Positions 1 to 64,000 of a stretch of 64,000 bases of DNA are shown here, one piece after another. The notes beneath the pieces are model-generated. The model did not search any database. It had not been told where the DNA came from and was given only the letters and a program-made list of their open reading frames with translations. Location: positions 1-64,000 of the forward strand of contig JANQWS010000061.1 in NCBI GenBank assembly GCA_030729785.1. Reading direction: 5' to 3'. Each line of letters starts with the position of its first letter. Within the stretch, counting starts at the first letter, position 1. The position numbers and the translations under genes are program-made. This DNA comes from Algoriphagus sp. (GTDB lineage: Bacteria; Bacteroidota; Bacteroidia; Cytophagales; Cyclobacteriaceae).

Positions 1-199
1 CACCGACTGGTAACAAGATAATTTTAAAAATATCCCACATCATTTTGAGAAGGTCGTATCACAGTAATTTTTATTTCTTTAATGATCAACTAATTTTTCA
101 CTTTCGCTTTTTTTAATGGATGAGAAAGCAAAAGATATCTTACTGCTGAATCTCCTTTAAACTTCACATAGCAGTAACCTTATTCCCAAATAATATTTG

Positions 200-207
200 T
201 ACTTTTG
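200..207 (+). promoter_or_regulatory. predicted -7 promoter box of typA
   Basis: TACTTTTG fits the Bacteroidota -7 consensus TAnnTTTG and sits 20 bases before the typA ATG. A clear -33 TTG at the expected 19-21 base spacing was not found, so the box is supported by the -7 match and position only. Bases 1-199 hold no gene I can recognise. Confidence 0.55.
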
Positions 208-227
208 CGGCTTCAATAAGGCAAACC

Positions 228-2033
228 ATGCAGCAAATTCGGAATATCGCGATCATCGCACACGTTGACCACGGTAAAACAACCCTTGTGGATAAAATCA
301 TCCACGTTTCCAAAATCTTCAGAGAAAACCAACAGTTTGAAGATCTTATCTTGGACAACAATGATCTTGAGCGTGAACGCGGGATCACCATCCTTTCTAA
401 AAACGTATCTGTTCGTTACAAGGATCATAAAATCAATATTATTGACACTCCTGGTCACGCCGACTTTGGAGGTGAGGTAGAACGTGTACTGAAAATGGCC
501 GATGGAGTTATCCTCCTGGTCGATGCCTTCGAAGGGCCTATGCCACAAACACGATTTGTATTGGGTAAAGCCTTGGCCCTTGGCCTAACGCCAATTGTCG
601 TAGTTAATAAGGTGGACAAAGAAAATTGTAGACCGGACGAGGTATACGAAGCAGTATTTGAATTGATGTTCAACTTGGATGCTACAGAAGAACAACTGGA
701 ATTCCAAACCCTTTACGGTTCTGCGAAGCAAAACTGGATGGGACCGGATTGGAAAAACCCAACCGACTCCATTCTACCTTTGTTGGACGCAATTATCGAC
801 CACATTCCGGCCCCAAAAATCGAAGAAGGCACCTTGCAAATGCAAATCACATCTTTGGATTATTCTAATTTTGTAGGACGTATTGCTATAGGGCGCGTTG
901 CCCGAGGAACCATCTCTGAAAACCAGCAAATTGCTCTTTGCATGGCAGATGGCTCCATCAAAAAAATGCGCGTAAAGGAACTCCATACTTTTGAGGGTCT
1001 TGGGAAAAATAAAGTTCAAACCGTAACCGCAGGAGATATTTGCGCTGTAACAGGTATTGAAGATTTTGAAATTGGCGATACGATTGCGGATGTGGACAAG
1101 CCAGAGCCACTCAAGCGTATCTCGATCGATGAGCCTACAATGAATATGCTTTTCACAATCAACAACTCTCCATTTTTTGGTAAGGAAGGCAAGTTTGTGA
1201 CTTCACGCCACTTGAGAGATCGCTTGTTGAAAGAAACCGAAAAGAACTTGGCCCTTCGGGTAGAATCAACAGATTCTGAAGACCGATTCTTGGTGTACGG
1301 CAGAGGCATTCTTCACTTGTCCGTGTTGATCGAAACCATGCGTAGAGAAGGTTATGAACTTCAAGTAGGACAGCCACAAGTAATTTTCAAGGATATAGAC
1401 GGCATAAAATGCGAACCTATCGAAACCCTTGTAGTGGATGTTCCTCAGGAAACTGCTGGAAAAGTAATTGAATTGGCTACCCAGCGAAAAGGAGAATTGC
1501 TGATCATGGAGCCTAAGGGCGACTTACAACACTTGGAGTTTAAAATTCCTTCAAGAGGCCTGATCGGTTTGCGAAATAACGTCCTTACTGCTACTCAAGG
1601 GGAAGCGATTATGAACCACCGATTTACTGCTTATGAGCCTTTCAAAGGCCCTATTCCAGGTAGAATCAACGGTTCATTGATCTCCATGGAAGGCGGACAA
1701 TGTACTGGTTATGCTATTGACAAGCTACAGGATCGTGGGGTCTTCTTTATCGAACCGGGAGATGATTTGTATACTGGACAAGTAATCGGAGAACATTCCC
1801 GAGATAACGATATTGTAGTCAACGTACAAAAAGGGAAGAAATTGACCAACATGCGTGCCTCTGGCTCGGATGACAACGTGCGCATCGCTCCTCCAAAGCG
1901 TTTTTCTTTGGAAGAATCCATGGAATACATTCAAAAGGATGAGTACCTAGAGATTACGCCAAAGTCCATCCGTATGCGGAAAATCTACTTGGACGAAAAC
2001 GAGCGTACCCGTATGGCGAAGAAGGAGGATTAA
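228..2033 (+). CDS. typA: ribosome-associated GTPase TypA/BipA
   Basis: Translational GTPase of the EF-G family that binds ribosomes and helps 50S assembly and stress or cold adaptation. The 601-residue length is normal. The G domain is N-terminal: P-loop AHVDHGKTT at residues 11-19, switch I RERGIT at 49-54, DTPGHADFGG from 73, and NKVD near 127. A beta-barrel domain II follows, then the EF-G-like domain (FGKEGKFVTSRHLRDRL) and the BipA-specific C-terminus with GLIGLRN and the KKLTNMRASGSDD segment. The ATG at 228 gives the canonical start MQQIRNIAIIAHVDH. It is transcribed alone: a promoter box lies upstream and a strong bidirectional terminator follows. Confidence 0.97.
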   Translation: MQQIRNIAIIAHVDHGKTTLVDKIIHVSKIFRENQQFEDLILDNNDLERERGITILSKNVSVRYKDHKINIIDTPGHADFGGEVERVLKMADGVILLVDAFEGPMPQTRFVLGKALALGLTPIVVVNKVDKENCRPDEVYEAVFELMFNLDATEEQLEFQTLYGSAKQNWMGPDWKNPTDSILPLLDAIIDHIPAPKIEEGTLQMQITSLDYSNFVGRIAIGRVARGTISENQQIALCMADGSIKKMRVKELHTFEGLGKNKVQTVTAGDICAVTGIEDFEIGDTIADVDKPEPLKRISIDEPTMNMLFTINNSPFFGKEGKFVTSRHLRDRLLKETEKNLALRVESTDSEDRFLVYGRGILHLSVLIETMRREGYELQVGQPQVIFKDIDGIKCEPIETLVVDVPQETAGKVIELATQRKGELLIMEPKGDLQHLEFKIPSRGLIGLRNNVLTATQGEAIMNHRFTAYEPFKGPIPGRINGSLISMEGGQCTGYAIDKLQDRGVFFIEPGDDLYTGQVIGEHSRDNDIVVNVQKGKKLTNMRASGSDDNVRIAPPKRFSLEESMEYIQKDEYLEITPKSIRMRKIYLDENERTRMAKKED

Positions 2034-2052
2034 TTCTCTTTTCTTTAGGTTT

Positions 2053-2092
2053 AAAAAAAATGTCTCTAAGATTTTTGGAGACATTTTTTTTG
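2053..2092. terminator. bidirectional intrinsic terminator between typA and the aldo/keto reductase
   Basis: The arms TGTCTC and GAGACA are extended by A-run/T-run pairing on both sides (2053-2066 with 2078-2091) around an 11-base loop. The A tract on one side and T tract on the other let it end both convergent transcripts, typA on plus and the reductase on minus. Confidence 0.85.
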
Positions 2093-2095
2093 AGG

Positions 2096-3082
2096 TTACC
2101 ACTGCGGATGTATCTCTGCTTTGATGTGTTGCTCGTAAATACGGACAGCTTCCTGCATCTGACTGGGACTCAAAGGAGGTAATTGACCAGCACGAATATT
2201 TTGTTCTACCTGAGCCAAAGAAGAAGCCCCGGGTATCACCGTGCTTACTTGTCGGTGCATCAACACCCAACGAAGCGCTTGGGCCCCAAGATCATGCCCC
2301 TCCGAAAAATGAGTTTTCAGTTCCTCTACTGCTGCAAAGCCCAAGTCCAAGGGCACCCCAGAGAAGGTTTCCCCCTTATCAAATGCCTTGCCCTCCCGAT
2401 TGAAAAATCGGTGATCCTCCGTATCAAAAGTAGATTGTTTGGTGATTTTTCCTGTGAGCAAACCGGAGGCAAGCGGTACGCGAACGATTAAGCCTACATT
2501 TTTCTCCTCGGCTAATTCGAAAAGCTCCTCTACCGGCTTTTGCCTAAATAAGTTAACGATTACCTGTATAGAAGAGACCACATCGTATTCTAGGGCACGA
2601 ATTCCTTCAGATACTTTCTCAATACTGACTCCAAGTGCCGCGATCTTTCCTTGTTTAATCAAGTCTTCAAATAGTCCAAACACCTCGTCTTGGTAGTATA
2701 CTGAGCTGGGTGGACAATGCAACTGAATCAAATCCAAACATTCCAATTGGGTATTCCGAAGGCTATCTTCCACAAACTTTTGGAGATTTTTTGTAGTATA
2801 TCCCGCCGCATCATGCGGCTGCAAACGTCGACCACATTTGGTAGCCACAAAGATTTTTTCACTACGTTCACGTACTGCCTTCCCTACAGCCGCTTCACTA
2901 AGTCCTGCATCGTACACATCGGCGGTATCTACAAAATTCACTCCCTGATCAAATGCTGCATGCAGCAGTTGAGATGCGATTTTGGAATCAAAAGGCTTTC
3001 CCCATCCCCCTCCTACCTGCCAGGTCCCTAATCCAATTTCCGAAATAGACCATCCTGTTTTTCCAAGAATACGATTATTCAT
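2096..3082 (-). CDS. aldo/keto reductase
   Basis: Predicted NADPH-dependent carbonyl reductase, a 328-residue TIM barrel. The family tetrad is visible: Asp in FVDTADVYD, Tyr in the same segment, Lys in VATKCGRR and His in LIQLHCPP. The C-terminal cofactor segment STVIPGASSLAQVEQN is also present. I chose ATG at 3082 (MNNRILGKTGWS) because this is where family similarity begins. An upstream extension to 3247 would add 55 unrelated residues and overlap the divergent gene at 3221. The natural substrate cannot be read from sequence. It converges on typA through a shared terminator. Confidence 0.9.
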   Translation of the reverse strand: MNNRILGKTGWSISEIGLGTWQVGGGWGKPFDSKIASQLLHAAFDQGVNFVDTADVYDAGLSEAAVGKAVRERSEKIFVATKCGRRLQPHDAAGYTTKNLQKFVEDSLRNTQLECLDLIQLHCPPSSVYYQDEVFGLFEDLIKQGKIAALGVSIEKVSEGIRALEYDVVSSIQVIVNLFRQKPVEELFELAEEKNVGLIVRVPLASGLLTGKITKQSTFDTEDHRFFNREGKAFDKGETFSGVPLDLGFAAVEELKTHFSEGHDLGAQALRWVLMHRQVSTVIPGASSLAQVEQNIRAGQLPPLSPSQMQEAVRIYEQHIKAEIHPQW

Positions 3083-3220
3083 AGTTTCAATTGATTTACT
3101 AGTTATTTTTACCAGCACATATCCGCCTCTGCTGTTCGAGAAAGCAAGATAAATTTTTATCTTTAACCCACCTCGGAAAAACTCATTTGAATCCCAAAGG
3201 AGTTTCTGAATCGAAAAAAC

Positions 3221-3616
3221 ATGAAATCTAGACGGAAATTTATTCAAACCCTCTCACTTGCAAGTGCTGCAAGCTTAGTTCCTATTCACTTGACCCATTC
3301 CAAACCTATGGCTTCCCAAAAAATTATCCATCAAGTTTATTTCTGGCTACACAAAGAATCAGATGTTGCTGAATTTTTAAAAGATGCCGTTCCCATGCTA
3401 GGTCGCTGCAACGATGTTATTCAATTTTACCAAGGTGTCCCCGCTCCTACTGAAAAAAGAGAAGTAGTAGACCACAGTTTTCACGTTTCCTGTACCTTAT
3501 TTTTTGACTCTTTGGAAGGGCAAGCAGCCTACCAAATAGATCCACTTCACCTGGAATTTATCGCCAAATATGCTTCTTTTTGGAAGACGGTAAAAGTCTA
3601 TGACATCTTGCTATAA
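3221..3616 (+). CDS. Tat-exported Dabb (stress-responsive A/B barrel) domain protein
   Basis: A 131-residue protein. The N-terminus carries a twin-arginine-like signal, SRRKFIQTLSLASAASL, predicting Tat export. The mature part (IIHQVYFWLHKESDVAEFL, then VVDHSFHVSCTLFFDSLEG and a terminal KTVKVYDILL) matches the small ferredoxin-like Dabb domain, which dimerises into an A/B barrel. Family functions range from stress proteins to small cyclases, so the role is open. It is transcribed away from the aldo/keto reductase and ends 47 bases before the S41 protease. Confidence 0.85.
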   Translation: MKSRRKFIQTLSLASAASLVPIHLTHSKPMASQKIIHQVYFWLHKESDVAEFLKDAVPMLGRCNDVIQFYQGVPAPTEKREVVDHSFHVSCTLFFDSLEGQAAYQIDPLHLEFIAKYASFWKTVKVYDILL

Positions 3617-3633
3617 AACAAGAATTGGAATTT

Positions 3634-3641
3634 TACGTTTG
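3634..3641 (+). promoter_or_regulatory. possible -7 box before the S41 protease
   Basis: TACGTTTG matches TAnnTTTG and lies 22 bases before the ATG at 3664. The nearest upstream TTG (3608-3610) is 23 bases away, slightly too far, so this is tentative. Confidence 0.3.
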
Positions 3642-3663
3642 AATTAAAAATTACGGTTCTCCT

Positions 3664-4986
3664 ATGAAAAAAATACTCTGGATAAGTGTTTGGTTGTGGA
3701 TGTGTGTAGGGGCTTGTACCCCAAAGGAAGAGCCTGTGGATCCAGGAAAGGTAGAAGACGAAGTCAAAAAAGCCATTGTAGACGTTATGCGGGAATGGTA
3801 CTTTTGGAATGATCAACTTCCTGCTACCATTGATTTATCCAAATTCCCCTCCAATGAGGAACTTTTAGATGGCATCCTTTACAAACCGCTGGATCGCTTT
3901 TCTTACTTGACTACTCAAGAGAATTTCAACAATTCTTTTGTTGGTAAAAATGCTGGTCATGGGTTTGGTTTTGCCTTCACTGCAGACGAGAAATTGTATA
4001 TTTCCTTTGTTTTTAACGAATCCCCTGCAGGAAAAGATGGGTGGAAAAGAGGCTGGGAAATCACTCAAATCAATGACAAACCCATAGCAGATTACAAAAC
4101 AAGTACAGGTGGATATGATTTCAAATTAGGAGGTCCTGACCCAGGAATTACCAACAAATTTACTTTCAAATTACCCGACGGCAGCACCACTACTCGTAGC
4201 AATACCAAGGCGGAATACCAATCCAATTCGGTACTGGATCAACGGATAATCCAAGTGGACACTAAAAAAGTGGGGTATTGGGCGTACCAAAGTTTCAAGG
4301 CTACTGCAGGACTTAGCCCGACACGGAGTGCTGAAGTACAAACCAGCATGGAATACTTCCAAAGTCAAGGAGTACAAGAACTGATTATTGACCTTCGCTA
4401 CAATGGAGGAGGTTCAGTCGCTGTAGCCGAGCAAATTTGCAATTACATCGTGCAATCCTCGAATACTGGCAAACTAATGTATACCAACCAGTTAAATGCC
4501 ACGAAAACTGCGCAAAATAGCTCTCGGAACTTTAATAAAATCGGAAATATCAACCTAAGTCGGGTGCTATTTATTACTTCGAGAAGTTCCGCTTCCGCTT
4601 CTGAATTGATCATCAATGCCTTGGATCCCTACATGGATGTAGTTTTAATTGGAGACAATACCTTTGGCAAGCCAGTTGGTTCATTTCCTCTCTCAAGTTA
4701 CAACCGTATCCTCCAAACCAATAATGTGGAGGTCGTCCCAATTACCTTTGCGATCGCCAATTCAGCTGGAAAAGCAGAGTATTTTGATGGTTTCCCAGCT
4801 GATTTTAAGATAGGCGATAGTCCCCAGATTGCTTGGGGAGATACAAAAGACCTTCGTTTGGCAGCTGCCATCCAATACATTCGTACTGGCACCGTAGGCA
4901 ACCGAATGAAAGACAGCTACTTCAAGCCTAGCTGGGAAATTATCGACGCCTTCAAAGGCTTGCAACAAGAATTTCCAGTGTTTTAA
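3664..4986 (+). CDS. S41 family (C-terminal processing type) peptidase lipoprotein
   Basis: A 440-residue predicted lipoprotein: a signal peptide ending in VGAC, with Cys18 as the probable lipidation site. An N-terminal helical segment and a PDZ-like region (GHGFGFAFTADEK through GWEITQINDKP) come first. The tail-specific protease core follows, with VGYWAYQSF, LIIDLRYNGGGSV and the nucleophile region SRSSASASELIINAL. The general-base lysine is in NTFGKPVGS. It probably degrades or trims periplasmic proteins from the membrane surface. It is monocistronic, with a hairpin terminator following. Confidence 0.92.
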   Translation: MKKILWISVWLWMCVGACTPKEEPVDPGKVEDEVKKAIVDVMREWYFWNDQLPATIDLSKFPSNEELLDGILYKPLDRFSYLTTQENFNNSFVGKNAGHGFGFAFTADEKLYISFVFNESPAGKDGWKRGWEITQINDKPIADYKTSTGGYDFKLGGPDPGITNKFTFKLPDGSTTTRSNTKAEYQSNSVLDQRIIQVDTKKVGYWAYQSFKATAGLSPTRSAEVQTSMEYFQSQGVQELIIDLRYNGGGSVAVAEQICNYIVQSSNTGKLMYTNQLNATKTAQNSSRNFNKIGNINLSRVLFITSRSSASASELIINALDPYMDVVLIGDNTFGKPVGSFPLSSYNRILQTNNVEVVPITFAIANSAGKAEYFDGFPADFKIGDSPQIAWGDTKDLRLAAAIQYIRTGTVGNRMKDSYFKPSWEIIDAFKGLQQEFPVF

Positions 4987-5003
4987 GGCAGTACAAACCC
5001 CAA

Positions 5004-5040
5004 CAAAAAAAGAGTTCGAAATCCATCGAACTCTTTTTTG
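5004..5040. terminator. bidirectional intrinsic terminator between the S41 protease and hisIE
   Basis: The perfect stem AGAGTTCGA / TCGAACTCT is flanked by a run of A on the left and T on the right, with a loop of about six bases. It serves the plus-strand protease and the end of the minus-strand his transcript. Confidence 0.87.
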
Positions 5041-5060
5041 TTGTCTTATTGAATCCTGAA

Positions 5061-5657
5061 TCATTTTGAATGCCGCTGCTTAAGCACCTTCACTACCTCA
5101 TCCAATTCATAACCCTTAGCCTCAAGAAGCACTAAGTAATGGAATAGCAAGTCTGCCGCCTCTCCTAAAAAAAGTCCTTTGTCGTCATCTTTTGCTTCAA
5201 TTACCAATTCTATAGCCTCTTCCCCTACTTTTTGTGCTAATTTATTGATGCCCTTGGCGAAAAGACTAGCCGTGTAGGAGCCTTCCGTTGGATTTTCTTT
5301 TCTATCCTTAATGATAGATCGCAATTGGTCGATAAATCCAGTTTGAGAGGTGTTTGCTTCAGCAAAACAAGTATCCTCGCCCGTATGGCATACCGGTCCG
5401 AGTGGCTTGGCTTTGATGAGAATGGCATCCCCATCACAGTCCTCTTGCATGCTGATGACTTCTAGAAAATTGCCTGAGGTCTCCCCCTTGGTCCACAACC
5501 TATTTTTGCTGCGGGAGAAAAAAGTCACTCTACCTGACGCTTCCGTTTGCGTCAATGCAGCTTCATTCATGTAGCCCAACATCAGTACTTTCCCACTTAG
5601 GGCATCCTGAACCACTGTAGGAATGAGGCCATCCATTTTTTTGAAATTTATGTTCAT
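5061..5657 (-). CDS. hisI: bifunctional phosphoribosyl-AMP cyclohydrolase / phosphoribosyl-ATP pyrophosphatase
   Basis: HisIE fusion of 198 residues catalysing steps 2 and 3 of histidine biosynthesis. The N-terminal cyclohydrolase shows MLGYMNEAALTQT, FFSRSKNRLWTKGETSGN and the metal-binding DCDGDAILIKAKP and VCHTGEDTCF. The C-terminal pyrophosphatase helical domain shows EGSYTASLFAKGINK and KVGEEAIELVIEAKDDD. I chose ATG at 5657 (MNINFKKMDG) over a longer form reading through the upstream repeat. It is the last gene of the trp-his block and is separated from hisF by a repeat element. Confidence 0.95.
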   Translation of the reverse strand: MNINFKKMDGLIPTVVQDALSGKVLMLGYMNEAALTQTEASGRVTFFSRSKNRLWTKGETSGNFLEVISMQEDCDGDAILIKAKPLGPVCHTGEDTCFAEANTSQTGFIDQLRSIIKDRKENPTEGSYTASLFAKGINKLAQKVGEEAIELVIEAKDDDKGLFLGEAADLLFHYLVLLEAKGYELDEVVKVLKQRHSK

Positions 5658-5684
5658 TTTAACTATTTTTTTACTCTTAAAGAA

Positions 5685-5804
5685 GAAATATAATGGAAAT
5701 GCAATGGAAATAAACCGAGCCAAGCTCGGTGAAATAGATTTGATTCGAATACTATTTCGCGAAGCGAAGCGGAGTCTATTTCAATTGTATTTCTATCGTG
5801 TTTC
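5685..5804. repeat. 120-bp imperfect palindromic intergenic element, copy 1
   Basis: Arms 5685-5714 and 5775-5804 are inverted copies of 30 bases with seven mismatches by my alignment. They are built from spaced GAAAT units. The centre carries a perfect hairpin (accgagcc / ggctcggt type, 5714-5730) and the GC-rich block gcgaagcgaagcggagtc. The right end overlaps the hisF stop codon. The right arm plus GC-rich block recurs in opposite orientation at 26067-26118 with about 48 of 52 identical bases. Confidence 0.75.
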
Positions 5805-6558
5805 AATTTCGTACCACTACCCCTTCATCACTTAAATACATTTTCAATTCTGGAATTCCAATTTCCTTGAAGTGGAAAATACTTGCTGCAAGTGCTGCAT
5901 CTGCTTTCCCAGAGGTAAATACTTCCTTAAAATGAACCATAGTTCCCGCTCCACCTGAGGCAATAACTGGGATAGTTAAAGCTCCTGAAATCGCAGCAGT
6001 CAATTCCAATGCAAAACCTGCCTTGGTCCCGTCATGATCCATGGAGGTGAGCAGTATCTCTCCAGCACCCCGATCGGCTAATTCCTTTGCCCAAGCTCTA
6101 GTTTGTAGCGAGGTCGCTTTCCTTCCTCCATGGGTATGTACCCAGTCTATCCCATCCATTTGCCTAGAATCTATGGCCACCACCACACATTGGGAGCCAA
6201 ACTCCCGCGCCAAGGTATCTACCAGTTCCGGTTGGGCCACAGCAGCAGAGTTGATAGAAATCTTATCTGCACCTGCTGCAAGTAAGGAATAGACGTCCTC
6301 TACCGATCCAATACCTCCACCCACGGTAAAAGGTATTCGTACTTCCTTGGCAACCTGTGTGACTAAATCTACTAGCGTTTTACGCTTGTCCACCGTAGCA
6401 GTAATATCCAAAAAGACAAGTTCATCTGCACCCTGTTCGGAATACAACTTGGCCAAAGCCACAGGGTCTCCCGCATCTCGAAGTTCCACAAAATTCACCC
6501 CCTTGACCGTGCGGCCATCTTTGATATCAAGACAAGGGATAATTCGTTTGGTTAGCAT
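5803..6558 (-). CDS. hisF: imidazole glycerol phosphate synthase cyclase subunit HisF
   Basis: The 251-residue TIM barrel of the HisFH complex. It condenses PRFAR with the ammonia supplied by HisH to give imidazole glycerol phosphate and AICAR. The hallmark start [19 protein letters not shown] carries catalytic Asp11, and the second catalytic Asp is in [12 protein letters not shown]. Phosphate-binding loops are [10 protein letters not shown] and [13 protein letters not shown]. Its partner hisH lies two genes upstream, with hisA between them. Confidence 0.97.
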
Positions 6559-6617
6559 GGGTAGGTTAGAAACAAGTAAGTTAAGTAGATGTTGAATGGA
6601 GTGATTTAGTAGTGAAG

Positions 6618-7340
6618 TTAATTTTCTTCGAATTGGGCCAGTGCTTCCAAACTCACCTTTCCCTCGTAGTAAGCCTTCCCCACAATCGTCCCATACACGC
6701 CTATTTCCCGCAATACTTCCAGATCCTTTAGGCAGGACACGCCTCCACTGGCTATAAGTTTTAATTCTGGCAACTCCTGCAAAATTTCCTTGTACAAGTT
6801 AAAAGAAGGGCCTTGAAGCAGTCCGTCCTTTGCCACATCCGTACAAATTACCTCGCGAACGCCCTTTTGGTAATATCCTTTAATAAATGGGATCAATTCC
6901 AGTGTCGTAGTTTCTTCCCATCCCCCAACAGCAATTTTTTTATCCTTGGCATCGGCACCCAGAATAATTCGATCTGCACCATAGGTATCCAACCAAGCAT
7001 CAAACAGACTTGGATTCCGTACCGCGATACTACCTCCTGTCACTTGGTGAGCACCCAAAGAAAAGGCCTTTTCGAGTTCTTCCTGCGCTTGAATACCCCC
7101 TCCAAAATCTACTGTCAAACGAGTTCCTAAACAAATACGCTGCAAAACGTCTCCATTTATGATTTTTTTAGCTTTGGCGCCATCTAAATCCACCAAATGA
7201 AGTCGTGTCAATCCTGCATCCTCAAAGCGCTTTGCCATTTCTAGGGGATCATCGTGGTAATCGGTTTTGCGCTGATAGTCCCCTTGGCTAAGGCGGACAC
7301 ACTTACCTCCAATCAAATCAATAGCCGGAATTACATGCAT
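6618..7340 (-). CDS. hisA: ProFAR isomerase HisA
   Basis: The 240-residue barrel that converts ProFAR to PRFAR. The start [20 protein letters not shown] carries the general base Asp8, and the second catalytic Asp lies in [16 protein letters not shown]. Phosphate sites are VDFGGGIQ and [13 protein letters not shown] separate trpF exists in the same block, so a dual-function PriA-type enzyme is not implied. It follows hisH by 39 bases and precedes hisF by 59 bases. Confidence 0.96.
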
Positions 7341-7379
7341 GGTTTTAGAATTAGGAGCTATTAAAAGCTTTTTTAGTTG

Positions 7380-8000
7380 CTAGTATATTTGAGGTGAAGA
7401 AGAAGGCAGAGCCAAGAAATTTTCCAATAGTTTTTCCCCAAACACACTGCTTTTCTCGGGATGGGCTTGGATAGCCCAGAAATTGTCCCGATGTAAAATA
7501 GCTGTAAATTCCTGAATGTAAGAGGTCGTTGCAAGTGTGTGTTCTCCCAATTCGGCAAAGTAACTATGGACGTAGTACATAAATTTGGAATCAGGAAGAT
7601 CCTTTAGCAAGGGATTCTTCACCAGGTTTTCCAAGGAATTCCAACCTACATGTGGGACTTTTTCCTGCCCACTGGCACTGGGAACAAATCGCTTTACTTT
7701 TACTGGAAAGATCCCTAAGCAGGTAGTATCGTTCTCCTCAGTATGCGTGCATAGCAATTGCAAACCCAAACAGACGCCCAAGAAAGGTTGCTTGATTTCT
7801 CGAATTACTTGATCCAATTTCCGTTCCTTCAAGTAGGACATGGCTGAACTCGCTTCTCCCTGTCCAGGGAAAATTACCCGATCGGCCGACCGTATTTTTT
7901 CAGAATCATCCGTGAGTTCAGCGTCTACCCCTAAGCGCTCTAGCGCATAGCGTACGGATTGAACATTCCCGGCATTGTACTTGATTAATGCTACTTTCAT
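7380..8000 (-). CDS. hisH: imidazole glycerol phosphate synthase glutaminase subunit HisH
   Basis: A 206-residue class I glutamine amidotransferase that feeds ammonia to HisF. Visible features are the start VALIKYNAGNVQSVRYALE, the oxyanion segment VIFPGQGEASSAM, the nucleophilic Cys in FLGVCLGLQLLC, and the His-x-Glu partners in WAIQAHPEKSSVFG. It heads the his half of the block. A 101-base gap separates it from trpA, with no clear terminator or TAnnTTTG box there. Confidence 0.96.
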   Translation of the reverse strand: MKVALIKYNAGNVQSVRYALERLGVDAELTDDSEKIRSADRVIFPGQGEASSAMSYLKERKLDQVIREIKQPFLGVCLGLQLLCTHTEENDTTCLGIFPVKVKRFVPSASGQEKVPHVGWNSLENLVKNPLLKDLPDSKFMYYVHSYFAELGEHTLATTSYIQEFTAILHRDNFWAIQAHPEKSSVFGEKLLENFLALPSSSPQIY

Positions 8001-8101
8001 GGCCTAGTTTAAAGCAGAACTTTCACTTAAAATTAAGGGGGTCTATAATTTCTATTTTCTTAGCCCAACCACTATTGAATTCGTTTGATGGTTTGCTTTT
8101 A

Positions 8102-8881
8102 TTAATTTTCAGCTAGCACTCCCCCAAGGAACGCTTGAATATCCCGATTCAAATCTGAGGAATTGGCGATCGCGTTGATAAATGCCGAACCAATAATCGC
8201 CCCTTGGCTGTAGCGCGAGGCAAGTTGAAAAGTAGCAGCATCCGAAATCCCAAATCCAATCAATCGCGGATGCGTCAGATTCATATTCGCTACCCGCTCA
8301 AAGTACTCCTCCTGCTCCTTAGAAATTGCTGACTTGGCCCCTGTGATGGCATGGGAAGAAACCATATAAATAAAGCCACTGGAGTTTTCATCTACTTCAC
8401 GAATTCGCTTTTCGGAGGTTTGAGGAGAAATTAGGAAACTGATAAACAAACCATATTCTTCAAAAAGGGCTTTGTACTCCTCCAAATACTGGCTCATAGG
8501 TAGATCTGGCAGAATAAGTCCATCTACTCCCACTTCTTTGCACTTTTTGCAAAACTCCTCTACCCCAAACTGTATGATTGGATTCAGGTAGCCCATAAGG
8601 ATTACAGGAACATGAATTTTGGCACGGAAGCCTACTAGTTGACTGAAAAGGGTTTTAATGCTCATCCCATTTTCCAAGGCCTGGGTATTGCTCTCTTGGA
8701 TCGTGGGCCCATCGGCAATGGGATCCGAATAAGGTATCCCTAGTTCAATGATATCTGCGCCGGCCGCTTGAATAGCTTCCATCACGGGAAGGGTATCTTC
8801 CAACTTCGGAAACCCTGCCGTCACGTAAATGGAGAGTACCCGCTCTTTTTTGGTTTGAAATAAATAGTCGATTCGATTCAT
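8102..8881 (-). CDS. trpA: tryptophan synthase alpha subunit
   Basis: A 259-residue TIM barrel that cleaves indole-3-glycerol phosphate to indole and G3P. Catalytic Glu is in IIELGIPYSDPIADGPTIQ, with catalytic Asp in the DGLILPDLP region. The loop-6 region is SSHAITGAKSA, and the phosphate loop is LIGFGISDA. It is the last trp gene and would pass indole through the tunnel to TrpB, encoded 55 bases upstream. Confidence 0.97.
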   Translation of the reverse strand: MNRIDYLFQTKKERVLSIYVTAGFPKLEDTLPVMEAIQAAGADIIELGIPYSDPIADGPTIQESNTQALENGMSIKTLFSQLVGFRAKIHVPVILMGYLNPIIQFGVEEFCKKCKEVGVDGLILPDLPMSQYLEEYKALFEEYGLFISFLISPQTSEKRIREVDENSSGFIYMVSSHAITGAKSAISKEQEEYFERVANMNLTHPRLIGFGISDAATFQLASRYSQGAIIGSAFINAIANSSDLNRDIQAFLGGVLAEN

Positions 8882-8936
8882 AAGTTGAAGACAAAGGTGA
8901 AAAGTAATGAATAGCCCTTCTTTAAAGCGCTATCTT

Positions 8937-10133
8937 TCAATAGTTCCCCCATTGAATGTAGGTTTCCAAATCCTTATCTCCCCTTCCTGAAAGGTTGATC
9001 ACGATGAGGTCATTTGGATTGAACGAGATTTGGTTCAGGGCATGGATGGCATGGGCCGTTTCGATGGCAGGAATGATTCCCTCCGTCCGGCTCAATAGGA
9101 TGCCTGCCTTCATTGCATCCTCGTCCTCTACACCGACAAACTCCGCCCGTCCCACGGCATGCAGGTGGGCATGGACTGGACCTATTCCTGGATAATCCAA
9201 TCCTGCAGAGATGGAATGTGGTTCTATCACCTGTCCATCTTCAGTTTGCATCACCAAGGTTTTTGAACCATGCAAAATCCCCGGAGTACCCAATACGGAA
9301 GTAGCTGCAGACTTACCGGAATGAATCCCGTGTCCTGCAGCCTCTACAGCAATCAATCGAACCGCTGCCTCATTGTAATAGTGGTAAAATGCTCCTGCAG
9401 CATTGGATCCTCCACCTACACAGGCAATCACGAGGTCAGGATTTTCTCTACCCTCTTTGGCAAGCAATTGCCATTTGATCTCTTCGGAGATGACAGATTG
9501 AAAACGAGCCACCATCTCTGGATAGGGATGCGGTCCTACCACCGAACCGATGATGTAATGCGTACCCACAGGATCAGCAATCCAGGCACGCATGGCCTCG
9601 TTGGTGGCATCTTTTAACGTCTTTGAGCCCGACACAGCCGGGACTACTTTGGCTCCAAGGATTCGCATACGCTCTACATTGGGACGCTGACGCTTGATAT
9701 CCAACTCCCCCATGTAAATGGTGCAATCCATTCCCATCAACGCGCAGACGGTAGCTGTAGCCACTCCGTGCTGTCCCGCTCCAGTTTCGGCGATGATGCG
9801 CTTTTTACCCAGCTTCTTCGCTAGGATAATCTGCCCTACGGTATTGTTGACCTTGTGCGCACCGGTATGGCAGAGGTCTTCCCGCTTGAGGTAAATCTTA
9901 GCACCAAAACTTGCGGAAAGCCTTTCTGCAAAATAGAGCGGCGTAGGTCTTCCCACAAAATCTTTGAGTAAACTTTGAAATTCTTCTTGATACGTCGGGC
10001 TTGCTACAATAGCTTCCCAGTTTTCTCGAAGCTCCTCTACATTGGGGTACAACATTTCGGGGATGTAGGCACCCCCAAATTTTCCATAAAACCCTTTTTC
10101 GTCAACTTGTATCATCTGCTCACTAGTTTTCAT
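8937..10133 (-). CDS. trpB: tryptophan synthase beta subunit
   Basis: A 398-residue PLP enzyme that joins indole and serine to make tryptophan. The PLP lysine is in [12 protein letters not shown], catalytic Glu in [13 protein letters not shown], and the phosphate-binding glycine loop is [10 protein letters not shown]. The beta-replacement region [16 protein letters not shown] is typical. The start [21 protein letters not shown] gives the usual length; Met7 is an alternative start. It lies between trpF and trpA. Confidence 0.97.
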
Positions 10134-10144
10134 CTTCCACTAAT

Positions 10145-10771
10145 TTACTTCGTTAATTCTTGTTTAAATGCCTGCAAGGCAGTCACATCTTTTTGACCCG
10201 GAGCCAATTCAAAGCCCGAATTGAGATCCACTCCTAGCAACTGCGGGATGCGGCCTGCTAAGTCTCGGATGGCTAGTGCATGGGAAGCAGTCAAGCCTCC
10301 GCTGAGCATAAATCCCTTATCGAAGGGATAGTCCTCCAAGAGCCTCCAGTCGAATTGCTTTCCTGATCCCCCTTTACTTGCCGAAGCGGTATCAAACAGG
10401 AAGCGATCTACATGAGGAACAAAAGCTTCCATGAACTTCCAATCTAAATTTTCCGCTACGGAAATAACTTTCCAAATCTGAACCTCCGTAGCTGCTTTGA
10501 GATTTTTTACCACTTCCAAAGACTCTCCTCCATGTAATTGCAAAGCAGACAGCCCAAATGTTGAAATTCTTTGTAGCATCATGGATTGCTGCTCCCCTAC
10601 TACTACCCCAACTTTCTTTAAAGGAATGGTTCTTAACCAGTTGGATTCTTCCTCCCGCACAAAACGGGGCGACTTGGGATAAAAGATTAACCCCATCCAA
10701 TCTGGAACAACTTCTACAGCCAATTGTTGACAATTGGCTTGCTCTCGCATCCCACAAACTTTAATTTCCAT
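10145..10771 (-). CDS. trpF: phosphoribosylanthranilate isomerase
   Basis: A 208-residue TIM barrel for step 3 of tryptophan synthesis, an Amadori rearrangement. Catalytic Cys is in the opening MEIKVCGMRE, and catalytic Asp in DRFLFDTASASKGGSG. LSGGLTASHA and LLGVDLNSGFE are the phosphate-binding strands. I chose ATG at 10771; an in-frame GTG at 10786 just after the trpC stop would add MDKQR. It is tightly packed with trpC, 19 bases away. Confidence 0.94.
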   Translation of the reverse strand: MEIKVCGMREQANCQQLAVEVVPDWMGLIFYPKSPRFVREEESNWLRTIPLKKVGVVVGEQQSMMLQRISTFGLSALQLHGGESLEVVKNLKAATEVQIWKVISVAENLDWKFMEAFVPHVDRFLFDTASASKGGSGKQFDWRLLEDYPFDKGFMLSGGLTASHALAIRDLAGRIPQLLGVDLNSGFELAPGQKDVTALQAFKQELTK

Positions 10772-10790
10772 ACGCTGCTTATCCACTAGT

Positions 10791-11591
10791 TTACTCTCCC
10801 ATTAAGCGTCTATACTCTTGAATAAAGTCCATAGCTGCCTGCTCTGGACTGGAGGTCTTCATGAAGTTTTCCCCGATTAAAAAGCCATCGAAGCCTGCCT
10901 TTCGGAAGGCTACCAGAGTAGCTGGATCCGAAATTCCACTTTCTGAAATTTTGACCACTTGGTTAGGAATACGATCCACTAGCTCCAGGGAAGTATCCAA
11001 AGAGACCTCAAAATTCTTCAGATTTCGGTTGTTGACACCGACCACATCCAGGGGCTCACAAAACGACTGCTCCAATTCCTCCAAGTTATGCACTTCCAAG
11101 AGCACCTCTAATTCCAAACTTTGAGCAAAGCTGGCCAAGGAGTTGACTTTTGAAGGGGATAAAGCAGCTGCAATCAATAATATACAATCGGCACCCATGG
11201 CTTTGGCTTCCAAGATCTGGTACTCATCCACCACAAAGTCTTTTCTCAAGATTGGGATAGCCACTTGCAGTCTGGCTACCTCAAGATCTGCTGTAGCTCC
11301 TCCGAAGTACTCCTGGTCGGTTAACACAGAAAGGGCTGAGGCACCAGCCAACTCGTATCCCTTACTCACTTTCTCTACCGAGGAGGTGCCATTGATCAAT
11401 CCTTTGGAAGGAGATTTTCGTTTAAATTCGGTGATGATGCCAGACTTACTACCATCTAGTAGAAATGACTTTAAGGAAAGAGTGCTTCTGGTAAAAGCGC
11501 TACTTTTTTCTAGAAGCGATACAGGGCATTGCTGCTTCCGTACTTGCACTTCCAGGTATTTATCGGCAATGATTTTTTCTAGCGTATTCAT
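10791..11591 (-). CDS. trpC: indole-3-glycerol phosphate synthase
   Basis: A 266-residue TIM barrel for step 4. Signature segments are the active-site Lys in GIITEFKRKSPSKG, LSVLTDQEYFGG, ILRKDFVVDEYQI, LLEVHNLEEL, VVGVNNRNLKNF and ISESGISDPATL. It is monofunctional because trpF is a separate gene. The ATG at 11591 is followed by the usual N-terminal helix MNTLEKIIADKYLEV. Confidence 0.97.
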   Translation of the reverse strand: MNTLEKIIADKYLEVQVRKQQCPVSLLEKSSAFTRSTLSLKSFLLDGSKSGIITEFKRKSPSKGLINGTSSVEKVSKGYELAGASALSVLTDQEYFGGATADLEVARLQVAIPILRKDFVVDEYQILEAKAMGADCILLIAAALSPSKVNSLASFAQSLELEVLLEVHNLEELEQSFCEPLDVVGVNNRNLKNFEVSLDTSLELVDRIPNQVVKISESGISDPATLVAFRKAGFDGFLIGENFMKTSSPEQAAMDFIQEYRRLMGE

Positions 11592-11601
11592 CTGAAGCAG
11601 C

Positions 11602-12612
11602 TTAGTTAAAAGATACGGAGGTTTGGGGCTGGATCAATCCCGTAAAAACACGGAGCGCTTTTCCACTCATCAAAGTTTCTTCGGCAATAGCTATGGCCTC
11701 TGCAAAGTCAAGGCCTTCCCGTGCGGTCACTAGTGCAGCAGCAGCATTGGCGATCACCACTTGATTTTGCGCAGCGCTACCAGCTCCTCGAAGTACCTGC
11801 TCAAAGATACGTGCAGAAGCTGCAATTGTGGCCCCCCCGAGGATACTCTCTGGTGAAAGTTGCTCCAATCCTAACCCTTGAGGATGGTAAAGTTTCTCAC
11901 CCCCATTGGTAATCATTTTGAAGGGTCCCGTCAGGGAAATTTCATCGTAGCCATCCAAGGCATGCAAGATTGCAAATCGGCCCTCCGTCTCTTGGTAGAG
12001 GTAACCATACAATCGAGCCAGTTCCAAACTGAATACACCTACCAATTGCTTGCGGGGAAAACTTGGGTTGACCATGGGTCCGAGCATGTTGAAAAAGGTC
12101 TTTACTCCGAGTTCCTTTCGGATGGGAGCCACGCTTTTCATGGCAGGGTGAAATAGCGGGGCATGCAGAAAGCAGAGACCTACCTGGTCCAAACTGCGTC
12201 GAAGCTGGTCCGAATCCGAGCTAAACTCGTATCCAAAATGGGCAAGCAAGTTGGAAGATCCACAAATGGAAGAGACGCCTGTATTGCCGTGCTTGGCCAC
12301 CGCTTGCCCGGCACCGGCTACAATAAAGGAGGAAAGCGTGGAAATATTAAAGGTATCCTTACCATCGCCTCCCGTGCCACAGAGGTCCATGGCATCGTAT
12401 TCTGATAGGTCGATGGGGACACAGAGCTCGAGCATGGCTTCGCGGAAACCCCGCAGCTCCTCCACAGTAATGCTCCGCATCAGGAATACGGTCATAAAGG
12501 CGGCTACTTGACTACTCGGATAGGATCCTGTGGCTAAATTTTTCAAGACCTCTTTTGCCTGCAGCTGAGAGAGGGTTTTGTGTGCAATAAGGTGATTTAA
12601 TATGTCTTTCAT
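11602..12612 (-). CDS. trpD: anthranilate phosphoribosyltransferase
   Basis: A 336-residue enzyme that transfers phosphoribose from PRPP to anthranilate. Signatures are the PRPP-binding DLCGTGGDGKDTFNIST, AKHGNTGVSSICGSSNLL and the later HALDGYDEISLTGP. I chose ATG at 12612 (MKDILNHLIAHKTLS). An in-frame start at 12645 would overlap the trpG stop and add 11 residues. TrpD is separate from TrpG here, unlike enteric fusions. Confidence 0.95.
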   Translation of the reverse strand: MKDILNHLIAHKTLSQLQAKEVLKNLATGSYPSSQVAAFMTVFLMRSITVEELRGFREAMLELCVPIDLSEYDAMDLCGTGGDGKDTFNISTLSSFIVAGAGQAVAKHGNTGVSSICGSSNLLAHFGYEFSSDSDQLRRSLDQVGLCFLHAPLFHPAMKSVAPIRKELGVKTFFNMLGPMVNPSFPRKQLVGVFSLELARLYGYLYQETEGRFAILHALDGYDEISLTGPFKMITNGGEKLYHPQGLGLEQLSPESILGGATIAASARIFEQVLRGAGSAAQNQVVIANAAAALVTAREGLDFAEAIAIAEETLMSGKALRVFTGLIQPQTSVSFN

Positions 12613-12629
12613 CGGTGGATTGAGATCAT

Positions 12630-13196
12630 TTAGGATTGAAGCCAATTTTGGATCAACTGGGATCCGTGTTCGGTAAGAATACTTTCTGGGTGAAACTGTA
12701 GTCCTCGTAGGTCATACTGCTTGTGCCGAATGGCCATAATCTGTTGGTCCGACGTGCGTCCAATCACCTCCAGGTCTACAGGCAGGTATGCTTCGTCTAC
12801 TACCCAGGAATGGTACCTCCCTACTGCAAACTGGCTAGGTAGTCCAGCAAATAGTCGATCAGGCACTGCCGTGAAGGTAGCTGCTACCCCATGCTGGACT
12901 TCAGCTAAGTTATGCAATTTGCCGCCGAAAGCCTCTGCGATGGCCTGGTGTCCCAAACAAATGCCTAGAATAGATTTGGTCGCCCTATACCGTTGCAATA
13001 GCGCAGGCATGAGCCCTGCTTCTTCCGGAATACCTGGTCCTGGAGAAAGGAGAATTTTATCGAAGAGCTCCACCTCATCTAAGGCAAAGGCATCATTTCG
13101 ACGAATGTCCAATTGCTGTCCATACCCCAATTGACGAATCAGGTAGACCAAATTGTAGGTAAAAGAATCGTAATTGTCTATGACTAAAATTTTCAT
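12630..13196 (-). CDS. trpG: anthranilate synthase glutaminase component
   Basis: A 188-residue class I amidotransferase that supplies ammonia to TrpE. Visible are the start ILVIDNYDSFTYNLVY, LLSPGPGIPEEAG, nucleophile Cys in ILGICLGHQAIAEAFGG and His/Glu in LQFHPESILTEHG. The PabA-like family cannot be separated by sequence alone, and the protein might also serve p-aminobenzoate synthesis. It lies directly after trpE, 11 bases away. Confidence 0.96.
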   Translation of the reverse strand: MKILVIDNYDSFTYNLVYLIRQLGYGQQLDIRRNDAFALDEVELFDKILLSPGPGIPEEAGLMPALLQRYRATKSILGICLGHQAIAEAFGGKLHNLAEVQHGVAATFTAVPDRLFAGLPSQFAVGRYHSWVVDEAYLPVDLEVIGRTSDQQIMAIRHKQYDLRGLQFHPESILTEHGSQLIQNWLQS

Positions 13197-13207
13197 GAAT
13201 GCATCGC

Positions 13208-14617
13208 TTAAATCTGTTCTGCAGTTTTCAATGCCACTCGCAAGGCTTCCAGTTTGTTGGCCACCTCTTGTAATTCGGAGCGGATGTCACTTTTGGCAAC
13301 TACGCCAGCACCGGCTTGAAACCGAAGTTGGTTGTTTTCGGACACAAAGGAGCGAATCACAATGGCATGGTTAAAGTCCCCATTGAACCCCAAGTAGCCG
13401 ATAGCACCTCCATAAAATTGACGATTGACCGATTCCAATTCATCAATCAATTCCATGGCTCGGTATTTTGGTGCGCCGGAAAGGGTTCCAGCAGGAAAGG
13501 TGTCGGCAACTAATTGAAGTGGATTTGCTCCTTCGGGAAGCTGACCTGTTACTTTAGATACCAAATGGATCACATGGGAGTAGTATTGCACTTCTTTGAA
13601 GACCTCTACTTCCACCCGATCGGAAGAACGAGAAAGGTCATTCCGTGCCAGGTCTACCAGCATGACATGCTCTGCATTTTCCTTGGGATCGTCGTAGAGC
13701 TTGCGTGCAAGGGCAGCATCCTCCACATCGTTGCCGGTGCGGCGGAAGGTGCCTGCAATTGGGTAGAGGGTTGCTTTTCTATTTTTTACCACAATTTGAG
13801 CTTCTGGGGAGCTTCCAAAGATCTTGAAGGATCCATAATCAAAATAGAATAGGTAGGGAGAGGGATTGACCGAGCGAAGGGCGCGGTACACGTTAAACTC
13901 ATCCCCTTTGAAAGCAGTGGTAAATCGGCGAGAAAGGACCAACTGAAACACATCTCCACGCTGGCAATGCTTCTGGGCTTGAGCGAGCAATCCCAAGAAC
14001 TCGTCATCACTGTAATTGGAAAACTCTTCACCTTCTTTCTTGAATGAGTAGGCTGGAATATTCTTATTATTCAGTAATGTTTCGATTTCATCCAAGTGAG
14101 AGACACGCTCAGGTCCCTCAGGCAAATGTTCAAAAAGGTGTAGCTCGTTTTTGTAATGATCCACCACGATGATGTTTTGGTACATGGCATAATGCATCAT
14201 GGGTACCTCATTCGAAGGAGTACCTTGAAGCTGAATGTCCTCAAACCAGCCTACGGTATCGTATTGAGTGTAGCCAAAAAGGCCGTTTGTACTGAATTTG
14301 AAAGAGTCTGGGGTCGATTGAAAGGAATTTCCAAAGCGCCGCAAGCAATCCATTAGCGGTTGTTCTGGGCTTACCCGATAGGAGTTCTCCTCCCCAGTGG
14401 GCATTTTTTCTAAAACCGTACCTGCGGTAAAGGAAAATGAAGCTAGTGGGTTGAAACAGATATAGGAATAGCTATTGTCCTGCCCTCGATAATCCGAGGA
14501 CTCCAGTAAAATGGGATTCGCAAAGCGATCGCGCACTTGCAGGTAAATACTGACTGGCGTGATGGTATCGGCCAATCGCTTGCGGTACTGTGTGTGTAGG
14601 AGAATGGTCTGTGACAT
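13208..14617 (-). CDS. trpE: anthranilate synthase component I
   Basis: A 469-residue chorismate-utilising enzyme that commits chorismate to tryptophan. The N-terminal LLESSD segment is the conserved element that binds Trp for feedback inhibition. The catalytic domain shows QLVLSRRF, PSPYLFYFDYG, IAGTFRRTGND, NAEHVMLVDLARNDLSR, FPAGTLSGAPKYRAMELI and FQAGAGVVAKSD. It is the first structural gene of the operon. Its ATG follows the leader terminator by 21 bases, so expression should depend on readthrough. Confidence 0.97.
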   Translation of the reverse strand: MSQTILLHTQYRKRLADTITPVSIYLQVRDRFANPILLESSDYRGQDNSYSYICFNPLASFSFTAGTVLEKMPTGEENSYRVSPEQPLMDCLRRFGNSFQSTPDSFKFSTNGLFGYTQYDTVGWFEDIQLQGTPSNEVPMMHYAMYQNIIVVDHYKNELHLFEHLPEGPERVSHLDEIETLLNNKNIPAYSFKKEGEEFSNYSDDEFLGLLAQAQKHCQRGDVFQLVLSRRFTTAFKGDEFNVYRALRSVNPSPYLFYFDYGSFKIFGSSPEAQIVVKNRKATLYPIAGTFRRTGNDVEDAALARKLYDDPKENAEHVMLVDLARNDLSRSSDRVEVEVFKEVQYYSHVIHLVSKVTGQLPEGANPLQLVADTFPAGTLSGAPKYRAMELIDELESVNRQFYGGAIGYLGFNGDFNHAIVIRSFVSENNQLRFQAGAGVVAKSDIRSELQEVANKLEALRVALKTAEQI

Positions 14618-14638
14618 TTTTGGTTAAAGTAAAGGCAC

Positions 14639-14675
14639 AAAAAAAGGCTTACCGGGGAAAACCAGTAAGCCTTTT
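14639..14675 (-). terminator. trp leader intrinsic terminator (attenuator)
   Basis: On the minus strand GGCUUACUGG pairs with CCGGUAAGCC (ten pairs including one U-G wobble) over a six-base loop. Seven U residues follow directly. It lies between the leader peptide stop and trpE, the classic position of a trp attenuator. Confidence 0.9.
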
Positions 14676-14723
14676 GAGGTATGTATTGCGCAAAATCTAG
14701 GCAACGGCTTTCTGAGCTTTCCC
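14655..14723 (-). promoter_or_regulatory. trp antiterminator pairing
   Basis: Leader segment 2 (GGGAAAGCUCAGAAAGCC, plus 14706-14723) can pair antiparallel with segment 3 (GGCUUACUGGUUUUCCC, plus 14655-14671). Nine pairs form at one end and five at the other around a 4x3 internal loop. Segment 3 contains the whole 5' arm of the terminator, so the two structures exclude each other. Segment 2 is otherwise held by segment 1 as CUUUCC-ucg-GGAAAG. A ribosome stalled at the Trp codons would cover segment 1 and free segment 2. The pairing was worked out by hand; no folding energy was computed. Confidence 0.8.
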
Positions 14724-14774
14724 GAGGAAAGTTTTGGAATGCCACCACCAGTAGTTGTTTGCGTTTGTTTTCAT
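14697..14774 (-). CDS. trpL: trp operon leader peptide with three tandem Trp codons
   Basis: A 25-codon open frame, ATG at 14774 to TAG at 14697. It begins MKTNANNY, continues with three consecutive TGG codons (residues 9-11) and HSKTF, and ends KAQKAVA. Three Trp in 25 residues, placed just before mutually exclusive RNA hairpins and trpE, is the hallmark of ribosome-sensing attenuation. The stop codon falls so that a terminating ribosome covers segment 2, which favours the terminator when Trp is plentiful. The start lies only about 10 bases after the predicted -7 box, so the mRNA may be nearly leaderless. Confidence 0.88.
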   Translation of the reverse strand: MKTNANNYWWWHSKTFLGKAQKAVA

Positions 14775-14784
14775 TAGCTTGCTA

Positions 14785-14813
14785 CAAATTTAGAAAGGCT
14801 TTGGAAAAAGCAA
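14785..14813 (-). promoter_or_regulatory. predicted promoter of the trp-his operon
   Basis: The minus-strand -7 box TAAATTTG (plus 14785-14792) matches TAnnTTTG. A TTG (plus 14811-14813) lies 18 bases upstream, close to the usual 19-21 spacing for the -33 element. It is correctly placed to start transcription just before trpL. Confidence 0.65.
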
Positions 14814-14864
14814 TGCTTCTCCTCGGTTTTTTTGAATTATTTTTAATCAAACAGAGAATTCATC

Positions 14865-15092
14865 GTGGCAAAAGGAATTTCGCAGTACTTCAAACGAATT
14901 TTTGACGACTACCAAGTCTTGGTTTGTATCCATCCAGAAGACTATACTGGGATTGAACTTATTCTTCATCCCGATGGACATGTTGAGAAAACGAATATCG
15001 TCGTCGACGAAGAAATTTTTGAGGACTTGGAAGCCGATGAGTTCAAAGCCTGTAGTGCCCTAGAGTTTCAACTCCTCCTTGCCAAGGCCTAA
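14865..15092 (+). CDS. conserved small hypothetical protein, divergent from the trp operon
   Basis: 75 residues beginning at a GTG (MAKGISQYFKRIFDDYQVLV). It has no signal peptide and no membrane segment. The composition is acidic in the second half (VVDEEIFEDLEADEFKAC). The alternating beta pattern followed by a helix looks like a small folded cytoplasmic domain. I do not recognise the family or a function. It is transcribed away from trpL. Start-codon choice is limited because no upstream in-frame ATG was seen. Confidence 0.7.
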   Translation: MAKGISQYFKRIFDDYQVLVCIHPEDYTGIELILHPDGHVEKTNIVVDEEIFEDLEADEFKACSALEFQLLLAKA

Positions 15093-15108
15093 GCTTTCAG
15101 AAAACTAT

Positions 15109-15279
15109 TTTCACGCGGATCAAGACAGAAAGGATACGCTGATTAATTATTTTACCCCTCCGGAGCAAAAAGGAAAGAAATTACCAGGGGATTCAACCCA
15201 ATAGATCTGCGGTATTTTTCCGTGAAATCCGCAGTACACTTTTTTCACACAGATCTAGAAGGAAAAATACGCTGATTTA
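15109..15279. repeat. degenerate intergenic direct repeat pair with internal hairpin
   Basis: Two related stretches, at about 15109-15147 and 15241-15279, share the frame TTTTCAC...GAT..AGA..GGA.A.ATACGCTGATT. Between them lies an inverted repeat, CTGCGG...CCGCAG (about 15208-15233). The wording resembles the degenerate cgcagatt / cgctgatt intergenic sequences scattered in Bacteroidota genomes. No coding frame is supported here. Confidence 0.5.
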
Positions 15280-15373
15280 GTCTATTCGAGCTATTGGAAA
15301 CGAATAGAAAATTTTCTTTATTTTCTGGGGGTGAGCTTTTTTTATTCTTCTTTTTGTTTACATTATAAACATT

Positions 15374-15398
15374 AAAATGTTAATAATATTAACATTTT
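15374..15398. repeat. AT-rich perfect 11-bp inverted repeat
   Basis: The arms AAAATGTTAAT and ATTAACATTTT are separated by three bases. It is about 300 bases upstream of the dnaE2-like start, with no poly-T pattern typical of terminators. It could be an operator or a chance AT palindrome. Confidence 0.4.
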
Positions 15399-15454
15399 AT
15401 AATTATCCCATTTTTAACAGTAACCAAAGAAAATAAGGTTGGAAGTTCATTTGT

Positions 15455-15580
15455 ATGAGCCGTGGACCGTGGTCTGCCTGTGGACCGTGAGGTCTGTCGT
15501 CTGCCTGCAGACTGTGGACGATTATCCGCATTGGTTAACGATCACATCGATACTGCTAGGATTGCGGATAATCTTAACCA
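15455..15580. repeat. gtggaccgtg-type low-complexity stretch and crossing inverted repeats
   Basis: 15460-15520 is a patchwork of gtggaccgtg, ggtctg and tctgcctg words. It is followed by the inverted pair GATTATCCGCA (15520-15530) / TGCGGATAATC (15563-15573). A second pair, TGGTTAA / TTAACCA (about 15532-15538 and 15574-15580), is interleaved with it. The order A-B-A'-B' would allow a pseudoknot if transcribed. Apart from this and the repeats above, 15093-15693 holds no gene I can support. Confidence 0.5.
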
Positions 15581-15693
15581 TTTTAATTCTCTGATCCCTC
15601 CCTGATCTTCAGGAAAGGGCAATCTCCTTGAATTCTATTTTACTTATCTCCTTCATTCCGAGGATAGTCTTCGGGAAAGATCTTGCCGACTCC

Positions 15694-18660
15694 ATGTTTC
15701 TCAATTGCCACAGCCACTTCAGTTTCAAATACGGCACCTTGTCGGTAGATGCGCTCGTATCCGAAGCAAAAAATAGAAAGGTAGACGCCCTGGCGCTCAC
15801 AGACATCAACAGCAGTGCCGCGGTATTTCCTTTTATCCGAGCAGCACAAAAAGCAGGCATTCATCCGGTAATTGGAGTTGATTTTAGGAACGGCATCATC
15901 CAGCAATACATTGGCCTCGCACGAAATCAGGAAGGCCTGTACGAACTCAACAAGCACCTCTCCGAGCACCTACTACACAAGCGGCCTTTTGCGGACAAGG
16001 CACCGCACTTTGTAAATAGTTTTGTGGTCTATCCTTTTCCGAAGGAGTACTTTCCCTTGGCCGAGCACGAATATATTGGCATCCACCCCAGCCAACTCAA
16101 CAAGCTACATTCTTCGCCTTGGTACCGGAAACGAGAAAAATTAGTACTCCTGCAGCCAGTTAGTTTTTCCTCCAAATTGGAGTTTAATGCACACCGGCTC
16201 CTGCGCAGCATGGATCTGAATACACTGCTTAGCAAACTTCCTGTGCAGGAACAGGCAGATCCCTCGGATCAGCTCTATGGCTATGCAGCACTCATCGCTC
16301 GCTGCGAAAACCATAGCTACCTCCTCCTCAATGCCCAAAAGTTACTGGAGCAGTGCCAGTTTTCCTTCTACTTTCAAGCGGTCAAAAACAAGCGCGACCT
16401 ACTCGGTACCGGAGGAGAAGATTTGGACTACCTCCGACAGGAAACCTTCCGAGGAGCGCAGCAGCGCTATCCGAAGCTCTCTACAGCTGTGCAACAGCGC
16501 ATTGAAAAGGAGCTGGAATTGATTCAGCAAAAAGACTTTGTATCCTATTTTTTAATCAACTACGACCTAGTGCAGTTTGCCCATCGTCGTAATTTCTACC
16601 ATGTGGGACGAGGCTCTGGGGCCAATTCCGTGGTCGCTTACTGCTTGGGAATCACCGATGTAGACCCCATGGAACTAGACCTCTACTTTGAGCGCTTCAT
16701 CAACCTGTACCGCGAAAACCCTCCCGACTTTGACATTGACTTTAGTTGGACCGACCGCGATGAGGTGTTTGACTACTTATTTAAAAAATACAATGTAGGT
16801 CAAGAGGCCCATGTAGCGCTACTCGGCTCGTATAGCACCTTTCAGTACAACTCTGTGATCCGCGAACTGGGTAAGGTCTTTGGCCTACCCAAAGCAGAGA
16901 TTGAGTCCCTGCTGCAGCAGGCCAACAAAGCAGGCTATAGCCCCGATGGCTTGGGCAAGTTGATCCTTCGCTATGCACAGGTACTGCATGACATGCCTTC
17001 CCATCTGACTATTCATGCCTGTGGACTGTTGCTATCGCATAAGTCCATACATTACTATACCGCTACTAGTTTGCCTCCCAAAGGCTTTCCTGTGGCCCAT
17101 ATCGACATGCACGTAGCCGAAGACATCGGCTTACACAAATTTGATCTCCTAAGTCAGCGAGGGTTAGGACACATCAAGTCCAGCTTGGAGCTGATCCAGC
17201 GCAACCGGGGGATTGAAGTAGATATCCGAGCAGTAGCACAATTTAAGCAAGATCCTAAAATCAAGGAACTTCTTCGAAGCGGGCATACCATTGGCGCTTT
17301 TTATGTAGAATCTCCAGCCATGCGCATGCTGCTGGCCAAGCTGCAGGCCGATACCTACTTGGAGCTAGTGGCTGCCAGTTCCATCATCCGCCCTGGGGTA
17401 GCTCGATCGGGCATGATGCGGGAGTACATCTTACGGCATCGGGACCCAGAGCGCAGAAAACAAGCCCATCCCGTGCTCGCGGAGATCATGCCCGAGACCT
17501 ACGGCATCATGGTGTACCAGGAGGATGTGATCAAGGTAGCACATCATTTTGCTGGGCTGAGCCTGGCTGAGGCGGATGTGCTGCGCAGGGGCATGAGTGG
17601 CAAATCCCGCTCCAAGGACGAGTTTGAGCGAGTGAAGGCTGCCTACTTTAACAACTGCAAGCGACTGGGGAGGAAGGATGCCGAGGCGGCTGCCGTATGG
17701 ATGCAGATTGAGAGTTTTGCAGGCTATTCCTTCGCCAAGGGGCACTCTGCTTCCTTTGCGGTGGAGAGCTACCAAAGCATGTACCTGAAGGCCTACTTCC
17801 CCTTGGAATTTATGGTGGGGGTGATCAATAATTTTGGAGGGTTTTACTCCACCGAATTTTACGTACATGAGTTGCGCATGCAAGGGGCCACAATAGAAGC
17901 CCCCCACCTCAACGAGAGCGATTACCTGACTCGAATCAGTGGGACGACCGTTTACTTGGGCTGGATCCACCTGAAGCACCTTGAAAAACGAACCGTGGAG
18001 CGTCTCTTGCAGGAGCGGCAGGCACAGGGCTCTTTTTTGGGGCTGGAGGATTTTGTGCGACGGGTCTCCTGTGGACTGGAGCAGTTGCTGATTTTGATTC
18101 GAATCCAGGCGTTCCGATTCACGGGCAAACCCAAGCAGCAGCTCTTATGGGAGGCCCACTTTCTCCACCACAAGCAGGTGGGAGCACGACCTACGGAGGA
18201 ACTGTTTGTGCATTCGGCAGGAGGCAATTCTTGGGAGAGCTTGCCTCCTCAGGTGCCGGTATTGGAGGAGTTAGATGTGCGTCAGGACATCTTGGATCAA
18301 ATCGATATTTTGGAATTTCCACTGGAATCCCCCTTTCATTTGCTCCAGGATCCAGACATCCAGGGGGTAAAGGCGAAGGAGCTGCCGCAGCGGTTAGGAA
18401 AAATCGTACAGGTAATTGGCTACTTGGTCACCGTCAAGTACACCCGGACGATCAAGGGGGAAGTCATGAATTTTGGGACCTTTATCGATTCAGAAGGGCG
18501 TTGGATCGATACGGTCCACTTCCCGCCTACGGTCAAACAGTATCCATTCAAAGGTCGAGCGATCTACTGCATCGAGGGGAAGGTAGTGGAAGAGTTTGGC
18601 TTCTACTCGCTCGAGGTGCAGCGCATGGAACGGATGGCCTATTGGAATGCGGAGGGGTAG
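15694..18660 (+). CDS. dnaE2: DNA polymerase III alpha subunit, DnaE2/ImuC type
   Basis: A 988-residue C-family polymerase, shorter than a replicative DnaE (about 1150-1200) and of the size of the accessory alpha subunit used in translesion or SOS mutagenesis. The N-terminal PHP domain has HSHFSF, but the usual LTDHGN is LTDINS, so a metal-binding His is missing. The polymerase core has GRGSGANSVVAYCLGITDVDP, catalytic Asp residues in PPDFDIDFSW and KFDLLSQRGLG, and FAGYSFAKGHSASFAVESY. A C-terminal OB-like domain follows. I chose ATG at 15694 (MFLNCHSHFSF) over an upstream in-frame start at 15628. No imuA or imuB lies next to it. The gene is visibly GC-richer than its neighbours. Confidence 0.88.
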   Translation: MFLNCHSHFSFKYGTLSVDALVSEAKNRKVDALALTDINSSAAVFPFIRAAQKAGIHPVIGVDFRNGIIQQYIGLARNQEGLYELNKHLSEHLLHKRPFADKAPHFVNSFVVYPFPKEYFPLAEHEYIGIHPSQLNKLHSSPWYRKREKLVLLQPVSFSSKLEFNAHRLLRSMDLNTLLSKLPVQEQADPSDQLYGYAALIARCENHSYLLLNAQKLLEQCQFSFYFQAVKNKRDLLGTGGEDLDYLRQETFRGAQQRYPKLSTAVQQRIEKELELIQQKDFVSYFLINYDLVQFAHRRNFYHVGRGSGANSVVAYCLGITDVDPMELDLYFERFINLYRENPPDFDIDFSWTDRDEVFDYLFKKYNVGQEAHVALLGSYSTFQYNSVIRELGKVFGLPKAEIESLLQQANKAGYSPDGLGKLILRYAQVLHDMPSHLTIHACGLLLSHKSIHYYTATSLPPKGFPVAHIDMHVAEDIGLHKFDLLSQRGLGHIKSSLELIQRNRGIEVDIRAVAQFKQDPKIKELLRSGHTIGAFYVESPAMRMLLAKLQADTYLELVAASSIIRPGVARSGMMREYILRHRDPERRKQAHPVLAEIMPETYGIMVYQEDVIKVAHHFAGLSLAEADVLRRGMSGKSRSKDEFERVKAAYFNNCKRLGRKDAEAAAVWMQIESFAGYSFAKGHSASFAVESYQSMYLKAYFPLEFMVGVINNFGGFYSTEFYVHELRMQGATIEAPHLNESDYLTRISGTTVYLGWIHLKHLEKRTVERLLQERQAQGSFLGLEDFVRRVSCGLEQLLILIRIQAFRFTGKPKQQLLWEAHFLHHKQVGARPTEELFVHSAGGNSWESLPPQVPVLEELDVRQDILDQIDILEFPLESPFHLLQDPDIQGVKAKELPQRLGKIVQVIGYLVTVKYTRTIKGEVMNFGTFIDSEGRWIDTVHFPPTVKQYPFKGRAIYCIEGKVVEEFGFYSLEVQRMERMAYWNAEG

Positions 18661-18732
18661 GGAGATGGGATTAGCGTTTTTAGCCAAGTATGAAGGAAAA
18701 CACCAAGAAACCCTACCTCTTTACCAGTTAAG

Positions 18733-19380
18733 TTATTCCTTCAATTTGTACACTACCGAATACTTCAGGCCAGCAGAATGCTTACCTGGTCCAACTACTT
18801 CTTGAGGTCTACTTCCATCTGAATACAAGATGTACGTATACTCCAAAATCTTTCCACTAATGGCGTTAATGTTGAAAATGTCAGGGGTTTTTGGATTAAC
18901 ATTTTCTAAAAATTTGATCCCTACATAAACACGCTCATTAGGTGACAAGCTTATTTCTTTGGTGGATAAATCTATGTACAGACTGTTTTTCAACTTACTG
19001 GTCACCAAATATTTCTCTGAAAAATCAGTATAAGAAGCCATTGGCATCCCATCTTCTTCTTTGACCACCACCGGCTGTATATAAAAGCCAGACGAATCCT
19101 GATCCCATTCATAATTGAAGTAAAACTCCAAACCATCCAATTGAATAGAAGATTTTTCCGGGTTTAAAAAACCCATTACTACTGCAATTTTTCCCCGTAT
19201 TCCAGGTCCAAAAGCATTAACTTTATTTTCTCTATGCTTTTTTGAAAAACTGGAATAGATCAATAGCTCGTCCGTAGGGATGATTTCAACAGCATCTAAC
19301 TCGATTATTTGAATTTCTTGAGCTATCAAGTTGAATCCAATCAAAGAAACAATAGAATAAAGTATGATTATTTTTTTCAC
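18733..19380 (-). CDS. exported hypothetical protein
   Basis: 215 residues with a Sec signal peptide (MKKIIILYSIVSLIGFNLIAQ). The mature part is beta-rich: an IQLDGLEFYFNYEWD strand, then VVVKEEDGMPMASYTDF, and a YIDLSTKEISLSPNERVYVGIKFLE stretch. This pattern resembles the beta-sandwich region found in Bacteroidota surface proteins beside carboxypeptidase-regulatory-like domains, but I do not recognise a named family. It converges on dnaE2 and lies downstream of a second small secreted gene with a terminator between. Confidence 0.75.
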   Translation of the reverse strand: MKKIIILYSIVSLIGFNLIAQEIQIIELDAVEIIPTDELLIYSSFSKKHRENKVNAFGPGIRGKIAVVMGFLNPEKSSIQLDGLEFYFNYEWDQDSSGFYIQPVVVKEEDGMPMASYTDFSEKYLVTSKLKNSLYIDLSTKEISLSPNERVYVGIKFLENVNPKTPDIFNINAISGKILEYTYILYSDGSRPQEVVGPGKHSAGLKYSVVYKLKE

Positions 19381-19389
19381 GAGAAATAC

Positions 19390-19420
19390 AAAATAAAGAG
19401 GGGGAAATATCCCCTCTAAT
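19390..19420 (-). terminator. intrinsic terminator after the small secreted gene
   Basis: On the minus strand AGAGGGG pairs with CCCCTCT over a short loop, followed by TTTATTTTG. It sits between the 74-residue gene and the next minus-strand gene. Confidence 0.65.
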
Positions 19421-19454
19421 TTAAATTTATAGCTGATTTAGCCTGTAATCCATT

Positions 19455-19679
19455 TCAGTCATATCGGCAGAACATGTCAGTCATATCGGTAATTGACCCA
19501 ACATTAATCCAGAAAAACCTTTGCTTACATGTTGTCATTGTAACACTACAAACACCATTGTCAGTAGTAACTGACGAACATTCCTGACCAAACATTTTAG
19601 CCTCTGCCTGATAAGGCAGGAAAAATAAGCTTGCAAACACCCCTACAAGAAACACTTTTTTAAATTTTAAAGCTTTCAT
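19455..19679 (-). CDS. small exported cysteine-containing protein
   Basis: 74 residues: MKALKFKKVFLVGVFASLFFL is a signal peptide with likely cleavage after QAEA. The roughly 46-residue mature part has four cysteines (GQEC, GVC, TTC, MFC), possibly two disulfides. I chose ATG at 19679; an upstream extension lacks a signal peptide. The last codons lie in a 13-base direct repeat (19455-19467 and 19477-19489) out of step with the frame. The C-terminus may therefore be altered relative to relatives. The function is unknown; small secreted Bacteroidota peptides of this shape are common and poorly described. Confidence 0.6.
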   Translation of the reverse strand: MKALKFKKVFLVGVFASLFFLPYQAEAKMFGQECSSVTTDNGVCSVTMTTCKQRFFWINVGSITDMTDMFCRYD

Positions 19680-19785
19680 TTTCAAAAAATTAGTTTGTCC
19701 CCTTTCGCATAATACCGGGCGGGAAGCCTGTACCCTTAAAAAATCACGGTGCCTCTGCACTTTTTTACCACGATTAACCACCACC

Positions 19786-19919
19786 AAGCCAGGAGAGGGA
19801 GCAGATTAAAAAAATCAGTTCAAAAAATCACCCTTAAGAAGACTTGCCCTTTCCTCTTAAAAAACTAGATTAAAAAATAGGTAAAAAAATCACCCTTTGA
19901 TGCTTCCTCTCCTGCCTGG
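19786..19919. repeat. inverted-repeat-bounded intergenic element
   Basis: Left arm CCAGGAGAGGGAGCA (from 19789) and right arm 19901-19919 (reverse complement CCAGGCAGGAGAGGAAGCA) are inverted copies differing by a 4-base indel and one substitution. Inside are two direct copies of a gattaaaaaa...aaaaaatcaccctt unit. No open frame is present. The rest of 19680-20083 shows no gene. Confidence 0.5.
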
Positions 19920-20083
19920 TAAGCGAAAGAAAGATAGTTGTAAACGAATGGAATACAGGAAAAGCCTCCACACTGGAGAAATAGATTTTTGGTAGTTAAA
20001 CCCAATTGTTTTAGCTAAAAAAGGAGAGGTAGTAAATCCAGCAAAAAAATGAATAGAAAGTCGTGATTTTAGTAAAATATACT

Positions 20084-20127
20084 AAAAATAGCCTCCGTTG
20101 AGAGATATAATTTTAACTCAAAGGAGA
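20084..20127 (-). terminator. probable terminator of the ENPP-like gene
   Basis: On the minus strand CTCCTTTGAG pairs with CTCAACGGAG with one mismatch over a 14-base loop, followed shortly by TATTTTT. It begins just after the stop codon at 20132. Confidence 0.5.
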
Positions 20128-20131
20128 CCTG

Positions 20132-21367
20132 TTAGTGGAGCACGGATTCCAAAACTGAAGGGTCCCCATCCAAATTTGCAGGAAGGGGAAGATTTAAAAT
20201 TCGGCACAAAAGAGGATAGATATGGATGTTTTGAAACGGTTCCAACTCCAAACCTACCTTGATCTGCGGTCCCTTCGCATAAAAAATTCCGTGCATATCC
20301 TCGTAGCGTGGTGTAAATCCATGCTCCCCAAAGACCTTTGTCTGAAAGCGAGCAGCATTGTTTTGATAGCGAACCTTTCCTCGTACATCGGTCAAATAAT
20401 ACCCTTGGTTTGGCAGAATCAAGAGGTCCCCTTTGCGCTGGGGAAAAGCAGCCAAGTCCTTGTAGTTATCGGTGGTACTTAGGTCATCGATACGAATGTT
20501 TGGATGGCGAGCCTGAAGAAGTTGAATTACACGTGCCTTCTCCCTAGGGTCTTCCAAATGAAGGTGAGCCAAAGCTCCATTGTTGACCACACGCCCTTGT
20601 ATCCCCTCGGTCAAGTCCTCCAGCAAAATTAAATTTTCCTGCTTCACTTCTGTCATTCCATGATCCGACACAAGTACCACATGGATGGGAAGATCAAAGC
20701 TTTCCAGTCCTTCAAATAAGGCGCCAAGCTCGTGATCCAATCGATCCACCGTTTTTTTCAACTCCAAGTCATTGTTGGGCCCATACCGATGACCTGTATC
20801 GTCCATATCTGAAAAGTAAAGAGTGATCAATCTAGGACGCTCGGTGGCAGGCAATCGCAGCCAATCAAAAACTTTTGCAATTCGGGTCAAGTTCGGCACT
20901 CCCCCATCGTAATCGTAGTAATAACTGGGACGAACTCCCTGAATCGGGGCTTCGGTACCCACAAAAAAGTAACTCGCCGCTTTAATCCCATGTTGCTCGG
21001 CTAGTACCCAGATCGGCGTGCCTCCATACCAATACCCATCTTGCACAATCTCTCGATTGCCCATGGTGTACACTTGGTCTTTGAAGGGCTCGTAAAAGGC
21101 ATTATCTACCAAGCCATGGTGCTCGGGAAGCATCCCAGTAGCAATGCTGTAGTGATTGGGAAAGGTTTTGGAGGGGAAAGAAGGAATTAGCCCTTTGGCA
21201 GCAGTGCCTTCAGCTATAAATCGGGTCAGGTTCTCGGGCTGAAAGCGCTCCACATAATCGTAGCGAAAGCCATCTAGCGAAATCAAGATGACAATGGGTT
21301 CTTTCTCCTGAGAAAAAGTTGTTTTAGCTACGCAAAATAGACCTAGAAAAATGAGTAGTGCACGCAT
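20132..21367 (-). CDS. secreted ENPP-type nucleotide pyrophosphatase/phosphodiesterase
   Basis: 411 residues with a Sec signal (MRALLIFLGLFCVAKTTFSQ). It belongs to the alkaline-phosphatase superfamily. Metal ligands and nucleophile are visible: Asp in LISLDGFRYDY, nucleophilic Thr in SKTFPNHYSIATG, SDMDDTGHRYGP, VSDHGMTE and GEHGFTPR. It probably hydrolyses nucleotide or phosphodiester substrates outside the cytoplasm. The family alone does not fix substrate choice. It is divergent from the GH144-like gene and may share regulation with it. Confidence 0.92.
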   Translation of the reverse strand: MRALLIFLGLFCVAKTTFSQEKEPIVILISLDGFRYDYVERFQPENLTRFIAEGTAAKGLIPSFPSKTFPNHYSIATGMLPEHHGLVDNAFYEPFKDQVYTMGNREIVQDGYWYGGTPIWVLAEQHGIKAASYFFVGTEAPIQGVRPSYYYDYDGGVPNLTRIAKVFDWLRLPATERPRLITLYFSDMDDTGHRYGPNNDLELKKTVDRLDHELGALFEGLESFDLPIHVVLVSDHGMTEVKQENLILLEDLTEGIQGRVVNNGALAHLHLEDPREKARVIQLLQARHPNIRIDDLSTTDNYKDLAAFPQRKGDLLILPNQGYYLTDVRGKVRYQNNAARFQTKVFGEHGFTPRYEDMHGIFYAKGPQIKVGLELEPFQNIHIYPLLCRILNLPLPANLDGDPSVLESVLH

Positions 21368-21400
21368 CCTTTATTTTTTTACACTAAAGTAAATAGCGTG

Positions 21401-21415
21401 TCTTGTCAAACAAGA
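21401..21415. promoter_or_regulatory. possible operator between divergent ENPP and GH144-like genes
   Basis: TCTTGT-caa-ACAAGA is a perfect 6-bp inverted repeat in the 83-base divergent spacer. Its placement suits a dimeric regulator, but no regulator gene is adjacent. Confidence 0.3.
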
Positions 21416-21450
21416 AGTATTGCTGATATTTCCTAGAAATTCAATTTACT

Positions 21451-22788
21451 ATGCGAACCTTCCTTCTTTTTTTATCTATTTTTTCTACCGCCTGCGTCTC
21501 CGCAGAAAAGAACTCGTCAGACATAAAAATCCAACTGAGTGATGAACAACTCTTGGATACAGTCCAATACTATACCTTTCAATATTTTTGGAAGGGGGCG
21601 GAACCCAATTCAGGAATGGCTCCTGAGCGAATCCATTGGGATGGAAACTACCCAGCCCAGGATGCTCATATCGTCACTACTGGGGGGACTGGTATGGGGC
21701 TTATTGGGATTTTGGGAGCTATTGAGCGAGGATGGATCAGCCAAGCTCAAGCCATAGAACGCTTTCAAAAAATTCTTAATTTCTTAGAAAAGGCAGACCG
21801 ATGGCAGGGAATTTGGCCCCATTGGCTAGATGGTAAGACCGGAAAAGTAAAACCTTTTTCTCAAAAAGATGACGGGGCTGACTTAGTAGAATCAGCTTTC
21901 TTGATGCAGGGGCTTTTGGCTGTTCGAGAGTACTACAAAAATGGACCTGCTGAAGAAAGGTCCATTGCTTCACGAATTCATCAATTGTGGGTGGAAATGG
22001 AATGGGATTTTCATAGTAGGGGTGAAAATGTGCTGTATTGGCATTGGTCACCAAATTTTTCTTGGGACATGAATTTCGCATTGGAAGGCTACAATGAAGC
22101 TCTCATTGCTTACATTTTAGCAGCCTCATCCCCTACCTATTCCGTCGATGCACCAACCTACCACCAAGGTTGGGGAAGATCTGGTAGAATTCGTGCAGAA
22201 AATGCCGGAGCTTATGGGTTTTCTCTCCAACTTAGACACCAAGGGGCTGAAAAATACGGAGGTCCTTTATTTTGGGCACATTACTCCTTTTTAGGCCTCA
22301 ATCCCAAAGGCCTTAAAGACCAGTACGCAGATTATTGGACTGAAAATAGAAACCAAACCTTGATCAATCGAGCTTGGTGCATTGCTAATCCGGGCCGATT
22401 CCAAGGCTATGGTGAAAAACTTTGGGGACTCACTGCTTCCTATTCCACCTCAGGATATCATGCACACCGCCCAGACGATGACAAAGGAGTCATTTCCCCG
22501 ACAGCAGCCATCTCCTCAATCGTATACACACCAAAAGAATCGATGGCAGTAATTCGAAATCTTTATGAAACTTATGGAAAAAAGGTTTTTGGACCCTATG
22601 GATTTTACGATGCTCTGAGTCCTGAATACGATTATTTTCCCCAGCAATACTTGGCAATTGATCAGGGACCTGCAGTGTCCATGCTCGAAAATTACCGAAC
22701 AGGACTTGGATGGAAGCTGTTCATGCAAGCACCAGAAGTTCAAGAAGGTTTGAAAAAACTAGGTTTTACTTACCAAAGCAAAAATTGA
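21451..22788 (+). CDS. glucoamylase-family (GH144-like) glycoside hydrolase
   Basis: 445 residues with an N-terminal signal (MRTFLLFLSIFSTACVSAEK), possibly a lipoprotein at Cys15, although the lipobox is imperfect. The (alpha/alpha)6-type body has QYYTFQYFWKGAEPNSGMAPE, VTTGGTGMGLIGILGAIERGW, DDGADLVESAFLMQGLLA, ENVLYWHWSPNFSWDMN and SYSTSGYHAHRPDDDKGVISPTA (given in part). This matches the glycoamylase-like family that includes GH144 endo-beta-1,2-glucanases. Beta-1,2-glucan is the likely but unproven substrate. It is divergent from the ENPP gene and has no SusCD partner nearby. Confidence 0.88.
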   Translation: MRTFLLFLSIFSTACVSAEKNSSDIKIQLSDEQLLDTVQYYTFQYFWKGAEPNSGMAPERIHWDGNYPAQDAHIVTTGGTGMGLIGILGAIERGWISQAQAIERFQKILNFLEKADRWQGIWPHWLDGKTGKVKPFSQKDDGADLVESAFLMQGLLAVREYYKNGPAEERSIASRIHQLWVEMEWDFHSRGENVLYWHWSPNFSWDMNFALEGYNEALIAYILAASSPTYSVDAPTYHQGWGRSGRIRAENAGAYGFSLQLRHQGAEKYGGPLFWAHYSFLGLNPKGLKDQYADYWTENRNQTLINRAWCIANPGRFQGYGEKLWGLTASYSTSGYHAHRPDDDKGVISPTAAISSIVYTPKESMAVIRNLYETYGKKVFGPYGFYDALSPEYDYFPQQYLAIDQGPAVSMLENYRTGLGWKLFMQAPEVQEGLKKLGFTYQSKN

Positions 22789-22810
22789 GCGGATCTAAAA
22801 GAATTACCCA

Positions 22811-23335
22811 TCAAATCTCCACTCGCATCAACCAATCGTTTTGGATTTCATTCCCGAAGGGAAAGGGATGACTTCCAAAAATGCGAAGTCCATTTTTCTC
22901 GTAAAAACGAATTGCACGGGCATTGTGCTCCCAAACACCTAACCATAGCCAAGTTTTTCCCTCCTGCCTCGCAAAATTAATCCCCGCATCCAGGAGCAAT
23001 TGCCCCAGCCCAGTACCCCATACTTCCTTCAAGGTATACAAGCGCGCCACCTCTACAGAAGTAGGGTCTTGTATATCGGCCTGTGCAGCTGCCAAGTTGA
23101 GTTTGGTGTAGCCCACGAGTTTCCCTTCCAAACTTGCCACAATAAATAGCGAAGCCGATTCCTTCATTTCATTAGTCAACTTTTCCTCGGTAAAGGCTTC
23201 TTCAAGATAGGCTTGCACATTCTCTGGCTTATTTCCTGCGGAAAATGCCTGCAGAAAAGCGGTCCGTGCCAGGGCTAAAAGCTCAGGCAAATCAGAAAAT
23301 GTGGCTTTCCGTAGCTTGGGAACAGAGGTGTTCAC
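22811..23335 (-). CDS. GNAT family N-acetyltransferase
   Basis: 174 residues with a single GNAT fold. The acetyl-CoA loop is EVWGTGLGQLLLDAGI. Also present are LVGYTKLN, VARLYTLKE, LWLGVWEHNARAIRFYEKNGL and a terminal NDWLMRVEI strand. The acceptor substrate is unknown. It converges on the GH144-like gene with only 22 bases between and no obvious terminator. It is 4 bases downstream of the next minus-strand gene, so they may be co-transcribed. Confidence 0.9.
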   Translation of the reverse strand: MNTSVPKLRKATFSDLPELLALARTAFLQAFSAGNKPENVQAYLEEAFTEEKLTNEMKESASLFIVASLEGKLVGYTKLNLAAAQADIQDPTSVEVARLYTLKEVWGTGLGQLLLDAGINFARQEGKTWLWLGVWEHNARAIRFYEKNGLRIFGSHPFPFGNEIQNDWLMRVEI

Positions 23336-23339
23336 TTGA

Positions 23340-23936
23340 TTATAGTTTTTTGAGGGCTACTGAAATTTGCGAAATGGGAAACTCTCCCAAAATCGCTCGG
23401 TAATTGCCTTTGGGACTAATCACTACAAAGCTCTTACATGGATAAGGGAATTGAAAAAAATACTTCGCAAAAACCCCCTCTGGATCAGGAATCCAAGAGT
23501 GAATACCTGCATATTTTTCCAATCCATGTGCTTGCTGGTATAAGTAAACTGGTGGGGCTGTTCCAAACTTTTTGGCATACTTGAGAACAGCATCGTAATT
23601 GGAACGGAGCAATTTCGGGTCTGAAGTAGCAGGAGCAGAATTGCACTCATCCTTGCCCGGATAAAAAATAACCACCAAAGGCTTACCTGCCTGAAAATCA
23701 GCTAACATCCCCAATTTTTCATACAACAACTTGGCATTGGTCACCCCTACTGGCATCCGGTGTACCAGGCGCATATCCCCAGGCGACTCAGCCGGCACCC
23801 CAAAGTAGGGACCCGATAGGATCTTATCTTCGTATTCGGTGTATAAAATCCTCCGCCCCGCCTCATTGAAGTAGGTTTGGGCGTTTAGTCCTAGGCCTCC
23901 ACCCAGCAGCAGCCAAATAGTAAATAAAAACCGCAT
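23340..23936 (-). CDS. exported hypothetical protein, possibly thioredoxin-like
   Basis: 198 residues from ATG at 23936 (MRFLFTIWLLLGGGLGLNAQ, a Sec signal). A TTG three codons earlier is less likely. The segment PLVVIFYPGKDECNSA, then SNYDAVLKYAKKFGTAPPVYLYQ and KSFVVISPKGNYRAILGEFP, resembles a thioredoxin-like order of strands and helices without a CxxC. I do not recognise a family. It follows the symporter gene by 5 bases and precedes the GNAT gene by 4 bases. Confidence 0.65.
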   Translation of the reverse strand: MRFLFTIWLLLGGGLGLNAQTYFNEAGRRILYTEYEDKILSGPYFGVPAESPGDMRLVHRMPVGVTNAKLLYEKLGMLADFQAGKPLVVIFYPGKDECNSAPATSDPKLLRSNYDAVLKYAKKFGTAPPVYLYQQAHGLEKYAGIHSWIPDPEGVFAKYFFQFPYPCKSFVVISPKGNYRAILGEFPISQISVALKKL

Positions 23937-23941
23937 TTTAC

Positions 23942-24814
23942 TCAAGCAGATCTTTTTTTAGCCATACGATTCCCCACAAAGATCACCGCCGCCGCCGTTG
24001 CAAACATTAGCAAACTATAAATTGCCGATGGAATAGTCATTACAGAGTTCATTAGTAACGTAGCCGCAATAGTGATGCCCAAGGTGCCGTTTTGGACACC
24101 CGACTCAATGGCTACCGTCATACCCTGACGAAAATCGAGGCGCACCAACTTTGCCATCAAAAATCCTAGCACTAGCGTGGCCACATTTAGCGCTAGCGCA
24201 GCAGGACCAGCCTCCACAAAGTACTGCACGAGGTTTGCTCGCTCCTTGGCAATGGCTGCCACGATGATCACAATAAAAAACACGGCCGACAACTTTCGGA
24301 ATGGGTCATCCCATTTGGCTGCACGCGCAGGGGCTTTTTCCAAGACAAGCATGCCCAGAGCCACAGGAATGATGGTAATCAGCAATACGGATACCACGGT
24401 ACCCACCACGGACAACTGCTGTGCCTCACCACCAGGGATGAAATAGGCAATCGAATAGTTGACCACAAAAGGGATGGTAGCTACAGTGATCAGCGAGGAA
24501 AATGCCGTGAGTGTAATGCTCAAGGCAGCATCTCCCTTGGCTAGGTGCGTAATCAAATTGGACGTAGCCCCTCCAGGGCAAGCAGCCAAGATCATGAGCC
24601 CTACGGCGAGTTCGGAAGGCAAGGCAAAGCCTATGGCAATGCCAAATGCGACCAAGGGCAGCAGCACAAGCTGGTTGAGCAGGCCTATGCCCACCGCCAT
24701 GGGGTAAACGAGGATACGTCTAAAGTCTTCTAGGCGCAAGCTGAGGCCCATGCCAAACATGATGACGGCAAGCGAAAAAGGGAGAAATAGTTCGGTGAGA
24801 AGGCTAGATTCCAT
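23942..24814 (-). CDS. bile acid:sodium symporter family (BASS) transporter
   Basis: 290 residues with about nine or ten hydrophobic helices. The family core is visible: VIMFGMGLSLRLEDFRR, LAACPGGATSNLITHLAKGDAALS and VAIESGVQNGTLG, the crossed-helix sodium/substrate region. Substrates in bacteria include organic and keto acids and are not fixed by sequence. The gene is GC-rich compared with most of the window, as is the DUF819 gene next to it. Confidence 0.92.
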   Translation of the reverse strand: MESSLLTELFLPFSLAVIMFGMGLSLRLEDFRRILVYPMAVGIGLLNQLVLLPLVAFGIAIGFALPSELAVGLMILAACPGGATSNLITHLAKGDAALSITLTAFSSLITVATIPFVVNYSIAYFIPGGEAQQLSVVGTVVSVLLITIIPVALGMLVLEKAPARAAKWDDPFRKLSAVFFIVIIVAAIAKERANLVQYFVEAGPAALALNVATLVLGFLMAKLVRLDFRQGMTVAIESGVQNGTLGITIAATLLMNSVMTIPSAIYSLLMFATAAAVIFVGNRMAKKRSA

Positions 24815-24862
24815 GGGTATATTGGGAGGGAAAAGATAAACGCAAGGGGAAAATAAATAAAA

Positions 24863-25999
24863 TTAAAGTAAGAGGCTAACTACCGCAAAGCCGACATAGG
24901 TGCCGAGCGCATTGCCAATACTGCCCACAAGCATGCCAGGTATCAGCAGGTCGGGACGTTCTAGGCTTTCAGCAGCAGCAATGGCGGTGGTATTGCCACC
25001 TACATTGGCTTGTGAGGCTACGGCAATCACGTCCCAGTCTACTTTGAAGAGGGCACCAAGGCCAAAGATCACCAGGCCATGCACGAGCACGAGGGTACCG
25101 ACAAATAAGAGTAGGGTCACCGCCAGGTCGCCGACACCCAGCAGGGCACTGAGATCACATAGGGTACCGATCACTGCCAGAAATAAAAGGATGAAGAAGA
25201 AGCCGACCGTGTGCTTGCCTTGAAGCTGCTGCACAGATGGGAACTGCGCCAAGAGCAGCGCCAGGGAGGTGAGAAAGATGATTTGGGGTACCTGTGGAAA
25301 CCAACCCCCAAGCACTTGACTCAATGCTAAGCCTAGCAAGCTGAGTGCGAATAAGGCGGCTAGGGAACTTAGGGTGATATTTTCAGCACCACGTACCTGC
25401 TTCCCTGTGCCAGCTGAGGCGAGTTTTTTTCGGGGAAAAAGCTTTTGCAAGTACTTGGGCAAAATGAGCGAGGCGATGATCCAAGGGGTACCCACCAGGT
25501 TGTCCACGACGGTGGCCGCAGCAAATAGGTTGCCTGCTTCGTTTACCTGGTAGTGCAGCGCTATCGCGCTAAAATTGACCGCGCCACCGATGTAAGTACC
25601 GGTAAACATCCCCGCTAGGGCAGGTGCCAAAGGCCCAATGGCCGCTGCTGGCTGCACGAGCAACCAAGCGACGAGTACGCCAATGACGGTGGCAAAGGAG
25701 CCGAGCAGAAACATTGCAAGCAGGGGGAGCCCGGCTTTTCTGACGCTCTTCAAGTCCACCTCAAGCAGTGCGATAAAGATGCCCAGTGGAGCAATATAGG
25801 TAAAGATACCGTCGTAAATGGGGTGCGAAGCCATGGCGCTGGGGATAAGGCCCAGATTGGATAGCAGCGCACAGATTACAATCACAAAAATGGGCGTGCC
25901 CACCGACTTGCCCCAAGGAAAGCGAGTTAGCCAAACCGCAAAAAATACGGATAAGCAGAGCGAGGCAGCAACGAGCATGAGCGAGGCAGGGCTAGTCAT
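24863..25999 (-). CDS. DUF819 family membrane protein
   Basis: 378 residues with about ten transmembrane segments. Features include WGKSVGTPIFVIVICALLSN, APLGIFIALLEVDLKS, GMFTGTYIGGAVNFSAIA and the C-terminal VASQANVGGNTTAIAAAESL. These glycine-rich loops are typical of DUF819 (YjcL-like) proteins, presumed transporters with unknown substrate. It sits 48 bases upstream of the symporter gene. The GC content is high: sampled 60-base lines gave 55-65 percent by hand count. Confidence 0.9.
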   Translation of the reverse strand: MTSPASLMLVAASLCLSVFFAVWLTRFPWGKSVGTPIFVIVICALLSNLGLIPSAMASHPIYDGIFTYIAPLGIFIALLEVDLKSVRKAGLPLLAMFLLGSFATVIGVLVAWLLVQPAAAIGPLAPALAGMFTGTYIGGAVNFSAIALHYQVNEAGNLFAAATVVDNLVGTPWIIASLILPKYLQKLFPRKKLASAGTGKQVRGAENITLSSLAALFALSLLGLALSQVLGGWFPQVPQIIFLTSLALLLAQFPSVQQLQGKHTVGFFFILLFLAVIGTLCDLSALLGVGDLAVTLLLFVGTLVLVHGLVIFGLGALFKVDWDVIAVASQANVGGNTTAIAAAESLERPDLLIPGMLVGSIGNALGTYVGFAVVSLLL

Positions 26000-26066
26000 G
26001 CCGAAAAGTAGGAAAAAATTAGTTAGTTATGGTTTCTTGAATTCTTGGATTGTAGGAAGAAAGCAG

Positions 26067-26146
26067 GAAATACGATGGAAATAGAATTGAAATAGACTCC
26101 GCTTCGCTTCGTGAAATAAAAAGAAATACGATGGAAATAGACTGCG
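26067..26146. repeat. palindromic intergenic element, partial copy 2
   Basis: 26067-26118 matches the reverse complement of 5753-5804 at about 48 of 52 positions, including the block gactccgcttcgcttcg. A shortened second arm, gaaatacgatggaaatagac, follows at 26123-26142. The opposite arm seen at 5685-5714 is missing, so this copy is truncated. Confidence 0.75.
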
Positions 26147-26300
26147 ATTTGCCTGCCGGGTAGGCAGTGTCTTTTAATCAAGCAGTATTTAGTCTAATCT
26201 CTTGCCTGCCTGCCGCAGGCAGGGCTCTTGTATCTTGCTTCTAAAAAGGTAATTGATACTTACTACTTGCTACTTGCTACTTCTTTAATATCGAACGCCG
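26147..26300. repeat. GCCTGCC palindromes and tactactt-type simple repeats
   Basis: The spacer between DUF819 and the glycosyltransferase has no gene. Besides the palindromic element it holds a short ctgcc...ggcag hairpin (about 26152-26167) and a 19-base palindrome CCTGCCTGC-c-GCAGGCAGG (26205-26223). A tacttactacttgctacttg patchwork follows (26258-26282). Confidence 0.6.
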
Positions 26301-26385
26301 GATGCTGAACTCTGAATATCGAAGTAGGGATTTGCATCAAGACCTGAATTCTGCTGCAGCAAGATACATGGTACTTGGTACATTG

Positions 26386-26420
26386 TACTTACTACTTGAT
26401 ACTTACTACTTGATACTTAC
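26386..26420. repeat. 14-bp tandem repeat, 2.5 copies, running into the glycosyltransferase 3' end
   Basis: The unit tacttactacttga occurs at 26386-26399 and 26400-26413, then tacttac at 26414-26420. The stop codon and last residues (VVSIK) of the minus-strand glycosyltransferase are read from this repeat. Confidence 0.8.
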
Positions 26421-27695
26421 CACCCTATCCAAGCATTCCGCTACCTGCCTACTTCCAGTTTTTCGAGAATAGGCTTCCAAAGGACCTAGCGTTTGCTGAG
26501 TACCTGCTGAATCATACAACTCCCGTAGTTTTGCTTGCATCCCTTTTAGATCTCCATGCCCCAGAACGGCACCAGCCCCTGCTTGGCTGAGGATCTCCGA
26601 ACTATCTCCTTGCGGATCGCCCAAAGCCAGTATAGGAAGTCCTGTAGCAAGGTATTCGAAGAGTTTACCTGGAATATTGCCTTTCGCATTCTTGGTATCT
26701 GTCAGAATCAGGACCAAGGCATCTGCCTTGGCATAAAAGTCAAACACTTCCTGATGGGAGACATAGCCTGCAAAGTGGATGTGGCTCTGTAGCCAAGGAT
26801 CGGACTGCACCTGCTGCTGCACTTGTTCGCTTACCTTCCCTACAAAAGTCCAGGAGACCTCCTCCCCGGTGGATTCAAATTCATCCTTCAAGGCCTGCAT
26901 CAGAGGAAGCGGGTTGCGGATAGCGTCAATAATGCCTGTGTAAATTAAGTGAAGTTGATTGGCTACTTTAGGTGGAGGAGTAAAATCTACAGGAATATCA
27001 GCCGGATCGTAACCATTGGTGACCAGTTCAATTTTTCTTCCTGAGAGCCGCTCCAGATCACGTTGGAAGGTCGGGGAAATGGTTACCACCACATCCGCTT
27101 GCTGCAAAACCTTTTGTTCTAGGGCTTCGTGTCGTCTCCGGATAAAAGAGAGCATGGGTAGGGTATCTAGAAATTCCCATTGCGACCAAGGATCACGGAA
27201 ATCAGCAATCCACGGGAGTCCAAACCGCTCCTTGAGCTGCAAGCCGATCAGGTGCAGGCTATGCGGGGGGCCAGTGGTGATCACGGCCTGAAACTGTCCT
27301 GACTGCACGAGCTCAGAAAGAAATTTGACCGAAGGTCGCACCCAAAATACCCGTGGATCGGGCACAAGCATGTTAGCACGAAGCCAGATGGCCAGCTTTT
27401 CAAGCGCTCCTCGCTTGGGCAGCTCTAACAAGCGCCCGGGATGCGTCTTTTGCTTTTTTAGGGATGCAAAGAGTTGGTAGGGTTCCCAGATGGGAAATCG
27501 GATAACTTCTAGATCCGAAGAAATATCCTTGAGGAGTGTCTCGTCTTGAAGATCGAAGTCTGGATTTTCTGGGGTAAAAATAACAGGTTCCCAGCCTGCT
27601 TCAGGTAAGTATTTAGCAAATTTCAACCAGCGTTGAACACCTGAGCCTCCACTCGGAGGCCAATAGTAGGTGATAATTAACACGCGTTTTTGCAT
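26406..27695 (-). CDS. glycosyltransferase family 4 protein
   Basis: 429 residues, GT-B fold. The N-terminal domain begins VLIITYYWPPSGGSGVQRW, with the acceptor loop GGSG. The linker region is WIADFRDPWSQWEF, ADVVVTISPTFQRDL gives the inter-domain segment, and the donor domain has LIYTGIID, HIHFAGYVSHQEV and GNIPGKLFEYLATGLPILAL. I chose ATG at 27695 (MQKRVLIITYYW) over an upstream start at 27740. It likely acts in surface polysaccharide or glycan synthesis, substrate unknown. The last residues lie in a tandem repeat. It is downstream of icd but separated by a terminator. Confidence 0.9.
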   Translation of the reverse strand: MQKRVLIITYYWPPSGGSGVQRWLKFAKYLPEAGWEPVIFTPENPDFDLQDETLLKDISSDLEVIRFPIWEPYQLFASLKKQKTHPGRLLELPKRGALEKLAIWLRANMLVPDPRVFWVRPSVKFLSELVQSGQFQAVITTGPPHSLHLIGLQLKERFGLPWIADFRDPWSQWEFLDTLPMLSFIRRRHEALEQKVLQQADVVVTISPTFQRDLERLSGRKIELVTNGYDPADIPVDFTPPPKVANQLHLIYTGIIDAIRNPLPLMQALKDEFESTGEEVSWTFVGKVSEQVQQQVQSDPWLQSHIHFAGYVSHQEVFDFYAKADALVLILTDTKNAKGNIPGKLFEYLATGLPILALGDPQGDSSEILSQAGAGAVLGHGDLKGMQAKLRELYDSAGTQQTLGPLEAYSRKTGSRQVAECLDRVVSIK

Positions 27696-27740
27696 GGGAT
27701 TCGATGCGCTAGCTAAAAATTGATACCTACAAATGTACAA

Positions 27741-27775
27741 AAAAGAAGAAGGGGAAATTTACTTTCCCCTTCTTC
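27741..27775 (-). terminator. intrinsic terminator of icd
   Basis: A perfect 13-bp stem, GAAGAAGGGGAAA / TTTCCCCTTCTTC, with a 5-base loop. On the minus strand it is followed by a T run. It lies between icd and the glycosyltransferase start. Confidence 0.9.
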
Positions 27776-27788
27776 CACCTCATGGATC

Positions 27789-29243
27789 TTATTCTCCTTG
27801 CCCGAGTGAAAAACCTTTCACGCCATCAAACGTGTAGAGGTGCTCTGTTTTGATAAAATCTAGGCCGAGTCGCTCTACTTTTTGAAGCAAGTCAATCACT
27901 TGAATATGCGAGAGAACCTTTCCTTCTTCTACCTTGAAACGACATCTCCAATGATCGGTACAGAAGGTTTCTTTCATGCCGTCAGGGAATACCTTTACCC
28001 CTCTATTGGTGATTAGACTCAGCTTTAACCCACCGGTATCTAGTGTATTTAGGAGGTTGCCCAAGACATTCGGATTCCGATCGTTTTGATCCCAATCTAG
28101 AAATACGTCCACTCCAATCAATTCTTTTTTTGCCTTGGGCTTGTGTCGAAGGGTTACATCCATGGGAACTGTACCTTCTTTACCAAAGGAGGCAGGCACC
28201 ATTTTAGCAGGCATCTGTCCCAATCTAGCAATGACTGCCTGCGCAAATTCCTGAGTACCTACTTTTTTAGAGGACAATCCCTGTTGGTAGATATCCCCGG
28301 TATGGATTCCATCCTCGAGAGTTTTCATCCAGGCATTAGAAATTTTCTCCGCCATTTCTGGCTGACCAAGGTGTACCAGCATTAGGATGGCTCCATTTAA
28401 CAGCCCTGAGGGATTAGCGATGTCTTTTCCTGCAATGTCAGGCGCAGAACCATGGATGGCTTCAAACATGGCCACTTCTTCGCCTACATTGGCAGATCCC
28501 CCTAAGCCCACTGAACCGGTTACCTGCGCTGCTACGTCGGAGATAATATCTCCATACAGATTGAGTGTTACGATGACATCAAAAATCTCTGGCCGCTCAG
28601 CAATCAAAGCGGTTCCGATATCGATGATTTTGTGGTCAGTTTCAATACCTGGGTATTCTTTTGCGATTTCGTTAAAGGTTTTGTGAAATAAGCCATCCGC
28701 CAGCTTCATAATGTTGTCCTTGGTCATGCAAGTCACCTTTTTGCGTCCATACTTTTTGGCGTATTCAAAGGCATAGCGAATGATTTTTTCAGATCCAGGC
28801 TGGGAAATCACCTTCAAGCATTGGTATACCTCTTGGGTTTGTCGGTGCTCAATGCCTGCATACAAGTCCTCCTCATTTTCCCGTATGATCACTAAATCTG
28901 TTTTTGGAAAGTGTGTTTTAATAAACGGAGCATAAGCTTTGCAAGGGCGGACATTGGCAAACAAACCGAAGGATTTCCGTGTAGTCACGTTGAGGGATTT
29001 GAAGCCTCCACCCTGAGGCGTCGTGATGGGTGACTTTAAAAAAATCTTAGTGTTGCGAAGAGATTCAATGGCATTTGATTCCATGCCTGAACTGATCCCC
29101 CTGAGGTATACTTGCTCCCCGATTTCAATCACCTCGTATTCCAAATTAGCCCCAGCAGCATCTAAAATAGCTAGGGTGGCTTTCATGATTTCAGGGCCAA
29201 TTCCATCGCCATAGGCAACGGTAATTTTAGTTTTGTCGTTCAT
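27789..29243 (-). CDS. icd: isocitrate dehydrogenase, long (about 480 residue) type
   Basis: 484 residues. It oxidatively decarboxylates isocitrate to 2-oxoglutarate in the TCA cycle. Visible are AYGDGIGPEIM, the substrate loop TTRKSFGLFANVRP, IRENEEDLYAGIEHR, LNLYGDIISDVAAQVTGS and the cofactor loop EAIHGSAPDIAGKDIANPSG. A roughly 150-residue C-terminal extension is shared with the Rickettsia-like class. Proteins of this class are usually labelled NADP-dependent. The Asp-Ile in SAPDIAGK matches NAD-type determinants, so the cofactor is uncertain. It is monocistronic, with its own promoter box and terminator. Confidence 0.94.
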   Translation of the reverse strand: MNDKTKITVAYGDGIGPEIMKATLAILDAAGANLEYEVIEIGEQVYLRGISSGMESNAIESLRNTKIFLKSPITTPQGGGFKSLNVTTRKSFGLFANVRPCKAYAPFIKTHFPKTDLVIIRENEEDLYAGIEHRQTQEVYQCLKVISQPGSEKIIRYAFEYAKKYGRKKVTCMTKDNIMKLADGLFHKTFNEIAKEYPGIETDHKIIDIGTALIAERPEIFDVIVTLNLYGDIISDVAAQVTGSVGLGGSANVGEEVAMFEAIHGSAPDIAGKDIANPSGLLNGAILMLVHLGQPEMAEKISNAWMKTLEDGIHTGDIYQQGLSSKKVGTQEFAQAVIARLGQMPAKMVPASFGKEGTVPMDVTLRHKPKAKKELIGVDVFLDWDQNDRNPNVLGNLLNTLDTGGLKLSLITNRGVKVFPDGMKETFCTDHWRCRFKVEEGKVLSHIQVIDLLQKVERLGLDFIKTEHLYTFDGVKGFSLGQGE

Positions 29244-29278
29244 CGTACAGTTGGGTTTAGTTCTGGTCTTTCGCGGTG

Positions 29279-29286
29279 CAAAAGTA
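29279..29286 (-). promoter_or_regulatory. predicted -7 box of icd
   Basis: The minus strand reads TACTTTTG here, 35 bases before the icd ATG, and fits TAnnTTTG. No clear -33 TTG at 19-21 bases was seen. Confidence 0.5.
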
Positions 29287-29404
29287 CTAAAAAATGCCCA
29301 AAAATGGGTATTTTGGCCTAAAAATTCTGGTTATGATGTGTATAAAATTTATTTTTTCCACTCCAATGCTTAGGTAGAATTTAGATTTTTCTCCCCACTT
29401 GAGT

Positions 29405-29434
29405 TTGGTAGTCTTGGAGGGGGAGGTATATTTG
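29405..29434 (+). promoter_or_regulatory. predicted promoter of the enoyl-CoA hydratase gene
   Basis: TTG at 29405-29407 and TATATTTG at 29427-29434 are 19 bases apart, an exact fit to the Bacteroidota -33/-7 arrangement. The pair lies 21 bases before the ATG. Confidence 0.7.
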
Positions 29435-29455
29435 TTTGAACTATCCTGCATATGT

Positions 29456-30238
29456 ATGTCAGAATTTGTCAACCTCCTTACCGAAGAACGACAAGGAATC
29501 CTCTACCTAACGATCAATCGAGAGGAAAAAATGAACGCCATGAATTTGGATACCTTGGAAGAACTCAGACAGGTATTTGATGAAGTAATGGACAACAAGG
29601 CCATTAAAGGAGTAATCCTTACTGGTGCGGGGGAAAAAGCTTTCGTCGCTGGGGCAGACATCACCGAAATCGCCTCTCTCAACGAGGTCAATGCACGGAA
29701 ATTTGCAGAGAGCGGACAGGAAATTTTTGCTAGAATTGAAAATTGTCACAAGCCAGTCATCGCGGTGACCAACGGGTACACACTTGGCGGTGGTTGCGAA
29801 TTGGCCATGGCTTGCCACATGCGTATTGCCACAGCCAATGCACAATTTGGACAGCCAGAAGTTAATTTGGGAATCATCCCTGGTTATGGAGGCACCCAAC
29901 GCCTCACCCTCCTCGTAGGCCGTGGTAAAGCCAATGAACTAATGATGACAGGAGACAGGATCGGTGCTGAGGAAGCCAAAACACTTGGCTTAGTCAACCA
30001 CATCCTGCCGACCAAAGAAGAGGCGATCGCTGCAGCAGAAGAAATTTTAGAAAAAATTAAAAGCAAAGCACCCCTTGCAATTGGCATGGTGGTAGATTGC
30101 GTAAATGCTGTTTTCCTGGAAGAAAACGGCTACCAAACAGAGGCCAATTCCTTTGCACGCTGTGTCAAATCAGGTGACTACAAGGAAGGAACCTCTGCTT
30201 TTTTGGAAAAGCGGAAACCCGTATTTCGTGGTGAGTAA
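29456..30238 (+). CDS. enoyl-CoA hydratase/isomerase (crotonase) family protein
   Basis: 260 residues. Predicted to hydrate trans-2-enoyl-CoA in fatty-acid or amino-acid breakdown. The oxyanion-hole segments EKMNAMNLDTLEEL and AFVAGADITEIASL are present. One catalytic Glu is in YTLGGGCELAMACHMRIA and the other in GQPEVNLGIIPGYGGTQRL. ATG at 29456 (MSEFVNLLTEER) suits both the promoter position and family length. The flippase gene follows within 16 bases. Confidence 0.93.
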   Translation: MSEFVNLLTEERQGILYLTINREEKMNAMNLDTLEELRQVFDEVMDNKAIKGVILTGAGEKAFVAGADITEIASLNEVNARKFAESGQEIFARIENCHKPVIAVTNGYTLGGGCELAMACHMRIATANAQFGQPEVNLGIIPGYGGTQRLTLLVGRGKANELMMTGDRIGAEEAKTLGLVNHILPTKEEAIAAAEEILEKIKSKAPLAIGMVVDCVNAVFLEENGYQTEANSFARCVKSGDYKEGTSAFLEKRKPVFRGE

Positions 30239-30253
30239 GTGATCCTGCAACCC

Positions 30254-31753
30254 ATGGGCGCGCTCAAAAAACTTGCCGGACAAACCGCCATTTATGGCCT
30301 CAGTAGCATTTTAGGACGCTCTATCAATTTTTTACTGATCATCGTCTATACCGGCTACCTGAGCAAGGCAGACTTGGGCGCATTCACGGGTATTTATGCC
30401 TTGATCGGCTTTTTAAACATCGTGTTTACTTATGGGATGGAAACCACTTTTTTCCGGTTTTCTACTGGTAAAAACCAGGACCCTCATCGAGTTTACCACA
30501 CTACTCAAACACTACTCGTCTTATCCAGCCTAGTTCTAGGATCAGCTGTCTACCTTGCTGCACCGCTTTTAGCAGAATGGATGAACTACCCCGGTCAAGC
30601 CTACTTATTTCAGTGGACGGCTTTATTGCTCGCCTTTGATGCGGTATTGGCCATTCCCTTTGCCAAACTCCGGCTAGAAAACAAGGCGAAAACTTTTGCT
30701 GGAGCAAAACTGATCAACATACTCCTCAACGTATTCTTTAACCTGCTCTTTTTAATCTGGATTCCGAGTTGGATTCAGGGAGATTTGCTCCCCCAAGGGA
30801 CCCTTGGCTTCCAATCGGACTGGGGGGTGGAATACATCCTCCTCTCCAATTTGATTGCCAATGGCTTGATTATCCCTTTTGTCTGGTGGAAAGCAGGTTT
30901 TTTTACCTTACGCCTGGAAAAAGAAATCCTAAAGCCCATGTGGGCCTATTCCCTCCCACTTCTTTTTATGGGTTTGGCAGGAGTGACCAATGAACTCATT
31001 TCCCGTTTACTTTTTGAATACGTACTTCCTGCCAACTATTACCCAGGACTAAGTTCCCGAGAAGCAGCCGGTATATTTGGTGCTAATTTTAAGTTGGCCA
31101 TCCTCATGAACTTAGTCATCCAAGCCTTTAAGTATGCCGCCGAACCGTTCTTTTTTAGGGAGTCCAAAGAAAAAGACTCTCCTCAATTGTACGCAAAGGT
31201 CATGCATGCGTTTATCCTCTTTTGTTCCCTCTTGATGATTTTGATTTCAGTCAACCTCCATTGGATAGGGCCACTTTTCTTACAAGGAGGAGCCTATCAA
31301 CTTGGATTTTCTATTGTCCCCACCCTACTGCTAGGCTACCTCCTGTTGGGTATTTATTTCAATTTGTCCATTTGGTTTAAACTTACCGACAAGACCAGCT
31401 ACAGCTTTTGGATCACTTTTGCAGGCGCCTTGGTCAGTATAGTTGGCATTGCATTTTTGGTTCCAATTTGGGGATTTATGGGCGCAGCGGTAAGTACCGT
31501 AGCCTGCTATGTGGTAATGACCGGTGCCTGTTACTACTTCGGACAACACTATTACCCTATACCCTACCAAACAGGACGGGGATTCGTCTACCTGACTTTG
31601 GCCTTTCTCTTAAGTTACAGTGGTTTTTATTTGGAAACTGGAACAGCTAACTTAAATCTACTACTTAAAAATTCGTGCACCCTCTTCTTTCTCGGTGCCG
31701 TCCTTTTTGGTGAGCGCCATTTTTTCACCTCTCTGCTTCCCAAAAAATCCTAA
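30254..31753 (+). CDS. oligosaccharide flippase / polysaccharide biosynthesis membrane protein
   Basis: 499 residues with about 14 hydrophobic helices in the MOP/Wzx style. The start LAGQTAIYGLSSILGRSINF and the following TGYLSKADLGAFTGIYAL are typical, as is the mid-protein AAGIFGANFKLAILMNLVIQAF. It probably flips lipid-linked glycans across the inner membrane. I prefer ATG at 30254; a GTG at 30239 right after the previous stop would add five residues. It may cooperate with surface glycan genes elsewhere. Confidence 0.88.
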   Translation: MGALKKLAGQTAIYGLSSILGRSINFLLIIVYTGYLSKADLGAFTGIYALIGFLNIVFTYGMETTFFRFSTGKNQDPHRVYHTTQTLLVLSSLVLGSAVYLAAPLLAEWMNYPGQAYLFQWTALLLAFDAVLAIPFAKLRLENKAKTFAGAKLINILLNVFFNLLFLIWIPSWIQGDLLPQGTLGFQSDWGVEYILLSNLIANGLIIPFVWWKAGFFTLRLEKEILKPMWAYSLPLLFMGLAGVTNELISRLLFEYVLPANYYPGLSSREAAGIFGANFKLAILMNLVIQAFKYAAEPFFFRESKEKDSPQLYAKVMHAFILFCSLLMILISVNLHWIGPLFLQGGAYQLGFSIVPTLLLGYLLLGIYFNLSIWFKLTDKTSYSFWITFAGALVSIVGIAFLVPIWGFMGAAVSTVACYVVMTGACYYFGQHYYPIPYQTGRGFVYLTLAFLLSYSGFYLETGTANLNLLLKNSCTLFFLGAVLFGERHFFTSLLPKKS

Positions 31754-31803
31754 ATAAGCAATTCCTACCCCTTTTTTGTTCAGTCAAATTAAGGAAAAGG
31801 CAC

Positions 31804-31811
31804 TATGTTTG
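31804..31811 (+). promoter_or_regulatory. predicted -7 box of the TPR-DUF4292-EnvC operon
   Basis: TATGTTTG matches TAnnTTTG and ends 10 bases before the TTG start at 31822. An upstream TTG lies about 25 bases away, beyond the usual spacing. Transcripts from here would have a very short 5' leader. Confidence 0.45.
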
Positions 31812-31821
31812 TAGCATTGAT

Positions 31822-33567
31822 TTGAAATTACATCCTGCAGTGAGAGTTACCTCCATTTTTCTTCTACTTGCCTTCTTTTTCCTGAATTTAAATCCAGGGT
31901 TTTCACAAGCCTCTTTGTCAAAAAAAGAAGTAAAAGCCCAAGAACAAAAAGCCAATGCGAGCCGCTTTTTTATCGAAGGTGAAAAGGCATTCGCGTTGGG
32001 AGACCTAGAAAAAGCGAGCCAATACCTGGGAAAAGCCTTGGAATTTTCCCCAGAGGAACCTGCAATATCCTTTAAAATAGCTACCGTTTTTCTACGAACC
32101 AACCAGGCTGCCAAAGCACTTCCATATGCTCAAAAGGCTGCTTCCATCGACCCAAGCAACCTTTACTACACGCTACTTGTAGCTGAAATTTACACCAAAC
32201 TCCAACAACCCTTGCAGGCTGCTTCACTCCTAGAGAAATTGACCCAGGAGCCTACGAAAAATCAGCAGTACAACCTAGAGTTAGCATCTATCTACTTAAA
32301 TGCAAATGAATTTGACAAAGCACTTATAGCCCTCGACCGTGCGGAAGCCTATTTTGGAGTTAGAGAGCCCTTCACTGTACAAAAACAACGCATATACCTA
32401 CGGAAAAATCAATTGAATAAAGCGGTAGCTGAAGGAGAAAAACTTATCGCTACTTTTCCAGGCAATCCATCCCATGTTCTTTCCCTGGTAGAAATTCTTT
32501 ACAACAATGGACAGCTAGACCAAGCAATTCAACTAGTAGACAAGGAGATTACCCGCTATCCAAACCAACCTGAGTTACAACTAGCAGCGTATACCTTGTT
32601 TAAAGAGAAAGGATTGCTCCCACAGGCAAACACTTTCCTCTATTCGGCTATGGCAAGCCCTGACCTAGCGGCTTCAGCAAAGGCGAATGCCTTTCAAGGA
32701 CTGCTGCAGGAACTAAAAACTGTAGAGCGGGAAAAGGAATTGGATAGTTTGGAGCAGGTTTTTTTAAAATTTCATCCCGAGGATGCCTCCGTACTCGAAG
32801 CACTTGGCAACCGGAGGAAAGCAGAAAAAAAGCAAGAAGAAGCATTGACCTATTTTAAAAAATCCTTAAAAATCCAGCCTAAAAATGAACGGCTATTGGA
32901 AGAGGTGCTTACAAATTCTTTTGGGGAAGGAGCCGATTTTGAGGAAGTAGCTCAGTACAGCAGAATGGCAGTGGAAGAATTTCCCGAAAAAGCTGAATTT
33001 TGGTTTTATGAAGGCATCTTACTTTCTGCACTAAAGAAAGATTCACTAGCAGTCGATGCCTTGGAAACTGCCTTGCAATTGAATGCGGATAAAAATCCTC
33101 AATTAGCGCAAGTAGCGCATGGTAGCTTGGGTGCTAGTTGGTACCAACTTGGAAATAAGGAAGCGGCATTTGCCAATTTTGAAAAGGCACTTACTCTCAA
33201 TCCCAACGATGAGCAGGTCCTAAACAATTATGCCTACTTTTTAGCGTTAGACTTGCAAGAATTGGACAAAGCATTGGAAATGGCCCAGCGAGTAGTCAAA
33301 AAACATCCAAAAAATGGGACTTACCTAGACACTTTGGCTTGGGTGTTGTACCAAATGAAACGCTATGCTGAGGCAGCCGTTCATCTGGAAGAAGCCCTGC
33401 GCCACGAAAAAGAACCAAGCGGTGTAGTGATGGAGCATTACGGAGACATCTTGTACCGACTAGAGCGAGGAGAGGAAGCCATTATCTGGTGGACTAAGGC
33501 GAGCAAGACATCAGAAGGTTCTGCCGAGTTGATTCAAAAAATTAAATCCGGGAAAATCCATGAGTAG
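31822..33567 (+). CDS. tetratricopeptide repeat protein with signal peptide
   Basis: 581 residues. A signal anchor/peptide (SIFLLLAFFFLNLNPGFSQ) precedes many TPR units, for example ALGDLEKASQYLGKALEFSPE, KALPYAQKAASIDPSNLYY, AAFANFEKALTLNPNDEQVL and YAEAAVHLEEALRHE (parts shown). It is predicted to scaffold protein assembly in the periplasm. The start is a TTG (MKLHPAVRV) or a GTG at 31840; no in-frame ATG precedes the signal. It overlaps the DUF4292 gene by 8 bases, so they are translationally coupled. Confidence 0.9.
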   Translation: MKLHPAVRVTSIFLLLAFFFLNLNPGFSQASLSKKEVKAQEQKANASRFFIEGEKAFALGDLEKASQYLGKALEFSPEEPAISFKIATVFLRTNQAAKALPYAQKAASIDPSNLYYTLLVAEIYTKLQQPLQAASLLEKLTQEPTKNQQYNLELASIYLNANEFDKALIALDRAEAYFGVREPFTVQKQRIYLRKNQLNKAVAEGEKLIATFPGNPSHVLSLVEILYNNGQLDQAIQLVDKEITRYPNQPELQLAAYTLFKEKGLLPQANTFLYSAMASPDLAASAKANAFQGLLQELKTVEREKELDSLEQVFLKFHPEDASVLEALGNRRKAEKKQEEALTYFKKSLKIQPKNERLLEEVLTNSFGEGADFEEVAQYSRMAVEEFPEKAEFWFYEGILLSALKKDSLAVDALETALQLNADKNPQLAQVAHGSLGASWYQLGNKEAAFANFEKALTLNPNDEQVLNNYAYFLALDLQELDKALEMAQRVVKKHPKNGTYLDTLAWVLYQMKRYAEAAVHLEEALRHEKEPSGVVMEHYGDILYRLERGEEAIIWWTKASKTSEGSAELIQKIKSGKIHE

Positions 33568-34297
33568 TACACGCTTCTTTCTACTGCTCACCATCCTGCT
33601 TTTGAATTGGAGTTGTGCAAAAAACATCTCCCTGCCAGAAGGAGGGAAAGAGATGGAAACATTCAGTCCCACACTAGTCGATTATCAATTTTTGCAAGGA
33701 AAAGCGAAGTTTGTATTAGAAGAAGAATCTGGTAAAATCACCCGAGGAACCCTTCAAGTTCGAGCGAAAAAAGACAGTGTTCTTTGGTTTTCTCTATCTC
33801 CTGGATTGGGAGTAGAAGCGATTCGAGGACTGATAACTACCGATAAAATTCAGTTGAATGATCGCTTGGGAAAAGAAAGCCTACAACTCAGCTACGAAGA
33901 ATTTGAAAAGCAATACGGAATAGACCTCTCTATTGAACTTTTCCAAAACTTATTGTGGGCAAATGTCCCCTATTCCGCTAGTTCCGAGGATCGATTACTA
34001 CGGGTGGGCAAAAAATTTGAACTCACCCAAGTCCGAAATAAAGTCCGGTATTTTAGTAAGATAGATACCCGACATGGAAAAGTCTCGGAAGTATTGAGTA
34101 ATTCACTGACAGAGGAAAGCTCCTTATTGGCTAGCTATCCCAAATTTCAAGAAACACACTCCCAACTCTTTCCCAGCGAGTCTTTATTTAAAGTTAACTT
34201 AAAGGCTCCACAGGGAACACGGAATTTCAGAATTTACCTACAATGGACTTCTGTGGATCCGCAGTCGAACACCTTGAGTTTCCCTTTTCGATATTAA
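33560..34297 (+). CDS. DUF4292 domain lipoprotein
   Basis: 245 residues with lipobox LNWSC at about 15-19. The mature domain (YQFLQGKAKFVLEEE, KDSVLWFSLSPGLGVEAIRG, ITTDKIQLNDRLGK) follows the DUF4292 pattern. This beta-rich fold resembles LolA/LolB-type lipoprotein carriers, and a carrier role is an inference. It lies between the TPR and EnvC-like genes, an arrangement common in Bacteroidota, and abuts the EnvC-like start. Confidence 0.85.
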   Translation: MSSTRFFLLLTILLLNWSCAKNISLPEGGKEMETFSPTLVDYQFLQGKAKFVLEEESGKITRGTLQVRAKKDSVLWFSLSPGLGVEAIRGLITTDKIQLNDRLGKESLQLSYEEFEKQYGIDLSIELFQNLLWANVPYSASSEDRLLRVGKKFELTQVRNKVRYFSKIDTRHGKVSEVLSNSLTEESSLLASYPKFQETHSQLFPSESLFKVNLKAPQGTRNFRIYLQWTSVDPQSNTLSFPFRY

Positions 34298-35542
34298 ATG
34301 CTTATGAAATTCCTTAGCACGGTTTTTTTCGTTCTGTTTACCTTTCTTCTCACTTTTTCCTTACAAGGGCAAACGAAGAAAAGTAGGGAGCAGCTTGAAA
34401 AGGACAAGCTAGAAATTCAATCTCGCTTAAAAGAGTTTGACGCCATTCTCAAACAGACTACAGCCACAAAAAAAACTTCTTTGGGCCAGTTGAATGCAAT
34501 TTCCGCACAATACCAAAGTCAAAACCGCTTGGTAACTACTTTGGACCGCGAAGTAAATTTAATTACCAATGAAATAGTGGGTCTAGAGAGGAGAATTAAC
34601 TCCTTGGAGAAGCAGTTGACTGAATTGAAAGCAGAATATGGACGAATGATTTACAATTCTTCCAAACTAAATAGAGGGCTCTCTATTGTCTCGTTTGTAT
34701 TCAGTTCCACAAACTTCAATCAATTGTACATGCGGTTGAAATACCTCAAGCAGTATACGGAAAGTCGCAAAAAGCAGGCAGCCCAAATTGAAAAATTAAC
34801 TACTTTCCTAGCCGAAGAGCAAGTTCAGTTGGATGAAAGAAAGATTGATAAGGAAAAGGTATTGGCGGAAGAAAAGACAGAGAAAGAAAAGCTAGCACAA
34901 ATGCGAAAAGAGCAGCAAAGCTTGGTGAACACCCTGTCCAAAAAAGAGCGAGACATTAAACGACAAATTGCTGCAACAAAAAAGCAACAAGAACAATTAA
35001 ACCGAATGATTAAAGCTGCAATTGAAGCGGAGATTCGACTGGCAGAAGCGGCAGCAAAAAAGGAGAAAAGTACGAGTACAAAAAAAGCAGGCACCAGCAT
35101 GCCGATGACACCAGAGGCAGCAGCTCTATCAAGTTCTTTTGCAGGAAATAAAGGAAAACTCCCTTGGCCTGTTGAGACGGGAATAATTGCCCAAAAGTAT
35201 GGGACGTATCCACACCCTACCCTAAAAGGAATTACCTTAGAAAGTGATGGGATTGACATCCGCACCCAGCCAAATTCCTCCGTTCGAGCAGTATTCGATG
35301 GTGTAGTTACCAAAATCACTACCATTCCTGGGTATGGCAATACGCTAATCATCAAACATGGGGAATACTTTACCATGTATAGCAAATTGAAATCAATTTC
35401 AGTAACAACCGGCCAAACCGTAAAGGCAAAAGGAGTTATAGGACAGGTTGCCACAAATGCGGAAGGAGTGGCTGAAGTTCACTTTCAAACATGGAAAGGT
35501 TTGCAAATTATGGACCCTGCAACCTGGATTACTGCCAAATAG
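34298..35542 (+). CDS. EnvC-like murein hydrolase activator (LytM/M23 domain)
   Basis: 414 residues: a signal peptide (FLLTFSLQGQ), a long coiled coil (about residues 25-240, rich in Lys, Glu and Gln heptads), a linker, and a C-terminal LytM domain (GKLPWPVETGIIAQKYG through EVHFQTWKG). The first zinc-ligand His of M23 enzymes is absent (the segment reads ESDGIDI), as in EnvC. An activator rather than a hydrolase is therefore likely. The start is ATG 34298 or ATG 34304. It is the last gene of the TPR-DUF4292 unit. Confidence 0.88.
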   Translation: MLMKFLSTVFFVLFTFLLTFSLQGQTKKSREQLEKDKLEIQSRLKEFDAILKQTTATKKTSLGQLNAISAQYQSQNRLVTTLDREVNLITNEIVGLERRINSLEKQLTELKAEYGRMIYNSSKLNRGLSIVSFVFSSTNFNQLYMRLKYLKQYTESRKKQAAQIEKLTTFLAEEQVQLDERKIDKEKVLAEEKTEKEKLAQMRKEQQSLVNTLSKKERDIKRQIAATKKQQEQLNRMIKAAIEAEIRLAEAAAKKEKSTSTKKAGTSMPMTPEAAALSSSFAGNKGKLPWPVETGIIAQKYGTYPHPTLKGITLESDGIDIRTQPNSSVRAVFDGVVTKITTIPGYGNTLIIKHGEYFTMYSKLKSISVTTGQTVKAKGVIGQVATNAEGVAEVHFQTWKGLQIMDPATWITAK

Positions 35543-35593
35543 GAATAAAAATTGTATCTTCATAAAAAAGATGCTTATCAGTGTCTTCCCTCC

Positions 35594-35623
35594 TTGGGTA
35601 AGCGGTGTATACTTGTATCTTTG
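35594..35623 (+). promoter_or_regulatory. predicted promoter of tatA-gatA
   Basis: TTG at 35594-35596 and TATCTTTG at 35616-35623 are separated by 19 bases, an exact match to the Bacteroidota -33/-7 layout. The pair ends 31 bases before the tatA ATG. Confidence 0.7.
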
Positions 35624-35654
35624 TATCTATATCTACCATTAAACGCACAGCTTT

Positions 35655-35852
35655 ATGACTACTTTAGGCTTCATTGGCAATATTGGCGGTCCTTCGATGA
35701 TCCTGATTATTCTGGTAATTCTTCTTTTGTTTGGCGCAAAACGAATTCCTGAATTGGCACGAGGACTCGGACGTGGAATCCGTGAATTCAAAGATGCTAC
35801 CAAGGACATTCAAAATGACCTTGAAGAGGGGATGAAAGACAAGAAAAAATAA
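35655..35852 (+). CDS. tatA: Sec-independent protein translocase TatA/E
   Basis: 65 residues. A short N-terminal stretch is followed by one membrane helix (ILIILVILLLFGAKRIPELARG), the FG hinge and an amphipathic helix (GLGRGIREFKDATKDIQ). A charged tail (EEGMKDKKK) ends it. It forms the pore of the twin-arginine pathway with TatC, which is encoded elsewhere. A Tat-signal substrate candidate is encoded at 3221. It is followed 16 bases later by the amidase gene. Confidence 0.93.
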   Translation: MTTLGFIGNIGGPSMILIILVILLLFGAKRIPELARGLGRGIREFKDATKDIQNDLEEGMKDKKK

Positions 35853-35868
35853 TTTCACACCTATTCTT

Positions 35869-37299
35869 TTGGAAAAGTATCGTTCCTTCGACGAAATCCA
35901 AATTGCCCTGAAAAAAGGGGAATCCGATTGTCGATCGATTGTAAACTATTACCTACAAAATATTCAGACGAAGGCGCATCTCAACGCCTTCGTCGAAGTT
36001 TATGCCCAATCCGCACTCGAACAAGCGGACAAAGTGGATCAAAAACTAGTTGCAGGTACAGCAGGAAGATTGGCTGGCATGGTCATTGGTATCAAGGATG
36101 TACTTACCTACGAAGGGCATCCCTGTACGGCTAGTTCCAAAATCCTAAATGGCTATGTTTCTCAGCATACGGCTACCGCAGTACAACGGCTGCTTGACGA
36201 GGATGCCATCATCATTGGTAGATTGAATTGCGATGAATTTGGAATGGGCAGCTCCAATGAAAGTTCTGTGTACGGCAAGGTCCTTCAAGAAATCGATCCC
36301 AATCGAGTGCCTGGCGGATCTTCAGGAGGTTCTGCCGTTGCTGTACAAGCAAATCTTTGTACAGCTTCGTTAGGAACAGACACGGGTGGATCGGTACGAC
36401 AGCCAGCGGCATTTACTGGAGTAATCGGCATGAAACCTACTTATTCGAGAGTTTCCCGATGGGGCTTGATCGCCTACGCATCTTCATTTGACACCATTGG
36501 GGTATTTTCAACGAACATTCCCGACAATGCCCGAATACTCGAAGTAATTGCTGGATACGACGACAAGGATAGCACTTCCTCCAGTGTAGAAGTAGGCCCT
36601 TATTCCAATTTTATACAGTTCAACAAAAAAGTAAAAATTGCCCTCCTAAAGGAAGCAATTCATACACCTTCCTTGCAGGCGAAGATCAAGGAAAACACGC
36701 TTTCGGTTGCAGAAAAACTGAAGCAAGCAGGTCATGAGGTCGAGGAAGTGGAATTCCCCTTACTCCCCTATGTCTTGCCCACCTATTACATCCTAACTAC
36801 TGCTGAGGCCAGTGCCAACTTAGCGCGTTTTGATGGGGTAAAATACGGACATCGGAGTCCAGAAGCCCCAAATCTAGAGCAGCTCTACAAAGACAGTAGA
36901 AGTGAGGGGTTTGGAGAAGAAGTTAAACGAAGGATTCTCCTCGGAACTTTTGTTTTATCAGCAAGCTATCACGATGCTTACTTTACCAAGGCACAGCAAG
37001 TGCGACGAATAATCAAGGATCAAACAGAAAAACTGCTAACCGAATTTGATTTTCTACTCCTTCCGACCACTCCAACGACGGCCTTCAAATTTGGAGAACA
37101 CGGGGATGATCCTGTCTCCATGTATTTGGAAGACTTATTTACCGTACAGGCAGCGGTAGCTGGTGTGCCTGCAATTTCGATTCCTAATGGAAAAGACGAA
37201 AAAGGGCTCCCCATTGGACTACAAGTCCTCGCCAATACTTTCAAAGAAACGGAATTGTATGCGTTTAGCCATTATTTAAGTACATTAACCTTAAATTAA
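35869..37299 (+). CDS. gatA: amidase, GatA-like (Asp/Glu-tRNA amidotransferase subunit A)
   Basis: 476 residues of the amidase-signature family. The Ser-cisSer-Lys triad sites are visible: Lys in MVIGIKDVLTYEG, SSGGSAVAVQANLC, and the nucleophile region GTDTGGSVRQPAAF. Other GatA-like segments are NCDEFGMGSSNESS and RVSRWGLIAYASSFDTIG. With GatB and GatC it would amidate misacylated tRNA. The start is TTG at 35869 (MEKYRSFDEI), since no ATG precedes conserved residues. It lies between tatA and the MltD-like gene. Confidence 0.93.
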   Translation: MEKYRSFDEIQIALKKGESDCRSIVNYYLQNIQTKAHLNAFVEVYAQSALEQADKVDQKLVAGTAGRLAGMVIGIKDVLTYEGHPCTASSKILNGYVSQHTATAVQRLLDEDAIIIGRLNCDEFGMGSSNESSVYGKVLQEIDPNRVPGGSSGGSAVAVQANLCTASLGTDTGGSVRQPAAFTGVIGMKPTYSRVSRWGLIAYASSFDTIGVFSTNIPDNARILEVIAGYDDKDSTSSSVEVGPYSNFIQFNKKVKIALLKEAIHTPSLQAKIKENTLSVAEKLKQAGHEVEEVEFPLLPYVLPTYYILTTAEASANLARFDGVKYGHRSPEAPNLEQLYKDSRSEGFGEEVKRRILLGTFVLSASYHDAYFTKAQQVRRIIKDQTEKLLTEFDFLLLPTTPTTAFKFGEHGDDPVSMYLEDLFTVQAAVAGVPAISIPNGKDEKGLPIGLQVLANTFKETELYAFSHYLSTLTLN

Positions 37300-37308
37300 C
37301 GTCTAACG

Positions 37309-38703
37309 ATGAAAAAGTTGATTCTCAAGCTTACTCAAGTAGCCGTAGTATTCTTTTGTTTTGCTGGTTCAGCCGTTTTTTCACAACAAACAGCATCAAT
37401 AAATGAGTTGACCGATATTGTAGTGCCCAATTACCACTACGACTATGTTCCCGATTTCACTTTCGAAGAAGTAGATGCTCGCATTCAAAAAATGGACTTG
37501 GAGATGCCCTTCGAATTAAATGATCGAATTTTTTCTTTCATCCAATATTTTACTGTAAGAAACCGAGACTATGTCAAAATGGTCCTTGGAAGGAAAGAAC
37601 AGTACTTTCCCATGTATGAGGAGACGATGCGTAAGCAAGGAATGCCTACTGAAATTCAATACCTCTCCATCATTGAATCCGGTCTAGATCCCAAAATAAA
37701 ATCACGTGTGGGGGCCATGGGCCTATGGCAATTTATGCCCGCAACTGGCCGAATGTACGGCATGCAGATAAGTACTGCGGTTGATGATCGAATGGATCCC
37801 GAAAAGTCCACCGAAGCAGCAGCAAAGTACCTTAAGGCATTGTATAAAATGTTCGGGAATTGGGAAGTAGCCCTTGCCGCTTACAATTGTGGACCTGGCA
37901 ATGTTCGAAAAGCAATTCGTAGATCTGGAGGTAAAAAAACATTCTGGGGCATTTACAATTACTTGCCCAAGGAAACACGGGGCTATGTTCCCCAATTTCA
38001 GGCCATGCTCTACGTACTTAACCATTTGGAAGAGCATAACTTACACTTAGAAGAACCAAGCTATCCACTTGAATACGAATCCATCAATTTTGATCGAGCG
38101 CTAAGCTTTAATAAGTTGGAACAATTCACCGGGATTTGTGCTGAAGACCTTGAAAAACTAAATCCTTCGATCAAACGAGGGCTTGTACCGGAGGCTAATC
38201 GTTCGATGGCCATTCGAATTCCAAAAACAAAAGCTTTTTTTATCAAGGAAAATTTGGTCTGGCTTAGCGATTCCTTAGGTGCTGACCCCGTCCCTGCAAT
38301 GACTATTTCTCCGTTGACAGCTAGCCTACGATCTGAGGTCCAAAATGGAAGCCGTCTTGCTTACAAAGTAAAATCAGGGGATGTATTGGGGAAAATTGCC
38401 AGCAAGTATGGGGTCACGCTCACTCAGCTGCGCGACTGGAACAATTTAAATGGAAACCTGATAAAAATTGGGCAAACCCTAGTTATTTACACCGGTAGTC
38501 AGCAAGGTTCAGGAAGCAGCAACAGCCAACCCCTGGCACAAAATACAGGGGAATCTCCTACTCCTAAGACCTACACGGTGAAGCCGGGGGATTCCTTATG
38601 GATTATATCCCAAAAACACGCCCTAAGTATTGACCAACTAAAGCGATTAAACAACCTCAATTCCACGACAATTAAACCTGGACAACGGTTAATTATCGGT
38701 TAA
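37309..38703 (+). CDS. membrane-bound lytic murein transglycosylase, MltD-like, with LysM domains
   Basis: 464 residues with a signal peptide (VVFFCFAGSAVFSQ). An SLT domain at about 105-230 has the catalytic Glu in IIESGLDPKIKSRVGAMGLW and the family AAYNCGPGNVRKAI. Two C-terminal LysM modules follow, YKVKSGDVLGKIASKYGVTL and YTVKPGDSLWIISQKHAL, which bind peptidoglycan. It cleaves glycan strands with 1,6-anhydro ring formation. It is close to gatA (9 bases) but functionally separate. Confidence 0.94.
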   Translation: MKKLILKLTQVAVVFFCFAGSAVFSQQTASINELTDIVVPNYHYDYVPDFTFEEVDARIQKMDLEMPFELNDRIFSFIQYFTVRNRDYVKMVLGRKEQYFPMYEETMRKQGMPTEIQYLSIIESGLDPKIKSRVGAMGLWQFMPATGRMYGMQISTAVDDRMDPEKSTEAAAKYLKALYKMFGNWEVALAAYNCGPGNVRKAIRRSGGKKTFWGIYNYLPKETRGYVPQFQAMLYVLNHLEEHNLHLEEPSYPLEYESINFDRALSFNKLEQFTGICAEDLEKLNPSIKRGLVPEANRSMAIRIPKTKAFFIKENLVWLSDSLGADPVPAMTISPLTASLRSEVQNGSRLAYKVKSGDVLGKIASKYGVTLTQLRDWNNLNGNLIKIGQTLVIYTGSQQGSGSSNSQPLAQNTGESPTPKTYTVKPGDSLWIISQKHALSIDQLKRLNNLNSTTIKPGQRLIIG

Positions 38704-38792
38704 TTTCACGGCTTCTAAGATTTCATTCGCAACACCTAGGAGTGCCTTTGAAGTAAATACGTTTTTCTTCTCCTCAACAAAAAACTTGAATC

Positions 38793-39884
38793 ATGAAAGC
38801 TTTCCAATTTCTATTCGTCATTGTCTTACTCCTTTTTTCTTGTGAAGAAGGACCAGAAGGAAGTTCAAGAGGTACAAAGCCCAAAGCTCGAGGATCGATT
38901 GGGGAGATTGTGCTTGCCATTGATTCGACCAAATGGGCAGGGCCTGTAGGCGATGAACTCCGTGCCATATTTCAGGAAGATCTACCAGGAATGCTCCGCT
39001 CCGAAGCACAGTTTAAAGTACATCGGGTAGACCCAAGAGCCATGACTCGGATGCTAAAAATCTACACCAACCTGGTTTATGTGACGACCTTTGACGACAA
39101 AAAAGGAGGAAGTCAGGTCATCAACTCTCAATTTACTGCTGAATCAAAAGCAAAGGCAGCAGCAGATCCGAACCTCTACTCACTTCGCATGGAAGATGAG
39201 TTTGCTCAAGGTCAAGAAGTACTGTATTTGTTTGGCAATACCGAAGAGCAACTCATTGCCAACCTAAGGAAGCACAAGGGGCAGGTACAAAACCTTTTTG
39301 AAATGAGGGAGCGAAACCGACTTGGAAAGGCCCTTTTTGCGCGCAAGAATGCTGAAGCACAGAGTGAAGCCCGAAAAAATCTAGGGATTGAAATAACCCC
39401 ACCTATCTCCTACCAGCTTGCCAAAACAGCTCCTGATTTCCTCTGGCTTCGTCAACCTTCCCCAACAGAGCGAAGACCAGACATCAGTGTTTTTTACTAC
39501 GTAACCGATTACACGCAAGAGGAACAAACCTTTCCTGAAAATATTTTAGCACTCCGTGATTCACTGGCCAAAACCCATATTTTCGAAGACCCAGATGATC
39601 CCACATCATTTGTTACCAGTGAAAAACAAATCCCCCCAGCTTTCCGAAACCTAGTGATAAATGATAATTTTACGGTTGAAATCCGAGGGACATGGAAAAC
39701 AAATAATTTGAGCATGGGTGGAACCTATTTGGGTTACCTCATGATAGACGAGAAAAAAGGAAAATTATACTACATGGAGGGATTCGTCTATTTTCCAAAT
39801 GAAATCCATCGAGATGCTCTCCGTGAAATCCAAACCATTTTACTGAATACCAACGTGAGTTGGTCCGAAAATCAAGGAACTTAA
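38793..39884 (+). CDS. DUF4837 family lipoprotein
   Basis: 363 residues with a lipobox at LLFSC (Cys17). The body has IGEIVLAIDSTKWAGPVGD, FKVHRVDPRAMTRMLKIYTN, GQEVLYLFGNTEEQLIANL and a second half with DFLWLRQPSPTERRPDISVF. It matches the Bacteroidota DUF4837 family of unknown function. It precedes malic enzyme by 22 bases. Confidence 0.85.
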   Translation: MKAFQFLFVIVLLLFSCEEGPEGSSRGTKPKARGSIGEIVLAIDSTKWAGPVGDELRAIFQEDLPGMLRSEAQFKVHRVDPRAMTRMLKIYTNLVYVTTFDDKKGGSQVINSQFTAESKAKAAADPNLYSLRMEDEFAQGQEVLYLFGNTEEQLIANLRKHKGQVQNLFEMRERNRLGKALFARKNAEAQSEARKNLGIEITPPISYQLAKTAPDFLWLRQPSPTERRPDISVFYYVTDYTQEEQTFPENILALRDSLAKTHIFEDPDDPTSFVTSEKQIPPAFRNLVINDNFTVEIRGTWKTNNLSMGGTYLGYLMIDEKKGKLYYMEGFVYFPNEIHRDALREIQTILLNTNVSWSENQGT

Positions 39885-39906
39885 ACCCAATATATCCTAT
39901 CCATTT

Positions 39907-42186
39907 ATGGCGATTAAGATTAGAAAAGAGGATGCATTAAACTACCATAGTCAAGGTTCTCCAGGAAAAATCCAGGTAAACCCGACCAAACCTGTCTCCA
40001 GTCAGCTGGATTTGGCTTTAGCCTATTCCCCAGGTGTAGCTGAACCCTGTAAGGAAATCGCTGCAGACGTAGAAAACGTCTACAAATACACCGCAAAAGG
40101 TAATTTGGTGGCCGTTATTTCCAATGGAACCGCCGTATTAGGGCTTGGAGATATTGGTCCTGAAGCCTCCAAACCAGTCATGGAAGGGAAAGGAGTATTG
40201 TTTAAAAAATTTGCTGGAATTGATGTTTTTGATCTAGAAATCAATGAGAAAGACCCAGAAAAACTCATTCAGATCATCAAATCCCTTGAGCCTACTTTTG
40301 GAGGGATTAACTTAGAGGATATCAAAGCCCCTGAATGTTTTGAAATTGAACAGACGCTAAAAAGGGAGATGAAAATCCCCGTTATGCACGATGATCAGCA
40401 CGGGACAGCTATCATTTCTGGCGCAGCGCTCCTGAATGCACTAGAATTGGTGGAAAAAAATATTGAGGACATCCGAATTGTCGTCAGTGGAGCTGGAGCT
40501 GCAGCCATTTCCTGTCTCAGATTTTACCTGAGCTTGGGAGCAAAAAAAGAAAATATTATCGTTTGCGATAAGGAAGGGGTTATCCATGCCCAACGCCCAG
40601 AATTATCAAAAGAACACCTGGAATTCGCAACGCGCCAATCCATTCAGACTATTGCAGAGGCGATGAAAGGGTCCGATGTGTTTTTAGGCTTATCAGCGGG
40701 GAACATCATTTCTAAAGAAATGATTCAATCGATGGCAGCTAACCCAATCGTATTTGCCCTAGCCAATCCAGATCCTGAAATTGGGTACGAAACTGCCGTA
40801 GCTGCAAGAAAAGATGTAATCATGGCTACTGGCCGTTCCGATCACCCCAATCAAGTAAACAATGTTTTGGGATTTCCCTATATTTTTAGAGGTGCCCTCG
40901 ATGTGAGAGCTACTGTTATCAACGAGGAAATGAAACTAGCTGCAGCCCATGCAATCGCCAAACTCGCCAAGGAACCCGTTCCGGAAATTGTAACTAAGGC
41001 CTATGGGGAAAGTAATTTGAGCTTTGGCCGCCTCTATCTTATACCTAAACCCGTAGATCCGAGATTAATTACGACTATCGCACCGGCAGTTGCAAAAGCA
41101 GCAATGGATTCTGGTGTTGCTAAACACGAAATTAAAGATTGGGATGCCTATGAAGTTGCCCTACAAAAACGAATAGGAATCGATGAACGATTGATGTCCA
41201 TCGTAATCGGTCGTGCAAAAAAAGATCCAAAACGAGTGGTATTCGGCGAAGCCGATAACCTCAAAATTTTGAAGGCAGCGCAACTGATTCGAGATGAAAA
41301 AATCGCCATCCCTATCCTCCTAGGAAATCGAGCTAAAATTCTTGATCTAATTCAAGATAACGCACTTGACTTGGATGGAGTCCATATTATTGATCCTATG
41401 GAGGAGTACCAACTGAATCAAAAATTTGGAAAAATCCTTGCCCAAAAAAGACAGCGGAAGGGAATGACCCAAGCAGATGCCTTTCGATTGGTCAAGGAAC
41501 GGAATTACTTTGGTGCCTTGATGGTAGAAACTGGGGAAGCAGATGCCTTTATTTCCGGCCTCACTCGTGATTATCCAAAGACAATCCTCCCATCTTTACA
41601 AACCATAGGCGTAAAAAAAGGAGTAAATCGAGTGGCAGGTATGTACATTATGAATACACCAAGAGGACCTTACTTCTTTGCAGATGCCACGGTCAACTTA
41701 AATCCTACCGCCGAAGAGCTTGTTGAAATCATTGGATTGACAGCAACAGCAGTCAAATTTTTCAATATGGTTCCTAGAATAGCCCTTCTATCGTATTCTA
41801 ATTTTGGATCAGCTCAAGGAGATATTCAGACAAAAATGGCTAAGGCTACCGCATTGGCAAAATTGAAATATCCAGACTTGATAATTGAAGGGGAAATGCA
41901 AGCGAACGTGGCATTGAACCAGGAGATTCAAAAAGAAATGTATCCTTTTGCAGCTACCGCTCACAAAGGAAAGGAAGTCAATACACTTATTTTCCCGGAT
42001 TTATCCTCCTCTAATATTGCCTACAAACTTTTGGCTGAATTAGGGAATTCAGAAGCCATAGGCCCTATTTTACTCGGAATGAACAAACCCGTGCATATTT
42101 TACAACTAGGAAGCTCCATACGAGAAATTGTCAACATGGTGGCAGTAGCTGTGGTAGATGCACAATCCACCCAAGAAAACGCATGA
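39907..42186 (+). CDS. maeB: NADP-dependent malic enzyme with C-terminal phosphotransacetylase-like domain
   Basis: 759 residues. The malic enzyme half (about 1-430) has [54 protein letters not shown] and [16 protein letters not shown]. The C-terminal half (from about 440) begins [15 protein letters not shown] and follows phosphate acetyltransferase, probably as a regulatory acetyl-CoA sensor. It converts malate to pyruvate with NADPH. The stop overlaps the ruvA start by 4 bases (ATGA), implying coupling. Confidence 0.95.
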
Positions 42187-42779
42187 TCGATTACCTCAAC
42201 GGAAAATTAGTATACAAAGACCCCACCTATGTACTTATCGATGTAGGTGGTATCGGGTACCATGTTAAAATATCCCTTCAAACGTATACGGCGATCAAAG
42301 ACCAGGAGCAATTGCGCCTTCTTACTTACCTTCATATCAAGGAAGATGCACATACGCTTTACGGGTTTAAGGAGGAACAAGAAAAGAGACTTTTTCTTTT
42401 GTTGATTTCCATCACAGGAGTAGGTCCAAGTACTGGATTGATGATTTTATCCTCCATGAGTAGCTCAGAAATTGAACAGGCGATTATTTCTGGTGACGTA
42501 GCAAGTATCCAAGGGGTCAAAGGGATTGGTTCTAAAACTGCCCAGCGAATCATTCTGGAACTAAAAGATAAAGTTGGAAAATCAGGCACCAGTGAAACTT
42601 CCGCTCCTTTGGGATTTTTGAATGGAGGCAATAAAGTACGAGAAGAAGCGTTACAAGCCCTAGTTACCTTGGGTTTTCCAAAAGCGATCGCAGAAAAAAA
42701 TATTGCACTTGCACTTAAAAAAAGTGGTAGCCCTCTGTCCTTGGAAGAATTAATTAAAGCATCGCTAAAAACTCCTTAA
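42183..42779 (+). CDS. ruvA: Holliday junction branch migration protein RuvA
   Basis: 198 residues. The N-terminal OB fold starts [28 protein letters not shown] (given in part). Helix-hairpin-helix motifs are LLISITGVGPSTGLMIL and IQGVKGIGSKTAQRIILELKDK. The C-terminal domain that contacts RuvB has VREEALQALVTLGFPKAIAEK. RuvA holds four-way junctions while RuvB migrates them. It lies between maeB and sprA with 11 bases to sprA. Confidence 0.97.
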   Translation: MIDYLNGKLVYKDPTYVLIDVGGIGYHVKISLQTYTAIKDQEQLRLLTYLHIKEDAHTLYGFKEEQEKRLFLLLISITGVGPSTGLMILSSMSSSEIEQAIISGDVASIQGVKGIGSKTAQRIILELKDKVGKSGTSETSAPLGFLNGGNKVREEALQALVTLGFPKAIAEKNIALALKKSGSPLSLEELIKASLKTP

Positions 42780-42790
42780 TATCGATTAAA

Positions 42791-45700
42791 TTGAAGGTTG
42801 AGGGAAAATTTATTTTTTGGAAAAAGAGAACTAAGGGCCACCTCTTACTCCTCTTGCTCCTCCTTGCCTCCATCCCACTAAATACCCTACTTGCGCAACA
42901 ACTACCCAAATCCAACTCTAGGATTGATTCCTTAAATCAACGGAGGCTGGCTCCTTCTTTTTTGCTTTGGCAACAAAAACGGACCAACCCACTTTTTCCA
43001 ACAAAAAACCCTTTTTCATCAAAAAAATCACTCTTTTTCCCCAATCCACAGGTAGAAAAACAAGTACAGGTGGTCCTGGATTCTACCCTACGCTACCAGG
43101 TGACCGACCAGTTGGACAGCATGAGTTTAGGAAACCAGGAGGAATATGATTTCGAAAAATTTGCTCCACTTCAAGAATACCAAGTAAGGCAATCTTATTG
43201 GAGAACACGAGCAAAAGGGATAGATGGTGAAAGTGCGGTAGAAGGAAGAAATCTCATTCCACCAATTACTGTGAGTCCCACCTTTGATCGAATTTTTGGC
43301 GGGGATTCCATCACCATCATTCCTACAGGTTACGTCAACTTGGATTTTGGTGCTATTTTCAGAAGGATTGATAACCCAACTATTCCAATTCGTCAGCAAA
43401 AGAATGGGAATTTCAACTTTCAGCAGCAAATTCAAATGGCTGTGAATGGAAACCTTGGTCAGAAATTAAAGATCGGAGCCAACTTTGACTCCAACAATTC
43501 TTTTGATTTCCAAAATCAACTCAAACTCGAATACGACGGCTTCGATGAGGACATTATCCAGTCCATCGAATTGGGAAATGTGAGTTTACCCATCCAAAAT
43601 CGACTAATACAAGGAGCTCAAAATCTGTTTGGGGTAAAAACAGAAATGAAGTTTGGCAAGCTCAACGTGACTGCCGTCGCCTCCACCCAGCGAGGAAGAC
43701 GGGACAACTTGGTCATTGATGCCAATGGCCAAGGCCGTGCCTTTGATATCCAAGGATCGAAATACGATGAAAATAGGCATTTCTTTCTCAGTCATTTTTT
43801 CAGAGACAACTACGAGCGCTGGCTAAAAGGGCTCCCCCAGGTAACTTCAGGCATCAACATCACCCGAGTGGAAGTTTATGTAATGAATCGGGCGACCAAC
43901 ACTGAGACCCTACGAAATTTTGCTGCATTTATGGATCTCGGTGAAGGCCGGGTATTACTGAATCCATCGAATCCTGCCATTGGACCAGGCAACCCCAGCA
44001 GCCCCGCCCAGAATGGAGCAAATAAGCTCTATGCCAGTATCAGCAGCAATCCAAGCTACAGACCCTTTGATGCTGGAGCTCGTGCCCTGGAGGAAAGTTT
44101 GGGGATAAAAAAAGGAGTAGATTTTGAACAAATCAATGGGGCACGAAAACTAGATCCCTCCGAATATTTTTTTAATGGACAGCTCGGCTTTATCTCCCTT
44201 TTCCGACGACTACAAAACGACGAGGTCGTAGCAGTCTCCTACGAATACACCTACAACGGTCAGGTTTTTAAAGTAGGTGAACTTACAGAAGACTACCAGT
44301 CTCGTAGCGAGGATGAACTAATTTTCTTAAAACTACTCCGTCCTGCACGGATCAACACCCGCGTCCCAACTTGGGACTTGATGATGAAAAACATCTATAG
44401 CCTCAATGCCAGTCAGGTATTGCGCGATGGGTTTCAGTTGCAAGTAATCTACCGAGACGACCGCACCGGACTTGACAATCCCGCTCTATTGGAAGGAAAA
44501 AATGTAAAGGATATCCCCTTGATTCGCCTCACAGGCTTAGACAACCTAAATCCTCAAAATGACCCAGCGCCTGACGGCAACTTTGATTTTGTCGAAGGAA
44601 TCACCATGCTTTCAGACCGTGGTTTGTTGATTTTTCCAGTGCTCGAACCCTTTGGTTCCAACCTAGCAAGAAAATTCACAGACGACGAACGAGTACTCAG
44701 CGAGAAATATGTATACGACACCCTTTACCAGACCACACTTGCTGATGCTGAATTGGTTACCCGACTCAATAAATTTTTCATTAAAGGGCGGCTTACTGCC
44801 GGCTCTGCGAGTGAAATTCAACTTCCAGGATTAAATATTTCACCTGGTTCTGTTAGTGTTCAGGCGGGAAACATTCCACTTACTGAGGGTGTAGATTTTA
44901 CGATTGACTACAATGTAGGGCGACTCGTCATCATCAACGATGCCATCCTACAATCTGGTAAACAAATAAATGTCAGCTTTGAAAAAGCTGATCTCGTTTC
45001 CTTCCAAACACGCAGTTTGCTAGGAACTCGATTGGATTACCTAGCCAACAAGAAATTAAATGTAGGAGGAACTTTTCTGTTCTTGAATGAGCGACCCAAT
45101 GTATCCCGTATCGCTACAGGCAACGAGACCTTACGCAATAGCCTTTGGGGATTAGATGTAAACTACAACAACGAGTCTCGATTTTTGACCAAATTGGCAG
45201 ATGCACTCCCCTTCACAGATACAAAGGAAAAGTCATTGGTCCAGTTTAACGCAGAATTTGCACACCTTATTCCTGGAACTTCCAATACCGTCAATGGAGA
45301 TGCTGCCTCCTATATCGATGACTTTGAAGCAGCTGTTACTCCCTTTTACTTGGGTGCACAGGCCAATCAAAATTGGAAACTTGCTTCTACTCCAAAAACA
45401 GCCGATAATCGATTTGATCTGAGCAGTCAAACGGAAGATAAATTAGGCGATGGATACCGTAGAGCCAGGATAGCTTGGTACAACATTGACAATGTATTTT
45501 ACCGAGAGGGAGGTCCTGGAGTCCCTGCCAACATAACTGCTCAGGATCGCAGAAATCACTATGTCAGACGGGTAATTCCTCAGGAGATATTTAAAAACCA
45601 AGACCGGGAAGTTATTTTAGTTCCCCAACCGCTTTTTGAACTTGCTTTTTTCCCACAAGAAAGGGGTATGTACAACTACAATCCTAAACTTACTTCCGAA

Positions 45701-48700
45701 GGTTTACTACCCAACCCAAGGCAAAATTATGGTGGAATCACTAGAGCAATCACCACCGAGGTAGATTTTGACCGAACAAATATCGAATATGTCGAATTTT
45801 GGTTGATGGATCCCTTTCTGCCAGGTGAAAACGGCAAGGTATTGGATGGAATCTTCAATGAGAACAACACCACGGGAGGGAAATTCTTCTTGAACCTCGG
45901 AGATATTTCAGAGGATGTGATGAAAGACGGTAGTCATGCCTTTGAAAATGGACTTCCTGCAGATGGGGATCCTACCGAAACCTCGGAAAACGAGTGGGGT
46001 AGAATTACACGACAGCAATACTTATTACCTGCCTTCGATAATTCAGCTACTTCCAGGGTAAATCAAGATGTGGGCTTTGATGGGTTGAAAAATGAAGAAG
46101 AAGCTAGCTATTTTAAAAATCGTTTTTTAGATCGCCTTACCCTTTCTCCAACTGCCAAAAATGCATTGTTACTAGATGTTTCAGCGGATGGGTTTCAATA
46201 TTACTTGGACTCCAAATTTGACCAAGACAATGCCAAAATTTTGGAGCGCTACAAAAAATTCAATGGAATGGAGGGCAATACACCGGTTACTGCAGACCAA
46301 AATCTTTCTTATACTCCATCTGGAACAAACAACCCCGATAACGAGGATTTAAATACAGACAATACCATCAATGAACTGGAAAATTACTACGAGTACGAAA
46401 TTGAACTCCGCCCGGGTCAGCTGAAAGTAGGAAATAAGTACATCGTGGATCAGGTGACCCACACAGAAGGCGGGGAGCAAGTCAACTGGTACTTATTTCG
46501 AATTCCTGTGCGTCAGCCCGATCGCGTCCAAGGGGACATCTCTGGCTTTAAATCTATCCGATGGATGCGAACCTATCTGACCGACTTCCAGCAACCTGTA
46601 GTACTACGTATGGCCGAATTCCGAATGGTTGGTAGCCAATGGAGATCCTTCCAGGAATCACTATTTGAACGCGGCTTTTTTGAGTTGCCTGAGCCAGATA
46701 ATTCTAATCTCACCGTAGATGTGGTGAATATTGAGCAAAATGCACAAGGAAGCGAAACGTCTAGTCCTTATGTGTTGCCTCCAGGAATTCAACGTGACCG
46801 AGACAATACCTCCGCCATTGAGCGAAGGCTTAATGAACAGTCCCTACGGCTTTGTGTCGAAGACTTAGCTCCAAAAGATGCCCGTGCCGTATTCAAAAAC
46901 ACCAATTTGGACCTGGTTCAATACGAGCGCATAAAAATGTTTTTTCATGCCAACAGCGAAGATGCTCGGGATGGGGAAGTCACTGCTTTTTTGAGATTGG
47001 GTACAGACTACACGGACAACTACTACGAAATTGAAGTTCCATTAAAAATATCCTCCCTAGGAAGCAATGATCCCCAGCTAGTTTGGCCAGAAGAAAATGA
47101 ATTAGATATCGCTATCCAGGAAATTGTTGCCATCAAAGCGGAGCGCGACAATACGCAGTCTCCCTTAACACTACCCTACAGTAAATCCATCCGCCAATAC
47201 AAGGTAACCGTAATGGGTAGACCTGAGCTCAACCAGGTACAAGGAATGATGATTGGAGTACGAAATCCTGGAACAGGAATTGGCTCTTCCAAGAGTATTT
47301 GTATTTGGGCAAATGAACTTCGAGCGACTGGATTTACAAAGACTAATGGCTGGGCAGCAAATGCCTATCTGAATACTAAAATTGCTGATGTGGCAGTAGT
47401 CTCTGCCTCCATTCGTCACAATTCTATTGGCTTCGGAGGCTTGGAAACAAAACTCTCCCAACGTAGCCGCCAAGCTACGACTCAATACGATATCTCAACA
47501 AATGTTGCGGTAGATAAGCTCCTCCCCAAAGAATTAGGGGTAAGTATTCCTTTATATTTTTCATTAGAAAACTCCAGTACTCGGCCTGAGTACGATCCCT
47601 TAAACCCAGATGTTCCTTTTGAAGTAGCTTTAGAAAAATTTACCACTACTTCAGACAAAGATGCCTACCGGGATATTGCAATGGACCAGCTATCACGCCA
47701 AAATATCAGTTTGAACAATGTCCGAAAACTGAAGAAAAATCAGGAGTCACCAAGTCGCATCTACGACTTATCCAATTTGGCCTTCTCCTATGCTACCGGT
47801 ACTGTCACCCAAACCAATGCACAACTTCAGGGCTATAATTTCAAGACCAATAAGGGAAACGTAACCTACAGTTTTCAACCAAAAGAACTAAAAATAGCTC
47901 CATTCCAGAAGTCTGAAGGAATGAAAAGCCCTTACTTAAAGCTGATCAAGGACATCAACTTAAACCTGTCTCCTACCCTACTTTTGGCAAGAATGGATGT
48001 GGATCGAAGATTTACCCGTTCCCAATACCGAAATGACCAACTCAGCACGACAGGTGTAGATCCACTCTTTCAAAAATCCTTCTTCATGAACCGGTCCTTC
48101 AATATCAACTGGGACCTATCCTCTAGCTTACGTGTGGACCTAGCAGCAAGCGCAGCTGCCGTGGTAGATGAGCCAGAAGGAGATCTAGATACACAAGCTA
48201 AAATCGATTCTGTACGAGCGAATTTCCTGCGATTCGGACGTACAACTAATTACAACCACTCGGCAACAGTCAATTACACCCTTCCATTTGCAAAGTTGCC
48301 ACTCACCGATTGGATTCAGACGGATTACCGACACCTCAGCACCTACACCTGGCAAACTGGGGCCATAGGACAACGAGACACCTTGGGAAATGTCATCCAA
48401 AATACCCGAGAACAAACACTTTCAGGAAAGCTAGATTTGATCAAACTCTACAACAAGAGCAAATCACTTGCCGCTATCAACGCTCCCAAACGCCCAAGTA
48501 TCCCTGGTAGACCAAGTACCAATGCCAGTGATACGATTGGCACTCCACTCACTAGAGGAGTGCTCAAAGTGGCGATGCTACTCAAAGAAGTAACTTTTAA
48601 TTACAGCATCATTGAAGGCACCTTCCTTCCTGGCTATATGCCAAACACAGGGCTTTTAGGAATGGACCGTGCTTGGGAAAATCCTGGATGGGCCTTTGTT

Positions 48701-49915
48701 TTTGGTGCCCAAAATGCAAATTTAAGGTACCAACTCGGTCAAAATGGAAACCTCGCACCAAGTCCTGAATTGACCCAAAATTTCCGTCAAAATAAAGCCA
48801 TTAACCTGTCAATTAAAGGTTTGGCTGAACCAATCCGTGACTTTAGAGTGACCCTAGAAGCAAATAAACGGGAAATTGGGGACTACAGTGAAATCTTCCG
48901 GAATAGCCTTGATGATCCTGGAACCTTCGAATCACTCAGCCCAAGTAGAATGGGTTCATACAGCATCACCACCGTTCTTTTGGGTACTGCCTTTGCTAAA
49001 AACAAGCAGCAAAACGAATCGCAACTGTTTACGGATTTTGAAAATTTTAGATCCATTATCAAGCAGCGTCTGGACCAACAAGCTACAGCTCCTGGTGAAT
49101 ACCCAATCAATGGACAAGATGTCCTCATCCCCTCGTTTTTGGCTGCTTACCAAGGGAAAGATGCAAAGACGACCAATTTGAATCCATTTCCAAAAACACC
49201 CCTACCCAATTGGCGCATAGATTACCGTGGCTTGTCCCGTCTAAAAGGACTTAGTGAACTTTTTAGCAGCATCAACTTGACTCATGCTTACAGCTCCACC
49301 TACGACGTAAGCAATTTCTCCAATTCCTTGCAATACCAAGAAGGGTTGGAACTATTCAACACCTTGCAACAAATGCAGCGTCCAAATTTGACCAATTTAG
49401 AGGGACAGTTTATTCCAATTTACATATTAAACCAAGTAGTACTCACCGAACGATTTGCTCCCCTAATTGGCTTGGATTTACTGACTAAGCAACGAATGAA
49501 TATTGCCATCAACTACAATAGAGAACGAAATTTGGGTTTAAATTTTTCAAATTCACAAATCACCGAGCAAGCAAGCAGTGATTTTGGATTAACGCTCTCT
49601 TACACCAAAGCAGGGGTAAAGATTCCATTCAAAATAAGTGGCCAACAAAAAATATTAAAGAACGACCTTCAAATCCGCTTGGATACTAAGATTGGAAGTA
49701 CCCAACAGGTACAACGGAAAATTGAAGAAAAGGCTACAGTTACCAACGGGAACTTCAATTTTCAATTTCGCCCTACCCTGAGCTATGTCATCAATCGGAG
49801 CCTAAACTTAACTGTATATTTTGAGCGTACGGTCAATGACCCACGCGTGACAACAGCCTTCCGACGATCTACCACGGCCTTTGGTGGGCAACTACGATTT
49901 AATTTATCACAATAG
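42791..49915 (+). CDS. sprA: type IX secretion system translocon protein SprA (Sov)
   Basis: 2374 residues, the usual giant size. SprA is the outer-membrane channel through which T9SS cargo leaves the cell; PorV and Plug proteins bind it. A signal region ([20 protein letters not shown]) opens the protein. Bacteroidota SprA features include [20 protein letters not shown] near 130, the [19 protein letters not shown] strand and a C-terminal barrel. The start is TTG ([10 protein letters not shown]), since no other Met precedes the signal. It follows ruvA and is followed by gcvH, an order seen in many Bacteroidota. Confidence 0.95.
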
Positions 49916-49967
49916 ATTTCAATCTCTCCCGAATACTTTTAATTTTGAGAGAAATAAACGATCCATC

Positions 49968-50345
49968 ATGAATTTTCCAGACGAATTAAAGTACACCAAA
50001 GACCACGAGTGGGTTAAAATCGAAGGTGATATTGCCACTATTGGCGTAACCGACTTTGCACAAAAAGAGTTGGGAGACATTGTTTACGTAGAAGTAGAAA
50101 CGCTTGGCGAAACCTTGGAAGCCGGAGCAGTATTTGGAACTGTAGAAGCAGTAAAAACTGTTTCCGACTTGTTTATGCCAGTTACTGGAGAAATTCTAGA
50201 AATCAATAGTGAATTGGAATCAGCCCCCGAACTAGTCAATGATGCCCCGTACTCCGAAGGATGGATGGTAAAAGTAAAACTTACTGACTCTCTTCCTGCT
50301 GATCTTTTGGATTCGGCTGCTTACAAGGAGTTGATCGGAGAATAA
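49968..50345 (+). CDS. gcvH: glycine cleavage system H protein
   Basis: 126 residues, a lipoyl-domain protein. It shuttles the aminomethyl group between GcvP, GcvT and the L protein. The opening is [14 protein letters not shown]; the lipoyl Lys is in [16 protein letters not shown] and the tail is [13 protein letters not shown] chose ATG at 49968; an in-frame longer form would start inside sprA. It is downstream of sprA and upstream of the VanZ-like gene. Other glycine cleavage genes are not in the window. Confidence 0.96.
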
Positions 50346-50353
50346 GGGATTGC

Positions 50354-50728
50354 ATGCGCAGGAGCGTTTTGACTTGGGCTTGGTTGGCAGTATGTACTGT
50401 GGCTATGCTTACACCAGGGAGTTCACTGCCCGATGTCTCGGTATTCCGTTTTCAGGATAAGCTCCTTCATTTTTTTCTTTTTTTCGTACTTACCTACCTT
50501 GCTGTGGGCTTAGGGATTAAAGAAAAAAGAAGTCTTAGAGGAAATACCCGATTCTGGATCAATTTCGCACTCTTCGCTCTCCTGCCGAGCGTGGTACTAG
50601 AAACCGCTCAACACCTAATTCCTTACCGAAGCTTTGATTTAATGGACCTGCTATTCAATGAGTTAGGGGTATTTTCAGGGTTATTTGGTTATTTATATCG
50701 TCCAACTTGTAAATTCATTTTGGATTAA
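50354..50728 (+). CDS. VanZ family membrane protein
   Basis: 124 residues with about four transmembrane helices. The VanZ pattern includes LTPGSSLPDVSVFRFQDKLLHFFLF and the family ETAQHLIPYRSFDLMDLLFNELGVFSG (parts shown). In this context resistance is unlikely, and the role is unknown. It follows gcvH by 8 bases. The sprA-gcvH-vanZ order suggests co-transcription rather than shared function. Confidence 0.88.
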   Translation: MRRSVLTWAWLAVCTVAMLTPGSSLPDVSVFRFQDKLLHFFLFFVLTYLAVGLGIKEKRSLRGNTRFWINFALFALLPSVVLETAQHLIPYRSFDLMDLLFNELGVFSGLFGYLYRPTCKFILD

Positions 50729-50794
50729 TCTCCAATAATTCTTAGACTTGTTATTCAAATTACAACCGATTAACCTCAATAAACCAATTTCACC

Positions 50795-51478
50795 ATGGAA
50801 GCAAAAAAGACTCCTAGTGCTGACTTGACAAAAAAGGTGGGTATGTTTACCAACCTAGGTCTAGCAGTTGCGGTTGGACTCACACTTGCTGCCTTCGAAT
50901 ACAAATCGTTTGACGATAGCGGTCTTAAAGACCTAGGATCTGTCGCGGATAATTTCGAAGAGTTGCTTGATGTGCCTATCACCCAGCAGCCACCACCGCC
51001 GCCACCGCCGCCCCCAATGGAGCAGCCGGTGATCGAAGAAATTCCAGATGAGGTAGAAATCGAGGAAAAAATTGAAGTAAACTTTGACGTTGACGTTAAA
51101 GAAACTACAGTAATTGCAGAAGTTGCTATCAAAGAAGTGGTGATTGAAGAAGAAAAAGCCGATCAAATCTTCGACGTGGTAGAAACACAACCAAACCCTC
51201 CTGGAGGAATGTCTGGTTGGAACAAATACCTTTCTAACAACTTAAAGTACCCAACTCAAGCCCGTAGAATGGGTGTTGAAGGCACGGTAATCGTCGTATT
51301 CGTAATCAACACTGACGGATCCATTCAAGACGTTGAAGTTTTGAGAGGTATCGGTGGAGGTTGTGATGAGGAAGCTGTGAAAGTAGTAACTAAAGCACCT
51401 AAATGGGAGCCAGGTAAGCAACGAGGCAAGCCCGTTCGTACTCGAATGAGACTTCCAATCCGCTTCAAACTAAGCTAA
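50795..51478 (+). CDS. tonB: energy transducer TonB
   Basis: 227 residues: one N-terminal membrane helix (LGLAVAVGLTLAAFEYKSF), then a run of nine prolines near residue 66. An unusually acidic spacer (EEIPDEVEIEEKIEV and so on) follows, then the C-terminal TonB domain. That domain shows NLKYPTQARRMGVEGTVIV, INTDGSIQDVEVLRGIGGGCDEEA and PKWEPGKQRGKPVRTRM. It passes proton-motive energy to outer-membrane TonB-dependent receptors. A tandem terminator follows. Confidence 0.95.
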   Translation: MEAKKTPSADLTKKVGMFTNLGLAVAVGLTLAAFEYKSFDDSGLKDLGSVADNFEELLDVPITQQPPPPPPPPPMEQPVIEEIPDEVEIEEKIEVNFDVDVKETTVIAEVAIKEVVIEEEKADQIFDVVETQPNPPGGMSGWNKYLSNNLKYPTQARRMGVEGTVIVVFVINTDGSIQDVEVLRGIGGGCDEEAVKVVTKAPKWEPGKQRGKPVRTRMRLPIRFKLS

Positions 51479-51482
51479 TTCC

Positions 51483-51512
51483 AAAAGACCCGATTAATCG
51501 GGTCTTTTTTTT
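51483..51512 (+). terminator. intrinsic terminator of tonB
   Basis: AAAAGACCCGATTAATCGGGTC-type hairpin (stem GACCCGATT / AATCGGGTC) followed by eight T bases, directly after the tonB stop. Confidence 0.9.
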
Positions 51513-51559
51513 GTTCAACAAGCTTTGCTGAATTGACAAAATCCCCCTAAAATCGAAAC

Positions 51560-51591
51560 TAAAAAAGGCCTGAAATTCAGGCCTTTTTTAG
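51560..51591. terminator. second intrinsic terminator, convergent tonB/yicC
   Basis: The stem AAAGGCCTGAA / TTCAGGCCTTT is flanked by A and T runs, so it can act on either strand. It backs up the first tonB terminator and may end yicC transcription, whose stop lies about 95 bases away. Confidence 0.8.
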
Positions 51592-51684
51592 TGAATGATA
51601 GATTCGCTAATTATCAGTAAAAGATTTACTATTCAAGAAAGTAAGCTATGTACCGTGGATTGTCCATCCGTTGGCCTATTGAAC

Positions 51685-52566
51685 TTACAACACATTTAAG
51701 GTTTGTTCTTTTATCTTTTCTAGCTCATCTTTCATTTGAATCACAATCTTTTGAATCCCAGCATCGTTCGCTTTTGAACCAATGGTATTGATCTCTCTAC
51801 CAATCTCTTGGCTAATGAATCCTAGTTTCTTGCCTTGATTCACCTCTGATTCCATACACTTAATGAAGTAATCTAGGTGAGTTTCCAATCGAACTAGCTC
51901 CTCATTGATATCTAATTTTTCAAAATAATAGATGAGCTCTTGTTCAAATCGATTTGCATCAAAAGCATGCTCATCCATCCACTGAGAAAAATGTCCACGA
52001 ATGCGATTTTGAATTTTTTCTTTACGGGTTGACTCCTCCGCTTTAATTATTGTCCATCCCTGCCGGATGAGATCAATATTCTCCTTTAATTTCACAAAAA
52101 GTGAGGCTCCTTCATCTTCTCGAAAAGCCTCACAACGACGCAACGCATCTTCCAACACTACTTTTACCTGTGCCCAATCGTCCTGATCCTCTCGTTCCAC
52201 TGGGCTATTGACCATCACCTGTGGGGCTTGAAGCGCAAGTTTAAATAAATCAGTTGTTGTTGATCCGCCTACCGAAGCCGCTAGTTGCTCAAAGGCATGG
52301 TAATAGCTTTTAAATAACTCTTCATTGAGTTGCACGGGTAAGTTTTGATTTCCTTTGGCAAAAAAATCAATCGAGATGCTGACCTTCCCTCTATCCAAAC
52401 TCGCCTGTACACGATTTCGAATCTCAGACTCTTTATCGGCAAATTGCCTAGGACTTCGGATAGATACGTCTAGCATTTTCGAGTTGAGCGTCCGAACCTC
52501 TACTTGGATTACCAGCTGCTCATTCTCAAATCCGGCTACCCCATAGCCAGTCATGGATTTGATCAT
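51685..52566 (-). CDS. yicC: YicC/YloC family endoribonuclease-related protein
   Basis: 293 residues. The start MIKSMTGYGVAGFENEQL and the early VEVRTLNSKMLDVSIRSPR are diagnostic. The C-terminus has QELIYYFEKLDINEELVRLETHLDYF, KLGFISQEIGREINTIGSKAND and IQMKDELEKIKEQ (parts shown). Members act as RNases on small RNAs in some bacteria. It is the last gene of a minus-strand run, 11 bases after the large barrel protein. Confidence 0.93.
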   Translation of the reverse strand: MIKSMTGYGVAGFENEQLVIQVEVRTLNSKMLDVSIRSPRQFADKESEIRNRVQASLDRGKVSISIDFFAKGNQNLPVQLNEELFKSYYHAFEQLAASVGGSTTTDLFKLALQAPQVMVNSPVEREDQDDWAQVKVVLEDALRRCEAFREDEGASLFVKLKENIDLIRQGWTIIKAEESTRKEKIQNRIRGHFSQWMDEHAFDANRFEQELIYYFEKLDINEELVRLETHLDYFIKCMESEVNQGKKLGFISQEIGREINTIGSKANDAGIQKIVIQMKDELEKIKEQTLNVL

Positions 52567-52577
52567 ATGTACTTCTT

Positions 52578-55500
52578 TTAGAAATTATACCCCAAAGTAA
52601 AGTAAAATTTCAAATCTTCATTTTTATAATTCCGCACAGGACGTGCCACATCAAATTTCACATAGTAATTGAGCAATACTGTTCGCAATCCTGCACCATA
52701 ACTTTGTAACCATGGATTGTTAAAATTATTCAATACAATCACAAAAGGGGAACCTGAAGTATTGATGACTTCAGTATTTTGATCATTGATCTTTTCCCAA
52801 GGAGCGGCATCGTTCCAGGCTGAACCAATGTCATAGAAACCAACCAACTGAAAATTTTTAATGAAATTGGAGGTGATATTTCCTCGTGTTAAATAGGAAA
52901 ACAAGGGTAACCTCAATTCCGTGGAAAAGGTGAGGACATTTCTTCCGCGAATTTCATCGTAATCAAACCCCCTTAAGTCCACAAAATCAGCAAAAAGCAA
53001 ATTTGAGTTTTCAATCCCCTGTGGATTCCGCACTGGAGAAGGCTCAGGTCTATTTGTAGGAGGATTGTAGAAAGAGTTAAACAACCAATTGTCCATCCCC
53101 CCAACTAGGTAATTTTGGGGGTTTGGACCTAGGAAAGATCCATAATAGAACTTGGATGCCAAGACCACATTTTTGTGTATTTTCTGGTAGTTACGGAGAT
53201 CTACATACAAATTACTAAAGGACCGATTGCCTAAATTCAATCCCTGGTAGTGTTGAAAGCCAATCTTCCCTTTCGTGCCTGTAAACGAATACAAGCCCAT
53301 CGGTTCCGTTCGGTCGTACACATACTCCGCCTTTCCACCCACATAGGAAACATCCAATTGATTCAGCTCTGGGATATTGCTGTAGATCAATGAATCCTCA
53401 TTCAAATTGAAGTACTGGGTTTTGGCAGCAAAAGGGGCAACATAGACTCGAGAGTGGATGGACATGGGATAAGCTACCCCTGCTTCCACCTTGGTCAAAA
53501 CATATTTCTGAAAGTTGACATCCCCATCGCTTATTCTGAGGAGTTTACGATCGTACCTTCCTCGAAAGTCAAGTCGAGATTTGAGGTATTCGTATTCAAA
53601 CCAAATATCCCCACCCGAGTCAAAATCCAAAGCAGTCATGATTCCACCCATAAACTGATGGTTGTCCAATACATCCGTCATCTTTCCTTGGAGGCTCATC
53701 CCAAACCCTCGGAGTGGATCTACTAAAAACCGAGAGTTGATGTGGTTGGTGAAAAATTGAGTTTCCATTGGTCGAGGACCAGATACCATTTTTCGTAAGT
53801 TTTGCTTTCTAAACGTATCCAAAATACTCCCTGAAGCATCAGAATTAGTTGAGCTAACTTTAGCAGGAACAGCTAGTCTGTTTGGGAGGGAATCGAAAGT
53901 ATAATTATCCGTATTCACCCCTTTTCGGGTCTCAAATCGTAGACGATCTGTAGTCAAGGAAGAGGTTTGCTTAGTTAGTGTATCCAAAGGACTCCTAGGT
54001 ACCACTAGCTCAGGCCCTGCTAATTGTTCTTCCTTCGCCCGATTTACTTGCTGGGTCTTTGCTTCCAATTGCCTGCGGGCAGCAAGCCGTTCATTTAACT
54101 CCTTTACCTGGGCCAACTGGATTCTTGGGGTACTTGGCGTAAATTGGTCAGCCCCCGTATATCCCTCCACGAAAAGTTGAGATTCTTTCCCATTGCGGAG
54201 GGCATAGGCTAACCTATTCATTCGAGCACTCACATCAAACACTTCAACGCTCGTCTCATAGGCCGATATCTGTGTAGAAACCTGGTTGCCAATATTGTGG
54301 CGCATGAGGTTTGAAATACCACTCAGATCACTCAAAAAAACCAAGTTGTTTGAATTTAATTTTCTTGGCAGCGTATTCTTACTATTTGCGTTCGTTAGCT
54401 TAGAAAATACCGTGGTATCTTTCATCACTTGAGCCTGAAACAGGTTGTACTGCTCTGGAAAGTTTGCCAACACAGGAGCTGCTTTTACAAGAGAATCGGA
54501 CCATTGTGTGAAGTTTGAAGAGTACACAATGGTGGAATCATTCAAAAACACAGGGTTGAGTTCGTCAAAAGCATCGTCTGTCAATCGTTTCCCCTGACCC
54601 CTAGTGTTGAGAGAGTAAAGGTCCGTTTTTCCATTCGAAATGGCAGAGAGCACCATGTTCTTTCCTGATTCATTGAAATCAAAACTTAGAATCTGAGTAA
54701 TATTCCGAAGGAATATTTTGTCTCGAGAAGACCCATCCAAGGAACGTAGTCTAAGTGTGGTTAATCCTCGTTTGAAGGTGGCAATAGCTAAAGTAGCGGA
54801 ATCCCTCCAAGCGATCACAGGGGAAAATACATTGGGTGGAAGTTCCTCGTGCTTGGACCCCCCTTGGTAAATCCTTTGCTCCATCCCTGAGGACAGTTCA
54901 CGGACCCAAACCGTTGCTTTGCCCGCATTATTTAAAACATAAGCGAGGTGTATCCCGTCAGGGCTAAATTTAAGGTCTGAAATAGCCCCGTTAACACGGG
55001 AGGAGGTAGATGCCACAGCTTTTTTAGAGTCTACACCTTTGAAAGTAGCGTAAACAGGCTCATTGACCTTCAAGTAAAACTGCTGCCAATCGGAATAAAA
55101 TGCCTTGATATTGATTCCTATTGTATTGGCTATACTATTTTCTTCGCTTCGATTGATTCTAGAAAGATTTAAAATGCTAGAAACATAGCGTCGGCCATAT
55201 TTCTCAGCGATGTAGTTCCAAATAGATTGCCCCACAAGACCCGCTTCCAAGTCAGTTAAGGTGTGTAACTTGGGGGTTGAGGTGTTTTTAAGGTAACGAC
55301 GGATGTAGTCATCCATTTCCCTGCTCCATCCCTTTGCCAAGTAGAGGGCAATTCCATCTACATACCAATCTGGAAAATTGCTAATTAGATTAGACTGAAA
55401 GGCATCGGAAACAGAAGCCCCATACAACATCTCTCTGACGATGACCTTGGAGGTTGCAAAAAGTAAATCCTCTTTCAATAAATCCGATCTACCCTTGTAG

Positions 55501-55880
55501 GCGACCTCTGCTACCAGCCGAGTGAATTTTGTTTCTCCTTCTTCGTTGTACAGTTCTGCGTTCAGATCCAAGTTACTTTGCAGGCGCTCCTCTGGGGAAT
55601 TATACAGATAAATTCGAGGCTTGGTGTAGGCAACATACCCTATATTCTGTGTCAATTTATTGAATTCTGACTCCAAAAATTCAATAGCCATTTTTGCATT
55701 TACACCACCCCTATCGTAGTAGTAAACTTCAAAATTTGCAGACGTATAAAAGTACCAGTTAAATTCCTTGTGTTGAATTCGGTTTTTACCAAAACGTTCC
55801 TGGTCAAATTGTGCCCAGGCTTGTGTCGTGCAGCCTACTAGAAGAATAAAAAAAAGAGTTCGAATCACATGCATACGCAT
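52578..55880 (-). CDS. pseudo-metalloprotease / beta-propeller / outer-membrane barrel protein
   Basis: 1100 residues from ATG at 55880 (MRMHVIRTLFF), with a signal peptide ending TTQAWAQ. Order: an N-terminal gluzincin-like (peptidase MA) region, where the place of HExxH reads REMLY and the later FPDWYVDGIALYLAKG is kept, so catalysis is unlikely. A PD40/TolB-like propeller (LKFSPDGIHLAYVLNNAGK, SRDKIFLRNITQI) comes next, then a charged linker. A C-terminal surface-antigen barrel follows (MQTALDFDSGG-type strands to LKFYFTLGYNF). It probably assembles or senses at the outer membrane; the function is unproven. It overlaps no neighbour and precedes yicC by 11 bases. Confidence 0.85.
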   Translation of the reverse strand: MRMHVIRTLFFILLVGCTTQAWAQFDQERFGKNRIQHKEFNWYFYTSANFEVYYYDRGGVNAKMAIEFLESEFNKLTQNIGYVAYTKPRIYLYNSPEERLQSNLDLNAELYNEEGETKFTRLVAEVAYKGRSDLLKEDLLFATSKVIVREMLYGASVSDAFQSNLISNFPDWYVDGIALYLAKGWSREMDDYIRRYLKNTSTPKLHTLTDLEAGLVGQSIWNYIAEKYGRRYVSSILNLSRINRSEENSIANTIGINIKAFYSDWQQFYLKVNEPVYATFKGVDSKKAVASTSSRVNGAISDLKFSPDGIHLAYVLNNAGKATVWVRELSSGMEQRIYQGGSKHEELPPNVFSPVIAWRDSATLAIATFKRGLTTLRLRSLDGSSRDKIFLRNITQILSFDFNESGKNMVLSAISNGKTDLYSLNTRGQGKRLTDDAFDELNPVFLNDSTIVYSSNFTQWSDSLVKAAPVLANFPEQYNLFQAQVMKDTTVFSKLTNANSKNTLPRKLNSNNLVFLSDLSGISNLMRHNIGNQVSTQISAYETSVEVFDVSARMNRLAYALRNGKESQLFVEGYTGADQFTPSTPRIQLAQVKELNERLAARRQLEAKTQQVNRAKEEQLAGPELVVPRSPLDTLTKQTSSLTTDRLRFETRKGVNTDNYTFDSLPNRLAVPAKVSSTNSDASGSILDTFRKQNLRKMVSGPRPMETQFFTNHINSRFLVDPLRGFGMSLQGKMTDVLDNHQFMGGIMTALDFDSGGDIWFEYEYLKSRLDFRGRYDRKLLRISDGDVNFQKYVLTKVEAGVAYPMSIHSRVYVAPFAAKTQYFNLNEDSLIYSNIPELNQLDVSYVGGKAEYVYDRTEPMGLYSFTGTKGKIGFQHYQGLNLGNRSFSNLYVDLRNYQKIHKNVVLASKFYYGSFLGPNPQNYLVGGMDNWLFNSFYNPPTNRPEPSPVRNPQGIENSNLLFADFVDLRGFDYDEIRGRNVLTFSTELRLPLFSYLTRGNITSNFIKNFQLVGFYDIGSAWNDAAPWEKINDQNTEVINTSGSPFVIVLNNFNNPWLQSYGAGLRTVLLNYYVKFDVARPVRNYKNEDLKFYFTLGYNF

Positions 55881-55901
55881 TTCCAACAATCAAGTACGAT
55901 T

Positions 55902-56948
55902 TTAAATATAAGTAAAATACCGAGAGATCGACACTTCAGCAGGCAAAGGCCGATCTTCCAAAAGAAAATCCTGCATGCACGCACTAAAGTACGGAACCAA
56001 AGAAACTCCCTTAGCCCCAAATCCATTGAAGATGTAAACGTTTTTTTGCAAAGGATGTTTCCCTAAAAACGGCTTTCTATCCTTCGTGGCCGGGCGAATG
56101 CCCACCCGATGCGCGACCACTTCCTCCACAGGTACAGGCACCACTTCCATCAACTTATTCAGTAAGTCCTTTTGAGCTGTTTCTGTAGGCCCTTCCTCCA
56201 AGTCATGCCAGCTATAGGTTGAGCCCACCCTAAAATTTCCATTGGACAAGGGAACTCGGAAAACACCCCTATTGACAATGTAAGGTGGGTTAAAATCTTG
56301 TTTGACTTCCAAAATCTCCCCCTTGACAGGAGCAAAAGGAAGAAAGGAAAAAAATCTAGAATGCAAGGCCCCTAGCCCATTGCAGTAAACGATTGCCTGG
56401 ACCTTCCAACCCGCATAGCTCCAATAATCTCCCTCTTCTATCAACTCCTCTTCCTTAAATTCCTCTTGCCGCAAACGCTCCCCAAAAAAGGATGCCATCC
56501 CTTCCAAAAGAGTTGGGACATCTAACCATCCCGATTCTTGAAGCATCACTCCTCCAAAGGGATCCTTTAGCCTATGTTGTTGACTTTCAACTTCAATTTT
56601 CTTTAAAAAAGGCTGAATTTCTGGATCACTTGAATGGCCCATCCACTCATTTTGTTCTTCAATGGACAAAAAAGGCCGGTAAATCGGTTGTAAAGTCAGA
56701 AATTTTCTTCCCGTAACTTCCTCTAATTCCTGGTAAAACGGGGCAATCTCAGGAAAAAGTACCTCTCCTTTCCAGGTCTTCACCATTTTCCTGCCAGTAA
56801 CGGGGTTGAATAGACCTGCCGCCACCTGACTACTTTGATTCTTATCCGGTTGATCCAACAGCACTACCTTCTTTCCTTGTTGAATCAAGCGATACCCCAA
56901 GGCAGAACCTGCCAAACCTTGTCCAATGATTAAAAAATCAATTTCCAT
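55902..56948 (-). CDS. FAD-dependent oxidoreductase (DAO family)
   Basis: 348 residues. The Rossmann start IDFLIIGQGLAGSALGYRLIQQGKKVVLL (given in part) holds the GxGxxG-type loop. The C-terminal RVGIRPATKDRKPFLGKHP and FNGFGAKGVSLVPYF are typical of the glycine/D-amino-acid oxidase fold. The substrate is unknown. It is divergent from the MBL hydrolase by 55 bases. Confidence 0.9.
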   Translation of the reverse strand: MEIDFLIIGQGLAGSALGYRLIQQGKKVVLLDQPDKNQSSQVAAGLFNPVTGRKMVKTWKGEVLFPEIAPFYQELEEVTGRKFLTLQPIYRPFLSIEEQNEWMGHSSDPEIQPFLKKIEVESQQHRLKDPFGGVMLQESGWLDVPTLLEGMASFFGERLRQEEFKEEELIEEGDYWSYAGWKVQAIVYCNGLGALHSRFFSFLPFAPVKGEILEVKQDFNPPYIVNRGVFRVPLSNGNFRVGSTYSWHDLEEGPTETAQKDLLNKLMEVVPVPVEEVVAHRVGIRPATKDRKPFLGKHPLQKNVYIFNGFGAKGVSLVPYFSACMQDFLLEDRPLPAEVSISRYFTYI

Positions 56949-57003
56949 GTCCTAAATTAAGTCCATAATTCTTTACTTTGTCTTTATCTCGAAGACTTTT
57001 CAC

Positions 57004-57657
57004 ATGCTCCACATCAAGTGCTTCACTTTCAATCCTTTTCAAGAAAATACCTACCTCCTGTACGATGAGGAAGGGAATGCTACCTTAATTGATCCTGGAT
57101 GCCATGCCCCCGAAGAAAAAAAGGAGCTAGAAGCATTTGTACTAGACCAGAATTTGAAGGTAAGCCAACTACTCAATACCCATTGCCACATCGATCACGT
57201 ACTTGGAAATGCTTGGGCCATGGATCGATTTCTGGTTCCTCTACACATCCATATCCTGGAAGTTCCAGTCTTAAAATCAGTTGAAGTGTATGCCCCTAAC
57301 TATGGTTTTCGGGACTATGTTCCTTCTCAAGCAACCTCCTATTTAGTTGAAGGACAAGAAATTTATGTGGGTAAGGAAAAGCTACGATGCATCTTTGTAC
57401 CCGGACATGCACCTGGACACCTGGCATTTTACCACGAAGAAAGTAGGCGCTGTATTGCTGGAGACGCACTCTTTAGAGGCAGTATCGGACGCACAGACCT
57501 TCCTGGAGGAAATCATTCCCTGCTACTGGAAAAGATAAAGTCCCAATTGTTTATTCTCCCTGAAGAAACGGTAATTTTCCCCGGCCATGGGCCAGAAACC
57601 ACCATTGGTTTTGAAAAAAAGAACAATCCTTTTGTAGGTTTAAAAGCAAATCCGTGA
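57004..57657 (+). CDS. MBL-fold metallo-hydrolase (glyoxalase II-like)
   Basis: 217 residues. The HxHxDH zinc motif is THCHIDHVLGN, with FVPGHAPGHLAFY and FPGHGPETTIGFEKKNNPF completing the metal site. It resembles glyoxalase II and persulfide dioxygenase-like hydrolases; the substrate is not fixed. It heads the plus-strand operon and overlaps the pssA start by 4 bases. Confidence 0.93.
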   Translation: MLHIKCFTFNPFQENTYLLYDEEGNATLIDPGCHAPEEKKELEAFVLDQNLKVSQLLNTHCHIDHVLGNAWAMDRFLVPLHIHILEVPVLKSVEVYAPNYGFRDYVPSQATSYLVEGQEIYVGKEKLRCIFVPGHAPGHLAFYHEESRRCIAGDALFRGSIGRTDLPGGNHSLLLEKIKSQLFILPEETVIFPGHGPETTIGFEKKNNPFVGLKANP

Positions 57658-58346
57658 ATTTGAAAGCCCAAATACCTAACCTTATCACCTTATTGAATCT
57701 CCTCTCAGGAGTTTTGGGTATCCTTTGGGTGTTGGAAGGTCAGCTTTTGTTCGGCGCCTATTTTGTGCTTCTTTCTGCAGGATTTGATTTTTTGGATGGT
57801 TTTGCTGCCAGAATTCTAAAAGTTCAAAGTGAAATAGGGAAAGAGTTGGATTCCCTGGCAGATGTAGTTTCGTTTGGAGTTTTACCAGGTATAATTTTGT
57901 ACACACTCACCAAATCACAAACCGAGTCGCAAATCCTACCGTATTTCACTCTGATAGTTCCGCTGTTTTCCGCGTACAGATTAGCAAAATTCAATTTGGA
58001 TACACGGCAAAGTGATCGATTTCTTGGACTTCCTACGCCTGCCAATGCACTGTTACTCTCTAGTCTTCCCCACCTTGCTGTCTACTGGCCCCAACTAGCT
58101 CCTTGGCTTACAAGTCCCGTAGCAGGGGTCCTGATCGCTTGGGCAGCAAGCTTTCTACTAGTTTCAGAACTCCCATTGATTGCATTAAAATTTAAAAATG
58201 GAAGGCTTTCTGACAATGCCTTTCGCTATGCTTTACTCGCCAGCGGTGCATTTTTTCTTGCTTGGATGCAGCTGGCTGGCCTTCCCTTAGTCATCCTCTC
58301 CTACCTGGCCTTATCGATTCTTGAACAAGCACTACCCAAAAAATGA
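57654..58346 (+). CDS. pssA: CDP-diacylglycerol-serine O-phosphatidyltransferase
   Basis: 230 residues. A membrane-bound CDP-alcohol phosphotransferase that makes phosphatidylserine, the precursor of phosphatidylethanolamine. The signature DxxDGxxAR(8)GxxxDxxxD is intact: DFLDGFAARIL, then GKELDSLAD. About six hydrophobic segments surround it. The start is GTG at 57654, overlapping the previous stop. The end overlaps porU by 4 bases. Classification as a serine enzyme rests on similarity and context. Confidence 0.88.
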   Translation: MNLKAQIPNLITLLNLLSGVLGILWVLEGQLLFGAYFVLLSAGFDFLDGFAARILKVQSEIGKELDSLADVVSFGVLPGIILYTLTKSQTESQILPYFTLIVPLFSAYRLAKFNLDTRQSDRFLGLPTPANALLLSSLPHLAVYWPQLAPWLTSPVAGVLIAWAASFLLVSELPLIALKFKNGRLSDNAFRYALLASGAFFLAWMQLAGLPLVILSYLALSILEQALPKK

Positions 58347-61300
58347 AGATGCAAGGCCGGGCTCTTCTCTTGCTTTTGGGACTTGTCTACCAGACTACCT
58401 TTAGTCAAACGCTTACCCATACGGTTGGAGTAACCCAATCAGGAGTCTACAAATTAAGTGCAGACCAAGCCCGAAAACTTGGGTTTGAGCGCTTGGAAGA
58501 AGTAGCTCTTTATGGCTACCCAGGGATGCTGCCACAAAAGTTAGACTCTGCACAACTTCGTCTCCAAGAGATCCCTTCTTGGCTCGCCTCCAATCAGCTC
58601 TATTTTTATTTGGAAGGGCCTCACCAAAGTAGCTTCACAGAGCAAGGAGAATTGAGTTATACCCATCATTTGTATACCGATACGCTGCGCTATGGGCTGG
58701 GAAAAAGTACAACCCCTCAACGAATTGAAGAAAAAATTGGACAAGCAAACCCTTCTATCACTACCACGATTTGGTACCAATTGCTGTCCCTAAAGGAGGA
58801 AAAAATAAATCTTCTCAACTCGGGAAGATCTTGGTATTCGCTACCCATTCGCCAAGGGCAAAGTCTAGCTATCAATTATGGTAAAAGTACCGACACAACT
58901 GCCCCATGGCTCCTATATACCCTGCTGATGAGCCAGTCCACAGCCCTTTCTAGCTTTCGAATTACTGCTGACGATGTATTGCTGGAGGAAGTCAAGTTCA
59001 CACCCATTCCTACCAACACGTATGGAATCAAGGGAGCCACTGCTGCTCTTCAACTCCCTTTTTCTCCCAAAGGTAATCGCCTAGACCAGCTCCGCTTCAG
59101 CTTCCAAGGAACAGGCTCTGGCCACCTAGATTTAGCAGTTCTGGGAATTCCATTTGCAAATTCTAGTTTGAAGGAGGGCATTTATACAGCAAAGGAAGAA
59201 AATTCAATCTCCCTAGAAACTGGATTAGAAACCTGGGAAGTAGGTGATTTCTACCATCCAAAGCGGTATTTGCAAGGAAAATCTGCAATCGGTAGCAAAT
59301 GGGTAGTTTTTAAGCCCTCCACCACCAGCGAACTTATCGATTTCCGACCTGTCACACCCAAAAATAATCGCCCACAAGGTTCCGAATTACTAGTCATTTC
59401 TGTTCCCCAATTTAAAGCGATTGCTCAGCAGTTTCAAGCATTCAAAGTCAGTCAGGGGATTTCTACCCAGCTGATTATTACCTCGGAAATTTACGATAGC
59501 CATGGATATGGCAACCCCGATATTAGTGCTATTCGAAATTTTATAGCTCAGGAATACCACGAGGGCAAGCAATTGAAAAATGTACTAATCCTAGGTAAGG
59601 GTACTTTCGATTACAAAAAGAAATTAGGCGGACGTCCCAACTTGATTCCAATTTACACCAGTAGATCTAGTCTTGATCCATTGACTACCTACAGCTCAGA
59701 CGATTACTTTGGTCTAGTGGATTGGGGCTTGGGCAACTGGGAGGAAGATGCAACTGGGGATGCCACTCTGCGTATAGGAATCGGGCGCATTCCTGCCATT
59801 TCCTATGTAGAAGCCAAAAATTGGCTCGAAAAAACAATTGCCTATGAAAAGCAAGAGCTCGTATTTCCTAGCAGTTCGCTTACATTCCTAGCTGATGACG
59901 GAGACAATGGAGTCCACATGCGGGATTCGGAGGTACATGCTGCCTTGATGAAGGAAGCACATCCTTTTTTTAAGCACCACAAACTCTATCTTGACCGCTA
60001 CGAACAAATTAATGTGGGAGGTGCACAACAATCTCCAGAAGCAAAAAAAGCAGTTGTGGAACGTATTTCCCAAGGCACTCTACTCCTCAACTACGTCGGT
60101 CATGGGAATGAAACAACGCTGATGGCGGAGGAAGTAGTACAAGCCCAAGACCTACAAAACTGGCCGCAACAAACCCAGCTTCCCCTTTGGTTTACAGCCA
60201 CCTGTGAGTTTGGAAGGCATGACAGCCCTTTTTTACGATCTGCGGCAGAAGAATTACTATTGGCTCCAGCCAAGGGCGCTATCGGACTCTTGGCAACTGG
60301 CAGGCCTGTATTTAGTAGTGTCAATTTTAATATCAACCAAGCATTTTTTGAGGCATTAGCTGCAGGCATGGAGCGCGGAGAACTGGATTTGGGAAGTCTC
60401 TACCGGCAAACAAAAAATGAAAGTTTGAATGGCGCATACAATCGAAACTTTTCGCTTCTTGGTGATCCAAGTCTTCGACTGGCGATCCCAGAAGCAAAAA
60501 TTTCCATCGATAAATTGGTCTTCCTTTCTAGCCAAGCTCCTGCAGACACAGTCCGCCCACTCGTCCCCCTACGCCTATCTGGTACCATCCAAGACCTTCA
60601 GACAAAAGCTTCCTTAGCTGGTTTTAATGGGAAATTTAACTTAGAAATCTGGGGCCATGCGGACATGCGCACCACTAAGGGAGATGAAAACCCTCCTTTC
60701 GAATTTACCGAGGACACCCAACGCCTATTTAGTGGCGAAGGAACGGTCAGTGAAGGAAAATTTTTTGCTCAATTTATAGTACCAGAACAGGAAAAAAACG
60801 CCTTGCAACAAGTACAAATCCGGATTCAAGCCTGGGATTCAGTAAAAAAAATTCAGGCATCTTCCTGGGTATCCATTCCTTTAAAAAAGGAAAAATTAAC
60901 TGATTCAACAGACAAAACAGGTCCCAGTATTGTAGCAACCAGAGCAGGAAAGCCCCTACTGAATAATTCATCTACAGCAAGTACTCAAGCTGAGGTACAA
61001 TTTATTTTTGAAGACCCCAGCGGGATACTGGTTACTTCACTTTTTCCAGAGAGAACCTTACAAATTCGTGTAAATAATGGGACCCCACGCTTCATTCACG
61101 AATCTTATGTGGCTTTAGAGGGAAGTTTTGAAAAAGGAGAGGCAAGGGTTGTAATCACAGGATTGCAAGAAGGAAAAAATGAAATCCAAGTTCTCGCCTC
61201 AGATAATTTAGGCAATCTCAGTACCTATTCCTTTACTTTGGAAGTTCGAAATAGCACTAGTTTACAGGTACTTTCACACCAAATCTATCCGAATCCTGCT

Positions 61301-61570
61301 CTTGACAGGGTGTCTATTCGTTTTCAGCACAATCGCCCTCAAGAAAACTTAATTGCCACCTGGAGCCTCTATTCATCCAATGGACAAGTACTAATTTCTG
61401 AGAAAAAACGTTTTATTCAAGCTGCAGAAATACTTCAGGATTGGGAGCTGATTTTTTTACAGTCCAAAACGAAATATCCAGCGAAAGGAACTTATATTTA
61501 CAAACTAACTTTACAGAATGAGTCTAGCTTAGAGCTAGATTTCGTAAGCGGAAAACTGGTGATTCAATGA
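58343..61570 (+). CDS. porU: type IX secretion system sortase PorU
   Basis: 1075 residues. The gingipain-type (C25) sortase removes C-terminal sorting signals and attaches cargo to A-LPS. A signal peptide (LLLLLGLVYQTTFSQ) comes first. The C25 domain has ILGKGTFDYKKKLGG, TYSSDDYFG, catalytic His in LLNYVGHGNETTL and catalytic Cys in FTATCEFGRHDSPF. The C-terminus carries a T9SS type A sorting-like domain (IYPNPALDRVSIRF, WSLYSSNGQVL, KGTYIYKL). It overlaps pssA and porV by 4 bases each, so all three are coupled. Confidence 0.95.
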   Translation: MKMQGRALLLLLGLVYQTTFSQTLTHTVGVTQSGVYKLSADQARKLGFERLEEVALYGYPGMLPQKLDSAQLRLQEIPSWLASNQLYFYLEGPHQSSFTEQGELSYTHHLYTDTLRYGLGKSTTPQRIEEKIGQANPSITTTIWYQLLSLKEEKINLLNSGRSWYSLPIRQGQSLAINYGKSTDTTAPWLLYTLLMSQSTALSSFRITADDVLLEEVKFTPIPTNTYGIKGATAALQLPFSPKGNRLDQLRFSFQGTGSGHLDLAVLGIPFANSSLKEGIYTAKEENSISLETGLETWEVGDFYHPKRYLQGKSAIGSKWVVFKPSTTSELIDFRPVTPKNNRPQGSELLVISVPQFKAIAQQFQAFKVSQGISTQLIITSEIYDSHGYGNPDISAIRNFIAQEYHEGKQLKNVLILGKGTFDYKKKLGGRPNLIPIYTSRSSLDPLTTYSSDDYFGLVDWGLGNWEEDATGDATLRIGIGRIPAISYVEAKNWLEKTIAYEKQELVFPSSSLTFLADDGDNGVHMRDSEVHAALMKEAHPFFKHHKLYLDRYEQINVGGAQQSPEAKKAVVERISQGTLLLNYVGHGNETTLMAEEVVQAQDLQNWPQQTQLPLWFTATCEFGRHDSPFLRSAAEELLLAPAKGAIGLLATGRPVFSSVNFNINQAFFEALAAGMERGELDLGSLYRQTKNESLNGAYNRNFSLLGDPSLRLAIPEAKISIDKLVFLSSQAPADTVRPLVPLRLSGTIQDLQTKASLAGFNGKFNLEIWGHADMRTTKGDENPPFEFTEDTQRLFSGEGTVSEGKFFAQFIVPEQEKNALQQVQIRIQAWDSVKKIQASSWVSIPLKKEKLTDSTDKTGPSIVATRAGKPLLNNSSTASTQAEVQFIFEDPSGILVTSLFPERTLQIRVNNGTPRFIHESYVALEGSFEKGEARVVITGLQEGKNEIQVLASDNLGNLSTYSFTLEVRNSTSLQVLSHQIYPNPALDRVSIRFQHNRPQENLIATWSLYSSNGQVLISEKKRFIQAAEILQDWELIFLQSKTKYPAKGTYIYKLTLQNESSLELDFVSGKLVIQ

Positions 61571-62790
61571 ACAAAAAAGCCATTTTAGGAAAGAAGTCTA
61601 TTTTTACCCTTGTTTTTGTGCTTACAGGACTTTCCTCCTACGCGCAAAACAGCGTCATCATTTCAGGACAAGATCCAACGCGTAGGGTCATTACGACTGC
61701 TGTTCCCTTCTTGAATTTTTCTCCTGATTCCCGTCATTCTGCGATGGGTGATGCAGGGGTGGCTACCTCTCCAGATGCCAATTCTGCCCATTGGAATGCA
61801 GGGAAATTAGCCTTCCTCCAAGATGGGTATGGGTTTTCCCTTTCTCACTCTCCTTGGCTTGGCAAATTAGTCAACGACATGTCCTTGAATTATTTGGCAG
61901 GCTACAAAAAAATTGATGACAATTCCGCCTTTGGCCTTGATCTAAGGTACTTTAATATGGGTGACATCTCCTTAACCGATGGAAGAGGGAATCCAATAGG
62001 GGAATTTAATCCTCGAGACATCGCACTCGGAGGCACCTACTCTAGGAGATTGTCTGCCAATCTAGGTTTGGGTATTTCTGCGCGATTTATCCATTCCAAC
62101 CTTTCTGGAAATATGACTTCTTCGGGAGGTACTGATTCTCGCCCAGGTACAAGTGTGGGAGCGGATATTGGACTGTATCACCAAAAACCTACCCTGGTGG
62201 GTCAAAAAGAAGGGATGTGGTCTTGGGGGCTTACGCTGTCCAATATTGGGCCAAAAATCACCTACAACAGTGCCGAAGACCTCGATTACATACCCACTAC
62301 TTTTCGTGCTGGAACTGCCTATAAAATCAATGTGAATACCACTAGCTCATTGACCTTTGCGCTAGATGCTGCCAAATTGATGGTGCCTACCCCACCGCTG
62401 TACCAAGCCAATGCAGATGGGACTTTGGTAACGGATTCAAATGGCGATCTGGTCATTTCTGCTGGCAAAGACCCCAATCGTGCCTTGCTTTCTGGTATGT
62501 TTGGTTCTTTCGGTGATGCTCCTGGAGGATTTCAAGAAGAGTGGAGTGAGCTGACTTTCTCTTTTGGAATGGAATACTTATATGCCAATAAGTTTGCGTT
62601 GCGAACCGGTTATTTTTACGAGGACGATACCAAAGGAGGAAGAAGATACCTAACCATGGGCGCTGGATTTACTATGAAACGTCTCGGATTAGATTTCTCT
62701 TATTTGGTCCCACAGGTTCAAAACCATCCTCTGGCGGAAACCCTTCGGTTTTCACTGCGCTACTCAATAGCCTCAACAGCTGCTAATTAA
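61567..62790 (+). CDS. porV: type IX secretion system outer membrane protein PorV (LptO)
   Basis: 407 residues, a FadL-like 14-strand barrel that shuttles cargo from SprA to PorU. A signal peptide (FTLVFVLTGLSSYAQ) is followed by PorV landmarks: AVPFLNFSPDSRHSAMGDAGVATSPDANSAHWNAGKLAF (parts), SLNYLAGYKKIDDNSAFG, FNPRDIALGGTYSRRLS and the YATKFALRTGYFYE-like strand near the end. The downstream gene starts inside its stop (TAATG). Confidence 0.95.
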   Translation: MNKKAILGKKSIFTLVFVLTGLSSYAQNSVIISGQDPTRRVITTAVPFLNFSPDSRHSAMGDAGVATSPDANSAHWNAGKLAFLQDGYGFSLSHSPWLGKLVNDMSLNYLAGYKKIDDNSAFGLDLRYFNMGDISLTDGRGNPIGEFNPRDIALGGTYSRRLSANLGLGISARFIHSNLSGNMTSSGGTDSRPGTSVGADIGLYHQKPTLVGQKEGMWSWGLTLSNIGPKITYNSAEDLDYIPTTFRAGTAYKINVNTTSSLTFALDAAKLMVPTPPLYQANADGTLVTDSNGDLVISAGKDPNRALLSGMFGSFGDAPGGFQEEWSELTFSFGMEYLYANKFALRTGYFYEDDTKGGRRYLTMGAGFTMKRLGLDFSYLVPQVQNHPLAETLRFSLRYSIASTAAN

Positions 62791-64000
62791 TGCCTTTAGA
62801 TCGCGCTAACGCACCGCTATTTGCAGTACCGAATGAATTTATTTTACCTGCACCTCAGCGTTTTGAATTGGGTAAAGGTGATACGTCCCTCTATTTTTTC
62901 CCTACACCAGGAATTGCCGCTGTCCGGCTCGAAGTCATCGGAAAAAGTTCTAGGTCCTTGCTCCCTACCAGCCAAGCATTAATCCCCTCCTTCACGATGC
63001 AAATGCTTCAGGAAGGAACTAAATCAGCGAATGCACAGCAGCTAGCAGAATTTTTTGATTACCATGGCGCAGAGGTGTACCCAACCCTAAGCTATACCCA
63101 AGAGGGAATAAGCTTACTTTGCATCAAGAAGCACTTAGCACACTTACTTCCTACATTTATTTCACTTTTTTCAGAGGCCCAATTTCCTGAGGAAGGATTG
63201 GAAAAGAGAATTTCTCAGCGAAAGTTAAGCCTTCAATTGGATCGAGAAAAGCAGAGTACTCGAGCAAGCCAACTATTTAGAAAGGGCTTGTTTGGTCCAT
63301 CACATCCTTTTGGACAAGAAATTACCGAAATCCATTTGGCCGAAATCAACTCCAGTATACTCAAGGACTACTACCACAACCATCTATGGAAGGATTGCTG
63401 TTTATTCCTTTCCGGGGATTTCAGTGAAGCAGAACTTGAACAACTTATCCGCACACTTGAGCAACTCCCTTTCAAGCAAGGGGCTCAAAAAGTTGCTCTA
63501 CCCAAGCCTAGGCTAACAGCAACTATAGAGGAGGAACGGGATAGTGCTGTTCAAAGTAGTATCCGGTTGGGAGGCTGGTCCATTCCCAAGAATCATGCAG
63601 ATTACCATGCATTGGCGGTATTTAATACACTTTTGGGTGGATACTTTGGCTCAAGATTGGTCAAAAATATTCGAGAAGACAAGGGACATACCTACGGCAT
63701 ACACTCCTCCTTAGCTGAACTTGAGTCCTACGCGTACTGGGTGATTGCTGCCGATGTAAAGAAAGCAAATCAAGCGGAGGTATTTGAGGAAATCAATCGG
63801 GAGATCGAGCAGCTTTGTACTGTGTCGGCTGATGCAGAGGAGATTGAAATCCTAAGAAATTATCTGATTGGGCAATTGTTTGCCAAATTCAGTTCCCCTT
63901 TCGACCTAATCGATCAATTCAAGAACGTACACTATTCAGGATTGGATTTTAGCTATTACGAAAACCGATTCAACTACTTAAAAAAATTTACTGCAGAGGA
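62790..64000 (+). CDS. M16 family (pitrilysin-like) protein, partial, apparently non-catalytic
   Basis: The frame opens with ATG at 62790 (MPLDRANAPLFAVPNEFILP), overlapping the porV stop, and is open to the window end (403 complete codons). It follows the M16 fold. The HxxEH zinc motif expected near residue 70 is replaced in LIPSFTMQMLQEGTKSA, and no signal peptide is evident. The second-half M16 landmark IREDKGHTYGIHS is present. It is most likely an inactive subunit that pairs with an active M16 partner encoded beyond the window. Confidence 0.85.
   Translation, partial: MPLDRANAPLFAVPNEFILPAPQRFELGKGDTSLYFFPTPGIAAVRLEVIGKSSRSLLPTSQALIPSFTMQMLQEGTKSANAQQLAEFFDYHGAEVYPTLSYTQEGISLLCIKKHLAHLLPTFISLFSEAQFPEEGLEKRISQRKLSLQLDREKQSTRASQLFRKGLFGPSHPFGQEITEIHLAEINSSILKDYYHNHLWKDCCLFLSGDFSEAELEQLIRTLEQLPFKQGAQKVALPKPRLTATIEEERDSAVQSSIRLGGWSIPKNHADYHALAVFNTLLGGYFGSRLVKNIREDKGHTYGIHSSLAELESYAYWVIAADVKKANQAEVFEEINREIEQLCTVSADAEEIEILRNYLIGQLFAKFSSPFDLIDQFKNVHYSGLDFSYYENRFNYLKKFTAE

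Follow-up and report, generated by a model that had tools for sequence, protein, structure and literature searches.

In the trpL leader of E. coli, the Trp codons lie inside segment 1 of an RNA that can form 1:2, 2:3 and 3:4 pairings and carries a U-tract, and the terminated RNA is ~140 nt long. The known experimental cases of such leader-peptide attenuation come mainly from proteobacteria and actinobacteria; Bacteroidetes may be covered in two reviews, reportedly by Merino et al. (2008) and Lopatovskaya et al. (2010). For this phylum, the sections available of Weinberg et al. (2010, PMC2864571) predict Bacteroid-trp (RF01692) as a leader RNA of Bacteroidetes trp genes. The accessible text of a 2019 paper (PMC6414381) describes this in silico element as structured like the trp leader of E. 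coli and as conserved upstream of the trp operon in Flavobacterium psychrophilum, and that of a 2021 transcriptome study (PMC9723704) speaks of ‘strong clues’ that leader peptides attenuate amino-acid operons of the same species; the words trp and tryptophan are absent from the latter's main text as available. In Streptomyces lividans, TrpL1 likewise places a WWW leader and a U-rich terminator before trpE and is transcribed leaderless, but it comes from another phylum and its trpE is monocistronic (PMC8079986, available part). A direct test of a trp attenuator in Bacteroidota was not found in the literature searched, most subscription journals lying outside it. To this extent we agree with an initial sequence-only reading of the locus described here, which knew of no experimental case in the phylum; the novelty for the phylum that it implied is not supported, given the prediction of 2010 and the F. 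psychrophilum papers of 2019 and 2021.

Here we describe the region upstream of trpE in an Algoriphagus genome, which, judged from its sequence and its relatives, is very probably a classical ribosome-mediated transcription attenuator sensing charged tRNA-Trp. Its leader, terminator, 2:3 pairing and geometry are supported by comparative sequence evidence; the start site, translation of the leader, termination and the dependence of termination on Trp are what we infer. As in E. coli trpL, Trp codons lie in segment 1 and three pairings, a U-tract and a terminated RNA of ~140 nt are predicted; in contrast to E. coli, the leader has three Trp codons rather than two, and its 5′ UTR is apparently 6 nt.

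Organization of the locus

The window, that is, the whole 64,000-nt stretch of DNA analysed, belongs to a draft genome of 2.57 Mb; in a comparison of TrpE, two MAGs that carry the label Algoriphagus are its closest named relatives. Its minus strand carries trpE (13208-14617, ATG at 14617) as the first structural gene, followed by trpG, trpD, trpC, trpF, trpB and trpA (8102-13196; ORFs named from their sequences and gene order) and, 3′ of trpA, by hisH, hisA, hisF and hisIE (5061-8000; named from the ORFs), which are probably co-transcribed. The trp-his gene order is matched in many relatives, as found by tblastn with the window ORFs. The arrangement of hisHAF-IE directly after trpA has been gained or lost across the phylum, the TrpE tree requiring at least 15 such changes; trp genes interrupting his operons are described for Thermoflavifilum thermophilum and Filimonas lacunae in the sections available of PMC8305728.

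The sequence-only reading had noted a promoter-like box ahead of the leader. The candidate promoter (14785-14813, minus strand) comprises a TTG (14813-14811), an 18-nt spacer and the −7 box TAAATTTG (14792-14785), which matches the Bacteroidota sigma-A −7 box TAnnTTTG; in F. psychrophilum, the sigma-A box has this sequence and lies at −12 to −5 (PMC9723704, available text). Transcription would thus start at ~14780, ~6 nt 5′ of the leader AUG. A strict TAnnTTTG within 60 nt 5′ of the leader ATG occurs in 134 of 173 distinct upstream regions, compared with 428 of 8650 mononucleotide shuffles.

All parts of the proposed attenuator (leader, antiterminator, terminator and seven U) were found at the positions first assigned to them, again on the minus strand. 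The leader peptide ORF, MKTNANNYWWWHSKTFLGKAQKAVA, has the 25 codons claimed and a TAG stop (14774-14697), with WW or WWW leaders in relatives, and its codons 9-11 are TGG (Trp, 14750-14742), the proposed stall site and 5′ part of segment 1. The pairing claimed between segments 1 and 2 is present as the local hairpin CUUUCC-UCG-GGAAAG (14717-14731; arms 14731-14726 and 14722-14717), seen in the sequence and in the alignment. Segment 2, GGGAAAGCUCAGAAAGCC (14706-14723), is the 5′ strand of the antiterminator; its end is overlapped by GCCGUUGCC (14700-14708), which in the fold is the 3′ partner of the Trp codons in a long 1:2 stem. Segment 3 (14656-14675) consists of the 5′ arm and loop of the terminator and doubles as the antiterminator 3′ strand, both strands being assigned from the fold, a partner-swap comparison and the alignment. 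The intrinsic terminator (14639-14675), assigned from fold and alignment, is a 14-pair hairpin (14675-14642) with seven U (14645-14639).

The locus was folded thermodynamically, a check proposed earlier. The whole leader beats 200 of 200 shuffles (z −3.77), and the 2:3 antiterminator (14723-14653) folds at −25.1 kcal/mol (z −3.7) with 8+3+5 = 16 pairs, one bulge and a 1x1 loop; the 2:3 pairing is therefore stronger than was claimed, while the 9 plus 5 pairs around a 4x3 loop originally drawn were not recovered. The terminator (−20.5 kcal/mol, z −6.3) has the ten pairs described beforehand, which are G+C-rich, and is extended by four A-U pairs. Over 14723-14639 as a whole, the terminator form is the minimum (−25.9 kcal/mol). 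Antiterminator and terminator are near-equal in energy, so that, just as the classical model holds, the outcome would depend on kinetics and on which segments are synthesized first. With the terminator 3′ arm left out (14774-14656), the 1:2 form is obtained at −27.7 kcal/mol, which is at chance level (z −1.26, 23 of 200 shuffles at least matching it); besides CUUUCC/GGAAAG it contains a second stem, in which, as in E. coli, the Trp codons themselves (GGUGGUGGC) are paired, here with GCCGUUGCC.

Conservation of leader and terminator

We assembled 201 trpE-upstream regions, namely that of the window, 80 loci of named relatives and 120 further loci. Of these 120, 71 belong to the family (65 genera, four represented more than once), 4 to the order and 45 to other parts of the class or phylum, where some loci share a genus. 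The 80- and 120-locus sets overlap, and 167 distinct combinations of segment 2 and segment 3 remain. With a leader defined as an ORF of 8-50 residues containing WW or WWW, 85-380 nt 5′ of trpE, a leader followed by a hairpin and U-tract was found in 191 of the 201 regions. A hairpin with U-tract under −12 kcal/mol accompanies 190 of these 191 leaders, as against 8 of 382 shuffles. The hairpin of one of the 191 (L180) is poor and distant from the leader.

The run of Trp codons is also retained. WWW is present in 171 of the 191 leaders, in none of 3820 dinucleotide shuffles and in 2 of 2400 random 300-nt windows downstream at the same loci (mostly coding), the corresponding figures for WW being 188 of 191, 28 of 3820 and 25 of 2400. 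In an alignment of 82 core Cyclobacteriaceae leaders, the Trp codon columns are invariant or at least 90% identical. The TGG run that the sequence-only reading expected to be shared among relatives is thus conserved, as is pairing.

Ten regions fell outside the WW filter. Six of them (L120, L129, L136, L137, L173 and L174) have a small ORF with Trp residues spaced by one residue (WHW, WYW, WLW), one (L195) has trpB directly upstream of trpE, and in three (L121, L181 and L199) no Trp leader ORF was seen upstream of trpE. Among the 45 further loci from elsewhere in the phylum, a WW ORF lies within 600 nt in 22 by a loose criterion (a few look spurious; L250 and L254 are one genome). None of the nine loci of family f17 (L260, L261, L264, L266, L268, L270, L272, L275, L276) has a Trp leader within 600 nt of trpE, and trpB was not found upstream of trpE in these either. 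Where trpE is without a WW leader, trpB was not found within the ~1.5 kb available upstream at 18 of 19 loci; the remaining locus leaves no room for a leader.

Comparative support for the pairings

The alignment of 82 leaders was evaluated for compensatory changes, as had been suggested, with 500 shuffles and slides by 1-3 columns as controls. The signal is clear for the terminator, where 93.6% of cells are paired, 7 of 14 pairs show two-sided changes and covariation exceeds 500 of 500 shuffles on all five measures. For the antiterminator, 83.5% of cells are paired, compared with no more than 68.9% for versions shifted by 1-3 columns, and the covariation score is above that of all shuffles and slides. 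Its five pairs with two-sided changes are reached by 67 of 500 shuffles and by two slid versions, its number of pair types is reached by 41 of 500 shuffles, and three of six slid versions exceed its two-sided cells. The antiterminator register shifts from clade to clade, and within this Cyclobacteriaceae alignment its signal is less clear than that of the terminator.

Alignment-free comparison of segment 2 with segment 3 of the same leader gave a second view of the 2:3 pairing. A first definition, in which segment 3 was truncated to include just 4 nt of the terminator loop and the search started 9 nt beyond the Trp run, gave a weak result (50 of 165 at or below 5%). Under a second, chosen after that outcome and including the loop in full and everything from the Trp run onwards, the antiterminator lies within the best 5% of segment-2 shuffles in 141 of 167 distinct leaders and misses in 26. 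By group, these successes amount to 78 of 79 in core Cyclobacteriaceae, 35 of 44 in other family members and 28 of 44 outside the family; segment 2 starts at a median of 17 nt after the last Trp codon. When partners were swapped among 111 leaders (the leader-bearing loci of the 120-locus set and the window), using the second definition too, own partners averaged −16.26 kcal/mol versus −10.67 kcal/mol for swapped ones. None of 5000 permutations reached the observed mean, and the same held within each of three subsets.

The 1:2 pairing is seen in the fold and in most relatives, but its covariation is modest or absent and the fold of 14774-14656 is at shuffle level. In the local hairpin, 85.8% of cells are paired and five of six pairs show two-sided changes, a number matched by 112 of 500 shuffles, with slide −1 giving more two-sided cells. 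The stem of the Trp codons with GCC-UUGCC has 92.6% of cells paired (slide +3 still 86.4%) and showed no covariation beyond shuffles in the 82-leader alignment (58 to 140 of 500). UUGCC is retained in the Cyclobacterium leaders L061, L062 and L064-L066, where the ORF ends earlier, and its conservation there is therefore not a coding effect.

Proposed mechanism and alternatives

In the untranslated leader, pairing of Trp codons 9-11 with GCCGUUGCC and of CUUUCC with GGAAAG would sequester segment 2, leaving segment 3 to the terminator. At low Trp, a ribosome would stall on the Trp codons and cover segment 1; segment 2, now free, would pair with segment 3 and the loop before segment 4 is synthesized, and the stall would thereby open trpEGDCFBA and probably hisHAF-IE. 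When Trp is plentiful, a ribosome at the stop codon would cover much of segment 2, so that segments 3 and 4 would pair and transcription would end in the U-tract after ~140 nt. If a ribosome is assumed to cover −17 to +15 nt relative to its A site, segment 2 of the window is covered by 0% at the Trp codons and by 56% at the stop. Across the 167 leaders, segment 2 is wholly free in 166 with the ribosome at the first Trp codon and in 155 with the ribosome at the last, whereas at the stop codon at least half of it is covered in 151 and none in 6. The correct switch geometry claimed at the outset is borne out by these counts, and the mechanism itself, ribosome-mediated attenuation at Trp codons, has strong comparative support.

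The same leader might in addition sense His, the His codon after WWW also opening the trp-his operon under His starvation. The window operon does carry hisHAF-IE, Litoribacter leaders read WWHHH and WWWHH, and, among the 92 of 110 leaders for which trpA could be seen, the residue after the Trp run is His in 23 of 28 with his genes downstream versus 28 of 64 without (Fisher p 5e-4). Outside the family, his genes follow 5 of the 10 leaders that have this His and none of the 24 that lack it (p 9e-4); within it, however, they follow 18 of 41 and 5 of 17, respectively (p 0.23), and nine independent pairs on a FastTree TrpE tree gave on average 3.4 in the same direction, 1.0 in the opposite one and 4.5 without difference (median p 0.6). 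Moreover, hisG has a His-rich leader ORF of its own, and the His codon CAU may be retained for the RNA stem. Dual Trp/His control, attractive in the raw counts, is unsupported after phylogenetic correction and is in our judgement unlikely.

A terminated leader would also yield a small RNA and a peptide, and a role in trans is reported for peTrpL of Sinorhizobium meliloti (PMC7298713, sections available). That the leader RNA or peptide acts mainly in this manner here is very improbable: apart from its Trp run, the peptide differs between leaders in length and at the C-terminus, whereas the 2:3 pairing is kept. An intrinsic terminator with an alternative structure would suit another Trp-dependent RNA device as well, such as a T-box or a TRAP site with the small ORF being incidental, yet no Rfam family reaches its gathering score in the window, T-box models give nothing over the leader at E up to 5, and the WWW run has a fixed geometry in most leaders; we give this reading next to no credence.

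Relation to the Bacteroid-trp family

RF01692 aligns to positions 14794-14664 over its full length (model positions 1-131 of 131) with 29.1 bits and an E of 0.15, which misses the curated cut-off of 49 bits. This is the highest bit score of the ten matches listed here; two unrelated families have a slightly lower E and are far below their own cut-offs. In the window's genome, this locus is the only RF01692 match among those listed at E up to 1. Across 98 family genomes none passes the cut-off, 33 having a weaker match and 65 none at E up to 1 under strict filters. A model built from the 82 leaders matches at E up to 0.01 in 39 of 41 family genomes, several of which, including the window's, are in the training set, and some of the matches do not lie before trpE. 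The locus resembles Bacteroid-trp in being a Bacteroidetes trp leader RNA with a full-length alignment and differs in falling below the curated cut-off. By sequence, it is a divergent member of an already predicted RNA family and a regulator ordinary in kind; the subfamily overlooked by the Rfam model is possibly new.

Additional sub-threshold RF01692 places were found in 14 regions, 8 of which carry a leader ORF with WWW within their middle 800 nt. One region (L291) has a WW ORF only, and another (L292) duplicates L119, a trpE leader included above. Five (L279, L280, L281, L285 and L286) have no WW or WWW ORF in the middle 800 nt, L286 having a spaced leader, NWRWL. No trpE was found at L279, L280, L281, L285 and L291, which look like chance matches.

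Leader AUGs near the RNA 5′ end

In the 111 leaders of the 120-locus set and the window, a strict TAnnTTTG lies within 60 nt of the leader AUG in 74, and in 44 of these 74 it ends at most 13 nt before the AUG. With the box at −12 to −5, a spacing of 13 nt corresponds to a 5′ UTR of at most 9 nt. Among ordinary ORFs with free upstream DNA at the same loci, the box occurs in 50 of 653 and that close in 8, a difference with p 1e-6 that is not corrected for phylogeny. Where there were several in-frame ATGs the last one was used, so that some box-AUG distances are longer than they may be. Thus 44 of 111 leaders would apparently have only 0-9 nt between the RNA 5′ end and the AUG, which is possibly new. 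For comparison, 5′ UTRs under 10 nt make up ~3.7% in B. thetaiotaomicron (PMC7366714) and leaderless mRNAs 5.5% in F. psychrophilum (PMC9723704, available text), and leaderless leader peptides are known in Streptomyces (PMC8079986, available part). Ribosomes of Bacteroidia, unlike those of E. coli, do not recognise Shine-Dalgarno sequences, according to the available sections of PMC9976891.

We also observed a His-rich leader ORF before hisG in the window's genome (L203:1168-1251). By a loose criterion and without a shuffle comparison, 30 of 31 hisG loci (L203 and L204-L233) have, within 500 nt, a short ORF that starts with ATG and contains HH or His residues close together. In 18 of the 31 there is a strict box within 40 nt, which in 16 of those ends at most 10 nt before the ATG. 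The trp model R1 also matches upstream of hisG in genomes G015, G017, G019 and G036.

Tandem attenuators

Two complete leader and terminator units stand in series before trpE at 6 of 254 loci (L126, L150, L151, L282, L289 and L290; 800 nt searched), belonging to six genera of the family; L282, L289 and L290 come from regions fetched for their RF01692 match, and the share is therefore not unbiased. Within the 120-locus set, the count is 3 of 120. A seventh candidate, in Fulvivirga kasyanovii (L082), was left out of these counts; its second leader starts with GTG. At five of the six loci, a strict box is present within 50 nt of the first leader, and at none is there one that near the second. Antiterminators are in the best 5% of shuffles for five of six second units (the sixth at 5.4%) and three of six first units. 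The Salmonella mgtCBR tandem attenuators also have two short leader ORFs in one leader (PMC3641672, available sections), but control other genes, whereas in the six relatives each of the two leaders contains Trp codons and comes with a separate terminator. Earlier tandem Trp leaders were not found among the papers listed for this topic, as judged by titles and the beginnings of abstracts, and serial Trp attenuators in this family are possibly new.

Implications

A textbook switch, widespread in the phylum, appears to precede trpE in nearly all of the 201 densely sampled regions and in 22 of 45 from other parts of the phylum, among them a large subfamily not recognized by the Rfam model. This raises the question of how ribosomes that make no use of Shine-Dalgarno pairing could load a leader peptide quickly enough for attenuation to work. 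We put at about even the chance that Bacteroidota run amino-acid attenuators with the AUG near the RNA 5′ end, where immediate ribosome loading would keep pace with RNA polymerase, and that the serial Trp attenuators which some lineages place behind one promoter act as a steeper, AND-type gate. The tandem pairs offer natural variants of gain and threshold.
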